DNA of 64,000 nucleotides from Grammothele lineata (Eukaryota; Basidiomycota; Agaricomycetes; Polyporales; Polyporaceae), in the NCBI GenBank assembly GCA_002150815.3, contig NDFF03000094.1:62001-126000 (forward strand). The letters are read 5' to 3'. This document shows positions 1 through 64,000 of this stretch, piece after piece. Every line of letters begins with the position of its first letter. Position 1 is the stretch's first letter. A model generated the notes under the pieces. That model did not search any database, was not told the DNA's origin, and saw only the letters and a list, made by a program, of their open reading frames with translations. The translations under genes were made by a program, and so were the position numbers.

Positions 1-1509
1 GAAGACGAGATACGAGCCATAAACTGAGTAAGTGGTGAGCACAGGCTGAATGGTAGCTGTTCGGGTTGAGGGAACGCACTGAACAGAAGGATGATGGCGA
101 CCTGCAAAGACAAGAATTGAACTCCTGAGCACCCGAATAAACAGCAGAAGACTGCGCTGACGTACGCCATGGCTGACGGCAAGAATATCCTTAGCCTCTT
201 GAGGATCATCGATCGCACTGTCCGCAGTAAGATGGAATGCCGCCGGTAAAAGCACCGCAATCACGGAGACCGTCAGCAACGAAGAGTTGAGCTGCGTGAC
301 ACCTGTCAAGCAGCATTGGTATGAGAAACATCCGAGAAAGGGGTCGGGGTCGGGAGCAGTTCGAGCCCCATAACAGTGGAGGTCTCGACTGATGGTAGGG
401 ACGGTACTCACTCTGCCCAAATCCCTGCTCCGAGAATCTCGTTCCTCCTGCAAAGAAACACATCCCCAGCACGAGCACTGCGACAAAGTAATAACATCAG
501 GACGAGCGTTTAATGTGGTCGAGTGCGGTCATAGAGCGCTTACGCAGGTTACTCAAGATTGAACCGACGACTGTAAATACGACTATCAGTACATGCTGAG
601 CGCTCGGTGCAAAAGACATACGCGAAGACTGCACAACTTGGAGTTCGCACTTGATAAGAGCAATGATCTGGAGACAACACCAACACGTCAAAGGCTTGTT
701 CTGTGACTCCAGCGCATATCAACACACCGCTACAATCAACTCTACCCTGGATATCAAACATTAGCTAGCCACACGAATAATGTTATGAAGACTCGTACGC
801 ATTGCCCTGAAGGGAAGGTTAGCATGACTCGCTGAAGCGACAACATCAGAACTTACCAGAGTCGCATTCATGAGGCCAGCAAGAGTTTGTCCTACCCGCA
901 TTGACAGTTCATCGGTGGCGAAGGCGAGTAGCTGTGCAGTAACATTTCAGATCATGACGAGGACCTAGTAATGACCCTATCACACCTTTGCCAGCGGGAT
1001 GATGGCCAGGAAGGAGACTAGGGTACGATGAGACTCATGAAAGGACGAAGAACGAGCGAACTCACAAACAAAGATGATCGTATCATGTTTGTCCGAATCG
1101 GAAAGTGCGAAGTGCAACGCCCACTGAGAGCCATATCAGACGGAGCGCAATGGCGGTAACCATTCGACTCACCGATACAGGGATGCAAACCAGCAAGACA
1201 TTAAGCCCTGAAAAAAGTAGTGTGAGGAGGAGCGAAGGCATCTGAAAAGGAGGACGGACAAGACATCGTAATAATGGCTTTGATTCCCTGAAGAAGGGGT
1301 GGGGCATCTCCGACTGGTTTACTGGGCATGGTGAGCGATCGGATGAGTGATATAGAATTTGAGGCTTGGGAGGTACGCGAAGTGGCTCGTCCGAGGATGT
1401 TCGTATTTGTAGTCGTCCTCCTTACTGGACCTCCCTCAGGCGTTTCGAAGGTGGGGCGTTTTTGTGCTCCTGAGAGTGGTGTGGCGGTTGAGCTGGCGGT
1501 CTGCTCCAT
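1..1509 (-). CDS. VCX1: Vacuolar Ca2+/H+ exchanger (CAX/VCX1 family), 5' part only
   Basis: Moves Ca2+ into the vacuole in exchange for protons. Exons by minus-strand reading: 1509-1260, 1207-1173, 1123-1066, 1017-986, 931-857, 806-799, 746-728, 667-622, 570-544, 477-412, 302-166, 101-80, 23-1; phase holds across all twelve introns. The joined product has a Ser/Thr-rich cytosolic leader of about 80 residues, then hydrophobic segments with the family signatures ATDELSMRVGQTLAG, GNAVELIVAIIALIK (the alpha-1 cation-binding repeat with its conserved Glu), SSLVGSILSNLLLVLG and TQLNSSLLTVSV. The start is the first ATG before the leader. The second half, including the alpha-2 repeat, lies beyond the left edge, so the gene is partial only because of the window. 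Exon 6 is just 8 nt but encodes the conserved Gly-Asn-Ala. Family is clear; vacuolar location is inferred from fungal relatives. Confidence 0.93.
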
Positions 1510-4500
1510 TATTGTTGCGTATGTATACGTGGGTTGCTGCGGGGGAAGGGGCGATGCAACTGCAACTGGGAAACCGAGTACGAGGCAGCGCGGAAGGACA
1601 AGAGAACAGGTCCAGGAAGCCCGCCGGCCTTATGTTGGACGTTTGCGGGGCGGGACAGGTGGCGCGCTTCTCAGACCGAGGGCTAGGCGTGGGAACCCCC
1701 CTCCCCTCAGACCCCCGAAACCCCTGAAGGAAAAACAGTACTGTGTCACGCGCAGCATCTCCAGATCTCGATCGGGGCAGGTTGGAGCTCAAGCGCTCAT
1801 CAGTCCCTCTGACGCCAACTTCACGTTCAGGCTCGGACTCAACTTTACCCAACCGTACAGCTGTCTTCAAACAGGGTAGACACGCCCGATGTATACGGCG
1901 CCAAGTTCAACTTTACACACACCCGCCTTACTTACGCCTTTGAAAGGAGCTCAAAACTGGAAGCTGGCGCAACTTGATTGATGCAATGGCTCCAAAAACC
2001 AGGCGTGACAATCTCCGGGCATGTACAGCTTGGCCTTTTCGATATTCTCTTTCCACCCTTATCACAGCTTTGGCAGACCAAAGACTATCTGCAGCGTTCG
2101 GCGTTGAGCTAGTGCCGCAAAGCGACCGACAACACTACCCTATACCTGAGGCAACGTACGTGCCACTGCCGTGCTGGCAGAGATGTCGTTGCGACAGCTC
2201 GCTATCCAACCTACCATGACCTATTTTCCATAGCTACGCCGCAGCAGCGCACACGATTTCGTCATTACCAGTAACTCCTAATAGCCCTTGTTTCTTAGTA
2301 TCGCCACTATAGTAGGCCAGTGCGATCCGTCCCCCTCAGCCTTGACATACTGTAGGTTACTCTCACGATCGCCACCATTTTCGGGGCCTCGTTCCGCAAG
2401 GCAGGAAGCCACTGGACATTCAAGACGCCGTCAGAGACAGTATTCATGGCTATGTATCCCACGGCATGGGGTTCACTTCAAGTGGAGCCCACTCATGGAC
2501 GCTCATTCCGGTGGCATATCAAGGATACGTGGGTTTCGGACCGATGTCTCCAAAGCCTAGCATCTGACAAAGTCTCGAACTATCGCTGGTATCCAACCCG
2601 CATGTTCACTAGACGTTTTCGTCGCCATTGGGAGCGAGTCGTCATTCCGGTCGTCATCATAGGAAATACGTACAAGGATACGGTCAGCTTCCTGATATTT
2701 GGATCCCACTTGAGGTTCGTTGCTATTCCTTGGTCCTGTAATGTTTTTAGTCTCGCCTTTTTATCACTTCCTGCGAAGCAATATCCGATGAAGCCGCCAT
2801 TTCCCGAGAGACGCTGCATGCGCGACCGTCAGGGTTTGACAACCATCGTGTTAAAGCAACGCCCCGTGCTTGGACCCCTACACTGACAGCGCCCGCGATC
2901 CACCTGTCATGCTGCGGAGTCTCTCAGAGGAAAACCGCCCCTTCGCGGCGTTGGTTTTCGGAAATCGACATGCAACCTGAGATATACACTGGCACGCGTC
3001 CGTACTATAACCACCGTTTGTACGCAGGACTGTCAGCGCATATTCGACGGCAGCGTGAATTCTGTTCATATACGCTTCGTGGCCGGCACAAGGTCTAATC
3101 TCTCTCAAAGGAGCCCGGTTATCCCGAGGGTCCCGCCGCCACCCTTCAGCGGCTTGTCTAAACGTAAGTACGACAGGCTCGAGGCGCCTTTGCCGAATGC
3201 TGCGCAATTTTCCTACCGCTTGAAGTCCTCTGTGGAGATCAATTCCGCCTCAAAGGCATACACTACCCTAGCATCCTCGCTTTCAGCGTGCTTCATGTAT
3301 GCCGCCTGCTCTTCTCCGCCCACCGCAGTGTGTCAGAAATACGAGCGGTGGCGGCACTGCGGGCTGTGCATTAGCACACCGGGTAGCACGCTTCGCGGCG
3401 TCGCTGCTTCTATGAGATGGAAGGCAACGGAATTGAACGTGACATCCAAACGATGGGCCTCCGAGAATATTGCCACTCGGCACTCGTCTCAGCCTGTCGA
3501 GCGCAAACGCCACAGTAAGGACTGGGGTGGCTGGTGCGCATGCATGCCATGATCTGTGCACGGTGCACGCTCTCACAGGTTCACATACATGAGTCCCGGC
3601 CCGTTGTCTGGGCTGCAGTGCATTCTCGCATAGCCTCTCCGCGAGTCGGGGATTGTGGGTATAATTCGGGCCGGAGTGACATAGATCGTGTTGAGGCTGC
3701 ACAGGCTCATATGCCGAATGCACAACCTGCTTGCGAAGCACACGGGTAAGCTACTGCGCCCCCGGCCGGTCTTACGCGGCGTCAATGCGCTGGAGGCTAG
3801 GATGCTGACGGTATCGAAGAGGTGTTCAGGGTCCGTTCTCTGATCATGAGGAGCTCATCGCTTTTTATGTCCCATAATAGGTAGGTGCCATGCAGTGCGC
3901 GTCACGCCCGTCAGACGTGATGGCACTAATGAGCTGCTTACGGGCTGAGCGCGAGGGTCGCAGTGGATTGAACAAATGCGAAGCAGCTACTCGCACTTCT
4001 ATGCTTACACTCCACCTCGGCCCGTGAGTGAGTATCGAGAGCACGATCAATGCGCGGGCATATAGCGGAGGCGAGCCATTCGGACGTGTGGCTAGTATGT
4101 AGGACCGAGCACAGCTGTGGTCAGTGTCGGCGCTATAGCCTTAGGTATGTGCCACTAAACGGATTCGCATCTTGACACCCAGCGCCCATTTTGCCGATCC
4201 CCGAGCCGGCAATACGTCAGGCTACGCTCGTACAAAGCCCTCGCGATCGGAGCGCCGCGTCCGGATACATTTATCGGACCGCACGCTGTGACATAAGGCT
4301 GCGCTGAGACGGTTCTGGCTGCGCTTAGCACCAAGCACAGTTCGACGCCCGCGAGATCCTGGAGACAGTGCAATGCAAGAGGATAGAGTACTGGGGAGCG
4401 ATCATCGAAACCTCGAGTGCCTCACCTATGCTGAAATGAATCCAAGGAAGTGTGTTCCCGACTGCTAATCACCTTAACGCGTACATTTAGGGTCTAGGTC

Positions 4501-6899
4501 TATGAACCGGGACCAATACATGACGTGATTATACACACGCCGCAGACGAGCCGTACTTACATCCGAGTCATTCTCACTAGGGCTATGCACGCGAGAATAC
4601 TAGTATCCAGCGCATGGGATGGGAGCAGGAGACCGCGCAGGTGAGCCTTGAGGCTAGGGGTTTTCTAGACGCGTTTAGTTATGCCCACCCCAACGCTCAA
4701 GGCACGGTGCATGGATTAGAGCACATCAAACGTCACTGTGCGCTTAGTGTATGAATATCAACAGGTTACGCATACCGTCATGCACCAATATATGCGCCCC
4801 AAACCGCCAGTCGAAGGATCCACTACCTGAAGCACTTGGAGATCCGGAAGAGTTACGATATCCACGAAGGACCCCGGGGAACCTGTCATTGAGGGATGCT
4901 AAATAGAGTCACGTTTCGCAGCGCCTACGAGATATCGCGAGGCATCGAGTCCGACTGTGACGCCTTGAGAATAGCCAGACTACGGCCGATGTCCCCGGTC
5001 TGCCAAACGAAGCCGCAAACCACACAGACGCGGTTGGATATTCGCTGGCATTCCCATATGGGACATATACGTCAGAAGAAGCCTCGCAGCAGAAACCAAT
5101 GCTGATACTTCGCGCAACGTGGCTGTCCGGGCGTGTCTATCGGTATATACGCACTGCGAGATCATGACTCGCCGTATGGTTTGCTAAGAACTGCAGCAGA
5201 GATGTAAGCAGGCTTTTTGAGCGCAGTATCCGAACGCCATCGGAGTTCTGATGATGGGTCCTGCTGTGATCTAGACGATTCGAGCCAATAGGGAGAACGC
5301 TCTCTTGAAGCACCCAAGATTGTCGGGTGTACGTGTCAAGTGCCCATCGAAAAATACGGATACAAAACTATGTATGATTGATTAGCAATGCAATATGGAT
5401 CCGGTATATGGAAAGAGCAGGACAAAACATTGCGAGGGTTTCATCGGTAGCCAAGTACAGCGCAGGCGAGTATCGCCCATGAGATCTTCTTGTTGTGTAT
5501 ATTCGATGGGAGACGATAAGCCGCCACGGGAAACCGAGTACAGCTTGTGTTAACGGGGATGTCCGCTGTAACGCCGCCCAGCGCTGTCAGCAATGAAGGC
5601 GCGGCTCTAGGGAAACGGCAGTCATGCTATCCGTCGTTACGACGCAACCTACATCCTGACACCGCATACGATACGCAGGTCATTAGACATATGCCGGTCA
5701 GGTGAGAAGACGTACCGACACGTCCATAGTCAGGCAGCCTAGCGCTACCAATGTGGCTACCAGCACATTGAGAACATATGGAGCTATCGTCTCTATTGCG
5801 TCAACACAGACCTTCCAGGTATCCCATATACTGGATATAGCGAACTGTTTGTCTGTCTCGCGGTTCGGCGGACATCCTTCATGAACCAGATTCACAACGG
5901 GCGCGATCCCCATTAGAGACCCCGGAGGCTGCCTGAGACAGAGCTTCCAGGCACATCCCACAATCAGCGATGTAGAAGCCAAAATGAGAGCTGTTCTAGC
6001 GTACGTGGTTCTCATAGCATTTACTGCGCCGGGGCCACGGGGTAAGTAGAATGCACTGGAAGAAAATAAAGCGGCATAGAAGCGCTCACCGCCATACGCA
6101 ACGCCCACGTCGTCTATACCAAGCTAGCGCCAAAGACAGCCGCCCAAGCTCTTATCTCTCCCTCTCTCACGAACATTCCTTATCTCTGCCCTCCCCGCGC
6201 ACATGGCAAGGCAAGCACAAGCGGATCTCCGTCTTGGCGCGATCTGGTGTACCTCCAGAGGCTGTGCTATGTATACAGAGTGTTCGGTAAGCGAGGGAGG
6301 GAAGTTCGAAGGTGGTGGCTCCGGCCCGCGCGGGCTTTCCCCGGCACAGCACCGTTGGACGTAGCGGGCAAAGAACACGCTTCGCGGGTACCGCTCCTGC
6401 CGCACTTGTGGGGAAACCGTTGTATGTTACCAGTGCCCGTGGCTAGGACACGGCGCAGTGTCTTCTTTGGTGTGTCCTTGAGGCATCGCAACGGTTATTT
6501 CTGGATGGCATTTGTGGACGCGCGTCTCCTTCTATGGACTCTTGAGTTCAAAGTATAGGTGCGGATTTCCTTCGATCTCGCTGCACTGCAGTATCCGGGT
6601 GAATGCAGTTGGTATGGTATTGGGTGTAGAAGGACTAGACAAAGGGAGATACATAACTATTATACAGCCGAAGAGTCGCACGCTGGCAACCACTATTGTT
6701 CCTTTTTGGCGTTATAGTTTACAGTGCGCGTGTGAGAGGTCAGTAGACATTTTGTACAGACGTATGCTCAGCAGTGCGATAGCAACACGATTAGAAGAGG
6801 AGAACAAAACCCGCCAATTTCACCACACAATGGGCTCACGGCAGCACCGCCCACCGAACTCGAGGGAACTGGATCCCGTAGGCAAGCCGCATACACAAT
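1510..6899. other. Gene-poor block, 5.4 kb
   Basis: I find no conserved coding motif on either strand. Open frames here are short, have no family resemblance, and do not join into a model with phased introns, unlike every neighbour. The longest (5698-6108 minus, 1328-1879 plus) look like chance frames. Part must hold the promoter of the Ca2+/H+ exchanger (start 1509) and the 3' end of the F-box gene. No tandem repeat, long terminal repeat or simple-sequence run was noticed. A decayed transposon or an unrecognised lineage-specific gene cannot be excluded by eye. Confidence 0.5.
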
Positions 6900-9323
6900 C
6901 TACCCCTGGTAGGCGAATGCGACAGCGCCATACAGACCTGCCTCACGGCCTAACAGCCCGTCCCCGTGCAGCACCTGTTCGCACAATCATCCAAATCAGT
7001 TCCCACCCAAACCACAGGAAGCGCGATCGATCGCGAATACAGGCGCACACTCACCTCCATTTTACGCGCGTGCCAGCCCACGCCGCTGCTCACGTTGCCG
7101 TTCGCACTCGCGAGCGCCTCGAGCTCGACTCGCCAGGGATGGTTGGGGTCCAGGTCCCGTCTCAGCACACTTCCCCGCTTCCTATCGCTCTCTTCCGATC
7201 CTTCGGGTGCTGTCCAGCCGCTGGCAACGTCGACGTACCACCCTCGACCGCCCTTGCTTCGCACGATTCTCCACGTCCCTGCTCCGGCACCGAGCCCGGT
7301 CAGGAGTGGCGGCGCGAGCTCGATGATACGCAGGCGTGTGGGAGGCTCCTCTGCCTTCGCCTTGGAGGTCAAACTGAATGAGAACGGCGGGGTGCACAGG
7401 GGACGGATGAGCTGCGCGTGGAGGGCGATGGTCGCCTGGCGCGTGGAGACGAACTCGACGCCGTAGCCGAGCTCGGAGGTCGAGGTGACGAGGGTGAGGA
7501 CCTCGACGTTGGGTGCCTTGTTGGTGAGAAAAGTGACAACAGCGGAGAGCTCGAGCGTTCGGATGTGGGAGAGCCCGAGCGAGCGGAGACGCGGCTGAGC
7601 AGGAAAGACGTCCACGAGCAGCGAGCGGGTAAGTGGCGTGTTCGAGAGGTCGAGGTAAACGAGCTGGCCGCTTTTGAAGCACGGTGCGAGCTCGACAATG
7701 TCGTGCAGCTCTTCCTCGGAGAGCGGCGAAGGGTAGGTGAAGTCGCCGTAAAGCGACAGCTCACGAATGTCCTGCGCGGCTGGGGCCTCAACGAGGAAGT
7801 CACGAATGCTCTCCCCGGAGAGCCAGTTGCAACGTTCCAACGCTAGGGATTGGAGACGGATGGTGGGTGAGGCGCCGAGAGCAGCCAGACCTTCGGATGT
7901 GATCCGTGTGCAGGAAAGATCGAGATGGGTCAGGTGGGGGAATGCAAGGACGAGCGGCTCCAGGATATGGGACTGCACGGACTTGACACCACGCAGTCCT
8001 AGGCGGCGCATACCAGGGAAAATGAGAGGCTCCTCCTGAACGTTCCGGGAACGCGGCCTGCGGCGCTCGCGTTCGTCCTCGCTGTCGCTGCTGGAGGGCT
8101 CTGACCGGTCGAGCAAAAAGCTACTCACAAATTGCGTCAGGGCGTTTACGAAGACACCACTGACGCAACCTGTCACGTCGATAGCCTCGAGATCTTTGCA
8201 CTCGCGACGGCGCTCCAAATCCTCTTGCTCCGGATCACTGGGGTCCGGGACCACGACGTCCCGTCCACGGGAAGGACGCCCACGACCTCGTGAGGCGGAA
8301 CCTCGCAGAAGCAACTCTTTGAGGACTGGGAAAGTGAGCGCCCCATCCATGTACTCCGTCGCACCAAACACGTGCAAATTTGGCAATTCCTGCCGCACGT
8401 TCGTCATTTTCACGTTTCTCCAGAGTAGGGTGATAACGTACCTTTAGCACCGCGAAAAGTCGCTCTCCAGTTACGAAACGGTTGTTCACTCCTTCCTCCA
8501 CCATCCGTCGCATTCCGATGGTTCGGAAGTGGTTAAAATCGAGATGGCGAACCAGCCGTCCTGGGTGTGGATCATGAGGCGGGGGAACTGTACCACCAAG
8601 GCGCAAATGTGCAAATGGTATCAGCGCACGCCATAACAAGCCTGTGTGGCATCAGTTGCACTCACCATAAATTCCAGGGTGCGCGCTCGCCATGACATCC
8701 TGGATGGCGACAGAGATCGAGCGCACGAGCTTCCACCGCGCGGGAGACTTGCTCTTTGTCCGAAGGCGACGGGGACTCGGGTCGCGACTCGCAGGCGGCG
8801 TGAGCAGCTCAGGGGGAATGGAGATGTCGGGGCCGGAGAGCCGCTCGAGAACCTTGTCGTGCAGATCGGAAGCCGCGTCCGACGCGTCAACGGGGCTGTC
8901 ACCGAGCAGGTTCCGCGCGGCGAGCGCCGCCGTCTCCGCGCTCCGGAGCGTCTGGTCGAGCATGAGTGCGGCCTGGACCTCGCTCGCCTCCTCGTCGTCC
9001 CCGCCGGCGACCTCCTCGACGATCGAGAGCCAGGAGCGTGGGAGGCGAATTTCGACCTTGTGCCAGAGCCAGGGCTTGGCGGCCTCGTACCAGGCCTTAT
9101 TCACCTGGCAGACATTGGCGAGTGTCCGCCGTACGACGGGCTCGGACCAGTACGAAGACGGGTATGAGGACGGCAGGGCGGATGGCGCACCGGGATAGTC
9201 ATCGCAAAGCGGCGGGTCGAGAGAGGTGGTCAGAGGTGGGAGCCCTGAGGCATAGATGTGGGCACAGATGACCGCGAGTAACTCCGGAGGAAACTGGGAC
9301 GCAACAGACAATTCTGGGGCCAT
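6900..9323 (-). CDS. F-box-like leucine-rich repeat protein
   Basis: Exons 9323-8666, 8587-8442, 8389-7055 and 6974-6900 join to 737 aa. The start (MAPELSV) directly precedes an F-box-like helix set, FPPELLAVICAHIY then LANVCQVNKAWYEAAKPWLW (residues about 10-100), which in this family binds Skp1 of an SCF ubiquitin ligase. A charged linker follows, then irregular leucine-rich repeats (LTHLDLSCTRITSEGLAALG, LVYLDLSNTPLTRSLLVDVF), the likely substrate-binding face. An acidic-basic low-complexity stretch ([15 protein letters not shown]) interrupts the repeats. The last exon, reached through a 80-bp intron, gives a tail ending GREAGLYGAVAFAYQG; reading through that intron would give an implausible Cys-rich end. 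The substrate cannot be told from sequence. The family call is sound; membership of an SCF complex is inferred. Confidence 0.85.
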
Positions 9324-12300
9324 AGAAAGCGGCGAGAGGAGAAGGTGGTGAACTTGGTGGTGTGTGTTAATGCGGAACTGGAGGTGGAGCGGTGGATAAC
9401 GGAAACAGGTCGACGAAAAGGGAGTCAGACAGTGAGGGAGAGGAGGATCGAGAGTTCTTATACGGAGTCATGGTTGCGTTTGAGAGGAGAGGGGACGTGA
9501 CCTCGGGTCAAACGCAAGCCCGTGGGGAGCGGCGTGCCGAGAACGACCACGATTCATCCGGGGCTCATCAAGGGCGCCTATAGTCTCCTGATCTTCGACT
9601 CGGTCCTGCCGCCTTCTCGCTCCTGCCTTCGCACGCACGCCATGGCCATCTTCTTCCCCGGCAGACATCCCGTGTACCTTTAGCCTTTCCGCAGCTGCAC
9701 CACGCCCTCGTACCCGCGACGTCCCAATCGCCAGCCAACGTCGCCCGCCCGGACCCTGGGCTTGTTCTACCCCGCACACGTGACAAGCCCCGGCCTGTCC
9801 TCCAAGCTCCGGGGGCGTCCACCGCAGGCACCGCGCACCCCGGAGCGTCCAGACCAGCACAGGCGCGAAGCGTCTGTGACTTTCGGCAAGCGGCCCACAC
9901 CGTGCGTGGCGGACACGATCGCGAAGGTCCTCAATTCCCGCTGCTCATGGCGTGCTCGAATCCAGCACCCCCGGTTGAGATCGTCGGCTGCGCCTCGCTG
10001 GCCAGAGGCCCTTCGCGAATGGCGCTATTTACACGTTCAAACGTGCATCGGCCGCCCAGCGGAGGTCATCCTGCCATCGGAGCGAGGCCCGAGGACCCGT
10101 GCTCTCGCGTCCGCGCCTCATGACGGCGAGCCGCCTTCACCGGTTCCTGTTCGGCCGTTAGCCGTCCCAACCCGCCCTTCGCGCGGAGGCAAACGAGGCG
10201 GAAAGCTAGTTATTGGCGCGCCAGGAGGTATAGTTGATGCGCTTTGTGCATCATCATGGGACGCGGTCGCGCCTTGTTTGTACTTACGTCCTCCCCGCTT
10301 TTGTAGGAAATTTTGCATGTCCATTTAGTTAACGCTGTCCAGCCTAGCAGACTACGGCTCGTGACGCTAACTGTGGGTTAAGACAACGCCGGTAACTCGC
10401 CAAACGCAAAGGGAGGTATGTCGACTACTCGTCGGCCGTTCAGTGGTATGTTCTGACGTCGCTCCACCCCCTCTCAGACTGCCTAGGGCCGACGAATCTA
10501 CGAATGAGGCTCGGATCGGACACATCCATCGCATACGAGAATAGACCTTGTTCACGGGCTATTCTCGTTCACGTCGTCGAAGCAGACGGTTCACTTCCTC
10601 GTCCGGCACAGAAAACATTCATACGCGTCGTAATGGGTTACTCTTCTTTCTCTGAATTGCGCCATTTCGGGCCAGGTGGTCAACTACCTCAGAAGAAGTC
10701 CGCAAATACCGACTTTTTCCCAACCTCGCGCGCGACACGGATGCCGTATTGCACCGTAACCCCATCATGTGCGCTTCCCATGCACTCGTCCCGGAGATAC
10801 CCACTCTTCGACTGAAGATCGTTTGTCAACCACCACTCCAACAATGCTCGCGGCGGGCCTCCGCGCAAGATATATCCTGCCGCGCTATGAATATCACCAC
10901 TTCCTTCGCTCCTTCGCGCTCACGCCACGAAGCTGCCGTTCCTACCACGCCGCCGCACCTGCGCTTCCGTGCCGAATCTACCGCCAGTCGACGCGCGAAG
11001 GTTCACTCACACGTAGCCGTCAGTACAGCCCGTTGCAGCAGGCGCTGCTCACCAACGTGCGGAATTCAGTCGTGGCCCGTCCCACCTGACTGCTCGTGGC
11101 GGCGGGCTACGTCTGCTGACGCTCAGCGCCTCCTGGGGTACAGCGTGGTTCGTTCGGCTAGGTCGTAAGCTTGGGAGTCGACAAGCCCATACTGCGTCAG
11201 AGCAGGTTGGCTAGCCTTGTTTGAGATGGCCATGGGATGGCGGGCTGCGGCAAGGGCGGGATGTAAATGATCCAAATACTGGAGTGTGCATGCAGACTAC
11301 CGTGGGTGTCGGTTATATTCGTGTGTTTCAGAGGGTCATGGTGTGCGTTGTGCGCGGGGAAGAGAGGACAACGTGGCGTTACGAGTACGTATACTGTACG
11401 ATGGCCCTCACATTGGGGGGCATCTAGCTTCCACGCACACGCATGTGCGAGGACAACTTGGCGCTGAACGTCCTCAATGCACGGTTTGGTTAACTAAACA
11501 TCTTGAGTCTAGTTGGCACGTTCTCCGTGCCAACGTGGGTAAAGTGCTTCTGTTCGGTAATGAGACAGTGGGAGGGAGGAGACATCCACGTTGGGAATCT
11601 GAAGCGACTGCCTCTTCCCGACTAACTAGCCAGTAAGCCTTTCCTTCCAGTGGCTATTTCCGTCTAACTTGCGCACTGTCAGTCTAGACATCCAGCCGGC
11701 CTCGTGGGGGCGTTACTCACATTCCCTCCGCCGGGTATCCGTGTACGCATCCATACCTTCCTTATGCCCAGTTTCGACAAGCATAGCTGAATGTTTCGAC
11801 CGCGACTGTTTCGACGAGGACGAAGAGCGGCTTGCCAATGACGTGAACCGCTTCGCAACTCATCCTCCCCTACGAACAGATCCTCCACCACCGTCACCCC
11901 CTACCCCTCTTTCGTGCGATCCATGGAGGCCACAGGGGCCGTTGGCAGCATGTACATACATCCTTCTATAGTGCGTACGCCCAGTGAACTCTGGCCCCAT
12001 TGTCACCGAGCTCACCATTCAGATCCCTGAGCACCTCAAGGTCAGAAGCTCGACCTCAAGGCGCTGCTCATCCGATTCAGCCATGTCGCAAGTCCCTTTG
12101 CTTTTGCAACCGCAACCTTCAAGGGGCGATGAAGGAGAGAGGTGCGGTCCGGACCGCCACAGACGAGACACTCCGCGTTTGAGGAAAGTCGACCCAACGA
12201 CACGGTGAGTGCACTTTGTCCATCGATGATGTTCACCATATGTATTCGCTGGGCACTGGGTTACACTCGTATCTAGTCTCCACTTGGCACCTGCGATAAA

Positions 12301-13067
12301 TGTTGGACGTGGGATAGGTCAGAGGAGCGAAAGGCGATGTTATCACCCTCCACCAAGGCGTATGGTGACGAAGCTAGCACTGGACGGTTCACAGCTAGCA
12401 TATGCCCGCTGAGACACATGCTGGACGGTGGACGCACTCGCTGTTTGCCCGTAATTTATGGTTCGGGTGACTGTCTCGCCCCTAGTGGTCACCGAAGGGC
12501 CTCGAATGTCGCCATTCTGCTGTCAGCGAGAAGGGTCGAGCACGGCATCGGGGCATGCGCCCAAAGTCCGCGTGGGCAGGTTTGGGGGTTCTTCTGGCGG
12601 GCGCAGCGAAGCAGCGGAGGAATCCTACGGTCTGATGAGGACACTAACAGAGGAAGGGTGGACTTCCAGGTCGGCGCTTCCATGAAGTTGACAGGGCGCT
12701 ATTTGTACGTGCTGCTCGTCTCGAGAGACGTCTTGTTGCTAGGCAGGGCTACAAGGCCAGTGGACGGATACGTTGACACATTCCCTACCTATGGACATGC
12801 GAAGAAAAACGCATCAAAACGCTGTCAGAACTACGCACGAGGATTACCTAGCGCGTCCTAGTTTTGAGGGGGCGGGGAGGCATTTAGTAACCACGTTGTC
12901 GTCTGGAGCAATGGCAGTCGCACCCCATCTTCTCGCTCCGACCATTAAGATGCATCATTTCGCCGAAGATACATTAAGATGTCCTCTGAGTGCCTCGCTA
13001 CCTACGAGGATGTGGATCGTCCACAGTGTTTTCGATGAAGCATGACGAACGTGTCTCACAGACAGCG
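9324..13067. other. Gene-poor block, 3.7 kb
   Basis: Holds the promoter of the F-box gene at its left end and the 3' flank of ERG28 at its right end. Apart from the weak candidate at 10844-11089, I see no frame that resembles a protein family and no exons that can be phased together. The 174-codon frame at 12337-12861 has irregular composition and no hydrophobic or repeat pattern. No repeats or RNA genes were recognised. Confidence 0.45.
10844..11089 (+). CDS. Possible first exon of a mitochondrial protein (weak)
   Basis: An ATG at 10844 opens a frame of 81 codons whose product begins MLAAGLRARYILPRYEYHHF and is rich in Arg, Ser, Ala and Tyr with no acidic residue for a long stretch, as in a mitochondrial targeting peptide. 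It ends at a stop at 11087-11089. I could not find a convincing donor site leading to a recognisable mature domain, although other frames continue open to about 11165. It may be exon 1 of an unrecognised gene, a short protein, or chance. No function is proposed. Confidence 0.25.
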   Translation: MLAAGLRARYILPRYEYHHFLRSFALTPRSCRSYHAAAPALPCRIYRQSTREGSLTRSRQYSPLQQALLTNVRNSVVARPT

Positions 13068-13721
13068 TCATGAGTGCACGTAGAAGTCGTACTTCGTGAA
13101 CATCCAGACCAGCGAAAGAGCTGCACAGGCACGGTGAGCGAATACAGACGCTGCCGATGAGTGCGACAAGACTCACAAGCGACGATGACAGGGCTGATGG
13201 CGGCGCCCTGGAGCTTCGCAGTCTTGAAGATGAAGATCTCGGACCCAAAGTGGCAGAAGGCGAAGAGATAGGTGAACAACGCCAAGTCATAGATGCTGTA
13301 AATCAAGATCTCAGTGTTTGCGTGACGATGATGAACGCAACAGAGGCGGCGCTCACAGCTTGTTATGAATGTTGTATGCAGCGTAGAAGCGAACCACCGC
13401 TGACGTAAGCGTCCAGATGGCGAAAGTACGCGCTTGCAGAGGATTGACTGCAGAAATGGTGCATCGTGATTGTCAACGATGGGAAACAGAACGAGTCGGA
13501 AAACCTACCGTGTGCGGGTGAGCCGGTATAGAGCTTACGCGAAAAAGTGAGACTAGTGAGGTTGCTCATGGTGTTGAAAGCAGCCGTGACCGCCACTATC
13601 AATTGCCACGTCGGGAGCATGCCATCTCCGGAAGGGAGGTCTGAGGAGAACAGGGTGTTAAACTCTGCGTATTGACAACGACAGAACACTTACAGCCGGA
13701 CAGCAAATCGAAGATAGCCAT
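13068..13721 (-). CDS. ERG28: Ergosterol biosynthesis scaffold Erg28
   Basis: Small ER membrane protein that tethers the C-4 demethylation enzymes of ergosterol synthesis (Erg25, Erg26, Erg27) in yeast. Five exons, 13721-13694, 13640-13509, 13447-13357, 13295-13177 and 13120-13068, give 140 aa, close to the 148 aa of yeast. The product runs MAIFDLLSGYLPSGDG, then four hydrophobic segments. Family hallmarks are QARTFAIWTLTSAVVRFYAA in the middle, FAFCHFGSEIFIFKTAKL, and the end SLVWMFTKYDFY. The ATG at 13721 is chosen because it directly precedes the family start; an in-frame upstream ATG at 13838 would add about 40 residues unlike the family and is probably 5' UTR. No key segment is missing. 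Confidence 0.93.
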
Positions 13722-14239
13722 GGTGTGGATGTGGCTCAGACGTGCCACGGTGCGGCGTGAGCGCGTGAGGTTCAAGAGCTGAACGTTCTGGGCAGCCAAA
13801 AGCGGGTGGATGACCGTGGCTGTGAGGACCCCTGGCACCTCATTCCTGAAATCATGCTTGGTGTCGTTACATCCGGGCGCTTTACTGACTCTTGCGAAGA
13901 CCTGCTCCTATTGAGTATTGATTTCTTAGACCAGCCATAGAAATTAACAGAGAGATTGGATTCGAAGAACACTTCCTGCATACAATGAACGCACGCGACG
14001 GGCGACAGGGGACGGCAACAGGGCCAGGGGCGGGCGGGCGTGTCTGCGCCGCCATCAGAGCGTCTAGTTTCTAGCGGGCTATTTGTCCGGGGTCCCTGTC
14101 GAGCAAGCGACCGAGCGCGCGCGACGCGCTCAAGTCTCTCGAGCCGTTCTTCCCTCGGCTGCCCTTCCTCTCTCTCCCCGTCGTGCACGACAACGAACTT
14201 CGGTTCTCTCCCGTCGTCGCATGCTCCCCCTCCCTCCTC
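13722..14239. promoter_or_regulatory. Divergent promoter region, ERG28 / Ser-Pro-rich gene
   Basis: These 518 bp separate two start codons facing away from each other, so both promoters lie here. The part from 14100 to 14239 is rich in C and T, as is common just upstream of fungal starts. No TATA box or sterol-response element was identified by eye. Confidence 0.5.
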
Positions 14240-17200
14240 ATGTCCTCCGCCCTTGCCTCCGCCTCCCCTGAGATCCCCGCCCACCCAACCCGCAGAGATT
14301 CGGACGCCAGTTCCCTCCGGCGTCGCTCACGCACCAAGACGCGTTCTATCGCACCCGCCGTCAGGCGCGGCCGGGGCAACTCCTATGTGCCCCAGGCGGG
14401 CTCTAGCACCAAGTATGAGTCCGAAGCGGGCGAGAGCTTCCTCGACTTCGATGACGCCCCTCCCATTCCTTCTCCACCGCTCTCCGCACCGATCATCCAT
14501 ACCGAACCGGAGGAGATGACGTCCAAGGAGAGGTTAGAGGCCAAGAAACAGAGGCGAAGGTCCAGGACGGTGGGGCCCGAAGGCCGCACGTTCTTAAGGA
14601 TGGAGGGTCTTGAAGTGGGCTCGCAGGGGCCGAGGTCGCGGAGTGCCCTCGACGTGAGAAATCCCGATTCTCCCATCGAGCAGGTCCGAGGGAGGCAGGC
14701 AAAATCGGATGTCGAATCCGCTAGCGGCAAAGGGGTGCGTCCTGCACTTCTCATTTCAGAAGGGCATGTGCTGATAAGATACATGTAGTCGAAGCCGAGG
14801 CTTCGCGGGCTGAGTCTTCCCCGTCAAGCTTTCAGACAAAACGCTCCTTCCGACAACTCTTCGCAGCCGAGCCCTCTCACACCCTACGGGTTTGGTGAGG
14901 GGCCTTCCGTTCGTGTAGCCGGCTTCCTTGCAGGTAATCGTCGCGACTCGGTCATGACGCAGATGTCCTCTACGTCGTCTTCTCTATATCCCGCGTCGAC
15001 ATCGGTGGGCACCCGGACAGATTCTTCCATATTGTACACCGACGACCAGAACGACGCCGACGTCTCTTACCCAGAGATCGTCACCCCTGAGCATCCCGAT
15101 TTCGACCCCGACGACGTGTCCTACCGGCTGCGCCTACTCCTCAACAACAGCTACTTCCTCCCGCCCGCCCACGCGAAACCCAGCCCTCTATCACTCTCTA
15201 CTAGTGCGACGGATGCTTCCAAGAAGAGCAAACCCTCCAACGGCGGCTTCCTCAACTTCTTTGGGATAGGGAAGGCGAAAGCGAAGCCTACTGCGTCTAC
15301 TCCAGGCAGTCCACCTGCAATCGAGAGCTCTATGCCGATTCTCCGGACAACGTCGGACACGCCAACCGCTTCTGGTATGCTCCTTCAGCCGCACTCAAAA
15401 CCACTGGTTTCTCCGCTAGCGGCAGGTCACCCGCCGCCCCCTCCGGCGAGCCGAGTCGTTGTTCTGCGTGAGCGAATGGACGACCTTGCAACTGCTGCGA
15501 AGCAGGCAGAGAAGGAGCTACGGAACAAGGCAGACACGCGCAAGCAGCAGAGTTCGGTGACGCCAAGGAACCACTTCTTGGACGATGTCATCGATCCCAC
15601 GGACGCTGTCGATCTTCCTCCGCCGTCTGCGGATTCGCCGTTTGCCGTACAAGCTTCCGCTGTATACGGGCTCGGGCCGATGGAATCCGTCAACGCTGCT
15701 GTGCTTGCGGACCGTCTCGTTCCGGGTAGTCCTGCAGTGTGGTCACTCAACTCGGCGGAGGAGGGCTGGAGAAGGGAGCTGCTCAGAGAGGCTGTCAGCC
15801 ATTCGTTGGGAAACACGCCGGACCACTCATTTGCGTCCTCTGCTGAAGGGGCTGGAAACGACCCCGATCCTGTGTCGCCGCCGGCGCAGTCGGAGGCGAG
15901 CTTCCCTATCCCGACGGTCACGACTAATCAGAGGATGAAGGTCGGTCAGCGCATCGTCGAACAGTTTCATCCGCCCAGCTCTTCGTCGGAGCCTGAAGGT
16001 CCTGCTTCACCTGTTGAGGCCCAACACCTCGTAGTGCCACCTACTCCCTTCTCGCCTGGTGAGAAGTCGCCGAGCATCATGTCGGACCGTCCAATGCTCT
16101 CTGCCGGTAGTCCTCCGGCACGCTCTGAGACGCCTGCACACATGCTTTCTCCCCTTGCCCCTGCACCTCGGAAGCAGCTCGTCAACCCGCTGTACTCTCT
16201 GTCTCAGCCAGATCTGCCTGAGGCCCTCTCCAACACCGATGAGAATGCGCCTGGAACATCGTCAGGATCGGCTTCATATCACACCGTGCGGAAGGCAGCA
16301 TCCACTCCCGGGAACCTTTCTAGTGGCGAGAAGGCTGCTGAGGAGCGAGCACACATGTCGTTGTCGCCACCTCCCATGCCCGAAATACAGCATGGCCTCA
16401 GATCAATGACGCCTGCGTTGGCCGGCATGCCATCATTCACCAACACGTCGAGGTCTCGCACAGAGAGCGAGTGCAGGTACTCAAGCGACAGCGTCTCGTT
16501 TAGGACGCCCGCTGACACGGACGCCGAACTGATCACTGGACGCCCATCCATGTCCTACTCGGTACCCTCTGGGAGACCATCAGTGTCTGTCTCAGAGTAT
16601 TCCATGCCATCGCCCACCGCCTCTGCATTCCGAGACGCTGTCTTCGGGAGTTGTCGGCCACCATCCGTGCTGTCCAGGAGAAGCGTCCACTCATCTGCTG
16701 AGCCATTCCCCGAAATGCCTCAGGTGCCACCTGTCCCTACTCAAAGCTTTGTCGACGCGCCACCTCCTCGTATCTCGACAACCGCCCCTCCAGCAGACTT
16801 GCCTGTTCCTCCGCGAGCACGCGCTGCACGCCCAGTATTCCGCCCCTCCACCTCCACTCGCTCTTCGAGCAGCCGTCCGCGTACATCCAGTGCGATATCG
16901 GACAACGACACGCGTAACCTCTCGCCAACGTCATCCTCGCCCTCTGCGCCGCTATCTGCGCGCCGAGGACTAGGTAGCCCTCTATCCTTGACCATTCCTG
17001 GTCGGCCGGCTGCTCCCGCCATCCATTCAGCACCAGCCCCCGCTTCTCCCGTGGACTTCTTCGACAGATTACAGTCTACCATCCATAACGCGATGGACGA
17101 CCTGGAGACTTCGGACGAGAGCGACTCGGAGGAGCTTTCGCTCTCCGGAGCCGAACATGCGCGCAGCCGGTTCAACCCTCGGGCCCCCGGCCAGTCTCCA

Positions 17201-17926
17201 ACCACTCTTGGTTCAGCTCGTAGTGAAGTTGTCGAGACAGCTGAGGTGTTCGTCGAGCCTCGGACACAAGCCCTCTCTAACCGCGCGTCGAGCTCCTCGG
17301 CGCGCCCCTCCATTATGCGCCTCGGGAACCACTCCACCCCCCAGCTCTCCCCCTCCTCTCGCTCCGCTTCGAGCAGCGTGTTCCGCCACCCGCCCGAACC
17401 CGTTCCTCAGTTCCACTACGACCCCAAGAAGCCGATCGGGAACGTCGTCGAGCCCCCACAGTCGCGGCGGTCGTTCTCGTCCGCTCGTAGTGGACCGTTC
17501 GGTCGGCGCTCGCGCAGCAACAAGCGCGGCGGGAACGCGCCGTCGAAGCTGCCGCTCCTGCCTATCGGCGTCCTCCCGAGCGCACCGCTCAGCCCCGGCT
17601 TGCCCAGTCCGGGCCTCCCCAGTGGCCGTGCTAGCGAGAGCGCAGCAGGCGTCGGGGGCTCAAGGCTACCCGTCGCGAGCAGTAGCGGGGGCTTGCGCCC
17701 GTCGAGTGCAGGGGCAGGCGCTAGCACGGGTGGGAGGAAGGTGCAGCGCGAGTCGATCTTGCGGTTCGACGGGATGCTGGTGCAGCACCTTGCGGCGGAG
17801 AAGGACCGGATGAAGCGGATCACGCACGACTACGCGAGCTCGGCGACGAGCTCGCCCGTGCAGCCGCCGTCGGCGTCGGGCACTGCAGAAGGGCAAATGC
17901 CGTTCTCCGCTGCACGACAGGCGTAG
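14240..17926 (+). CDS. Large Ser/Pro-rich, mostly disordered protein of unknown function
   Basis: Two exons, 14240-14734 and 14789-17926, join in phase to 1210 aa. I do not recognise a catalytic domain. The N-terminus is basic (SLRRRSRTKTRSI near residue 30) followed by an acidic patch (ESFLDFDDAPPIP) and a charged run with MTSKERLEAKKQRRRSR. The body is dominated by Ser, Pro, Ala and Thr with many SP dipeptides, suggesting phosphorylation by proline-directed kinases. One short predicted helix contains RERMDDLATAAKQAEKELR (about residue 390). The C-terminus has a basic segment (RRSRSNKRGG) and a helix ending in AAEKDRMKRITHDYASS. The composition suggests a scaffold or regulatory protein, but this is inference only. 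An in-frame ATG at 14183 is an alternative start. Confidence 0.8.
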
Positions 17927-18846
17927 GCGCGGTTCTCATCGCGCTGTTATTGGGATTCTTGGTTGCTTCTTGCGGTTTTGGTTGTATTGCTTGCGATCCT
18001 CCTCCCTGCCTTGCCTATCTCTTGCTCTCATCTGTGCGTGCGTTCCCTCCATCCCCACCTCACTCTGCGGTCTCTTACCATCCTCCTTCCTCCCTTTAGT
18101 TTTGCTTCATCTATCACCGCCCACTGTATGGTATAGATTCAAAGCAGGTGTTGGTTCTCCTCAGCTTGCTTGTGCATACCTGCCTTCATACTCGGCCTGG
18201 CACCTGTTTTCGTTAGCCAGAGAGTGTGCTACTATTTACCCCGCCCTTCTAGTAAGGACGGCCCACACGTTCCTTATTGTCTACTTGCACATCTCTCGCA
18301 ACACCTGTCGCTCTCTCCCCCGCCCACTCTCTACCTACCCAGGCTCCGAGCTCTTCTCATACATACGCTAGCTTTCACCGGGGCGCCCACGCGTTCCGAC
18401 ACACGTTGTATATACTAATGCTACAGCCTTATCGTCCCCTTACGTTGCTTCGGCCCCTGTAAACCCCGTCGGCGAGGGCTTTGCCTTGTGCCCTTGCAAT
18501 TGTAGATACCTTCTTCATCGTGATTCCCCAAACACCCACATCAGCTTCCAGTACTCCTTGCATTTGCGCGCTCGGTTGGTCCCCTGCGGCCGGATCTCTT
18601 TTTATTGCATAACTCATCCTGTGCGTTCTGCGTTCCACATTCTCGTTTATACATACGACTGGTACACTTGTGACTATGACGACTAGAGCAATGTACGCTG
18701 TCGAGTCTATCTGCGTCGCCGTAAGGTGCGATTGTGCGTGTGATCGATTGTGCCTGCCTACGCGTGCAAGCGCTGTTGTACATGTCTACAACACCGAGGT
18801 ATCCGTACATACAAGTCTCATCCGAGCGTTGCCGTAATTCAGAGTT
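17927..18846. other. Intergenic, converging 3' ends
   Basis: Lies between the stop of the Ser/Pro-rich gene and the stop of the thiamin pyrophosphokinase gene on the other strand. It is pyrimidine-rich on the plus strand up to about 18480 and contains no frame with family resemblance; it should hold both 3' UTRs. Confidence 0.5.
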
Positions 18847-19937
18847 TCACCACTCCGAAATGACGCTCCCTCCGAACGTGTCTAGCACCGGGACGTTTTC
18901 CGGCTTGACGGCTTTCGGTTCGGGAACAGGGAGCGGCCGGAGCTCCATGGACCACCAGACGGGCTTGGTCGTCTTGACGGTGACGACGGGCTCGCTGGGC
19001 AAGAGATGGTTGGACGTCGACACGAGCCCGTCGAACGAGGATACGGTATTCCCTATCAGAACGGTCAGGTCAGGGGACAAAACGAGGTTCGAGAAGGGCG
19101 CTGCGCACTTAGGTTCCACTTCAGGCCAGTCGTCGTCAGTACGGTCGATTCGATACCGAGCGGGAGGATGCCGCAAGTTTGGCCGAAGAGGGTGTGGTCG
19201 ACTGTTATGCGATGCTCGCCCTATCGGATAGCATACATGAATCATAGAGGACGCGAAGGAGCGACAAGGACGGGTACGCACCGCGTCGAGGAGCCAGGCG
19301 ACATTATCGTCCGTGATCACAAACGTCCGCTTGCGCGTCCGGCGGAGTTTGTGCAGGAGGGACAGGGTGTGCACGGTCTGGTCGAGGCGACCAGAGAGGC
19401 CACCGAGAAGGACGATGGTGTGTTGCTGGGCGAGCTGGTGTTCACGGAGGACGCGCTCGTGAGCGGCGCAGAGGCGTACCTCAACGTGGCGCTCCGCCTT
19501 CTCGTCGTCGACGAGCGCGCCGATGCACTTCATGAGGTCGGTCGAGTCCTGGTCGCTGTCGCGCACGATGCGCACGCCGCGCGAGGAATAGTACGCGCGC
19601 ACGTCGTCTCGGAGCGAGTCGAGGTCGCCCTTGATGAGGTCTGGGGTGTACCTACGTGCGCGCGGAGTTAATTGCGTGGGTCGCGTATATGAGCTGCAAG
19701 CGCGACTCACAGGTGACGGAGGTCTTTGCCGCCATAGTCGCGGAGGAGGTCGTGGAGGCGGTTCGCGCCGCCGTCAGCGCATGCGTGCCATCTGGAGGCG
19801 TGCCAGACGCGGTGGAGGAGGGCAAAGGAGAAGGGCTGGTTGAGGATGACGAGGGCGTTGCGGGACTGGCGGAGGGGGTCGAGGAAGGAGACCTCCCAGG
19901 GCGTGACCGAGTACGCGACGGCGGAGGCGGAGGCCAT
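18847..19937 (-). CDS. THI80: Thiamin pyrophosphokinase
   Basis: Transfers pyrophosphate from ATP to thiamin to make thiamin diphosphate, the cofactor used by (among others) the phosphoketolase encoded 27 kb away. Exons 19937-19711, 19651-19282, 19220-19109 and 19052-18847 give 304 aa (yeast Thi80 is 319). Conserved blocks appear in order: CADGGANRL (residues 53-61), GDLDSLRDDV (about 83-92), RDSDQDSTDLMKC with the metal-binding acidic residues, LGGLSGRLDQTVHTL, then the C-terminal beta-sandwich block GEHRITVDHTLFGQTCGILP and SFDGLVSTSNHL. The start is the ATG immediately before the first core strand. It shares a short promoter with the CS-domain gene. Confidence 0.95.
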
Positions 19938-20167
19938 GCGCGGAGAAGGAGCGATCTCGAGACGACGTCGAGCCGCAGCACGCGACGGCACGCGCCTCGC
20001 CCGCCCACGCCGCCCAGCCGAGCGCGGGCACGTGCCCGTCTGGCGTCGTGTCCTCGGCTCGAGCCTCCCGGCGCTGGCGCATCCTCCTCTCCCGCGAATG
20101 TCCTTCTCTGCTCTCCCCATCCGCCTCGTTCCTCCCCTCGCCCGACCTGCCAGCGCACTCGCAGAGC
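19938..20167. promoter_or_regulatory. 230-bp bidirectional promoter, THI80 / CS-domain gene
   Basis: Two start codons point away from each other across 230 bp. Such a small space must contain both core promoters and both 5' UTRs. It is GC-rich with no TATA-like sequence. No thiamin riboswitch is evident here or in the first intron of either gene. Confidence 0.6.
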
Positions 20168-22259
20168 ATGGATAGGTTCCACGACCACTACCAGTCCTAC
20201 TCCTGGCACCAGGTCCGTTCCAGCCTTCTCGTACCATTCCCAGTCCATTCGCTCACGTCTCCCGCCGCGGTCTCGCCAGTCTCACGACCAGGTCAGTCTG
20301 TCCTCGAACGGCGCGTGAGGGGTGCGCGTGTGCTCATTCATGTGCAGGCTACCGTGCTCCTCTTGCTGCCCTATGAAACCGTCGAGGAAGATGTATTGGT
20401 AAGTAGCCGGGTGCCGCATACCCGCACCCCGGCATTTACACGCTCCAGGTCACCATCGAGGAAAACTACCTCGTGGCAGGTGTAAGGGGCCAACCACCTG
20501 TCGTGAAGGCACGTATTGGCAGGCGCTTTGGAGGCATGCACCAAACTGAGCAGTGTGCACAGGGTCAGCTCTACGGTAGAGTCGATACTTCCACTTCTGT
20601 CTGGCAGCTTGAACCCCGCCCATCACGACTGTCTGCCCGAAACCGCACAATCTCCACGACGTCCACATCCTCGACGCCCTCATCGTATGCTGTTATCTCG
20701 GAACCCGAGATCTCAAGCAGCTTTGCGGCGTCTCTCGAGGCAGGCTTGATCTCGGGTTCCGATGCAGACGACACCGTCATCTCTTCCCCCGCCCTCTCGT
20801 CTCCTATCTCTTCTGCCGACGAGCACCTGGGCATGCCATCGGAGATACGTCGCAGGCACAGGTCACGTCTGTCCGTGTCACCTCCCGCACGACTTTCTCA
20901 AGGAGTCAGCCATATATCGTCGTTCTCGTCCCTCGAATCCCTCCATACGGGCTCTGGGCGGCTCCTCACCCTCCACTTGGAAAAGGCGGATTCCGTCATT
21001 TGGCCTTCCCTCGTTGTTGGGCCCGTTCTGGAAAGTATATCCCCACCGCCTACTGGCATATATCCCTGGGAGATGGACAGCACGTCCGAAGCGCAATACA
21101 ACCTAGATCCGACCAGTCTCGTCCTCATTGGGCTCGACTTGTATGATATCCGGAAGGCAAAGGAGGACGCGTTTGAGTACTTCATGTGAGCCCCTCCTAT
21201 TTCATTCCATATTCCAAATGCAACGCCTGACTGTAGACCAGCCGAGCATGGCACCAAGCACAGCTGCCATCAGCTGCCATCCGCCTCGCCACACACTACC
21301 TACCGTTGCAAACCATTGTCCCAGACGAGCAGGACGATCCTTTACCCCCCTCCTCCCCCGCTTCTTCGGTCGGCACTATGCTCCCTGAGCCCACCACGCC
21401 CACTCCACGTCCGTCCATGTCTGTGCTCCAAATGACCACCCCGCCCGCGCCCCCCCCCTCTCCTCCCCGTCGCGCTACGGGCCATCCAGGGACACCCGAA
21501 TATTACCTCGCACGCCTCGGCGGCGCCCCCGGACTCGCGCAGCTCTTCCTTGCCGCGGGCCTCCTCCACCTCGAGGGCACCGCGAGCTCCCTCCTTGCAT
21601 CCTCGTACGCTGGCCTTTCCTCCCTCCGCAGCCCCTTTGCGGTTTCCGGCCCGCCCCCCGGCGCAGGCTCCAGCATAGGCGCGGGCGCAGGCGTAGATGG
21701 ACAAGAGGCGTGGCGCCGGGACCGCGCGCACGCGGCGAGGCTCTTCGCGCGCGCCCGTGCGCTCAACCCTACGCTCGACGTGCCCCTCTTACCAGCGGAG
21801 GCGGAGACGGACCACGAAGAGGGGAGCGCGTCCGGACCCGAGAGCGGCCCGAGCAGCGGGCACGTCAGCGGGATCGAGGCTCGGGGCGGACACGCGGGTG
21901 GGCGGCGCGCACGCTCCCCGCACCGCCGGCGCCGTCAACAGCAGCAAGAGCGGGAGCGGCAAGGGGGCGCGCTGGAGATGCCGACGATCGACGTTGCGCG
22001 TGGGGGTGCGGGGGATCCGCTCCCGCCGCCGTTGCGCCAGCGGCGGAGGAGGCGCGAGCCGTACGCGTATGCCGGCGACGAGGCGGACGCGGAGTTGTCA
22101 AGCTCGATCGTGGAGAGCGTGCACCGGGAGCCGGATCTGGCGGCGGACGACGAGGACAGGACGTGGTATCTGTACCTGCCGGGCTTGGTCGGTGCGGGTA
22201 CCGCGCTGCTCGTGGTTGGGTTGCTGAGCTTGCAGAGTTGGCGGAAGAACCAGGGGTAG
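20168..22259 (+). CDS. Tail-anchored protein with N-terminal CS (p23/NudC-like) domain
   Basis: Exons 20168-20212, 20280-20291, 20348-20398, 20449-20508, 20563-21185 and 21242-22259 give 602 aa. The first 80 residues match the CS fold of Hsp90 co-chaperones and NudC: YSWHQ, VLLLLPYETVEEDVLVTIEE, YLVAGVRGQPPVVKGQLYG and SVWQLE fall in the expected order. Exon 2 is only 12 nt. The intron 20509-20562 uses GC rather than GT at its donor (aag|gcacgt); this splice restores the conserved Lys-Gly junction. A Ser-rich region, a helical middle (AFEYFIRAWHQAQLPSAA, ARLFARARALNPTLD) and basic low-complexity sequence follow. The final 30 residues hold one hydrophobic span (LVGAGTALLVVGLL) and a short basic tail, as in tail-anchored membrane proteins. 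The overall family was not recognised; client and target membrane are unknown. Confidence 0.82.
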
Positions 22260-22495
22260 ATATGCTTGGGTTGGAGATGTAGACCCGGACGGTACCACGT
22301 TGTTGCTTTGCATTGCTTACCGGTGCTGTATCTGTACGAGTTCGCCCACGCGCGCGGCTTTACGAACTTGTAATGAGAGTCACGAACGCGTATACGGATA
22401 CTTCAGCTTGAGAGTGAACGGCCCGCCCCTCACGCACTTTTCCCGAAGATGCCCTCGCGGACGCCGAGGCTCTGGCTGCTTAGCCTTCCACCCCC

Positions 22496-22871
22496 ATGAG
22501 CACCTCCCGTCCGACGACGATCACCGTTCTCTACTTTGCCGCCGCGTCTACCGAGACGGGCTTGACCACGGAAGAGGTCGAGCTTCCCTCGCAATCCAGC
22601 GATGAGACCGAGTCACCCAGTACGCCCACTCCGCATGGCCCAATAGCCGGCAGCCATTGCTCACAGCACACAACGATCGCGACTCGCAGGCGAGTTCGCG
22701 CTGAAGGACCTCGCGCCGCTGCTCGTCGCGCGGCACCCGAAGACGGCGCTGGGGGACGTGCTTGCGCGGAGCGAGTGGGCGGTCGACGCGGAGATGGTGG
22801 ACGACCCCGCCACCATCGTCCTCCGCGGCGGGGAGGAGGTCGCGGTAATATGCCCGGTATCGGGTGGGTGA
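22496..22871 (+). CDS. MOCS2A: Molybdopterin synthase small subunit (MoaD/MOCS2A type)
   Basis: Ubiquitin-like sulfur carrier of molybdenum cofactor synthesis. Its C-terminal Gly-Gly is activated and thiocarboxylated, and the sulfur is passed to precursor Z on the large subunit. Exons 22496-22619 and 22690-22871 give 101 aa. It opens with TITVLYFAAASTETGL, the first strand of the family, continues with FALKDLAPLLVARHP and WAVDAEMVDD, and ends EEVAVICPVSGG directly before the stop, so the essential Gly-Gly terminus is intact. A Ser/Glu-rich insert (about residues 30-42) makes it a little longer than bacterial MoaD. The large subunit is not in the window. Only 170 bp separate its stop from the next start on the same strand. 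Confidence 0.92.
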
Positions 22872-23041
22872 GGCTACTCAGAGTCTCAGCTAGAGGGAGA
22901 CGTGTTTGGCAAGTACATGTGTATTTCGGGTGCAGGGGGTGTACGAGTACAGTGGGATTCACACAGTGCACGGCTACTTGGCTTCTTCGTCCTCGCTCCC
23001 CCACCTTTCGATTGAGATCTACGCTGAAGGTCCAGGACAAC

Positions 23042-24086
23042 ATGTGCAAAATATCCACTGCCCATAGAAACGAACAGCATACAACAACTAAGCACCCTCC
23101 AGGCAGTGCGTCCAAGAGCGCGTTCTCCGCCCGCCGTCTCACGCCCTCTACATTCCTAATCGTCGAGGTCGACGACGTCTTCGACGAGCACCCTTTCATC
23201 TACGCCAAGCTCGTCCCCGCCGCGCGCACGATCCTTATCATCGATACCGGCTGCGGCGGACAAACGCGAATACCCAACCCAGAACATACGAGTCTCCGCG
23301 AGTTCATCGAGGCGGCGCCCGTAGCGGACAACGGCGGGCAGCCGCTCAACCCAGGCGGGCGGATGGGCTACGTCGTCGCGCTGAGTCACTGCCATTACGA
23401 CCACATCCGTACGTCTTGCGTAGCTTCGGCGGTATACCGCAGATGCTGATGTATACACGGGGATGGCGGATACAGTTGGGGTAGAACAGTTCGCGAAAGA
23501 CTCGCCTGTCGTGGCCTCGGGTAACGACCCTAACTTTATCTCGCCTGCCAATCTCCCCGAGCACTCCCTCTGCGACAGCCTCGAGATCACGACGCCGACC
23601 TACACTCCGAAATTGCTGTCGAATAGCGAGCCAGTCCTCTCCAAGGCCGGCGAGCCGCTCGGGGTGATAGTCTTCCACACGCCCGGCCACACACCGGACG
23701 AGATCGCCTTGTGGGACTACGACGAGGCGATGCTATATGTCGGGGATACCTTGTACGAGTGGGCGCCGATCATCTTCCCTAAAGAAGGGAGCATCGTCCA
23801 GTGGTTTGCGACAGTGACCATGCTAGTTGCGACCCTCAAGGAAACAGGCAAAAATGAGGAGGCGAGGATCAGCTGCGGGCATAAGACGGCGATGGGCGGT
23901 GCGATTGAGGTATTGCAGACGGCCAAGGCGTTCATGCACGATGTCATCGAGGGGAAGGAACCTATCAAGGGGAGGATGACCAAACGGGGCGAGGAACACG
24001 TAGAGTACGTGCAGGCTGGCGGCAGATATAGTTTGATATGTCCGGAACGGCTTGTAGCGGAGGCTAGAAGAATGGTTCGAAGATGA
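23042..24086 (+). CDS. Metallo-beta-lactamase-fold hydrolase
   Basis: Two exons, 23042-23408 and 23476-24086, give 325 aa. The metal ligands of the fold are present: HCHYDH (the HxHxDH motif, split just after it by the intron), HTPGHTPDEIALW with the third metal His, and VGDTLYE with the bridging Asp, followed by a late SCGHKTAMGG that can supply the last His. The family includes glyoxalase II, arylsulfatases and lactonases; the motifs do not reveal the substrate. The first 28 residues are polar and low in complexity, so the true start could be a little later. The stop lies 42 bp from the stop of the gene on the opposite strand, so the transcripts probably overlap at their 3' ends. Confidence 0.9.
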
Positions 24087-24128
24087 GACTAGCATCACGA
24101 AAACGAAATGTACTCGCCTCCCCGAGAT

Positions 24129-25492
24129 CTATCCCGATCTCCTACTCAACACGTCCTGTTCGAGTTGTGCAAGGAATGCATCGGCGTCCGTCCGACTATC
24201 TTGCTTCGTAGAACTCCTGCTGGTAGCCGCCTGAGCTTCTAGTGCTGCAAACGGGTCAGCCGAGGTGGAGGGAACAGCAGGCTTGACGTCTAGCAATGGT
24301 GCTAGAACCGAACCCGTCTTCGTGGCAATACCCTTCTTCTGCCTCTTCGCTTGTAGTAACAGTCGCCGTTCCTCCTGCTCCCGCTTCCGCTTCTCTTGCG
24401 CGCGGCTCTTGCCTGGAACAGAGTCTTCTTCCGCACGCATACCCTCGACTTCACCAGGCCGCAAAGTCACCGCCCCAGTCTCCTCTCGTGCCTTCATCGT
24501 CTCCTCGCGCCTACGCTTCAGCTCATCCAAATTCTGCTGTCGCGCCTCGCCCACACCCAAAGTGTACTGTCCTCCAGCACGTGCTCGCACCTCGCTATTG
24601 GGATCGAAGTGTTTCTCGAGGGGTTCGTCCTCAGCCAATTTAGCGAGTATCTTGGCTTTGTCTTCTTCAGTTTTTTCGTAAACGGGGAACCAGCCAACGG
24701 GGTTCTCTGCGCGAGACTTGGTAAGTTATCGAAAGTCGGCATTGGGCGAGTTAACCTACCGACTCGAAACGGGCTGGATTGAGCACGTAAGCACAGGCAA
24801 AAACACATGAAAGAGAGCGCAGATCAACATACTCGTCTTCTTCCTCTCGCTTGGCATCAGGCAGCAAGTGACGGGGGATTTCCGACCGGCGAGCGGTACG
24901 AGTTCGTTGGAACTCATCTACATATTCAATCACTGGATCATCATCCACTCCGAGAGGACTATTGTCATCGCCACTCTCGCCGTCCTCGTCAGATGAACTG
25001 AGGTCTTTGTCATCGAACTGATACAACGCGCCAGTCCGCATGAGAACGGCTTGAGGTAAGCAGAAATGTAAACGTACGTACATTGACCAGCAGATCCTTG
25101 TACTGTGCCTCCGTCAAACCCGCACCCTTGCCTTGCTTCAGCAGCTTGTACATCCGTGCTTTCTTTTCCAGGTTGGCTTGGGCGTTCGCTGCAGTGCGCC
25201 TACTGGCCACTTCAAGCTCAATGTCGCGCTCGGCACGGGCTTTGACCCCTGCATTAGCCTTCATCCATTTCGGCACTTTCTGATGGGGGATCAAGAGAAT
25301 GAACAACTTCTTCCTAGAAAATAACGGGGTTCGTACCTTGTCAGGCCGCTTGACTCCAGCAATCGCCGTGCTCTCTCCAGCAGCTTTCCTCTTCAAAAGT
25401 TCTTGTTGTGACCTAGCGAGTTCGGCTTGTAGATCAAGGAATGAGGAAGCGCTGACCCCAGCTGCTTTCGATTTGTCTGCGGGAGGCGGCAT
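24129..25492 (-). CDS. CCDC174: CCDC174-like nuclear coiled-coil protein
   Basis: Exons 25492-25337, 25279-25082, 25017-24833, 24773-24764 and 24716-24129 give 378 aa. The order of blocks follows the CCDC174 family: SSFLDLQAELARSQQELLKR near the start, KKVPKWMKANAGVKARAERD, LEKKARMYKLLKQGKG, the acidic SSSDEDGESGDD, VIEYVDEFQRTRTARR, and in the last exon WFPVYEK then YTLGVGEARQQNLDELKRRR with a long charged coiled coil. The human member is a nuclear protein linked to the exon junction complex; the role in fungi is inferred. The start is ATG at 25492; an upstream GTG in frame is not a likely start. Exon 4 of 10 nt is needed to keep phase and is flanked by two introns of normal length. Confidence 0.85.
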
Positions 25493-26457
25493 GAGGGAAG
25501 GGCGGGAGGAGAAGCGGGAGGTGGCGGTCACAGTGAAAGTACCCAGGCGCTAGCTTTCCGCTGAAACGAGCGCGCCGGAATAGACCGGGCCGCGCCGGGC
25601 CAGTTTCTACCGGTTGCCTTTCGACGACTCACCTTGAAGAAGTTAAGAAGCCAGCATCGTAAGAGCACAACTCAAGTCGCAAAATTGCGCATAGGTTCCC
25701 CGCATTCAATAGGGATAATCAGCGTCTTACGGACGAGGAAGGGGCGCCACGTAGAGTTGCGCCATTGCCTGTGCAACAGTGGTAGCGACACCAACGTGAA
25801 GTGAACATTCGCGTGCTGCTCTTTTCAAATCCGGAGACCTTTGCCGTACCGTGAGCATCGACCGCGAAATAGGTTGTGTACATTCGTTTCGGCAACACAA
25901 AAGAAGTTTCCAAATGTGCACGAACAATTGTCTCTGATGATTACATGCACCCTATATGTCACCGCGCATAACTTAGTTTAGGCCAAGGGAAAGATCCGAC
26001 GTTAGGTACCGCTCCTCCATCCAGCATATCGCGCATTCCAGCGGGCCAAGGAGCCACCGAGCGCGGCTGCGGGTGCGCTCCAACCTCGGCGAGCGCATTC
26101 AATGGCACAGGCGCGAGCGCGAATCGTGTATCGTGAATCGGCGAATCGACGATCGCGCGGGCGGGACACATCAGCGAGATTCGCTCGAGCGCGATCGGAT
26201 GCCGGGGTTTGTCGGTGTCGGTGGGCGTGGGCAACTTCGATCGGTCGAGGTCCCTGGAAGATCTGATGTGCGGAGGGGGGTGGACTGTGGCGGTGTGCGG
26301 GGTACAAGGAGGAACGACATTCTGACGGCAGGCGTGGTTTGTGCGGCGCAGTCGGACGAAGAAGCCCGGTCGCCTAAACGTTCAAGCCTATGTTTGCTTC
26401 ACGTACCTAGAGGGATGCGTGATGAGAATAACGATGCCGGAGAGTTGTAGGTCCTGC
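25493..26457. other. Intergenic, 965 bp
   Basis: Holds the upstream region of the CCDC174-like gene and the 3' flank of sds22. Open frames (for instance 25959-26234 minus) start at non-ATG codons and resemble no family. I see nothing else in it. Confidence 0.5.
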
Positions 26458-27971
26458 TCACGTCGCATCTAATTGTTGAATCTGAGGAAGTATGAGGATG
26501 ATCTTCCTCCTATATGCAGCACCCTCGGACGCTTGGACGGGGTTGCCTTCAAGGTACACTGTCTCAAGCGTTTCAATGTGCTTCAGTTGAGGCTCGACGT
26601 CCAGCAGCGTGGGGATCTTGTTGTTGTTGATCTGCGAAACGATGAACACGAAGTACATTGTACGAGCATACAACGCCTACCCAGAGCTCCTCGAGGTTTG
26701 AAAGATGAGAAACGTTCTCAAGCCGCTCTATGAAGTTGTTTCCAACATCTACTGTTCGTAGCTTGAGCTGTCAAAACCACGAGTTCTTCCTGATCAGCTC
26801 GTGGCCTTTAAGCTGCGCAAAGATGACCCACATTCTTATCTAGCCCTTCTAGTCGTGTAATGCCGTTGTGGCTGAGATAGAGCTCCTCAAGATTCGCAAG
26901 TTCTTCAAGGCCCTCAAGCCGCGTGACTCGGTTTGATTGCATGGAGAGGATCTTGAGCTTCTTTAGGGCTCCAAGATTCTAGTAACACGTAAGAATATGC
27001 CAACACTGGTTCGAAAACCTGAGGTACCTCCAAGACAGCGATCTTGTTCTTGCCTAGCCATAACTCTTCGAGATTCACGAGAGCATCCAAATTTTCTATT
27101 TTCTAATACGAACGATCCTTCAGTAGATATTATAGAAAACAGACTGTTGAGACTTACTCGAATGCGGTTTCCTCCGAGTTCCAAACTCCTCAATGTCGCG
27201 GCAAACCCACTGAGGTTGGCAATATGCGATATCCTGTTCTGGATGAAGAAGATAGTCTTCAAGGAATTGAGGTGTTTTTCGAGCTCTTCAGGTACGTGCT
27301 TGATGTTGTTGAATGAGAGGTCTAATGTCCTGGACGTACCCGTCGATATCTCCGGCCGGCCGGCAGAGGACAAGCATATAGAAATCGACTCACGTGAGGT
27401 TCTTCAGGTTGTTGAGAGCGGCCCCAACATGCTTGATCTTGTTGTCGTAGAGATCTAGATCTTCTAGTGCAGTCAGGGCACCAAACACTTCCGGATTGAC
27501 ATGGGTAATGAAGTTCTGCCGCAGACAGAGCCGCTTGAGGTGACCACCAAACCGCTGCAGGCCCAGCTTATCGACACTTGCAGAGTTTAGACGAGCATGG
27601 ATGAGCTCGATATCCTTCGAGTTCCCAGTTGTGAGGCCGAGGATCACCGCCTACACGGTAACACATGTGGCGCACCTCGGTGTCGTCAGGTAACTCCTCC
27701 AGAATCTGAGAGTCTTCGATGTTCTCTCCTTCTCCCTCGTCGTCATCCTCTTCATCACTTGACCCATTAGATGGCTGCTGAACAACCTGGACCCGCGTTA
27801 TCTTTGCCCTGTGAATGCGTACTGGCTGAGCTCATTACATCTTCAAGGGAGCGTAAGCACTGACGGTGCTTCGGCAGCTACATCCGACTTTCCCGGAGCG
27901 TCCTTCACAGCGCCGTCCACCGCAGCCACGGGCACGGGCGTTGTCTTTTCGGGAGTGACAGCGTCAGCCAT
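26458..27971 (-). CDS. sds22: Sds22, protein phosphatase 1 regulatory subunit
   Basis: Leucine-rich repeat protein that binds PP1 catalytic subunit and controls its nuclear and mitotic function. Eight exons, 27971-27861, 27825-27676, 27614-27394, 27329-27158, 27102-27028, 26978-26832, 26767-26681 and 26631-26458, give 378 aa. An acidic N-terminal part (SSDEEDDDEGEGEN) precedes about a dozen SDS22-type repeats of 22 residues, e.g. LKRLCLRQNFITHV, LEDLDLYDNKIKHV, LRSLELGGNRIRKI, LEELWLGKNKIAVL, LKILSMQSNRVTRL and LEELYLSHNGITRL. It ends with the LRR cap ETVYLEGNPVQ then YRRKIILILPQIQQLDAT. Intron 1 as modelled is 35 bp, short for this genome, so the first exon boundary is the least certain point. 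Confidence 0.93.
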
Positions 27972-29159
27972 GTAACCCAAAGTCTAGAGAGAGAATGTCG
28001 ATGGCAGAGGTAGAGAGGGAGAAGATGGCCGCAGAGGAAGATGATTCGACTGATCTGAGAGCGACTCGACTCTGATGGGGAGCACCCATCACGAGCTCCG
28101 TGCCACAGGCGCGCCCGCTCCGCACGTGACGTCATACACCCAAACGCGTCGCGACGCGTCTCGGAGCAGCGCCGAGACTCAGACCGCATCGGCGCTGCTG
28201 TCCCCCCGACCACGCACGCGCACGTCGGGCTTCTCTCACTCTATAGCTATCGGCGCGGCCATGATCCGTAGATAGCGCGAAGGCCCCTGACGATCCGTGT
28301 CGCCGCAAGAAGTGCCCCCCACTGCACCCGCGGCGCGCGCCCACTGCGGGGTGCCACGCACGCACGCGCGCCCCTACAGTGTTCTCCGCACCAGCTGTCA
28401 CTCAGGCTTCCCAACCGGCAAGCCTCCAGCGAAGAACGGCCCCTGTTCGCGTACGCGCGCGCGGACATGCCGTAAGGTGGTGCAGTATGTGCGGTGGGGC
28501 CCAGCTGGACCTACAAGATCGTCGCCCCCAGCTCGAGTGCCCAACAACGGCTCAGCTGGGCCATCACTCGCGGGATCCTGACACCGCTGTCGCGTGCCGG
28601 CGGCCACGGCCACGGCCAAGAGAGAAAGAAGCGGGTGAAGGGCCGGGCGTTTTCCGAACTCTAAAAGCGACAACAACTACCATTGCAGGCTGCCGGGACG
28701 ATTATTACAGTTTACCACGGACGCGTACAGACTAGGGGGTTGTAAGGTTCCAGGAAACATTGCGGAGGGTCGGGGGAAAGGCATGTCGAATGGCTGGGAA
28801 TGGTGGGTGATGGATGGGGTGGTAGGATTGGACGTGATGGGAGGGTCGTGGCGCAAATACAGGGAATAAATATCGTGAAACGTACTATGAGGCGATAGAA
28901 TACGTGCACCGACAAAGACGGAGACGCGAACACCCGTCGTCGTGTGCCCTATAAACACATGCAAAGTGATGCTACAGCCGAGAAGGAAGGTCCCGTATCG
29001 TCCTGACTCCTATAAACACGACGGACACGCTCCGCTCATTTCGGATGGGGGTGCGAGAGTGGGCGGCGACGATGCGGTCAGGATACACGGGGCAGGCGCG
29101 AGAGCGCGGTAGGGTAGGGTCGTGGCGAGGCGATGCAAGGCGAGGGCAGGACCCTAGGC
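27972..29159. other. Intergenic, 1.2 kb
   Basis: Contains the sds22 upstream region (left) and the 3' flank of the PAS-GATA gene (right). The stretch 28080-28640 is very GC-rich, 28740-28900 has purine-rich and AT-richer runs. No frame with family resemblance and no RNA gene was found. Confidence 0.5.
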
Positions 29160-31831
29160 TCAGTATGGTGCGTCCCGGCTCATGTAGCCAGGCGTTTTCC
29201 CCATGCGGTAGGCCTGCTCTTGGCTGAGCGGAGTCTGCGCCATGTGCAGGAGGTGGTCCGCTTCCCGCTCGTGCCGCCTATCGCGCTCGTACGACGCCCC
29301 TGAGAGGCCTGTGGCGAGTGGCGAGTTCGACGAAGGCGACGAGGGCGACATCATCGGCGACAGCCTGTGTTGAAAGCCGACGAGCGTATCCAATCGTGTG
29401 GGCTGTATCCCGTGGCCATTTCCGGGAAGGTGGTGGCCGGACTGAGTAACCCCGTGGTGGGTGGGAGGGAGGGAATAATAGTGGCTGGGTGCAGGATGTG
29501 CGGCGTAGCCGGAACGTGTATCAGACGGTAGGGGCTGGCTGTAGTTGACGGTCTGGGCCTGGGTGTAATGCATCCCGGCAGACGGTGGCGAGGGAGAAGG
29601 GGTCATGCCCTCGTAACCAGGGGCGGCGTGTCCAAAGCCGTCGTTTCCCGATGCGGAGCCAGCTGAAGAGGATAGAAAAGGTGTATCCTCGAAGTAGTTG
29701 CCCCGACGCATGCTCGGATATGAGGCGCTGACGGGAGACGCCGAGGGCGACGGGTCGGGCTTGGTAGACGTCGACAACGTGCTCATCGCCCGGTCCTTGC
29801 GGCGACGCTGGCTGCCTCCTTCCTTTTTGGCGCGAGATCTGGCGAACCGCAGGCCGCACCTGTTCGCGACGGATCAGAGGCCAGATGAGCTATCGATGTC
29901 CGATGAATGAGATAGGAGGTCGCATGCACTCACGCGTTACACAGATCCTTCTTTCCGCTCGGGCCTTTCCGCCACTCCGGGCTTTGAGTGACCTTGCAGC
30001 TTGCACACTTGGTGATGCCTACTGGCGGGTTGCCGGCGGTGCGGCTGCTACCGCTGCTGTAAGGATCTCGGTTGTTCCTCCGTCCGGTCCTTGGTGCTGG
30101 CACGATGTCTGTAGTGGGTGAAGGTGGCGTGTCGTCCTGGTCCGGCGGTCCCGAGGCTGGGTACTGCAATCCGCCGGGGCTGGGGATCGATGGATCGACG
30201 GGGGACACTGGCGAGCTCGTCTCCATATACGATTGCGTCGTGGACCACTGGTGGTGAGCGGGCTGCGATGGGGCCGACGTCGAGAAGGACGACGACCGCA
30301 TGCTGCTGACTGGGGCTCCGTTCGGCAGCGAGCTGGGGGCCCATTGCGCGTATTGGCTTGAGTCCGAGTCCATGTTCATCCAGTTGTGGGGCGGGTACGA
30401 CGAAGACATAGGTGGCTGGGGATGTGGGCTGTAGGGGTAGGAGGCAGGAAGTGAGGAGATGTGGCTGCTGGGAGGGCCATTTGAAGGATGCGGGTCGTAG
30501 TACTGGGCGTTCCCGTGTGGCGCGTAGCTGTTCGAGTGGTAGCCTAAGGGTGGCAAGCCGCTGTTACTGACGACGTCGTTGCGGGGAGATGAGCCGATTT
30601 TGTGACACGCGAAAATAATGGCGCCTGAGGAGGCGGTACGGGTGAGGGTCCGTATCGGCCAGGCAAAACAAGGACGCATACCATGAGGAATGAATAGACT
30701 CTGCACCTCTCGCTTGTCACCCATTGAGAACTCCATGACTTGACATGATTTGTAGCGCCGGGTACAGCTTGTTTTAGCATCGGTCGCCGTGTTGGTGATC
30801 TGCACGTCCTCCGCCAGACGCGCGAAATCCTTGGATGTGGGCTCTCCCGGGCGCTCCTGTGGCCAGCTCAAGCACAACGGCCGACCGGGAGAGTTCGAGA
30901 GTATCTGAAACACGCGCGAGAGGGTCGGGGGCTGGGGCAGGGACGACTGTAGTCGGCCGAACAGAAGCTGGATCTGTTCCATACTGACGCTGGGAGTCCC
31001 GCACCAGTTCGTCCAGCGTGTTTTGTTGCGCTCGTCGTTGTCGCGTGGGTTGAGGTCGACGACTGCGTGCATGAAGCAGAGCACCAGGCCGTCCGCGGCG
31101 TAGTTGATCACCACATCGACCGCCATATAATACGCGTCCAGGGCGACCCTGTCCGCGTCCGTCCACTCCGGACCCGGCCCAGTGTACCCCAGCTCCCTGC
31201 GCACTCGCGAGAGTCGGGAATAACGCACGCTATGAGGCTTTCCTCAGCAACAGCGACTAAAGAGGTGGATGAATGCGGCGAAAAACAGGGCGTACCGAGT
31301 GACACTCCCATGCAGCGTTCTGCTATCCAACACAGCGCCGAGGTCGACCTTGGCCGACGCTTGCTCGTCAGGATGGACATAGGTGAGAAGCGATTTGCCT
31401 ATTAGCAGCTCGGCTTGCTCTCCCAAGTGGGCGGCGAGGACGGGGTCGAGATACAGAAAAGTCAGGTCGGAGGTGAGGAGGGACCAGTCTAAGACAATCA
31501 CGGTGGTCAGCGGGATCGAGACAAGGAACAGGGCTCGGGAACGAAGTTCGATCGATGAACGATCGTTGGGGAGTGCGGGGAAGAACTCACAGCAGCGCGT
31601 CTCGCCCAGCTTCGGCAAAGTGATATGCAGACGATCGGAGGGGGGAGACGGTTGCGGTGGATTAGATACCATTGAGCCGGCGGGGTATGGGGACGGCGAG
31701 AGGTCGTTATAGGACGGGAGGGGCGTGTCGGGCAGGCCTGGCGGGCCCGGCGGGCGGATGGGGGAGTGGTGGGGGACGTCGGAGTGAGAAAGGGGGTCGT
31801 AAGGGCGGGGAGAGGAGGCCAGGAAGCTCAT
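29160..31831 (-). CDS. wc-2: PAS-GATA transcription factor of the White Collar-2 type
   Basis: Partner of the blue-light receptor WC-1 in fungi, binding GATA-containing light-response elements. Exons 31831-31591, 31488-31296, 31229-30682, 30624-29934 and 29859-29160 give 790 aa. Order: Pro-rich leader; PAS domain (about 80-200) with WSLLTSDLTFLYLDPVLAAH and LLTYVHPDE; a central helical part; a long Ser/Pro/Tyr-rich linker; then the single GATA finger near residue 540 with C-X2-C-X18-C-X2-C spacing, CASCKVTQSPEWRKGPSGKK before LCNACGLRFARSRAKKEG, its last pair of Cys completed across the final intron. A Ser/Pro/His-rich tail follows. The PAS domain lacks a flavin-binding LOV cysteine motif, as expected for WC-2 rather than WC-1. 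A TATA-like AATATATT lies at 31863-31870, close to the ATG. Confidence 0.88.
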
Positions 31832-33210
31832 TGCTTGAGGATAGAGTAGACTAGCTGGCTGGTAATATATTGTGAGTGGTGGTTAGGAAATGGTGTAAGG
31901 TAGGCGGGACGAGGAGCGGCGGGGAAGCGACCCTGGTGGCTCGGGGTTAAGGAGCGAGAGCGGCTGGGCGGGACGGCCACGGACCCAGCTGAGAAGAGGA
32001 GGCGGCACAGGGGGCGCCTGCGCGAACCTGCCACCTGCCGCTGCAGCGTTGGACAAGGTTGGGCACCGCGCCTTGACGCCCGCTCCGTCAGTGTCCCATA
32101 TCCCTCGGCTCTCCGATCAGCGAAGCCTATCTCGTCCCCGCACGCCCTCTTTCCGTTCCAGCCCTCTCCCCTCCTCCACCCACGCCCCGCCCCCCGCAAC
32201 ATACATACCGTCCTCCCGCCCCGCCCCGCCTCCCGCACGCGCCCTCCTCGCGACCACCACGCCTGCCCCCGCCCCCCTCCCCGAGGCCAGCCCTGTTCCG
32301 GGCAGGCACCGCGCCCCGCTTAGTCGCTCCCCGAATTTGATCTCCTTCGCCCGTCGCTCCGAAGCCCAGCCCCGCCCCATTCCGGCCCCCTCCTCGTCGC
32401 CGCCATATGCTCCTCGCGTGCTGCACCGACGCGCTTCCCAGCGCAGCTCCGCACTCGCTGTCAGCGCGTTAGCCCCGAGTGCAGATCTGGGAAAAAGCAA
32501 GCGCGACATCAGCGACGTAATCTGTCCCGACCGCCCGAACGGCGCTAGCGACTCCCGTCCGAAGATCCACTCCCAGATCCCAGATCCGCTTCTCCAGATA
32601 CCATCACAAGAGTATCGGCCACATCCTCCCAACTCTCCTCCCATACCATCTTCGATCGTACAGGCACGCCATCCACCACAGCAGGCTCAGTCACATCCTT
32701 CTGCTCACCGTAGTTGCATCCTTGGCGTCGCAGGCGCAGTGGCTCACTGCCCGGAACTCGGAACCCAAGTATGCATGCTAGCGCCTCAGAAAGGGTCCAT
32801 TTCAGCCGAGCACCATGCTGTGTGCAATTACGGATTATTTTTGCCCCGTTCCATGCCGGATCCTCCGGAACTTATCATTCTGCCCATTCCCAAAGCTTCT
32901 CAGGAGTGCTTGCGACCGAAGAATCGTCCCGCATCGTGAACAAGCGCTGTCGTGATTTATAACTCTAACACTAGCACACTCGCCGCCTATGCTTGCAAGA
33001 AGAATGCAGCCACATTGGCCATGTGAAACTGGTTCTAGCGAGCGGTAAGTTCTTGCTCTTAGTCCAGGGTGCTCGTCGGGTGCTGAAGGAGGCTGACAAT
33101 GTCATCTGTCAGGAGCTTGTCCGTAAGGGGTAATCCACGTGGATGAAAACCCGATCGCGTTCTTAGGCGCCAGCCGTCAGGAACGTCCACAGGACTTGTC
33201 TTCTCCCACC
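31832..33210. other. Divergent intergenic region, wc-2 / ankyrin gene
   Basis: Separates two start codons pointing apart. A long open frame on the plus strand (32049-32939) begins at a TTG codon and is almost wholly Pro/Ser/Arg; on the opposite strand the same DNA reads as Gly/Arg-rich. It is best read as a C-rich leader and promoter region of the light regulator, not as a gene. No CRISPR, repeat array or RNA gene was seen. Confidence 0.5.
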
Positions 33211-34196
33211 ATGCCTGTTCCGACGAGCGTTCAGTACGAGAAGAACATCTGGGTCGCTGCGGGAGATGGTGACCTAGAACGCGTCAGGGTGAGTCGCAGC
33301 ACAACTTCTGACATACAGTTCGAATTTTTCTGACGCTTGCCCCTGTACCAGGAACTGATAGAGACGCAGTGTTTGTTAGATCTTCTCGGACACTCTTGTC
33401 ATCAATTGAGGGGTTTTCACAGCCATCTCTCCAAACGTGCCTGACCAAAACACCTATACACCTATGTGAGCGCCGAGTGCTATCTCTACATATCTGGGTC
33501 CTGCGACTATGTGCTGATCACCGCTCTAGGCATGCGGCCGCATCGTACGGGCACTTGAACATCTTGGAGTATCTCATTGCCCATGGTACGCACTGCGCAT
33601 GATGTCAATACTCCCAGGCTCATCTTTGTACAGGAGGTGACGTGAATGTCACTGACGAAGATGGTGACACGCCACTGTATGTCGTCGAGAACGTCGAGAC
33701 GGCTCAATTTCTCGTCGAGCGCGGAGCCACAGTGAGCCGCCAGAATGCCGAGGGCATCGCAGTCAGCCTTAGTTCCCCAATATCCACGTATGAACAATGT
33801 GTGCTCATTCCAAATTCTCTCCGACAGCCTGCTCAGTACCTCGAGGACGAAGACTTCCCAGCCGTAGCCGCCTACTTGCGGAGTATCGAAGGCACAGCTA
33901 CCCCCGGAGCGCCCCCAGCGGAGATGCACGAACAGCCGTCGCAGCACGCGCAAAACGTGGCTTCCGAGAATCTGACGTCGTCTCTGCTGCAGTCCGTGCA
34001 GACGGTCATGCAGCGCGCCGAGGCGGAGGGCAGAGAAGTGCCGGAGGAGGAGCTGCGACAGATCGTCGGCCGCGCGGTAATTGAAGGCGTCATTACTGGG
34101 TATGGGATGGGCGCGGAGGCTGCGGCGGACCAGGGTGTGCACGAGCAGGCAGACAGTGGCGACGCCGCGAAGCGGCCACGCACTGAAGGCGGATAA
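33211..34196 (+). CDS. Ankyrin-repeat protein
   Basis: Exons 33211-33288, 33352-33370, 33423-33465, 33530-33585, 33634-33761 and 33828-34196 give 230 aa. An N-terminal ankyrin array is split over five short exons (19, 43 and 56 nt among them): KNIWVAAGDGDLERVRELIE, then PNVPDQNTYTPMHAAASYGH LNILEYLIAHGG and DVNVTDEDGDTPLYVVENVE. After about residue 120 come a helix (AQYLEDEDFPAVAAYLRSIE), a low-complexity linker, a second amphipathic helix near TSSLLQSVQTVMQRAEAEG, and a basic end AAKRPRTEGG that could be a nuclear localisation signal. Ankyrin arrays bind partner proteins; which partner cannot be told. It resembles small fungal ankyrin proteins of unknown role. Confidence 0.88.
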
Positions 34197-34607
34197 AGCT
34201 GTGGCGGAGCGTGGTGGGGCGCGGGCTGCCCGGTGCAGGGACGCGGGCTGCTGAGTTGTGTTCAGTGCGATGGGGCGCTATATGGGCTTCACGTACATTC
34301 GCGGTTGCTCTAAACTGGATATTTGGCACTCACGCGTGTGTCTGACCTACTCCAGCGGTGCAACAGCACCCCTCTCGCGTTGACAATATCTCTGTAAGGT
34401 GAGGAGATTTGGGACGCCGGGCTATCCGATCACGTCCTCGATCCCAGACGGCGTCTATCCACGGCGATAAGATGAGCGTATAACCGAGTCTTGCATTCGC
34501 CCACGGCCTAGGCTGTCGTTGTCTATACCCACCGGCTTTGGTGTCTGTTGTTCTATACCCTCCGGACCCATGCTATAGTCTCCCCCGCTCTCTGTACTCG
34601 ACTCAAA
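34197..34607. other. Intergenic, PRMT5 upstream region
   Basis: 411 bp between two genes on the plus strand. It holds the ankyrin gene 3' end and the PRMT5 promoter. CT-rich blocks occur at about 34495-34600 just before the start codon. Nothing else was seen. Confidence 0.5.
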
Positions 34608-37600
34608 ATGCCGCTTTTCTGCAGCCACTACACTCTCGATGATCTCACCGAACTCTCACGACTCGACGACTTGGGAGACGACACTCCCGTACTCAGAGGA
34701 GTATCCGATGCGCGTAACGCCGGGTACGACACCATCTGCGTCCCGCTCACGAACGAGAGGTGGAAGGCCCGATGGCGTGAACTGTGCCTGCTCAACCCGA
34801 ATGAGGATCCAAGCACGCTTAATACGATCGAGCAGCGGGCGGAGGCTTGGAGATCGAAACCAGCCTTCTTCCGGGAAGAGGTGACCGTCTCTAGGCTAGG
34901 TGCGTAGCTTCTAGCGCGAGCGCGTTGTTGGGAGAGTCTGACAGTCCGAGTTCGCCCCCTAGACGAAGCGGAGTACATTATTCCGCTCATTTCGGACTGG
35001 CTGGAGCTGGATGCCTCTGACGATTGGGTGAGGCACGATGCAGAAATTGTGAGTACCTCTTTTTCTCCGCACACCCCTTCATCCATTCTGCGCCGCGACG
35101 AGCCCCTATAGTAGGCCACCGCAGCGCGTGCACCCCACACTACGGAGACTGACGTCGTCCCCAGGCTTTGCAGCAGGAGATCGCATTCGCATCGTATCTA
35201 AACGCGCAATGTGTGATCCTGCCACCGCCGAACAACCGCACGCAGGTCGGATCGTACGCGCGCGCGGTGAACGCGTGTCTCAACTCTGTTCAATTCATGG
35301 AATTCTCTATTCGCGTGCCCATCTACGACGCGGTCACGGTCATGCAGGTCTCCTCGCGTTCCCCCTCGCCCGCGCCGTCGCCCATAGACCCGCCTAGCTC
35401 CTCGAGGTTCTCTGTCTCGTCCGCAGACTCGGCGTCTGGCGCGACCGCAGCGTGCAGCCCGCCCGAGTCGAACATGACGACGTGGGAGATGTGGGACACT
35501 ATCCGGACCATCTGCGGGTATAACCCGCGTCTGACGCTGAGTGAGTGCCACTGTTTCGGGTCTCTCGGGTCTCGGTTTTTGTGCGAGGGGTAAATGCAGG
35601 GACTATAGTCTGAACGAATACATTTCACAGCGCTTGACCTGACGCCACCGCTGCCGCTGTCGTCCACGGTGCTCAATCAGTGGCTGGCCGAGCCCGTGCG
35701 GCACCTGTGGCTGCCTGCTTCGACCTTCATCGCCAACGCGAAGGGGTACCCCGTGTTGCCCAAGGGCACGCAGTCCTTCATCCGGGACATCATGAAGGTG
35801 CGAGCCCAAGCGCGCGCTCGGAGGGGCTGCTGCGACGTACTGTATGCTGACGCCCGTCTGTCCGTCCGGTACCCTCTCGCCCCCACCCTCCTACCTACGC
35901 CGTAGCTGCAACCGAACGTGATTCTGTCCGGAACGAAGAGCAAAAAGCATCCGCGCGGAGGCGAGGTCGCGTACACCCAGTACGTGAAGCATCTGGAGAA
36001 GACGAGCCCCGCGGTCAAGGCCGCGCAGACCGCGGGCACGGTGGAGAACTTTGCGCAGGGGTACCAGGATTACTTGCAGGCGCCTCTCCAGGTGCGTCAG
36101 ATGCCGCCCGACATGTGCGCTCATGTGTGCGGACGCTCATGTGGCATGCTGCCGTGCATGCGTGTTTCTTCAGCCGTTAATGGACAACCTGCAAAGCATT
36201 ACATACCAGACGTTTGAGCAGGATCCGGTCAAATATCGGAACTATGAAGAGGTGCGAGATGAACGCACGACCTGGGGGATATTTTCGTTGAAGGGCTTGG
36301 CGTGCAGGCCATATACCTTGCTCTAAAAGAATGGCCGATGCCGGGTAAAGTGTAAGTGGCCGGACATGTAGCTGGCGTCTTGCTGAATCGGGGGATTCGC
36401 AGGACGATCTGCGTCGCGGGCGCAGGGCGGGGCCCGCTGGTGGCCCGCGCGCTGAAAGCTATCGAGCGTGCAAAACGCGAGGCGTTCGTGTACGCAGTCG
36501 AGAAGAACCCGAACGCATACGTCACGTAAGCCCGCTTCTCTCGTCAGATCAGCGTTCAGTAATCATCTTGGTGATATTGGCGCGACCCGTAGGCTCCAGG
36601 AGCGCCATCGGAACGAGTGGGGGGACGAGAAAGTCCGGCTACTCTACGGGGACATGCGTACGCTCGCCGTTCCCGAGCAAGTGGACATCCTGGTCAGCGA
36701 GCTGCTGGGCTCGTTTGGTGACAACGAGCTCAGCCCCGAGTGCCTTGACGGGGCCTCGAGGTTTTTGAAGCGTAAGGTTCTGTTATAGGTGAACGGCGGG
36801 GCGACATCGGGGCTGACCTATTACGTACAGCGGATGGCATCTCGATTCCCGCCTCGTACACTGCATACATCGCGCCGCTCTCCTCGTCGAAGCTGTACAA
36901 TGAAACGAGGGCCAGCAAGGACTTGTTGAAGGCCGCAGAGACTCCCTACGTGGTGATGCTCCACGCCATCAATGTCCTCAGCGACAGCGGGCACGGCATC
37001 AGTGGGTCCTGTGGACCACGTATACAGGAATGTTGGGAGTTTGAGCACCCGAGAAAAGATGCGGCGTTGACCGAGCAGGGTATGTCCACCTCTGCATGTA
37101 TCCCCAAGGAATTTGCGTTTGAGGAAAGTTCACACTCCCCCTCCGCTGCGTAGGTCTGCCTTTGACAAATAGTCACAACGCCCGCTCTGCGAAGTTGACC
37201 TTCCATATACCTCACGCCGGTGTCCTACATGGATTCGGAGGATACTTCGAGGCTGTCCTCTACGGGAATGTTGGCCTCAGCATCCACCCGGAACGGATGG
37301 ATATGATCTCTAAGGACATGCTCAGTTGGTTCCCTCTCTATTTCCCGTTGCAGGTATGCATCCCTTCATGCGCATTATCCATATTCTCGCTGAGATCGTC
37401 TACAGGACCCGCTATATGTTCCCGCGGACTGCGAGCTGACGGTCTCGCTGTGGAGGTTGACTGACACGCGCAAAGTCTGGTATGAGTGGTACGCGGAGGC
37501 GTTCCTCCCCGTCCCAAGCTCCTCTGTCTCGTCACCTGTCTGGAAGGATGCCCTCTCCCCTAGCTCTCCCTCGCCGGACTCTAGCTTCTTCCTGAGCCCA

Positions 37601-37786
37601 ACGTCGGTCTCAACCCCAACAATCCTGACGAGTCCGCTGCTGGATGTTCCCCAATTGACGCTAGAGGTACCGGGATCGGCGTCTGTGTCGATGTCGGGCA
37701 TGGCTAGAGAAGGTGTGAGCTTGGTAAAGATCAGCCAAACGGCCTTGCACAATCCAGGAGGGAGGAGCAGTTGGATTGGGCTGTAA
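34608..37786 (+). CDS. PRMT5: Protein arginine N-methyltransferase 5 (Skb1/Hsl7 family)
   Basis: Type II arginine methyltransferase making symmetric dimethylarginine on histones and spliceosomal Sm proteins. Twelve exons: 34608-34899, 34963-35048, 35165-35540, 35631-35797, 35906-36091, 36174-36251, 36308-36351, 36403-36525, 36593-36771, 36831-37079, 37154-37353, 37406-37786; 786 aa. Residues 1-300 form the TIM barrel. [15 protein letters not shown] carries the PRMT5-specific Phe region; [14 protein letters not shown] binds S-adenosylmethionine; [17 protein letters not shown] is the double-Glu active-site loop; [14 protein letters not shown] and [19 protein letters not shown] complete the catalytic and beta-barrel parts. 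It is about 150 residues longer than human PRMT5 because of two Ser/Pro-rich inserts, one in the TIM barrel (near [14 protein letters not shown]) and one near the C-terminus. Confidence 0.96.
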
Positions 37787-38152
37787 CGACTGTAACAGGT
37801 GATATGCCGCGATCTGTACTTACACATGTATCCTAAGGTCGACTTCGTCGCTGTATCAATCGTCTCTTCCCTTCTAGAAGTGAACCGAGCAAGTCTTTGC
37901 AGCACACCGGTGCTATGACAAGATAGGCAGGTCCTTCGCCATATGTATACACCGGCATTTACCTGTCCAGTTTGATTCTCCGCGCCGCCTTCTGCAACCC
38001 TTCACACAGATTGTCCATATCCGTGTTCCGAGGTACGAGCCGTCTGCTTCCCAACCGCCATCTTCTGTATCTCTGCCTCCCTTTTATTTCTTTCTCAACC
38101 TCGCGCCCGCCAGAGTCGACAAAGCGCCAAACTCACCCGGAACTCGTTCAAG
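37787..38152. other. Intergenic, 366 bp
   Basis: Contains the 3' end of PRMT5 and the upstream region of the GPI-anchored protein gene. The last 80 bases are rich in C and T. No gene seen. Confidence 0.5.
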
Positions 38153-39190
38153 ATGTTGACCTTCAAGTTCGCGACCGTAGCGGCCCTCGTTGCACTCTTC
38201 CAGGTTACCCTCGCGCAGGACCTCAAGATCAACACTCTGTGCGTTTCCTACTCGAGCCAACTACTGATATTCGTCCGCTGACGTTCACAATTTCTAGAGC
38301 GAGTCCTGTTCAGTGCGGTTGGTGCTTCTGGCTTGCATTCATCGCTTTGGCGGGTTGGCTGATCCTATGTCAGAACCTTCGCAGTTCTCGTGGCAAGGCG
38401 GAACCCCTCCCTACTACCTCTCACTCATCCCCGGTAAGCTGTGAGTTGGAGGGTCGGACTTCTCTTGCTAATCCATAACTTCTCTAGCTGGCCAACCTGC
38501 TGCCGCAGCTGTACGTCAAGTCACTGGATGACCAATTGCATCAACTCACTATCACTTCTGTACAGCTTAAGCAGTTCCCTGTCATCCAGAACGGCCAGAG
38601 TCTGACGTGGGTGGTCGACATGCCCAGTGGCAGCACCTTGTAGGTCACCATTACATGCATGTATCGATGACCATGGATTAATCCCGTGCTCCCAGCTCGA
38701 CCATGATGCGGGACAGCACCGGAGCGCAAGCATTCTCGGACATCCAGACTGTGCAGGCTGGTCCCGATTCAAGGTTCATTTCCATCTAGCGCTTATGGCC
38801 ATGGCTTACCCTGTTATCAGCTGCCTTAACGGATCCTCGATGACGTCTATGTCGACGTCGGCGGGAACTTCTGCAACTACGTCTTCGGCGTCTTCGACCT
38901 CACACGCTGTTGCGAGCGTCAAGCAGAAGTCAGTGGAACTTGAATGCACCTTTGGAATGGACTACTAACTGAGAATGGTGCTCTACAGCGATGCGCCCAC
39001 CACCGCATCGTCCGGTGCGACTGCAACTGCGACTGCGACTAGCGCGGCCACAACCACCTCGGGTGCGACTGCAGCGAAGACTACTGACGCCGGCCCGACC
39101 AGCAGCAATGCAGCGAGCCTCCATGCGTCAGCTGGAGCCATCGGTATCGCTGGATTACTCGGTTTGGCTGGTGCTGCGCTTCTGGGTTGA
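38153..39190 (+). CDS. Secreted Ser/Thr-rich GPI-anchored surface protein
   Basis: Exons 38153-38238, 38298-38317, 38374-38433, 38488-38510, 38566-38639, 38696-38773, 38821-38928 and 38989-39190 give 216 aa. The start opens a classic signal peptide (MLTFKFATVAALVALFQVTL, cleavage near AQ). The compact N-terminal domain contains CEPSQFSWQGGTPPYYLSLI and FPVIQNGQSLTWVVDMPSG, a pattern common in Agaricomycete cell-surface proteins related to the Kre9/Knh1-like Ser-Thr-rich family. From residue 120 the chain is nearly all Ser, Thr and Ala (heavily O-mannosylated in such proteins), and it ends in a hydrophobic GPI signal, AIGIAGLLGLAGAALLG. The eight exons include pieces of 20 and 23 nt. Role in the wall is inferred. 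Confidence 0.88.
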
Positions 39191-39578
39191 AGGCCAAGTG
39201 GATTTTTGTCCGTGGCGGCGCGATAGTGAGCACAGACTATACCAACTCTCGACAGAGACGATTGTCGTAGCATACCTATGTGAATCCAGCGATAAGCAGA
39301 GCTCTAAACGTCTTTAGACGCGAGTCCGATTATGGATGGATTGTGGCTTGAGCGCGGTGAGAAGATGCCATATTGGGATGCGATACGGTCACGTGGTGGG
39401 CGCGTCGGGGGAGATTTGAAATGGATCGAGATTGGGCCGATGAAGAAAAGGGCGGATTGGCGATTTCTGTTGGCTCTTCGCACTCGACGGGGCGCGTGAG
39501 CTCTCCCGTCATCCGTCCAGTTGCTGCCTACAACATCCGTCTCTGCTTATCTGCCTCTCCCCGCCTCCTCTCCTCCCC
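39191..39578. other. Intergenic, 388 bp
   Basis: Contains the 3' end of the GPI-protein gene and the promoter of the acidic CaaX gene. A run rich in C and T (39520-39578) leads into the start codon. No gene seen. Confidence 0.5.
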
Positions 39579-42500
39579 ATGTCTGCCGCCGTCGATGAGA
39601 CAGCGCAGCCCATCGCCGTCCTCCAAGAGACCTCCGACGCGCCTCTCGCCTCTGACGTAGACGCACCGGTCGTCGCCCCCGACGCGCTCAAGCTCAAAGA
39701 AGTCTTGGCAGAGGATGAGGTTCTCCTAACAGAGAACGGTGTCGTCGACTTTGTCACGGAGGACCTCAAAGTTGAGGACGTGGTCGAGCCATCCGCTGTC
39801 GCGAATGGCTCAGTGGAGGATGGTGAGGCTGAGCCCACCCCTGCTCCGCGGGCCGAGGTGCGTCCCGTTCATCTCACACGACCAAATGGACAACAAATGA
39901 TGTATTTATGTGCTGCCACAGGTAGAGAATGCTGCTGTCGAGGAGACAGCAGTGAGCGAGACCGTGGAGGAGAGTGTCCCCGAGGTGGACGACGTTGCAG
40001 CTGGTACGTATGCATACATGTGCTGTGTGGCCACTGCTTCGGGTACTGATGCATGATGCATCACCAGTCGACGAGGCCGACGCGGCCGAGCCCGCCGCTG
40101 TCTCTGATACCGCTGCTCCCGTTGAAGATCCAGAGGTGACCCCTGCTACTGCTGCTGTGGCTGAAGAGACTGAGGTGGTCGTCCCCGAAACCGAGCCCGT
40201 CGCTCCGGCTGAGCCGTCCGAAGAGCCTGCTCCCGCTTCCGAGCCACTGGAGACTGCTTCTGCTGAGGCGGTCTCTGAGGCGGTTGAGCACGCTGAGGTC
40301 GAGGCCCCGGTCGAGGCTGAGGCTGCAGCGCCCGAGAAGGAGCCCGAGGCCGTGGACGAGGAGGCGCCCGCTGTGGAAGAAGCTTCCGTCCCCGCGGATG
40401 TCATTTCCGAAGACGTGCCTGTTGCCACTGGGGACGCCCCATCCGCCGTGGAGGAGACAGCCGCGGCAAGTGAAGAGGTTGCTGCTTCGGAAGCGGTTCC
40501 TGAGGCCGTTGAAGAGACTCCCGCTGTCGCTACTTCTGAGCCCGCGGAGGTCGAGGTCGAGGTAGTCGTTCCCGCCGAGCAACCCGAGGCGGAGGAAACT
40601 TTGGCAGAAGAGGCGCCTGTTGTGCCTGAGGCTGAAGTTTCCGTTACTGAGGACGCGCCTGCCGCTGTCGTGGAACAAGCCGAACCGGCGGAAGAAACGG
40701 CACCTGTCGAAGATACCGCTGCTCCCGCTGAAGAGCCTAGTGTGGTCGAGGAGATCGCGGCGCCTATTGAGGAAGTCTCGACCCTCGTGGAGGAGGTTCC
40801 CGCCGCCGAGGAGGCTCCTGCTCCCGTCGAAGAAGCCCGCAAACCTGAAGAGGAGGTCGTCGTGGCTACCGAGACACCTGCCGTTCAAGAGGAAACCCTC
40901 GCGCTAACCGTTGAAGAGGCTGCGCCCGTCGAAGAGGTTCCCGTCGAAGAGGAAGCGCCCGCCGCCACCGTCGAGGAAGTCGCCGCTCAGCTGGAAGATA
41001 CGTCTGCTGAGGCCGTTGAAGAAGCCGAGACGATTGTTGTGGCTGAAGAAACCCCTGCTGAGGAGACTGCTGCCCCCGCTGTCACCGAAGAGATCACTAT
41101 TGAGGCGCCTGCGGACATCGAGGAATCTCCAGCTGTTGAAGAGCCGGCCGCCACCGAAGAAGTCGCTGTCATCGAGGAACCTGCCGTCGTCGAAGACTTG
41201 ACACCGGTCGAGGATGCTACTCCTGTAGAGCCCGAGCTTGCAACTGAAACTGCCCCGGAGGAAGTCATCCTCGAGTCTGCTCCTGAACCTGTGGCGGATG
41301 CTCCCGCTGTGGAGGAGGCCACAGAAGTCGAGGCTCCCGTAGACATCCCTGCTACCGAGATTGAAGAGGCTGCACCTGCGATCCCTGAACCAGAGGCGGC
41401 CAGCGAAGACGCCGCCGTGGTAGAGGAAGCTGTTCAAGAGGAGTCTACTCTAGAGGCGACTGAAGTTACTGAAGCCGTCGAGGAGGCGCCTGCTCCTTCA
41501 GAGCCCGCAGTCGTCGAAGGGCCCATCATTTCTGAGGAGCAGATCCCGACTGAGGATGCAGTGGTTGTTGAAGAAACCCCTGAAGCGCCTGTCGAGGAAG
41601 TGTCGGCTGAGGAATCAGTCTCCGCGGCGGAAGAGGTAGCTGTTGTTGCTCAGGAGGCTGTCGTTGTCCAGGATGCACCGGTTGCAGAGGTCTCTGCCCT
41701 TGGTGTCACAGAAACTGTGGAGGATGTCCCTGTCGTCGAGACGGTGGAAGAGGTCTCTCAACCCGTCGTCGTCGAGGAAGAGCTCAGTGCGGCCTCTGCC
41801 GCCCCGGAGGCCGAGATGTCTATCGAGGAACCGGTCGCCGAGGAAACATTCGTTTCGGAGGATGTTACTGCTATTGAGCCTGAAGCCGATGCCAATATCG
41901 AGGTAACAGAGCCTGCTGAGACTGTTGTTGCTACCGAGGAACCCCTTGTCGAGGAAGAATCGGTGGTCGAGGCAGTCGAGGCGGTCGAGACGGTCACTGA
42001 GGTCGTCCCTGCGGTAGAAGAAACTACCGTCCCGGGGCCTGAGCAAGAGGCTGTCGAGGAGACTCTAGCGCAGATCGAGGTTCCTGTAGTCGCAATCGAC
42101 GCAGCTCAGGACGAGCCTGCCGAAGAAGCGGCTGTCGAGGCCGAGCCGGTAGCAGTACCTCGTAGCCCATCCACCCAGGAGCGGCCCAAGTCCCCGTGGA
42201 CTCCGTCTTACAGCGTCACTACTCAAGGCCCGGGTACGACCGTCGTTGAGGAACAAGAGATTGAGGCGCTGGAGCAGCTCCCGCCGAAGGTCGAGGAAGC
42301 TGAGGAGGTAGTCCCGACCCCCCAGGTCGAGGTCACTGCTGAGGTGAGCAATTTTGACGTATACGATCCCATAGTCACTCAGACGAACCTTCCCAGCCTG
42401 AGACAGAGGCCACAGAGCAAAGCTCTGCACCAGCGGCCGAAGTCGACCGTCCCAAGTCGCCTTCTTGGGTGCCCTCGTACTCCGTTAGCTCTCAGGGTGC

Positions 42501-44149
42501 AAGCCCCATCCACACGCCCAGCGTGCAAGCCGCCGAACTTCCTGAAGAGATCTCTGTCCCCGCAGCCGAGCCCGAACCTGAGCCCGTGGTTGAAGCTACA
42601 CCTGTCGTGGACACAGTCGAGGCCCCCGCTGAATCGGAGCCCGTTGTAGAGGTAACCACACAGCCAGAGGTCGCTACTGAAGATGTCGTCGAACAGGAGT
42701 CGGCCGTAGAGGTACCTGCTATCGTCGAACCCGAAGTCGTGGAGGACACCGCTGTTGTTCCCGAGCAGGTTACGGTTGAAGAGACTTCCGTTCCCGTGAT
42801 CACGACCGAGGAGGTGGATGCCCCCAAGGTGAGACGCGATGCCTGTCATGTTGGCGATCTGATCCTAATGTCCATCTTACAGGCTGAGGAGGAGCCCAAG
42901 ACGCAGTCTTGGGTACCCTCGTACTCGGTCAGCTCTCAGGGCTCAAGTCCTCTCCACGTGGCCCAGGAGACCTCTGCCAACGCCGACGTCGCTGAGATTG
43001 AGGCCCTGCCTGCCCCCGCGGTAGAGGTTGAAGTCCCTACAGAGCCATCTCCCATGCCAGCGGTTCTGGTTGAAGAAGCCGTCTCTGCTGAGCCTGAAGC
43101 AGAGCCCGCCCCTGCGGCTGTTGAGGAGCCCGTCATCGCCGCGCCGGTGGCCCTTGCTGCTGTGGCGCCAACTGAGCCTGAAGTGGTCCCGGAGGTCGAG
43201 GCTGAAGCTGAAGCGCCTACGCCTGTCATCGTGACTGAGACTGCGACTGAAGTGGTTGCTCCAGTATGTCACTCCCTCTAGGCTCTATCGTTCTGGTCGG
43301 TTTGCTGATCCATTGCCAGGTACCGAGAGCTGTCACTCCCAGCGTCGACGAGAGGCCCAGGTCTTGGACGCCTTCTTACTCAGTTACGCAGCAGGGTAAC
43401 AGCCCTCTCGCGAGCCCCGTGCCGCCAAAGATGGAGCTCGAGGAGGAAGAGGTACCTATGGCCACGGAGCAGCCCACCATCGTCGTCGAGGAGCCCACGG
43501 TTCCTGTAGTGGAGGTGAGTTACTAGAATCGTTCTACATGATAGGTCAGTCATCGCTTACCGGAAGATTCAGCCCGTTAACGGCGAAGTCGTCGATGCTC
43601 CTCCTTCGCGTCCTTGGACTCCGTCGTACTCGGTGACACGGCAAGGCCCTGGTTCCGATGTCGGTGCCGATGAGGAGACTCCCGCTGCTACTAACGACGA
43701 GAAGGCCGAGACCAACGGCAATGGCGTCCATACTTTCCCCACCACCGAGGAGCCTAAGGTTGCTACCAAGTGAGTGGTATAATTCCCTTTCTTAAGTTCG
43801 ATGTTCATGTGAAATCATTAGGCCCAGCCTCCTTCGCCTCGCACCCGTCGATGAGAACGAGCAGATGATCGAGGTGCCTGAGTCCGCTCCTGCTGCTGAA
43901 GTGTCCCCGACTACAGCGCGAACGCGTCACGAATCGACAACCTCCTCTCGTTTCTTCCCCGGCGGTTGGTTCTCCAGCACAACGAAGCTTCCGGAGGAGG
44001 GCCGTACGTCACTCGAGATCGCCACCGGCGAGTTCTCAAGGTCTAACTCCGAGTCGACGGCATCTCCTGCGATCGAGGCACCGGCGAATACCCCTATCGA
44101 CGGCGAATTGGACGACAAGAAGAAGCAGAAGTGGTGTGTTATCATGTAA
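39579..44149 (+). CDS. Very acidic E/V/A/P-rich protein with five WxPSYSV motifs and CVIM prenylation box
   Basis: Exons 39579-39857, 39922-40003, 40068-42343, 42397-42828, 42883-43263, 43320-43514, 43567-43769 and 43822-44149 give 1391 aa. I do not recognise a domain. Exon 3 encodes some 758 residues almost only of Glu, Val, Ala, Pro, Thr and Ser, predicted disordered and strongly acidic. Near the end of exon 3 and once in each of exons 4 to 7 there is a short motif: SPWTPSYSVTTQG, PSWVPSYSVSSQG, QSWVPSYSVSSQG, RSWTPSYSVTQQG and RPWTPSYSVTRQG. Exons 4, 5 and 6 are all multiples of three in phase 0, which fits exon duplication. The protein ends DDKKKQKWCVIM: a CaaX box with terminal Met (farnesyl type) preceded by a lysine cluster, so it is probably anchored at the inner face of the plasma membrane. 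Function is unknown; a membrane-tethered scaffold is the natural guess. Confidence 0.87.
42178..43655 (+). repeat. Five dispersed copies of a W-x-P-S-Y-S-V-x-x-Q-G motif
   Basis: Coding repeats at about 42182-42232, 42445-42510, 42898-42950, 43348-43405 and 43603-43655. Each encodes about 13 conserved residues around WTPSYSV or WVPSYSV followed by two variable residues and QG, usually after an Arg/Lys-Pro-x-Ser lead. They sit in five consecutive exons, separated by acidic linkers that are not similar beyond composition. Confidence 0.85.
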
Positions 44150-45063
44150 ATCGGCATCTCCCTAAGTGTCAATTTTGCTTTACTCGTCCCATCATTACTT
44201 TCCATCTTTCATACCATCATCTTTCACGACTGTAACGACCTTACGCTACATCTGTTGCTGTGAATATGCGCACGTACTACATACATCCGTCTTGGTTAAT
44301 CCACCACTCACATCACAATCCTTCTATGGGTATCCGACGCTGCCGTGGTCATATCTGCATTCGTGTCAATCAACATACGTTAGCTTCCTCGCTTTTGGAT
44401 AGTGATGATAAGGCTTCATTCTTTCCGCCACCTCAAGTTGAAGTTGCTGGCTCTACTACAAGACTCACGGCTGTGGCATGTCAGGTTATCCAGACGTGCG
44501 CCATGGCGACCTACTCAATTGATCTCGTATTGAGACGCGGTGGTAGGGTGCCAGTTGACGCCTCTAGGTAGGAGACTAACGATGTGAAAATGCGCCTTGT
44601 GTGCTGTTCGCGTCCCCACAGGCGAATGACCCTTAGCACAGGAGACTACAACAAAGTGAGTATTTGGCGAAGAGCAAGCTCCGGTCGTGGCATTACATTC
44701 AATCATTGCTTTTCAAAACCAGATCCACAGTTGTACTGGATCACGCAGAATTAAATCCCCTCTTCCCAGGAATTCAAGCACTGTGAAAAGGCTCGAGCAT
44801 GAGGATATGTGAGGCCGACGGTCGCTACGTCACCCCTTCTGAGCGCGATTCCTCGTTCTTGCTGTCAATGGTGCGTTTATATACTAGCCGATCCACACGT
44901 TTAGGTATACACTGTCCTCGTGCTTTGGTCGCCTGAATTGACCACCAAGACCTCCGAAAAGACCTACCGCAGCGCTGGCAAAAACTAGCTACACGCATAC
45001 TACGTAGAGGACAAGGTGAAATACAGTCACAACATGATGAACATGATCCAAAAATTCTATGCC
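44150..45063. other. Intergenic, converging 3' ends
   Basis: Separates the stop of the acidic CaaX gene from the stop of acetate kinase on the other strand. It is richer in A and T than the genes. The longest open frame (44260-44571) is unlike any family. Probably both 3' UTRs and spacer. Confidence 0.5.
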
Positions 45064-46650
45064 TTACCCCTGCCAAAACTTTGAGTCAAGGGCACACTCC
45101 TTCGCCATTTCGAGCTTTCAGAAATCTTCATCAGCATACTGCAAGCGTAACCACAGCAATGAAGAGCCCGTACCTGTTCGTCCGTCCGGCACACAAGTAC
45201 ACGATGACTGTCACACGTCTGGCTGATGTCTACGACAACCCCGTCAATCCCGTCCACCTTCCCGTTAGCCTCTTTGTCCAAAGAAAATCCGAGACAGGCT
45301 GTGTGCGCCACAACGGTCTCACGCAGCTCGACACTACGTTCACCAATGCCACCGGCGAACACGAGCGCATCGACCTTTCCGCCAAGCTTCACGTAGTATC
45401 CGCCCATGTAGTCCAAAATGCGGTCCAGGAACACGTCGAACGCCAAGCGATATTTATCCTCATCATCCGCGACATCGTCCCCGCGCGCCCTACGCTCCTC
45501 AATGTCCTTCATGCGGTTCACGACCTCGCCAAAGTCGCTCGTACCAGTGACCGCGGCCCAGCCGGAGCGCATGTTCAGGACGTCCTCGGCCTCGGTGACG
45601 TGCACGTCTGCGGCGAGCGCGGGGTCGTGCGAGATCCGGCCCGCGCGGTTCGTGTAGTGGAAGATGAGCGCGGGGTCAATCGCGCCTGAGCGCGTCGCGC
45701 CAGGGAGGCCGGACACGGGCGTGAGACCCATTGTCGTGTCGACCGACCGACCGTTCCTGATAGCGCATACAGACGCTCCAGAGCCGAGGTGGAGCGCAAT
45801 CAAGTTGACCTCTGCTGAGTCCTAGGAAGAGAGCGTGAGATTGGGCGCGAGGGGAGTGGGGCATAAGTGGGCACACCTTCTTGAGATAAGAACTGACGGC
45901 TTGGAGTATGAACGCGTCTGCGAGGACCAGATTATACCACTGGACACCAGGACAATAAACAAAGAGGCTTACAACTCAGTCCATGGAAACCGTATTTCTT
46001 CAACCCGCGCTTCTTCGCGATGTCCTGGTCGATCATATACATCGATACATGCGGCGGCATCGTACGGTGGAACGTCGTGTCAAAGTACGCGATAGACTTC
46101 GCGTGGGGCAACGCCTCAATGCATGCCTGCATGACGGACAGAGCACCACCATTATGCCTACAGGAAGTCGCGCACATCGTCAGTGAGAGCGAATTCTGAC
46201 GTCATACACGCGTTGGACTCACAGCGGCGCGAGGTCAGAGAGACGCTCGATGTGATGGTAGCTCTCGTCGGTAATGACGACGGGCTCGTAATAGTCGCCC
46301 CCGTGAACGACGCGGTGACAGACATTGACAATGTGTGAGCGGTCGATATTCGCTTCGCCCTTGAGGTACTCGAGAAAATGTGCGAAGGCGGTCGCGTGGT
46401 CGTGGACGTCTTCTGCACGTTCCTTCTTCGCCTCGCCGCCTTCGCTATGCGAAGCGAGAGAGAATGAAAAGAGCGCAGGAGGAGTCGAGATGTTGACAAT
46501 GGTCGAGGAAAGAAGGAGGTCGACAGTGTTATGCGTTTCCCTGCTGGAGGATCCACTGCGTCGCCGAAAGAGTGAGATCTTGAGAGAAGAGGACCCTGCA
46601 TTGACCGCGAGGATGAGCCCCGGCGAGTTCAATGTCGGATTCCCTGACAT
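45064..46650 (-). CDS. ack: Acetate kinase
   Basis: Interconverts acetyl phosphate plus ADP with acetate plus ATP. Exons 46650-46223, 46157-45973, 45917-45877, 45821-45174 and 45114-45064 give 450 aa. ASKHA-fold signatures are all present: NAGSSSLKISLF at residues 17-28, CHRVVHGGDYY with the substrate-binding Arg, FDTTFHRTMP with the catalytic Asp, YGFHGLS with the conserved His, HLGSGASVCAIRNGRSVDTT, GLPGATRSGAIDP, and the adenine-site VFAGGIGERS. The end LEMAKECALDSKFWQG was reached by choosing a 59-bp last intron; the continuous reading gives an unrelated tail. A Ser/Glu-rich insert after residue 40 explains the extra length over bacterial enzymes. It is divergent from, and works with, the phosphoketolase gene. 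Confidence 0.95.
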
Positions 46651-47231
46651 AATGAGTTAAGAGAGAAAGACGTGCTGGAGAGAAAGGACTAGTAGTCGGA
46701 AGAAAGGCGGCCGTTGGCCAGGCTGAGGTAGATCTAAATATTCTGGGTAAGGAGCCCTCGGTGAAGAATAAGGTTGTGGAGTGGCCGCGAGGATCTACCT
46801 GGAGCAAAGGCTTTGCTTCACGCTACCTCACCGCATCCATCTATAGAGTGCGGCCAGGAGACAAGGAGGAGGCTTGAATATGCACCAGCAAAGTCGGCTA
46901 CCGCCCGTCCTACCCCAAGCCTGAAGTTGGTGGATGCCTGCAGACATCAGACAGCGCATTGGACGCGCCTGCGTGATGGGGAAAGGAGCGTGTGACGGCG
47001 CGTGACGAGACGCGTCAAGCGGCCCGGAGTTCCAGCAGCCATTGACGCGGGTCTGACGCGTCCTGACGTCGATGTCCTCCGCCGCACGCCCTTGCCTTCG
47101 TTCACCCTCTCCAAATCGCCTCCAATCTGCGCCTGCTGCCATAAATATGGGATTCCGTTCAGGATTATGCCCTCTAGAAATCCGCGTTCACTCAACTGTG
47201 CCAAGCCGACACCTCTTACTTCAACGTAATA
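46651..47231. promoter_or_regulatory. Shared promoter region of ack and xfp
   Basis: 581 bp separate the two outward-facing start codons. A TATA-like ATAAATA lies at 47141-47147, 91 bp before the xfp ATG; ctaaatattc at 46734-46743 is a weaker candidate for ack. Both genes of the phosphoketolase pathway can be controlled together from here. Confidence 0.6.
47141..47147 (+). promoter_or_regulatory. TATA-like box of xfp
   Basis: ATAAATA 91 bp upstream of the phosphoketolase ATG, in otherwise C/T-rich sequence. Position fits a core promoter; call rests on sequence and distance only. Confidence 0.35.
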
Positions 47232-50042
47232 ATGCCTGGGCAACTCCTCTCCCAGCCCAATCCTCCTCCAGATCCGTCTCAGATCCCAGATTCCATCCTT
47301 GAGTATGCCATCAAGCTGAACACAAACGGCGTACTGTCCTCCGAGGAGAACTCTTCCCTTATGCAGTTCTGTCGTGCTGCAAACTACATCGCAGCTGGTT
47401 AGTCTGCGTTCTCGGCCGCGCAAGCTCACATATACTGAGTACTTATGCACTCGTAGCCATGATTTTTCTCAAGGATAACCCGCTCGTTGAGCGTGAAATC
47501 GTCTCGGAAGACATTAAGCCCCGTCTTCTTGGTCACTGGGGAACATGTCCTGGTCTCACCCTCGTCTACGCCCACATGAATCGTCTCATATGCAAGAACG
47601 GCATCGATGCTCTTTACGTCGTGGGACCGGGACATGGCGCGCCCGGCATTCTCTCATGCCTGTGGCTTGAGAACTCGCTTGGGAATTTCTATCCTAGATA
47701 CACACGCGACAAGGAGGGTCTTTCGGCCCTCATCAAGTCTTTCAGTTCACCAGGCGGTTTCCCTAGGTGTGTTTCTATGCGCATATATGCGATTACAACA
47801 CGCTCACCAAGCATATAGCCACGTCAATGCCGAGACGCCAGGTTCAATCCACGAAGGTGGTGAACTTGGTTATGCCCTCAGCGTCTCATTCGGCGCCGTT
47901 ATGGATAGGCCAGACTTGGTCTGTGTGTGCGTCGTCGGTGATGGCGAGGCCGAGTCCGGCCCTACTGCGACGTGAGCTTTCGCTCATGCTCCCTCGCTAA
48001 GACGGTTTCTGACAACTACCTAGGGCATGGCACGGTTATAAGTATATTGATCCTGCCGAGTCCGGTGCGATTCTCCCCATCGTCCACGTCAACGGCTTCA
48101 AGATCTCCGAGCGCACCATATACGGTACTATGGACGACAGGGAACTCATCGCACTGTTTACGGGGTACGGCTATCAAGTTCGTATCGTTGAGGATCTCGA
48201 GCATATCCACGACGATCTCGCAGCGAGCATGGACTGGGCGCTGTCCGAGATCAAGAAGATTCAGAATGACGCCCGAAGCGGCAAGCCCATCACCAAACCC
48301 CGTTGGCCTGTATTGATTCTGCGCACGCCCAAGGTATGTCTTGCCTTCCTGTCGATATATACATCAATCAATATACATAATGACTATAGGGCTGGTCTGG
48401 ACCCAAAGAGCTTCACGGCCAGTTTATCGAAGGCTCGTTTAAAGCGCACCAGGTGCCGCTTCCTGCAGCGAAGAAAGATGCCAATGAGCGGGAGATGCTG
48501 CAGGAATGGCTACTCTCTTATAAGCCCAAGGAGCTTTTTGGGGAGAACGGCCAACCGAATGACGCTATTCTGTCCCTGATTCCTAGGGATGAGAACAAAC
48601 GGCTCGGTATGCGCGAGGAGGCGTACAAAGCTTACACGCCGCTCAAAGTCTCCGATTGGAAGCAGTTTGGCGTGGAGAAGGGCAGTTCCAAAAGCTGCAT
48701 GGCTGTCACGGGCGAGCTGCTAGATGCTGTTGCGCAAGCGTTAGTGTCCTGTTCCTTCTTCATCCGACTGAGAGGTTCACGTAAGCCCACAGGAACCCAA
48801 GTTCATTCCGCCTTTTTTCTCCTGATGAACTGGTGTCCAACAAGCTCGATGCCGTGCTACGTCATAGTGGCCGGAACTTCCAATGGGATATCGCATCTCG
48901 TGGCAATGGTGGACGCGTCATCGAGATCCTTTCCGAACATACATGTCAAGGCATGTTGCAAGGCTACACGCTCACTGGCAGGACGGGTCTCTTCCCGAGC
49001 TACGAGGCCTTTCTAGGTATCATCCACACGATGATGGTTCAATATGCGAAGTTTGTCAAAACCGCGTACGAAGTACCCTGGCGCCAGCCCATAGGCTCTA
49101 TCAATTATGTCGAGACGAGTACATGGACGAGACAGTGAGTATATGGGTGCCTGTTTGTTAGATGGCAAGAATGAGGCTGACCAGGCCACCAGAGAGCACA
49201 ACGGGTTCTCGCACCAGAACCCGTCGTTCATCGGTGCGGTGTTGAACCTCAAGCCCGCCTCAGCGCGTGTTTATCTACCCCCCGATCCTAACTGCTTCCT
49301 GTCGACGATGGCCCATTGTCTTCGTGCGAAGAACTACGTGAACCTCATGGTTGGTAGCAAGCAACCTACCCCTGTGTGGCTGAGCCCAGAAGAGGCTGAC
49401 AGGGTGCGTTTATAAGCTTCCGCTCTAGTGTTAGCTTGCGACCCATCCCCTCAATTCCAGCATTGCATCGCGGGCGCGTCGATCTGGAAGTTCGCTTCGA
49501 CCGCCGAGGGCTTGTCTCCTGACATCGTCCTAGTCGGTATCGGGGTTGAGATGACCTTCGAGGTCATCGCCGCAGCCGTACTCCTCCGCTCCGTGCTCCC
49601 TGCGCTGCGCGTGCGCGTAGTGAACGTGACGGACCTGATGATTCTCGGCCCCCACGGCTCACACCCGCACGCGCTGAGTGACGAGGGCTTCGACTCGCTC
49701 TTCACTCCAGACAAGCCTGTGATCTTCAACTACCACGGGTACCCCGTCGAGCTTCAGGGGCTGCTCTTCGGCCGCCCGGGGCTCGGGAGGATGAAGATAA
49801 ACGGATACCGAGAGGAGGGAACGACGACGTCCCCGTTCATGATGATGTTGCTGAACGGCACGAGCCGGTATGACCTCGCGGCGGAAGCGGTCCGGCGCAC
49901 GGTGCGGTTGAATGCGAGGGTGGAGATTGACGCGCATGTCACGATCAGTCATATTATGCACCTCGCGCAGAAGGATAGGGCGTACATACTTGAGCACGGG
50001 GCGGACCCGGAGGGTACGTTTGACGTGCCGGAGTTCAAGTGA
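47232..50042 (+). CDS. xfp: Xylulose 5-phosphate / fructose 6-phosphate phosphoketolase
   Basis: Thiamin diphosphate enzyme that uses phosphate to split xylulose 5-phosphate (or fructose 6-phosphate) into acetyl phosphate and a shorter sugar phosphate. Exons 47232-47397, 47457-47766, 47819-47971, 48024-48333, 48390-48739, 48793-49134, 49193-49403 and 49461-50042 give 807 aa, the usual length. Signatures: [51 protein letters not shown], the cofactor-binding [15 protein letters not shown] (about residue 199), [12 protein letters not shown], and [12 protein letters not shown]; the C-terminal transketolase-like domain closes with [19 protein letters not shown]. The start is the first ATG, followed by a 40-residue leader typical of the family. 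No residue appears missing. Confidence 0.97.
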
Positions 50043-50418
50043 CGGCAATCCGTGCCCTCTTGGTTTGACCTGTCCACCACTTCCTGACATGGTTACTGCC
50101 ATTCTCCGCCTTCTTCGTGTGCTTAGCCATCTTCAATGCAAACAATCATTAACTTGTCCTACGCAGTATCATTGTACTCTCAGTTGTGCTACTTTGCATG
50201 TGCTCAGAGACGAGATGCGAAACCAATGAGAGCGAGTGGTCGAAGATCTCACGCCTACAGGGATTCGTCATAACGTTTGCTTTGAGGATGGCATACGAGA
50301 CGAATTCTATAGAAGGTACCAAGAGGTCTAGGTATCGTACAAAGTCATGTTCACGTAGATTCAGTCCATTAACGATATCTTAGGTTACGCGTGACAAAAT
50401 GAGCGACTAGGGACATTG
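50043..50418. other. Intergenic, converging 3' ends
   Basis: 376 bp between the stop codons of phosphoketolase (plus strand) and the ABC transporter (minus strand). More A/T-rich than the genes. No frame of interest. Confidence 0.5.
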
Positions 50419-53400
50419 CTACTTGCGACGCCTGAGCGAGCCGAGAAGGCTACCTGTGCGAACGCGGAACATGTACGTGAAGATGTAAACGCATACGATC
50501 TAATAGAAAGGACAGTCAGCAACGCGCCCTCGAGCGATGAACGGAAGGGAAAAAATCTCACGTTGAAGGCGACAAAGGCCACGAAGATGCCAAAATCGCG
50601 CCAGTGGTTGTCGTAGAAGATGTTGAACGTGTTGCCGAGGAACGCGTCCGTCGTCGCGAACGAGCAGTACTGGCACGCGCTCGTCGCGTTCGGGTTCGTG
50701 AGGTACCCGCCCGCGCTTGCGATGTACGGCTCCATGTATTGGGAGCACGTCTGCCCCGAGGGAGGGGTGATGGAGACGTACTCGACGGCGGAGCACTGGA
50801 TTTCTGTGCGTCCGATCGCTTGGCCGAGGAGTGCTTCCACGAGGTAGGTGTACGGCGAGAGGTGGTACATCCAGCGCCACCAGCCGAGGAGGCTGAAGGG
50901 CTGCAGGACGCCGTTGCTGTATGTAGCGTGTCAGCTAAAAGTAGGACGAACATAGCACGAACACATACAAAGTAAGCACGAATGAAAAGAGGAAGCTGAA
51001 GAGGAGCGCGGCTATCTCCGCATTCGGAGCCATCGCTGCAACAGCCTACGAAGGAACGAAATGCCTTAGCGTTCGTACAATGAACAGTATACATTGCGAT
51101 GCCCATACCTGTCCGATGGACGTGTAGTAAAGCGGAAGGATAACGCCCATGACCAAGTATGTGAAGCCGGCGCGCGACGTGGGGAAGCCGACGGTCCAGT
51201 ACCAGCAGAGGAAATAGAGCGACGCGCCAACGATGTTCCACGGGATCTCAACGAGGATTTGGGACGTAACAAGAGCGGTCCAGCTGTACATCCTGCTGTG
51301 GCGCTCGCGCACCTCGTAGATCTTGCGCATGTCTATGAACTTGACCTGAAGCTGGTTCGCGATGGCGACGCTGATCATCAGAGACATGAAGATCGCCTGA
51401 GCGCACGTTGTTATCATAATGAAAAGATCTTTGCAGAGAAGGAAGCTTACAAAAAGGTGGTTCTGAGTGCCTTGGATGGTCGTCTTGGCTTGGTAGAATG
51501 AGAAGCCGATGAGGAGGGCACCGCCGATGTTAAGCCCAATCTTGGATAACAAATAGGTCGGGTCTCGCCAGTGAGCCTCAGCGTCGCGCTTGGCGAGAAG
51601 ACCCAACTGATACTGCCATGACGTAGGGAAGTCGCTCTTGAACCGCGATACCACTGGGGGCTTGCTCCGACCTTCGGCATGAATCGCTTCCAGTTCGTCC
51701 TGAACCTGTGTTGCTTCGGGAGAGACCTTCCACGCTGCATGCCAGTCGATGTCCGTAGAGGCAGTCGCCCCCGCGCCGATAGCCTCGAGAATGTACTCAG
51801 CGCTACATGATATTCGTCAGTTTTCCAGACGAAACCATTCTAACTCAATACGCACGGGTTCTCGGCGTCACCGCACTTTCGCGCGCCGTTACGTTCGAAG
51901 TAGTCGATGAGCATGTTGGACCTTTCACCGATGTCGCCGAAGTACACAGTCTGTCCACCCTTGCGGAGAAGCAGCAGCCGATCGAACACCTGGAAGAGCT
52001 CAGCAGACGGCTGGTGGATCGTGCACACGATCGCCTGCCCGCTGTCGGCCAGCTCGCGGAGGAAGCTCGTAATCGCCCATGCGCTTTGGGAGTCAAGCCC
52101 GGACGTTGGCTCGTCAAGGAAGATGAGCGACGGCTTCGCAACGAGCTCGACGGCGATGGTGGTGCGCTTCCGGTGCTCAACGCCGAGCGAGCCGACGATA
52201 GCGTCGCCATAGGATTCAAGACCACACATCTTCAGGACGGTCTCGACGCTGCATGAGGGTGGAGTTAACACGACAATCTTCCTAGCGCTCTATCAGGAGG
52301 GTACGTACTAAGCCTTCTTCTCGTCGAACGGCACGGACTGCGGTTGACGAAGGGATGCTGAGAAGAGTAATGCCTCGCGAACCGTGGACGTCGGTAGGTG
52401 AGTGTCCATCTGCTGGCAGTATCCACTGTAGAATGTATGACACGGCATCAGCACAGGACGGGGAGTTTACGACATTCTGCAGTACTCACGTATGAGCCTG
52501 GAAATCGCTCGGGAGCGGATGCCCGTTCATGAACCTGTCTCCAGTGACTACGCCGCCCGTCGTACGCTCCGCGAGCACGTTGAGAAGCGTTGTCTTGCCT
52601 GCACCTGACTCGCCCATGAGAGCAGTCAGCTTTCCGGGACGCACGTAACCTGAGACATCGTCTAGGAGCTTGCGAGTGCCCTTGTCAACCGGAACGACGT
52701 ATTGCAAGTGCTGGAAAGAGAACACTTCGCCTGCAGCCGTCGCAGCGAGTCCCTGAGTAGCGCTTCCGTTCTCGGCACGTCCAACGCGGGAGGTTTCGTT
52801 GCGGCCCTTCTCCTCGTCCGCTACGCCTTCCTTTTCGGCGGCGGCGACAGCGTCAGATTTGGAACCGCGCTTGAAAAGCATGACGCTCGTGTCACCAGCC
52901 AGGCTTTGATTGAACTCAGTGAGGATGAGGAGAACGGAAATGAAGCCGACCGCGAAGGCGCAGACGATCCCGAAATTCTGTGAGTCGTAAATCGTCAAAA
53001 AGTATGGATTTAAGTGGGGTGGTATACGCACCCGCCACAAATGGGAGTGTGAGTAGTTGTATGCCAGCGACAGGTAGTCGGACCCCGCGACCGTGAGCGA
53101 GCCGGGTACCGAACCGACTGTCGAACACACTTGGTTCTCGAGCGATACGTTGGCGTACGCGGGTCCTTGCGGGACAAGCGTGGCACACTCGGCGTTGATG
53201 TTGTAGAACTCGTTGGCCATCATCGCTTCAAATCCGTAACGCAGGGGCTATGTGGAGATCAGAGACGTGGGGAGAAAGTTCAGCGTCACCACTCACGTTT
53301 ATGTAGATGATCCACTTCAGCGCCCCGATCATGTAAGGCTGCGGCAGCGAATAGCCGGTATAGAGGATGAGGATCAAAGTACTGAGACCAGCGACGGCTG

Positions 53401-55664
53401 TAGCAGGAGCAGGGCTCTTGAATGCAGCGGCGAGAGTACGGAACCAAGCCTTCATCGTGATCGTGCTGACGAAAGAGAGAAGGAGGAACGTACTGCAGAA
53501 CCAGTTAGCCTCCAAATCAAAGACCAGTCTGATTGATCATGCTCACAAGAATTGTCCAGCGGTTGCTTGCAGCCCAACAAGAAAGTAGATGACCACACCG
53601 AACACGACCTGTGTCAGGAGCGAGATCGGCACATCCACGAGCGTGAGGGCGAGCGACTCGACGAATGGGTGATACATCGCCGCGCGCGACTGCCGGTGAA
53701 CGATCGGCCGCTGCGAGAACAACGCTGGAATCTCTGCCATAGTCGACAGCGCGGCGAACAACAACGCGAAGAAAAGCACGCCTCCCCGAGAGAAGAAGGT
53801 GGCGGTGTTGTTCGCAAGACGGAGGAAGACAGTGCCCATGATGATTGCCTGGAGCACAAACGAGGCGAGCTGGATGGCCTGTGCGGTCATGTCGCCCCGG
53901 AGGATCTGTACTCTGCGGCGCATGAGCGCACGCGCCTGCATCGGGATCGAGACGATGTATGGGCTCTTGGGGTTCGTTCGCTTGGCGTGTTCGGCGCGAA
54001 CGCTCTGCTTGTAGTACGTCACGCGCTCGGGCTTGCCGACGAAGTGCTCCTGGTAGGCGGCCATGTCCACTCGGTTGAGCTGCGCAAGCTCAGAGTTGCG
54101 CCAGTGCGCGACGAATTCATCGGCGGTGCGTGGAACGCGGTGCTCATACCCCTGGCGGACGATGCGACCGTTAGGGTCGGTGACTAGAGGACGTGTCAAT
54201 AAGTAAACCCATCCGAAGACCGCGGTCGGCACACGTACCTGCGACGAGGAAGTCCGCGGTCGTCTGTCGGTTGGCAGGCTCGTAACCCATATCGATGAAG
54301 TACTGTCTGGCTCGGTTCGCGGGGCCGAAGTACACTTGCTTGCCCTCATAGATGACGCAGACTTTATCGAAGGTCTCGTACAATTGTTCTCCGGCTTGGT
54401 AAATTGCAACAATGGTAGACTGACGGCCAATGTCGGTGGAGATTCGGAGGGCTTGAACGAACTCAAGAGCGGTGGACGCGCTGATGGTGCGAGGTTAGCA
54501 AGAAAACGGAGGATATTAAATCAAGGTACGCACTCCAGACCGCGAGTAGAGTTGTCCCAGGACATCAGAAGCCCACGAGTGACCAGTGCCTCGCCAATAG
54601 AAACACGCTTCTTCTCACCACCCGAGACGCCACGGACTGCGGCATCTCCAACGAGCGTATTCTTGACGTGCCGGAGGCCAAAGACCGTTTGTATCACTTC
54701 TGTAATCTGGGAGATATGTTGCTCGCGCGACATGTCGTCGATCCGCTGACGGGGTGTCCGCGTCTCCGCTGCGAAGCGGAGCGTCTGGTCAACTGTTAGG
54801 GTGGGGAAGTGAACGTCGTCCTCCGGACAGTACTGCACGTCCCCGCGGTAGTGGGCTTCAATTTGCTCTGGGGGAAGCGAGTCGTACCAGACCTCGCCCT
54901 CGACTTTATGGAACTCGTGGCGCTGGTTGGCAAGCACCTTCAGGAGGGTACTACATCCGGCACCGGGGCGTCCGAGCACCACTACATTCGCGATAGCGAG
55001 TCTTAAGCCTTCGAGTTACAAAGACAAAGGAAATTACTTACAAAGCATCTCTCCTGGCTGAACGACCCCCTCGAACCCACTCAGAATGTCGCGCGTGGTG
55101 GGATGCAGTTGGTCCCGAAAGGATTTGAGGAGGTTGAGGGGGTTGAGCACAGAGCTGAGGGTAGGCTGATACGATGCGGATGCACCCAGCCCAACAACGC
55201 GAAGGTCCTTGAAAACGACTCCGAGTTCCCTCCGCTTGATATCGGACTCGTCGAGTCTAGACAGACCGTTGAGGATCAACGCAAGAAAGCAGCGGTTTGA
55301 ACTCTACGTACCGTTTGATGACATGCCTGAGTGTCTTCTCGAGGTCAAATGGCCCTTCGTCGAAGGCGATAGTAGTGTCGGAGGCGGTAGAGTGAACGGT
55401 TCCCCGCTGGCCGCCTTGTGACTGCCTCGACAAGGTCCTGCGAAGAATCTCGACGCCCGCCGGGTCGAAAAATCCTATATCGACATGCGAGCCAGAAGAA
55501 AGCTGTCGAGAGAGCGGTGCGCCGCGCGTGTCATGAACGGGAGAAGTCTTGTTTGCAGGATCCGTAGAATGACGGTGGTTGAACGAGGCAAGGTCTGTAG
55601 CGGTTGGCAGCTCTGGGACGTTGTCCTGATTCTCGGAGGATTCTAGTTGAGAAGTGCTGGTCAT
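50419..55664 (-). CDS. PDR-type (ABCG full-length) drug efflux transporter
   Basis: Plasma-membrane ATP-driven exporter of azoles and other hydrophobic compounds. Fifteen exons (55664-55312, 55256-55042, 54981-54534, 54480-54239, 54183-53547, 53492-53297, 53247-53032, 52977-52490, 52425-52309, 52248-51856, 51802-51451, 51396-51109, 51045-50969, 50916-50562, 50499-50419) give 1485 aa in the order NBD1-TMD1-NBD2-TMD2. NBD1 has [11 protein letters not shown], with Cys in place of the Walker A Lys, plus [11 protein letters not shown] and [14 protein letters not shown]2 has normal [11 protein letters not shown] and [10 protein letters not shown] but a divergent signature (GVEHRKR). This asymmetry is standard in fungal PDR pumps. 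TMD2 ends in a loop with many Cys and a last helix before GSLRRRK. The next gene on the same strand is an aromatic monooxygenase. Confidence 0.96.
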
Positions 55665-57328
55665 TTAGAGAGAATATACGGTAGAGTGTACGATGAAAGA
55701 GGGACGGGATGGCAGCGACATTCTGAGATCTGGAGAAGGAATACTAATATAGGTCTGGGCAAGGTACCCCAAGGTCATCGAGCCAGCGGCTTCGGAGGTC
55801 CGGGAGGACGGAGAGGGACATCGCGTAAGACCAGATGCAGTTCGTAGGGTGAGATAACGTTGGCCGCCCCGAGCTGTACTTACCACTATGCCGTAACTGT
55901 AAGACGAGAACACGTCAGATTGGGAAGCTACGATGATATTCACAACAAGGCTGATAGTTGTCGCCTGCCGCGCCCGTACCAGTACGAGAGCAGTCTTACG
56001 CCATGGCGGTTGTGGCATAAATATCATGTGATTCCGGGGGCCATTGAACCGCTTACGATGTCTCCATTATGATTCCCCCGCGCCGCGTCGAAGGGCGGAA
56101 ACAAGGGTGTCACCTGTTCAACGTCCAACTTACTACCCGAATGATTGCTGGACAGAGGTTAAGGTGAGGTGGTTTTCTCATTAGCCCCCTGTTTTAGACC
56201 CGGACGCTTCTTAGCAAGTACTTACCCGTTCCACGCTACTACCTCCGCCACCTCCCGGACCTCTACCTTGAGACCAGAAATTCACTAAGAAATGTGGAAT
56301 GAAGAATACAAAACACAATGTTGGGGGTCACGAATGGCGTAGGGGGAGCAAGTTCAACGCTCACGAGCAAGTCATGATGCTCGAGTCTACGATACCTAAA
56401 TGTACGTCACCCGCGTGTGTTGAATCGGGGCCCGAAACGCCAGATGTGGAAGAGATAGGATGCTGTGCATCTCGGGCGGGCTCTGCAAGGGGTTGCGTGG
56501 CAGGTCGGCATCCGCCTGCCGCATGTCCCCGAAGACCGCACGCCGCGGCAACCAAGAGCGATTGATTTTCTAGGCGTTGCCTGGCGTCGCTGGCGGTTGT
56601 TGGCGCAGTCTATGCACCTGCATAGAAATTTGAAAACCGATGCACTCCCGGATGGTTCGACGGGCTCGTGCGCCGCAGTCTGAGGCTCCGTCTTCAAAAC
56701 TTCAGCATGCAATGCGCGTTCTTCAGGATTTGAGTCTGGCGGTTTGGGACGACGAGATCAAGACAGTGCAAATGAGCAACGCAGATCGGTAAGCCCCGAC
56801 ATCATACGAGAGCATTTTCACGGATGCAACAGTCCTTGTCCGTGCGATTGTCGAAAACTTGTGCTGGGTAGAGCAGCGGAGTGACGGAAGACGGAAGACG
56901 GAAGGAGGATGTGCTGTATCTCCAGATCTAGATCAACCAGCGTGAGAAAGTTTACGTCGCCTGGCGCCTGTCGGCCCGCCCGTGCCTCGCTACTGTACAA
57001 GTTATATTGCTAAACCCAGCAACGCCGCCAGTTGATGAACCTCGAAATAGAACTATGCGTCGCACCAGACCGGACTCAGACACTCGCAGATCTAGAGTAA
57101 GTACTAGTATTTGATCTAAATCGACGAAACGACTCGGGGAACAACAACATCCCGAGCCTACCATGACACCGTTCCGAGTCGTCGAATGATTAGTAGGCAC
57201 TTTTTCCAGCCACCCATGACACCAACACGAGTTTGAATGCCCTTTCATTCAGTACTGACACCCTCCAACTCAGTGCCGTGACCCTGTACAACAAACGGCC
57301 GGCGCTATATCGTGTTACCTGCTCATAC
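55665..57328. other. Intergenic, ABC transporter upstream region
   Basis: 1.66 kb with the promoter of the PDR transporter at the left and the 3' end of the monooxygenase gene at the right. It contains several short frames, none with family resemblance. I could not identify a drug-response element with confidence. Confidence 0.45.
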
Positions 57329-59238
57329 CTACCACGTAATGTCCTCCAAACCCTGCTTTGCGACCCCCCATTGGTTGTCAAAGTTCTCAGTCCATTGCCA
57401 TTCCCACATGCGCCGAATCGCTTCCCCAAGCACATCCAGTTTCTCCCGCTCTGTGAGCTCGTCTCCGGGCGAGCCGTCGAAATACCCTGGCGCGTTGAAC
57501 TCGTACATCAACCCAACGTCGCGTGCGCGCCGCGAGATGTCGAGCGCGAAGCTCAGCCTGACGCGCTCGTACAGTCGTAGCACAGCGGAGACGTGTCGGG
57601 GAGACACGCGAGGGTCTACAAGAAGCCTGCCAAGAATGTACGCGTCCTGCGACCGATATGCGTGGGTGAAGATCGAACGGCACGCTTTTGAGCGACATCT
57701 CACCTCTATCGCCTGTCCGCCTCCTGCGCCAAAGTTCGGGGGCATCGCGTGCATCTGGACGAGGCGATTCAGTGATCGTGTAACTCAGCCCCGATTTTTG
57801 GCGCATACTGCATCGCCCAACAGGGCCACATTCTCGGACACAGCAAACGGGAGGTTGTCGACGATATGAATCGCCCATCGAGTAGGGTTTCCAGCACACT
57901 AGGGCCACGATCCAACAAGGTCAGCTTCATCCAGTGCGAACTATGCACAAAGACCATTACCTCGATCATCTGCTGCACCTCAGGCTCCCAGCCAGAGAAT
58001 TGGGCGACAAACTCCTCTCTCGGGACCTCGGAAACCCAGCTCCCCTTGTAGGGGGTGCCTTCCCCACCAGGCGTTCGACAAATGGCCACAAAGTTAAGGA
58101 ATTTGCCACCCGATATTTGATATGTGATAATGTGCTAGGGCGCGCTTGTATGAACAGACACGATAGTAGTCGCTTGAAGTTGAATTGATAATTTACCTTG
58201 CCCTTTCCTGAGTACTACCGAAGATGAGCTGATGAGAACGGACCTGAGAGGGCCAATACAACAGCACCATGGATACTCACACAGAGTATTGCACCAATAC
58301 TGGCGGTTGTATGGTTCGGGTTCAGAGCGTAGAGCTTCTCAGTTGGTATAAGGCACCTGTAAGACGTAACCCCTGTCCATATGGGATCCGCGGCTTTGCA
58401 TCGCGGACATTCTGTTCGCTGGACATCTGAGGTGTCACATTCGCTCTTGTGCGCTCGCTCATACATACATTCGCGCGTTACAGAGTGGATCCCGTCTGCG
58501 CCGACAAGCACATCGGCGCGTGCCGTTGTTCCGTCAGCAAAGTACAGGATCAGCCGCTGTTGTTGAGGGTCTTCGTACGTGGCGCGCTCGTACCGGACAA
58601 GCCGCTTAGACGTGTGAAGGGCATGACTCGGAGGGAGGTTGCGGAGGAAGACATCGATCATATCTTTCCTATGCATCGTGGTGGAACCAGCTGATGTGGG
58701 AGTATATGACCCAAAATCAGTGCAAGCCCGTTTTTGAATGTACTGCACTGCCATAACTCACAAGGCGCAAGAACGCGAGCGTACTCGTAACCTTCGCTGT
58801 GCTGATTTGCCTTCCTGGCGACAAATGCAGGTTCTGAAATGCGACCCTATTCAGAAGACTCGCCAAGTGGCGGAGGGATGGAGCATACACTCACTAAAGC
58901 CAAGGCTGTCGGACGTTGTTTGAGATGCCCCAACAGAAACGTCCTGGAGCAGATCGTACAAGGATAGGTGGCGCATTACGTCCCAGGTGCGCGGCCACAC
59001 CGTGATACCAGCTCCCACTGTGCGTACTTCAGGATCCGCCTCGTATATGTCAACTTGAACCGCCGTGTCTGGAGTGCTGTACTTCCCAAGGGTGCTCGCT
59101 AATGTAAGCCCTGCAATACCTCCACCACTGCGCGCCGTTTCGAAAGTGTTCGGCATATGAAGTAGAGGAGGCGTACCATATTGCGATCTGGAGCCTACCA
59201 GCCGGAGAGTTCTCGACTTGAGGCTTGGCCCCCGCCAT
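57329..59238 (-). CDS. FAD-dependent monooxygenase, salicylate hydroxylase-like
   Basis: Class A flavoprotein monooxygenase that hydroxylates an aromatic ring using NAD(P)H and O2. Nine exons, 59238-59177, 59127-58895, 58833-58762, 58690-58281, 58214-58197, 58134-57961, 57898-57809, 57754-57704 and 57646-57329, give 475 aa. FAD-binding GGGIAGLTLAS sits at residues 22-32, followed by the acidic strand end YEAD, TTMHRKDMIDVF, the DG motif VLVGADGIHSVTR, and the GD motif GDAMHAMPPNFGAGGG that binds flavin ribityl. Exon 5 is 18 nt and encodes YSGKGK, a conserved block, so it is real. The ATG at 59270 opens another frame that lacks the intact Gly motif and was rejected. Substrate is uncertain; salicylate or a related phenol is inferred from the family. 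Confidence 0.92.
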
Positions 59239-60111
59239 GGGTCTCTAACAAGGCTAAGCGGGCTAGACATTCATTATCCGTCACGGGTATTTCCCAAGTA
59301 TGTCTCTGTATCGCCGAGGTTCTCACGGGAATCATGTGTACTCTATGTGCGCGTAGTACTGGGTGGATTGCGATGCGATGACATACGTAGAACATGGTGA
59401 CCTTCAAGCTGCGGCGAAAGCTTGGGAGTGCTGGTAGTCATGCATCGAGCTCGTAAAACACGTAGATTACTGCTGAAAGCCCGTTGTGCAGACGGAGATA
59501 TTCGGAGATAAACTCATGAGAAATGTCCAGCGAGCGTTGGTGGAAGCGCAGAGATAACTTTTCGATCCGCGTAGACGCCAATACTCGCGGATTCGTCAAG
59601 TCCGATTCCTTCGGAACCCGGGTAGTAATGGTATCCCCCTCTGCACGAGTCTGGCATTAATATTGAATGGTTTGCTCTCGAGTCCCTAACGATGTGTTTT
59701 CGCCAGCTAGGCCACTGGCCACCGTAATGTTTCTTCGAACGTAGTACACGAGGAACGAAGAAGGATTCCAGTCAGCGTGCGTGGCTACGTCCCAGATCGC
59801 CAGGGGCTGCGATGCCGCATCCCGCACTGACCACCGGTCCTTGTGCCGAGTACCATAGAAAGGTCTGCGCTAGGACGAGTCGCTAAAGAAGCCGAACGCA
59901 TGAGCAGCTCGCAACTTTTCCTACGCTCTCCCTCCGCCCAGAACATATCCAGGTGATGATTTCCCGCTCTAGGGGCTGCCAGAGGCCAACCGCGCCGGAG
60001 GTACTCAACCCAAGGGCCATGTAGAGGTCTGCGCCGTCAGCTACTGGGCAGGGTTCACGTAGTAGAGCGCACATCAATCCTTCCCATCAGCAACGCGCGG
60101 AATTGGTCTGC

Positions 60112-60737
60112 CTACGCCAACGATATCGAGACTTCATAGAGAATTTGGCCCCGCGGCCTGTGGCCTAGCGATCTTGGCATCGAGTTCACGACGCGGGTTT
60201 GAGATTGAAGTGTATGAGGATCATCACTGACGAAACTACCATACACTGCTGTACCGCTGGAAGGGAATATCGTAGACCATTGTGCCGGAATTTCGAGCAG
60301 TAACTTAATATGCTGTGAAGTGTCGTTACCAGAACTAACGGCATTAGAAGCTGCGTCTCTATCAGCATAACTTCGAGCCTCATCCTCGGGCACGAACGGA
60401 ACACCAACCTCATATGATGATTCCTAAGCCTCGGACGAGGAAAGTTATATGCAACAATTCCGGTAGTGAACAGTTGGGATCTGGTTCTTACGATGTCGAA
60501 GGCATGGACGGCAACCAGTGGGCGAAGGGCGTGTGTACGATTGGCGTCGATATTTTTGGAGGATGGGTGAGGAACGACCAGCAAAGAACCCCAACGTATG
60601 TTGGACAGCATCCGCGTATACGCGATGGAGTTGGGGAAGAGGTCGTGAAATTCAACGGGACGCAGCCCCGTACGCGAGCTCGCCGGCGGCGTCAAATCAC
60701 ATGCGCCTTCCTTTCCCCATGATCGCATGGGTGGCAT
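60112..60737 (-). CDS. Possible unrecognised two-exon gene (weak)
   Basis: An ATG at 60737 opens a frame to about 60490 (with LFPNSIAYTRMLSNIRWGSL), and a second frame from about 60410 to a stop at 60112 encodes FVPEDEARSYADRDAASNAV and further ordinary-looking sequence ending SISLA. Sensible amino-acid composition is the only support. I know no related family, no firm splice pair was found, and it would share the promoter with the SCP2 gene. It may be a decayed gene or chance. Confidence 0.2.
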
Positions 60738-60791
60738 ACATCATCGCGGGGAAATGCGCCCAACGCCCACACCCCCCTTCTTCTTTCTCCA

Positions 60792-60797
60792 TATAAA
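60792..60797 (+). promoter_or_regulatory. TATA box of the SCP2 gene
   Basis: TATAAA 58 bp upstream of the ATG, preceded by a C/T-rich run. A perfect TATA box this close to a small, probably highly expressed gene is a good core-promoter candidate. Confidence 0.55.
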
Positions 60798-60849
60798 CCT
60801 GCTGGACGTAGCTTTCTCTTCTACTCGTGCCACGTACCCGTAAGACGCC

Positions 60850-61411
60850 ATGTCTGATATCAAGGTCGACGGTTTCAAGGTACGTACTCCGTGTCTTCGG
60901 TACAGACCGAACAGCTTAATGGTGCTCTACTCTACATAGGCTTCTGAGATCCTCGCTGCGCTGGCAGAGGTCTTCAACAACTACAGCGAGCAGGAGAAGA
61001 AGAGCCAGATCAAGAAGGTACGAGTCCCTCACTATGACCGCTCGCGACGTGTTGACCAGGCCGTTGCCCCTCTAGACCAACGGAATCTTCGAAATGCGCG
61101 TGAAGAACGCCGAGGGCAAGGAGGGCGTCTGGACCATTGACCTGAAGAACACTGGCACTGTCTACAAGGGCGAACCCAAGCAGAAGGCGAACGTTACTAT
61201 CATCCTCTCTGACGAGACCTTCACCCAGTTGGCGGAGGGCAAGCTTGACGGTCAGAAAGCGTTCATGAGCGGCAAGTTGAAGACGAAGGGTAACATGATG
61301 TTCGCTACCAAGCTCGACGGTGTTCTGAAGGTACGTTTTGACTGCATTGTTCATTATCACTTATGGCTGACGCGGCACGTTCAGGCCGCGAAGGCGAAGG
61401 CGAAGCTGTAA
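60850..61411 (+). CDS. Peroxisomal SCP2-like sterol/lipid carrier protein
   Basis: Single SCP2 domain that binds fatty acyl-CoA or sterols in peroxisomes. Exons 60850-60879, 60940-61017, 61076-61330 and 61385-61411 give 129 aa, the size of stand-alone fungal SCP2. Domain blocks: ASEILAALAEVFNNYSEQEK, GIFEMRVKNAEGKEGVWTID, then NVTIILSDETFTQLAEGKLD and the C-terminal QKAFMSGKLKTKGNMMFATK. The last exon encodes only AAKAKAKL, so the protein ends in the peroxisomal import tripeptide AKL. The start ATG gives the short leader MSDIKVDGFK. Confidence 0.96.
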
Positions 61412-61529
61412 AACATGCCCGTACTCACACCATTCTCTATGTTATGATTTAATACATTGTATTCGGGTATACCCATCTTACACGAACGAAATAAAACGTC
61501 TGATTCATGCGTTTGCACAACCAAGTTGC

Positions 61530-62601
61530 CTACAAGGTCTTCTCCAGGGCTATCAGCTCTTCCAGTTTGGCACTGGCTGCTGGGCCCAACACCTCTAAAT
61601 CCCTCGGAGTCAACGGCCCCCTCACGTTCACGGACCCATAGCCGAAATGCTTCGACACGACCGCCTTGATTCCCGCAATGCTGCCCAACTTCTGCAGCTC
61701 CCAGTCCGCACATGCCAGCAGCGCTTGCAGCTTTTGCGCCTCGGCCAACTTGCCCTCCTTCCACAGCTTATAAAATTCCGCGTGCGCTTTGGGCGCAACG
61801 TTTGGAAGCGCACCAATGATACCGGCACTGCCGACGACGAGGCCTTGCAGAAAAACTGACGAAGAACCGGGGAAGGCGGCGAACTTGGAGGCGGGGAGTG
61901 ACGCGGTGAGACGATTCAGCTTCCCTACATCGGCGCAGGAGAGCTTAGTGCCGACAATGTTGGGGTGCTGACCAAGCTCGGCGATGATGTCAGAGTCGAG
62001 GTTGAGCCCCGCGGTCACCACGGGGAAGTTGTAGATCATGGTCGGGATGGGAGACGCGTCTGCGACCTATGCGAGTAGACCGTGCTCAGGGGAGAGTGGA
62101 GGAGAACTAGAAGGGGTCGACACGTACGTCTCGGTGGAACTTCAATATCCGCTCCTTCGTCATCTGGTTCGGCCACACACCCGGGGTGAGGACAAGGGCG
62201 TGCGATGCCCCCGCCTCCTTCGCGTCCGCGCAGAGCTTCTTAGTCTCCCTCGTGGACTGCCCACCCGTCCCGGCAATGACGAGAACGTTCTGAAAACCGT
62301 TCTCATCAAGGGTATCGCGGGTGAGGCGGATCGCGGCCTTGCGTTCGTCGTGGGAGAGGTGCTGTGCCTCTCCGTTGCTGCCCTGTACGAGGATTCCCGT
62401 CACACCTCCCTGAAACACAAGGTGACAGAATGTCAGTATCGAAGAGAAACTTGTCTCGGGGAGGAGGTCCGGACTGACCTGGGCGAGGCGGAGGACGTGA
62501 GCCTTGATAGATGGGACATCAAGATCTTCGTTCTCGTCGAAGAAGAGGACCGCAGGGACGTAGATGCCAGAGGGTGGAGGTGAGCTGTTCGTGCTTGCCA
62601 T
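61530..62601 (-). CDS. DapA-family aldolase (dihydrodipicolinate synthase-like)
   Basis: Schiff-base lyase of the pyruvate aldolase group. Exons 62601-62479, 62409-62128 and 62066-61530 give 313 aa, a normal length. The TIM-barrel motifs are clear: GILVQGSNGEAQHLSHDER (the GTTGE-type substrate loop), VLVIAGTGGQSTRETKKL, TMIYNFPVVTAG with the catalytic Tyr, and IVGTKLSCADVG with the Schiff-base Lys near residue 175. Fungi make lysine by the aminoadipate route, so lysine biosynthesis is unlikely. Fungal members include 2-keto-3-deoxy-L-galactonate aldolase of pectin sugar breakdown and 4-hydroxy-2-oxoglutarate aldolase; either role is inference. It converges on the SCP2 gene. Confidence 0.92.
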
Positions 62602-63237
62602 GAAGATCTATTAGGTAGATAGAGCCCCGGCAGCTACGAGGATTGTCGACGTAGGGAATCGGCGGCGAGATGATCGTTGGATAGATAGTCACGACAGGGA
62701 GAGGTACTCAGCGATCGGCCCGGGAGCATCACGATAGGACATGGTTTTAGCACACCACTGGCCCTCGGGAGGATGCCCACGATGGTCCGCGTTTTCACAT
62801 GGTATGGAAATACAGCACAGGTACTGTGTCCGATATATAGCTGGACGTTGGGCGAAAGGGGCGCGTGGCCAGGTTATCGTAACATTAGGAAGTAACATGG
62901 GTGAGAGTCGGATACGATTCATACGAAGCCGGACAGTCGCTTGGACAAATAGTACACTTGAAACTCCGATGTTATCAATTGGAATCCCGATATTCTTTCT
63001 ATCGGTACGCTTCTTGTCATGCCGACCGCTCGCGTGTATGCGTGCATTACGCGCTAGTCGCGCCTGAGCTTCTTGCACATTCTCCTCGACCTCCTTCCTC
63101 TTCTTCACTCGTTCCGGCTTCTCTGCTGGTCGGACAACAGCAGCGGCCAGTCTACAACGCTGCGTCAAGCAGCGTCTTATGACTAGGCCAGGCACGTATA
63201 ACGACTCCGACACCATCAGGCCCCTCCGATATTCACA
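62602..63237. other. Divergent promoter region, aldolase / MGM1
   Basis: 636 bp between outward-facing starts. No coding frame with family resemblance. The 3' half (63060-63237) is rich in C and T. Confidence 0.5.
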
Positions 63238-64000
63238 ATGTACGCCTCTTTCCGCCGCCGCGTTTCGTCGGCCTTCACGCCTCGCAAGGCGTCGACGTAC
63301 GGACCTGCTGCAGCGGCGCGCCAGCAGACTGCAGGGCCCTCCCGTCCGGTTCACCGCCAATTCGCGACGCTCCTGACGAATACACACCTCCGGACTCGCT
63401 CGCGGTACGGCGTGCAGGCGGCGTCGATCCGGCGTGTGCATGTCCGCGCGCTCTCGTACTCTTCCATCCCGCGCTTCGTCCTCCGCGCGTTCCGCGTACC
63501 CGTCGCGACCGCGACCGTCGGCGCGGGCGGGTTCACGTACGCGAACTACAAGTTCGAAGGTAAGCAGCTTCGTCGGCAGTCTAGACTATAGCTCGGCGCG
63601 TTCGAGACCGTAGCTTAGAGTATGGTTGCCGGAGCAGGTCTAGGAAGAGGGACGGGCCGCGGACTGACGCGTACTCTGTTCCAGAGTTTAAGAAGAAGAC
63701 GAATGAGGCATTTTCTACGGTACAGGACACTATCACCGACGTCTTTGACGCGGCTTCGGGCGCAATGAAGACCGTCTCGGACCGAATGTCGGATGTCAAG
63801 CTTCCCTCCATGGAGACACCCCAGTTCCTCAAGGATCTCTTCTCGTCTACGGAGGGAGGAAGCCATGAGGAAGGACGCGAGGACTCAGGATCATCTTCCA
63901 AGAAACGGCGACCGGAAGGCGACGACGCGGCAGCTCTTGCAGCTATGATGGCGGCCACTTCGCTGTCTGCCTCGGATTCCAAGGCTGGAGACAACTCAAA
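63238..64000 (+). CDS. MGM1: Mitochondrial dynamin-like GTPase Mgm1/OPA1, N-terminal part
   Basis: Inner-membrane dynamin needed for mitochondrial fusion and cristae shape. Exons 63238-63559 and 63685 to the window end give the first about 212 aa. A long Arg/Ser/Ala-rich targeting sequence ([20 protein letters not shown]) is followed by the hydrophobic inner-membrane anchor [20 protein letters not shown], then [20 protein letters not shown] and a helix ending TPQFLKDLF, the pattern of fungal Mgm1 before the GTPase domain. A low-complexity acidic/basic linker begins ([16 protein letters not shown]). The GTPase, middle and effector domains lie beyond the right edge, so identity rests on the N-terminal pattern only. 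Confidence 0.78.

Follow-up and report, generated by a model that had tools for sequence, protein, structure and literature searches.

An acidic Agaricomycete protein family with a repeated W-x-P-S-Y-S-V motif and a CaaX box: a candidate membrane-held multivalent scaffold

A 64,000-nucleotide stretch of Grammothele lineata DNA (the window) contains a gene whose product we read, with a probability of about 0.6, as a multivalent scaffold of the cytoplasm, intrinsically disordered, that a farnesyl group keeps at a membrane and that serves a candidate single partner. Seven GT-AG introns of 52-64 nt interrupt a predicted reading frame of 1,389 codons and a stop, and the gene has the following features:

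39579-44149, +: whole coding gene; eight exons, GT-AG introns, single 1,389-aa frame
39579-39857, 39922-40003, 40068-42343, 42397-42828, +: exons 1-4
42883-43263, 43320-43514, 43573-43769, 43822-44149, +: exons 5-8
39579-42196, +: acidic N-terminal stretch rich in E/V/A/P and lacking the motif, ~830 residues, from exon 1 through most of exon 3 (from composition)
42197-42229, +: motif 1, WTPSYSVTTQG, W831, exon 3
42466-42498, +: motif 2, WVPSYSVSSQG, W903, exon 4
42910-42942, +: motif 3, WVPSYSVSSQG, W1033, exon 5
43365-43397, +: motif 4, WTPSYSVTQQG, W1166, exon 6
43615-43647, +: motif 5, WTPSYSVTRQG, W1230, exon 7
43913-44029, +: conserved C-terminal block, residues 1312-1350 (TARTRHESTTSSRFFPGGWFSSTTKLPEEGRTSLEIATG; from column conservation)
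44117-44134, +: KKKQKW, short basic stretch ahead of the Cys; its conserved residue is the Trp
44135-44149, +: CaaX box CVIM and stop codon; CxxM in 81/90 relatives

Both ends of the predicted gene are backed by relatives, the start by Trametes punicea (MSAAVDETAQ vs MSVAVEEPAQ) and the end by conservation of the C terminus. Glutamate, valine, alanine, and proline account for 66.6% of the residues of the window protein; 25.3% are acidic and 2.5% basic, and the net charge is about -317. No membrane span is evident, because no 19-residue Kyte-Doolittle mean exceeds 1.46, a maximum reached at residue 1101. AlphaFold2 models of exon 8 (pLDDT 57, pTM 0.11, no helix) and of P0065, which carries two motifs and the C-terminal block (pLDDT 50, pTM 0.15), contained no structure, and the idea that motif and block fold together was dropped on the latter result. 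Since the alignments behind them had few rows (22 and 29), the low confidence of these models gives weak evidence for disorder. Taken as a sequence observation, the original prediction was confirmed for the gene, its motifs, its acidic composition, and its tail.

The gene model contains five W-[TV]-P-S-Y-S-V-x-x-Q-G copies, one per exon in exons 3-7, and exons 4-6 are in phase 0 at both ends, just as had been described. Two details of the description had to be amended: the copies, said to be identical, are near-identical and vary at positions 1, 7, and 8 and in their flanks, and the motif, given as 13 residues long, has a shared core of 11. W.PSYSV appeared in none of 20,000 shuffles of the window protein. 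When unspliced DNA was scanned for exact matches to a degenerate pattern encoding W-x-P-S-Y-S-V, the species' own 41.8-Mb genome gave seven, of which five were the copies of this gene; the remaining two translate as WFPTYTV and WTPRYRV.

Sequence searches retrieved 90 relatives, and thus the combination of features is not a product of chance. All relatives with a species name are Agaricomycetes, from several orders. The motif is kept in 89 of the 90 and co-occurs with a Cys at position -4 in 81; thus, the original prediction, which had pointed to orthologs missing the motif or the CaaX box as evidence against it, withstood this comparison. With strict patterns, motif, C-terminal block, and CxxM are found together in 74/90 relatives. 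We read the eight relatives without Cys at -4 as partial or doubtful models. Among the 58 long proteins of the family (57 of the relatives plus the window protein), the motif-free N-terminal stretch has a median length of 1,037 residues (range 118-1,480). The acidic composition is a family trait, the net charge of these 58 proteins having a median of -319 (range -407 to -138). At a relaxed E ≤ 10 and lengths of about 430-1,360, searches that depended on five-residue word matches and were bounded by set lengths found no relatives outside Agaricomycetes, and neither Schizophyllum commune nor Coprinopsis cinerea is named among the relatives found. The label "zonadhesin" attached to some relatives was judged spurious; a literature search on zonadhesin in Basidiomycota brought up no account of the family.

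Compared with seven polypores, the motif cores of the window protein are identical at 47-51 of 55 residues in six and at 19 of 55 in Grifola, whose gene model (P0009) has a single intact motif. The C-terminal block is identical at 25-32 of 39 residues, and the acidic stretch is kept at 228-256 of 705, much of which is expected from composition alone. Across 354 motif windows, Tyr4, Ser5, Val6, Gln9, and Gly10 are nearly invariant, the constancy of positions 0, 3, 4, and 6 being partly imposed by the search pattern. Because the motif is nearly fixed while the surrounding chain drifts, its sequence suggests a specific partner under strong selection, which could be fished out using a single peptide. 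A third conserved element, absent from the earlier description, lies around SRFFPGGWFSS near the C terminus; its pattern [FYL]PG[GA]W is present in 81/90 relatives in strict form and in 87/90 when loosened.

The C-terminal end KKKQKW-CVIM is present in the gene model as predicted. A Met in the X position of a CaaX box favors farnesyltransferase. The Cys at -4 is found in 82/90 relatives, 81 of them with CxxM, and the box, considered by itself, fits the farnesyl-type pattern C[AVILMTSG][VIL][MSQACF] in 79/90 as well as in the window protein. One relative ends with CVIF; three carry an acidic residue within the box (CDVM and, twice, CEIM), a poor fit to the classical CaaX type. The genome has three sites that match the prenyltransferase alpha subunit and three that match the beta subunit. 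The proposed likeness to the K-Ras4B anchor held less well. The window protein shares the CVIM box of K-Ras4B and has lysines just upstream; however, the K-Ras4B tail is strongly polybasic, while the ten residues before the Cys include four basic and three acidic ones in the window protein and, over 82 sequences (81 of the relatives plus the window protein), a mean of 3.6 basic vs 2.7 acidic, with a maximum of five basic. Thus, the polybasic logic is weak in the family, which further differs from K-Ras4B by a conserved Trp at Cys-1 and by the lack of a GTPase domain in the Pfam search. Because the C terminus is weakly basic, one farnesyl may give merely transient membrane binding.

Judged from the box and the established CaaX rules, the terminal CVIM would be farnesylated, trimmed, and methylated, and the farnesyl, together with the small Trp/basic patch, would set the C terminus on the membrane. 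From there, a polyanionic chain of ~1,380 residues, presumably extended given its composition, may reach into the cytosol. The conserved W-x-x-S-[YF]-x-V-x-x-Q-G peptide would bind several copies of one partner through avidity, while the conserved SRFFPGGWFSS block, near the membrane, could provide a separate second contact. Copy number would shift through duplication and decay, with the peptide itself nearly constant. Of the original picture of a tether with docking sites at the membrane, we retain a disordered, probably lipidated protein with a multi-copy site but neither the K-Ras4B logic nor exon duplication as a general route.

The same chain might act as a polymer brush, an entropic bristle on the membrane in which the Trp/Tyr motifs bind one another as stickers, by self-association or in condensates, and no dedicated partner is needed. 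The composition and length of the charged chain, the AlphaFold2 models without structure, and the near restriction of Trp and Tyr to the motif in the window protein (5/7 Trp and 5/5 Tyr, though 0/7 Phe) agree with this reading. However, stickers normally tolerate exchange of aromatic residues and their neighbors, whereas five motif positions are nearly fixed, and at least one gene model, P0009, is left with one intact copy; we consider this explanation unlikely. It appears improbable that the protein is a leash of the hyphal septum, equivalent in Agaricomycetes to the Woronin-body tethers of ascomycetes, that attaches an organelle or the septal pore cap to a membrane. All named relatives belong to the Agaricomycetes, the fungi with septal pore caps. 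According to the available text of the respective papers, ascomycete leashins are giant membrane-attached tethers, Lah among them, and septal-pore proteins are often disordered and in several cases lineage specific (PMC5345055, PMC10023807), while pore-cap proteins occur among orthogroups without known motifs (PMC8893723). In the same sources, however, Lah carries a transmembrane segment near its C terminus and is predicted to form a coiled coil in its C-terminal part (PMC5345055), whereas the window protein has no transmembrane segment by Kyte-Doolittle, and septal-pore disordered regions favor Arg and His (PMC10023807), in contrast to the 2.5% basic residues found here. The term CaaX has no occurrence in the available text of PMC10023807.

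Two classes of short linear motifs in disordered proteins resemble the repeated peptide in local spacing and are attractive by eye, but their defining residues are lacking. The PxIxIT pattern is P-x-[ILVF]-x-[ILVF]-[TSHDEQNKR], and the PY pattern is [PL]-P-x-Y. With P-S-Y-S-V-[TSHN] as a PxIxIT-like site, the protein would be a calcineurin anchor, keeping this phosphatase at the membrane in the manner of AKAP79. The P-x-hydrophobic-x-V spacing resembles PxIxIT, T/S/H/N comes next in 310/354 motif windows, and PxIxIT is also found in scaffolds such as AKAP79, as stated in the available part of PMC3582496. The strict pattern, however, fits 11/354 windows, all via Phe at position 3 of the pattern, and none of the five copies of the window protein; Tyr occupies this position in the other 343. 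Pro is missing in 35 windows, 23 of which retain Val6 and QG, and Trp0, Ser5, Gln9, and Gly10 are no part of PxIxIT, making such an anchor highly improbable. Very little also speaks for a WW-domain ligand, in which [TVI]-P-x-Y would serve as a variant PY motif and recruit a ubiquitin ligase of the Rsp5 type to the membrane: [TVI]PxY is present in 304/354 windows, and one open frame in the genome encodes three strong WW domains, the number known from Rsp5, but PPxY or LPxY occurs in 0/354, Pro is lost in 35, and the Trp, Val6, and QG would be superfluous. Mating pheromone precursors of basidiomycetes are short CaaX peptides, and this identity was ruled out by the length of 1,389 residues. Snowball/SNB1, also considered, is a predicted seven-transmembrane protein, and in the available text of its paper the sole mention of CaaX concerns methyltransferase genes (PMC10949477).

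The scaffold proposed here resembles paralemmin in its mode of action but stands outside that family, as judged from Pfam, where the window protein matched no family at E ≤ 1, and from the named relatives, all of which are fungal. Vertebrate paralemmins (PALM1-3) reside in the cytoplasm, are anchored by lipid through a C-terminal CaaX box, contain disordered parts, and carry a motif linked to the spectrin cytoskeleton, according to the available text of PMC3405040 and PMC11887803. The two share a CaaX end, disordered parts, and a cytoplasmic location (with lipidation, disorder, and location predicted in our case), together with short, highly conserved motifs embedded in a chain that varies elsewhere. 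In contrast to the single motif of 11 other residues in paralemmins, the present family has 1-9 intact W..SYSV..QG copies, and a Trp precedes its box instead of a di-palmitoylated Cys cluster.

A PDB sequence search gave no match for the window protein, and literature searches on the motif, the C-terminal words, and CaaX plus disorder in basidiomycetes found no published description. Searches on septal pore caps with prenylation or Schizophyllum and on Agaricomycetes and CaaX, the last yielding mostly titles on mating-type loci, likewise brought up no account of the family. It spans several mushroom orders without a domain model, structure, or paper found. We tentatively raise the possibility that W-x-x-S-Y-S-V-x-x-Q-G represents a docking word of a new class, recognized by a dedicated reader protein in Agaricomycetes, and that the scaffold displays 1-9 copies of it on a membrane leash, with duplication and decay driving the evolution of valency, possibly within the mushroom-specific dolipore/septal or cortical machinery.

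Intact motif copies number 1-9 across the 58 long proteins, many of which also hold decayed copies, and this natural series offers material for studying valency evolution in disordered membrane tethers. The layout of one motif per exon was seen in the window gene and in a close relative, P0071, whose best match is the window protein and whose introns, in our reading, coincide in position with introns 4-7. P0068, with seven intact copies, and P0075, with seven plus an altered one, each have their copies within one open frame; the exon structure of all three was read indirectly, from open frames running into or through introns. Exon duplication, which the original prediction had offered as a way for motif number to grow or shrink, is therefore not supported as a general route. 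The copies recur every 56-57 residues in Crucibulum and every 40 in Athelia, a regularity that looks like tandem duplication.

The sequence at 39579-44149 (+) can be read as eight exons separated by seven GT-AG introns of 52-64 nt, giving a single predicted frame of 1,389 residues. The encoded protein is dominated by Glu (21.7%), Ala (16.7%), Val (16.0%), and Pro (12.2%) and contains one Cys, seven Trp, and five Tyr. All five Tyr and five of the seven Trp sit within the five copies of the motif W-[TV]-P-S-Y-S-V-x-x-Q-G; the remaining two Trp are found in the sequence FFPGGWFSS and immediately N-terminal to the CVIM box. As the original prediction had stated, there is a single copy in each of exons 3-7, and exons 4-6 are symmetric and phase 0. 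The motif starts 23, 9, 15, and 14 residues into exons 4-7, respectively, and the exon 3 copy has its Trp 49 residues upstream of the exon end.

Shuffling the protein 20,000 times never produced the W.PSYSV pattern. Across the fungus's own genome (41.8 Mb, 252 contigs), the exact degenerate pattern W-x-P-S-Y-S-V was found in the five copies of this gene and in two unlike places, and no second place resembling the last two exons was detected at E <= 0.001. The three protein searches yielded 61, 26, and 11 hits, 90 different proteins in all. The best-scoring named relatives are polypores (Cerioporus, Trametes), so the source species itself most likely belongs to Polyporales. Relatives bearing species names are, by name, Agaricomycetes throughout; because the searches were confined by shared words and length, this distribution cannot be read as absence elsewhere. 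By name, the orders represented are Polyporales, Agaricales, Boletales, Atheliales, Gloeophyllales, Jaapiales, and Thelephorales, with lineage records consulted for three of the relatives. Their database labels are hypothetical or uncharacterized protein, or names such as zonadhesin and trichoplein, which we take to be spurious.

At least one W.P[ST][YF][ST] is present in 89 of the 90 relatives; the motif-less one, P0063, has 203 residues and retains the conserved C-terminal block and CVIM. We analyzed 354 distinct motif windows picked with W..S[YF].[VIAFT], a choice that partly fixes positions 0, 3, 4, and 6 (Trp being 0), and found Pro2 retained in 319, Ser5 in 328, Val6 in 333, Gln9 in 299, and Gly10 in 314. 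Pro was absent from 35 windows, 23 of which still had V6 and QG. Thus, from position retention, the core is W-x-x-S-[YF]-x-V-x-x-Q-G, often preceded by R-P-K-S-P. Readings of the motif as PxIxIT (calcineurin) or PY (WW domain) were rejected, as neither pattern matched. Several Agaricales relatives (P0034, P0037, P0038, P0051, P0055, P0057, and others) have WTPSFQVTT[VI]G or a close form of it in an early copy; this recurrent variant may mark a second binding specificity.

The C-terminal block, a conserved element missing from the original prediction, has R-x-R-L-E-S-T-T-S-S-R-F-F-P-G-G-W-F-S-S as its commonest form, followed by RTSL and GEF. [FYL]PG[GA]W is present in 81 of 90 relatives, and P[GS][GASR][WFY][FVL] within the last 200 residues in 87. 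The CaaX-type end predicted for the window protein holds in the family: 82 of 90 relatives have Cys at -4, 81 of these end in CxxM, and 75 of the 90 in WCxxM. Among the other eight, P0060 and P0082 look like wrong gene models at the C terminus, and we read the open frames of P0068, P0071, and P0075 as ending upstream of the last exon. P0078, partial by its listing, appears one residue short, and P0088 and P0089 (the latter partial by its listing) appear to break off early. Ends counting against a clean CaaX box are CDVM (once), CEIM (twice), and CVIF (once). Several relatives, such as P0026 (1,859 residues, contig of 5,813 bases) and P0039 (1,774 residues, contig of 5,722 bases), lie on contigs that barely exceed the frame, as spliced transcripts would, and the CaaX end would therefore be supported at the transcript level. 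In 82 tails (the window protein and 81 of the first 87 relatives), the ten residues N-terminal to Cys hold on average 3.6 basic and 2.7 acidic residues, with at most five basic. The proposed likeness to K-Ras4B is fair for the box but weak for the lysines.

Global alignments against seven polypore relatives showed 47-51 of 55 residues of the five motif cores kept in six of these relatives and 19 in Grifola; the block kept 25-32 of 39 in all seven. The acidic stretch kept 228-256 of 705, a figure without a shuffled control to which biased composition contributes much. The Grifola frondosa protein (P0009) has a single intact motif, with its block (31/39) and CVVM end intact; its motif poverty is either a gene-model error or a true loss of docking sites.

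Copy number has changed within the family: 58 long proteins (57 relatives and the window protein; at least 1,100 residues, Met start) carry 1-9 intact copies, most commonly 3-5, in many cases alongside decayed ones. We compared flanks, with the core masked, for 182 intact and altered copies from 31 proteins (the window protein and 30 of the 90 relatives, hand-picked for spread); the best match lay in the same protein for 58 and in another species for 124. Window copies 1, 2, and 5 paired with Trametes punicea copies 1, 2, and last, and copies 3 and 4 had weaker matches, to other species. Trametes punicea has two additional decayed copies, PKSTPWIASSSQG and KSPQSPSTPSYSVTQQG. The repeat unit spans 56-57 residues in Crucibulum and 40 in Athelia. 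The open frame P0071, which matches the window protein best, starts in sequence resembling the tail of intron 4, runs through inserted stretches of 51 and 54 nt where introns 5 and 6 would lie, and terminates at intron 7; the exon layout therefore seems to be shared with the window gene. P0068 and P0075 each hold seven intact copies in one frame without such insertions. Thus, the suggested change of motif number by exon duplication is possible in the window lineage but is not a general rule.

AlphaFold2 models of exon 8 (22 rows, pLDDT 57, pTM 0.11) and of P0065, a relative bearing the block as well as two motif copies (29 rows, pLDDT 50, pTM 0.15), were without structure. No membrane span was evident in the window protein (top 19-residue hydropathy, 1.46). 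The genome has prenyltransferase β-subunit family matches in three places and α-subunit repeat matches in three. On present evidence, the protein reads best as a farnesylated, disordered, multivalent scaffold, with a single partner possibly shared by its motifs. The lipidated C-terminal end would lie on the membrane, the SRFFPGGWFSS block would form a second contact, docking peptides would be distributed across the next several hundred residues, and the long polyanionic chain would then extend into the cytosol. Paralemmin, CaaX-anchored and bearing a short conserved motif according to two papers (PMC3405040, PMC11887803), is the closest functional analogue, though an analogue only. Pfam and PDB searches found no relative, and a literature search, mostly outside subscription journals, found no paper on the family. 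Lipid-anchored disordered scaffolds are a known kind; within the scope of these searches, the motif, block, and family have not been described.

Other genes in the window are as follows:
29930-31243 (-), GATA zinc-finger protein (25 of 36 profile positions matched)
45057-46650 (-), acetate kinase (PF00871)
47232-50042 (+), phosphoketolase (XFP C-terminal domain, PF09363, at 49416-50042)
51046-51816 and 53543-54520, within 51046-54520 (-), a pair of open frames carrying ABC-2 transporter membrane segments (domain matches)

The acetate kinase and phosphoketolase genes stand head to head, with ~0.6 kb between likely starts read by eye, and make up a divergent fungal xfp-ack pair. The ABC-2 frames belong to a single ABC transporter gene or to two, and the GATA frame stops inside the finger, probably at an exon end. 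Directly upstream of the window gene, 38969-39190 (+) encodes the end of a Thr/Ala/Ser-rich protein with the hydrophobic C terminus SLHASAGAIGIAGLLGLAGAALLG, which looks like a GPI-anchored surface protein.
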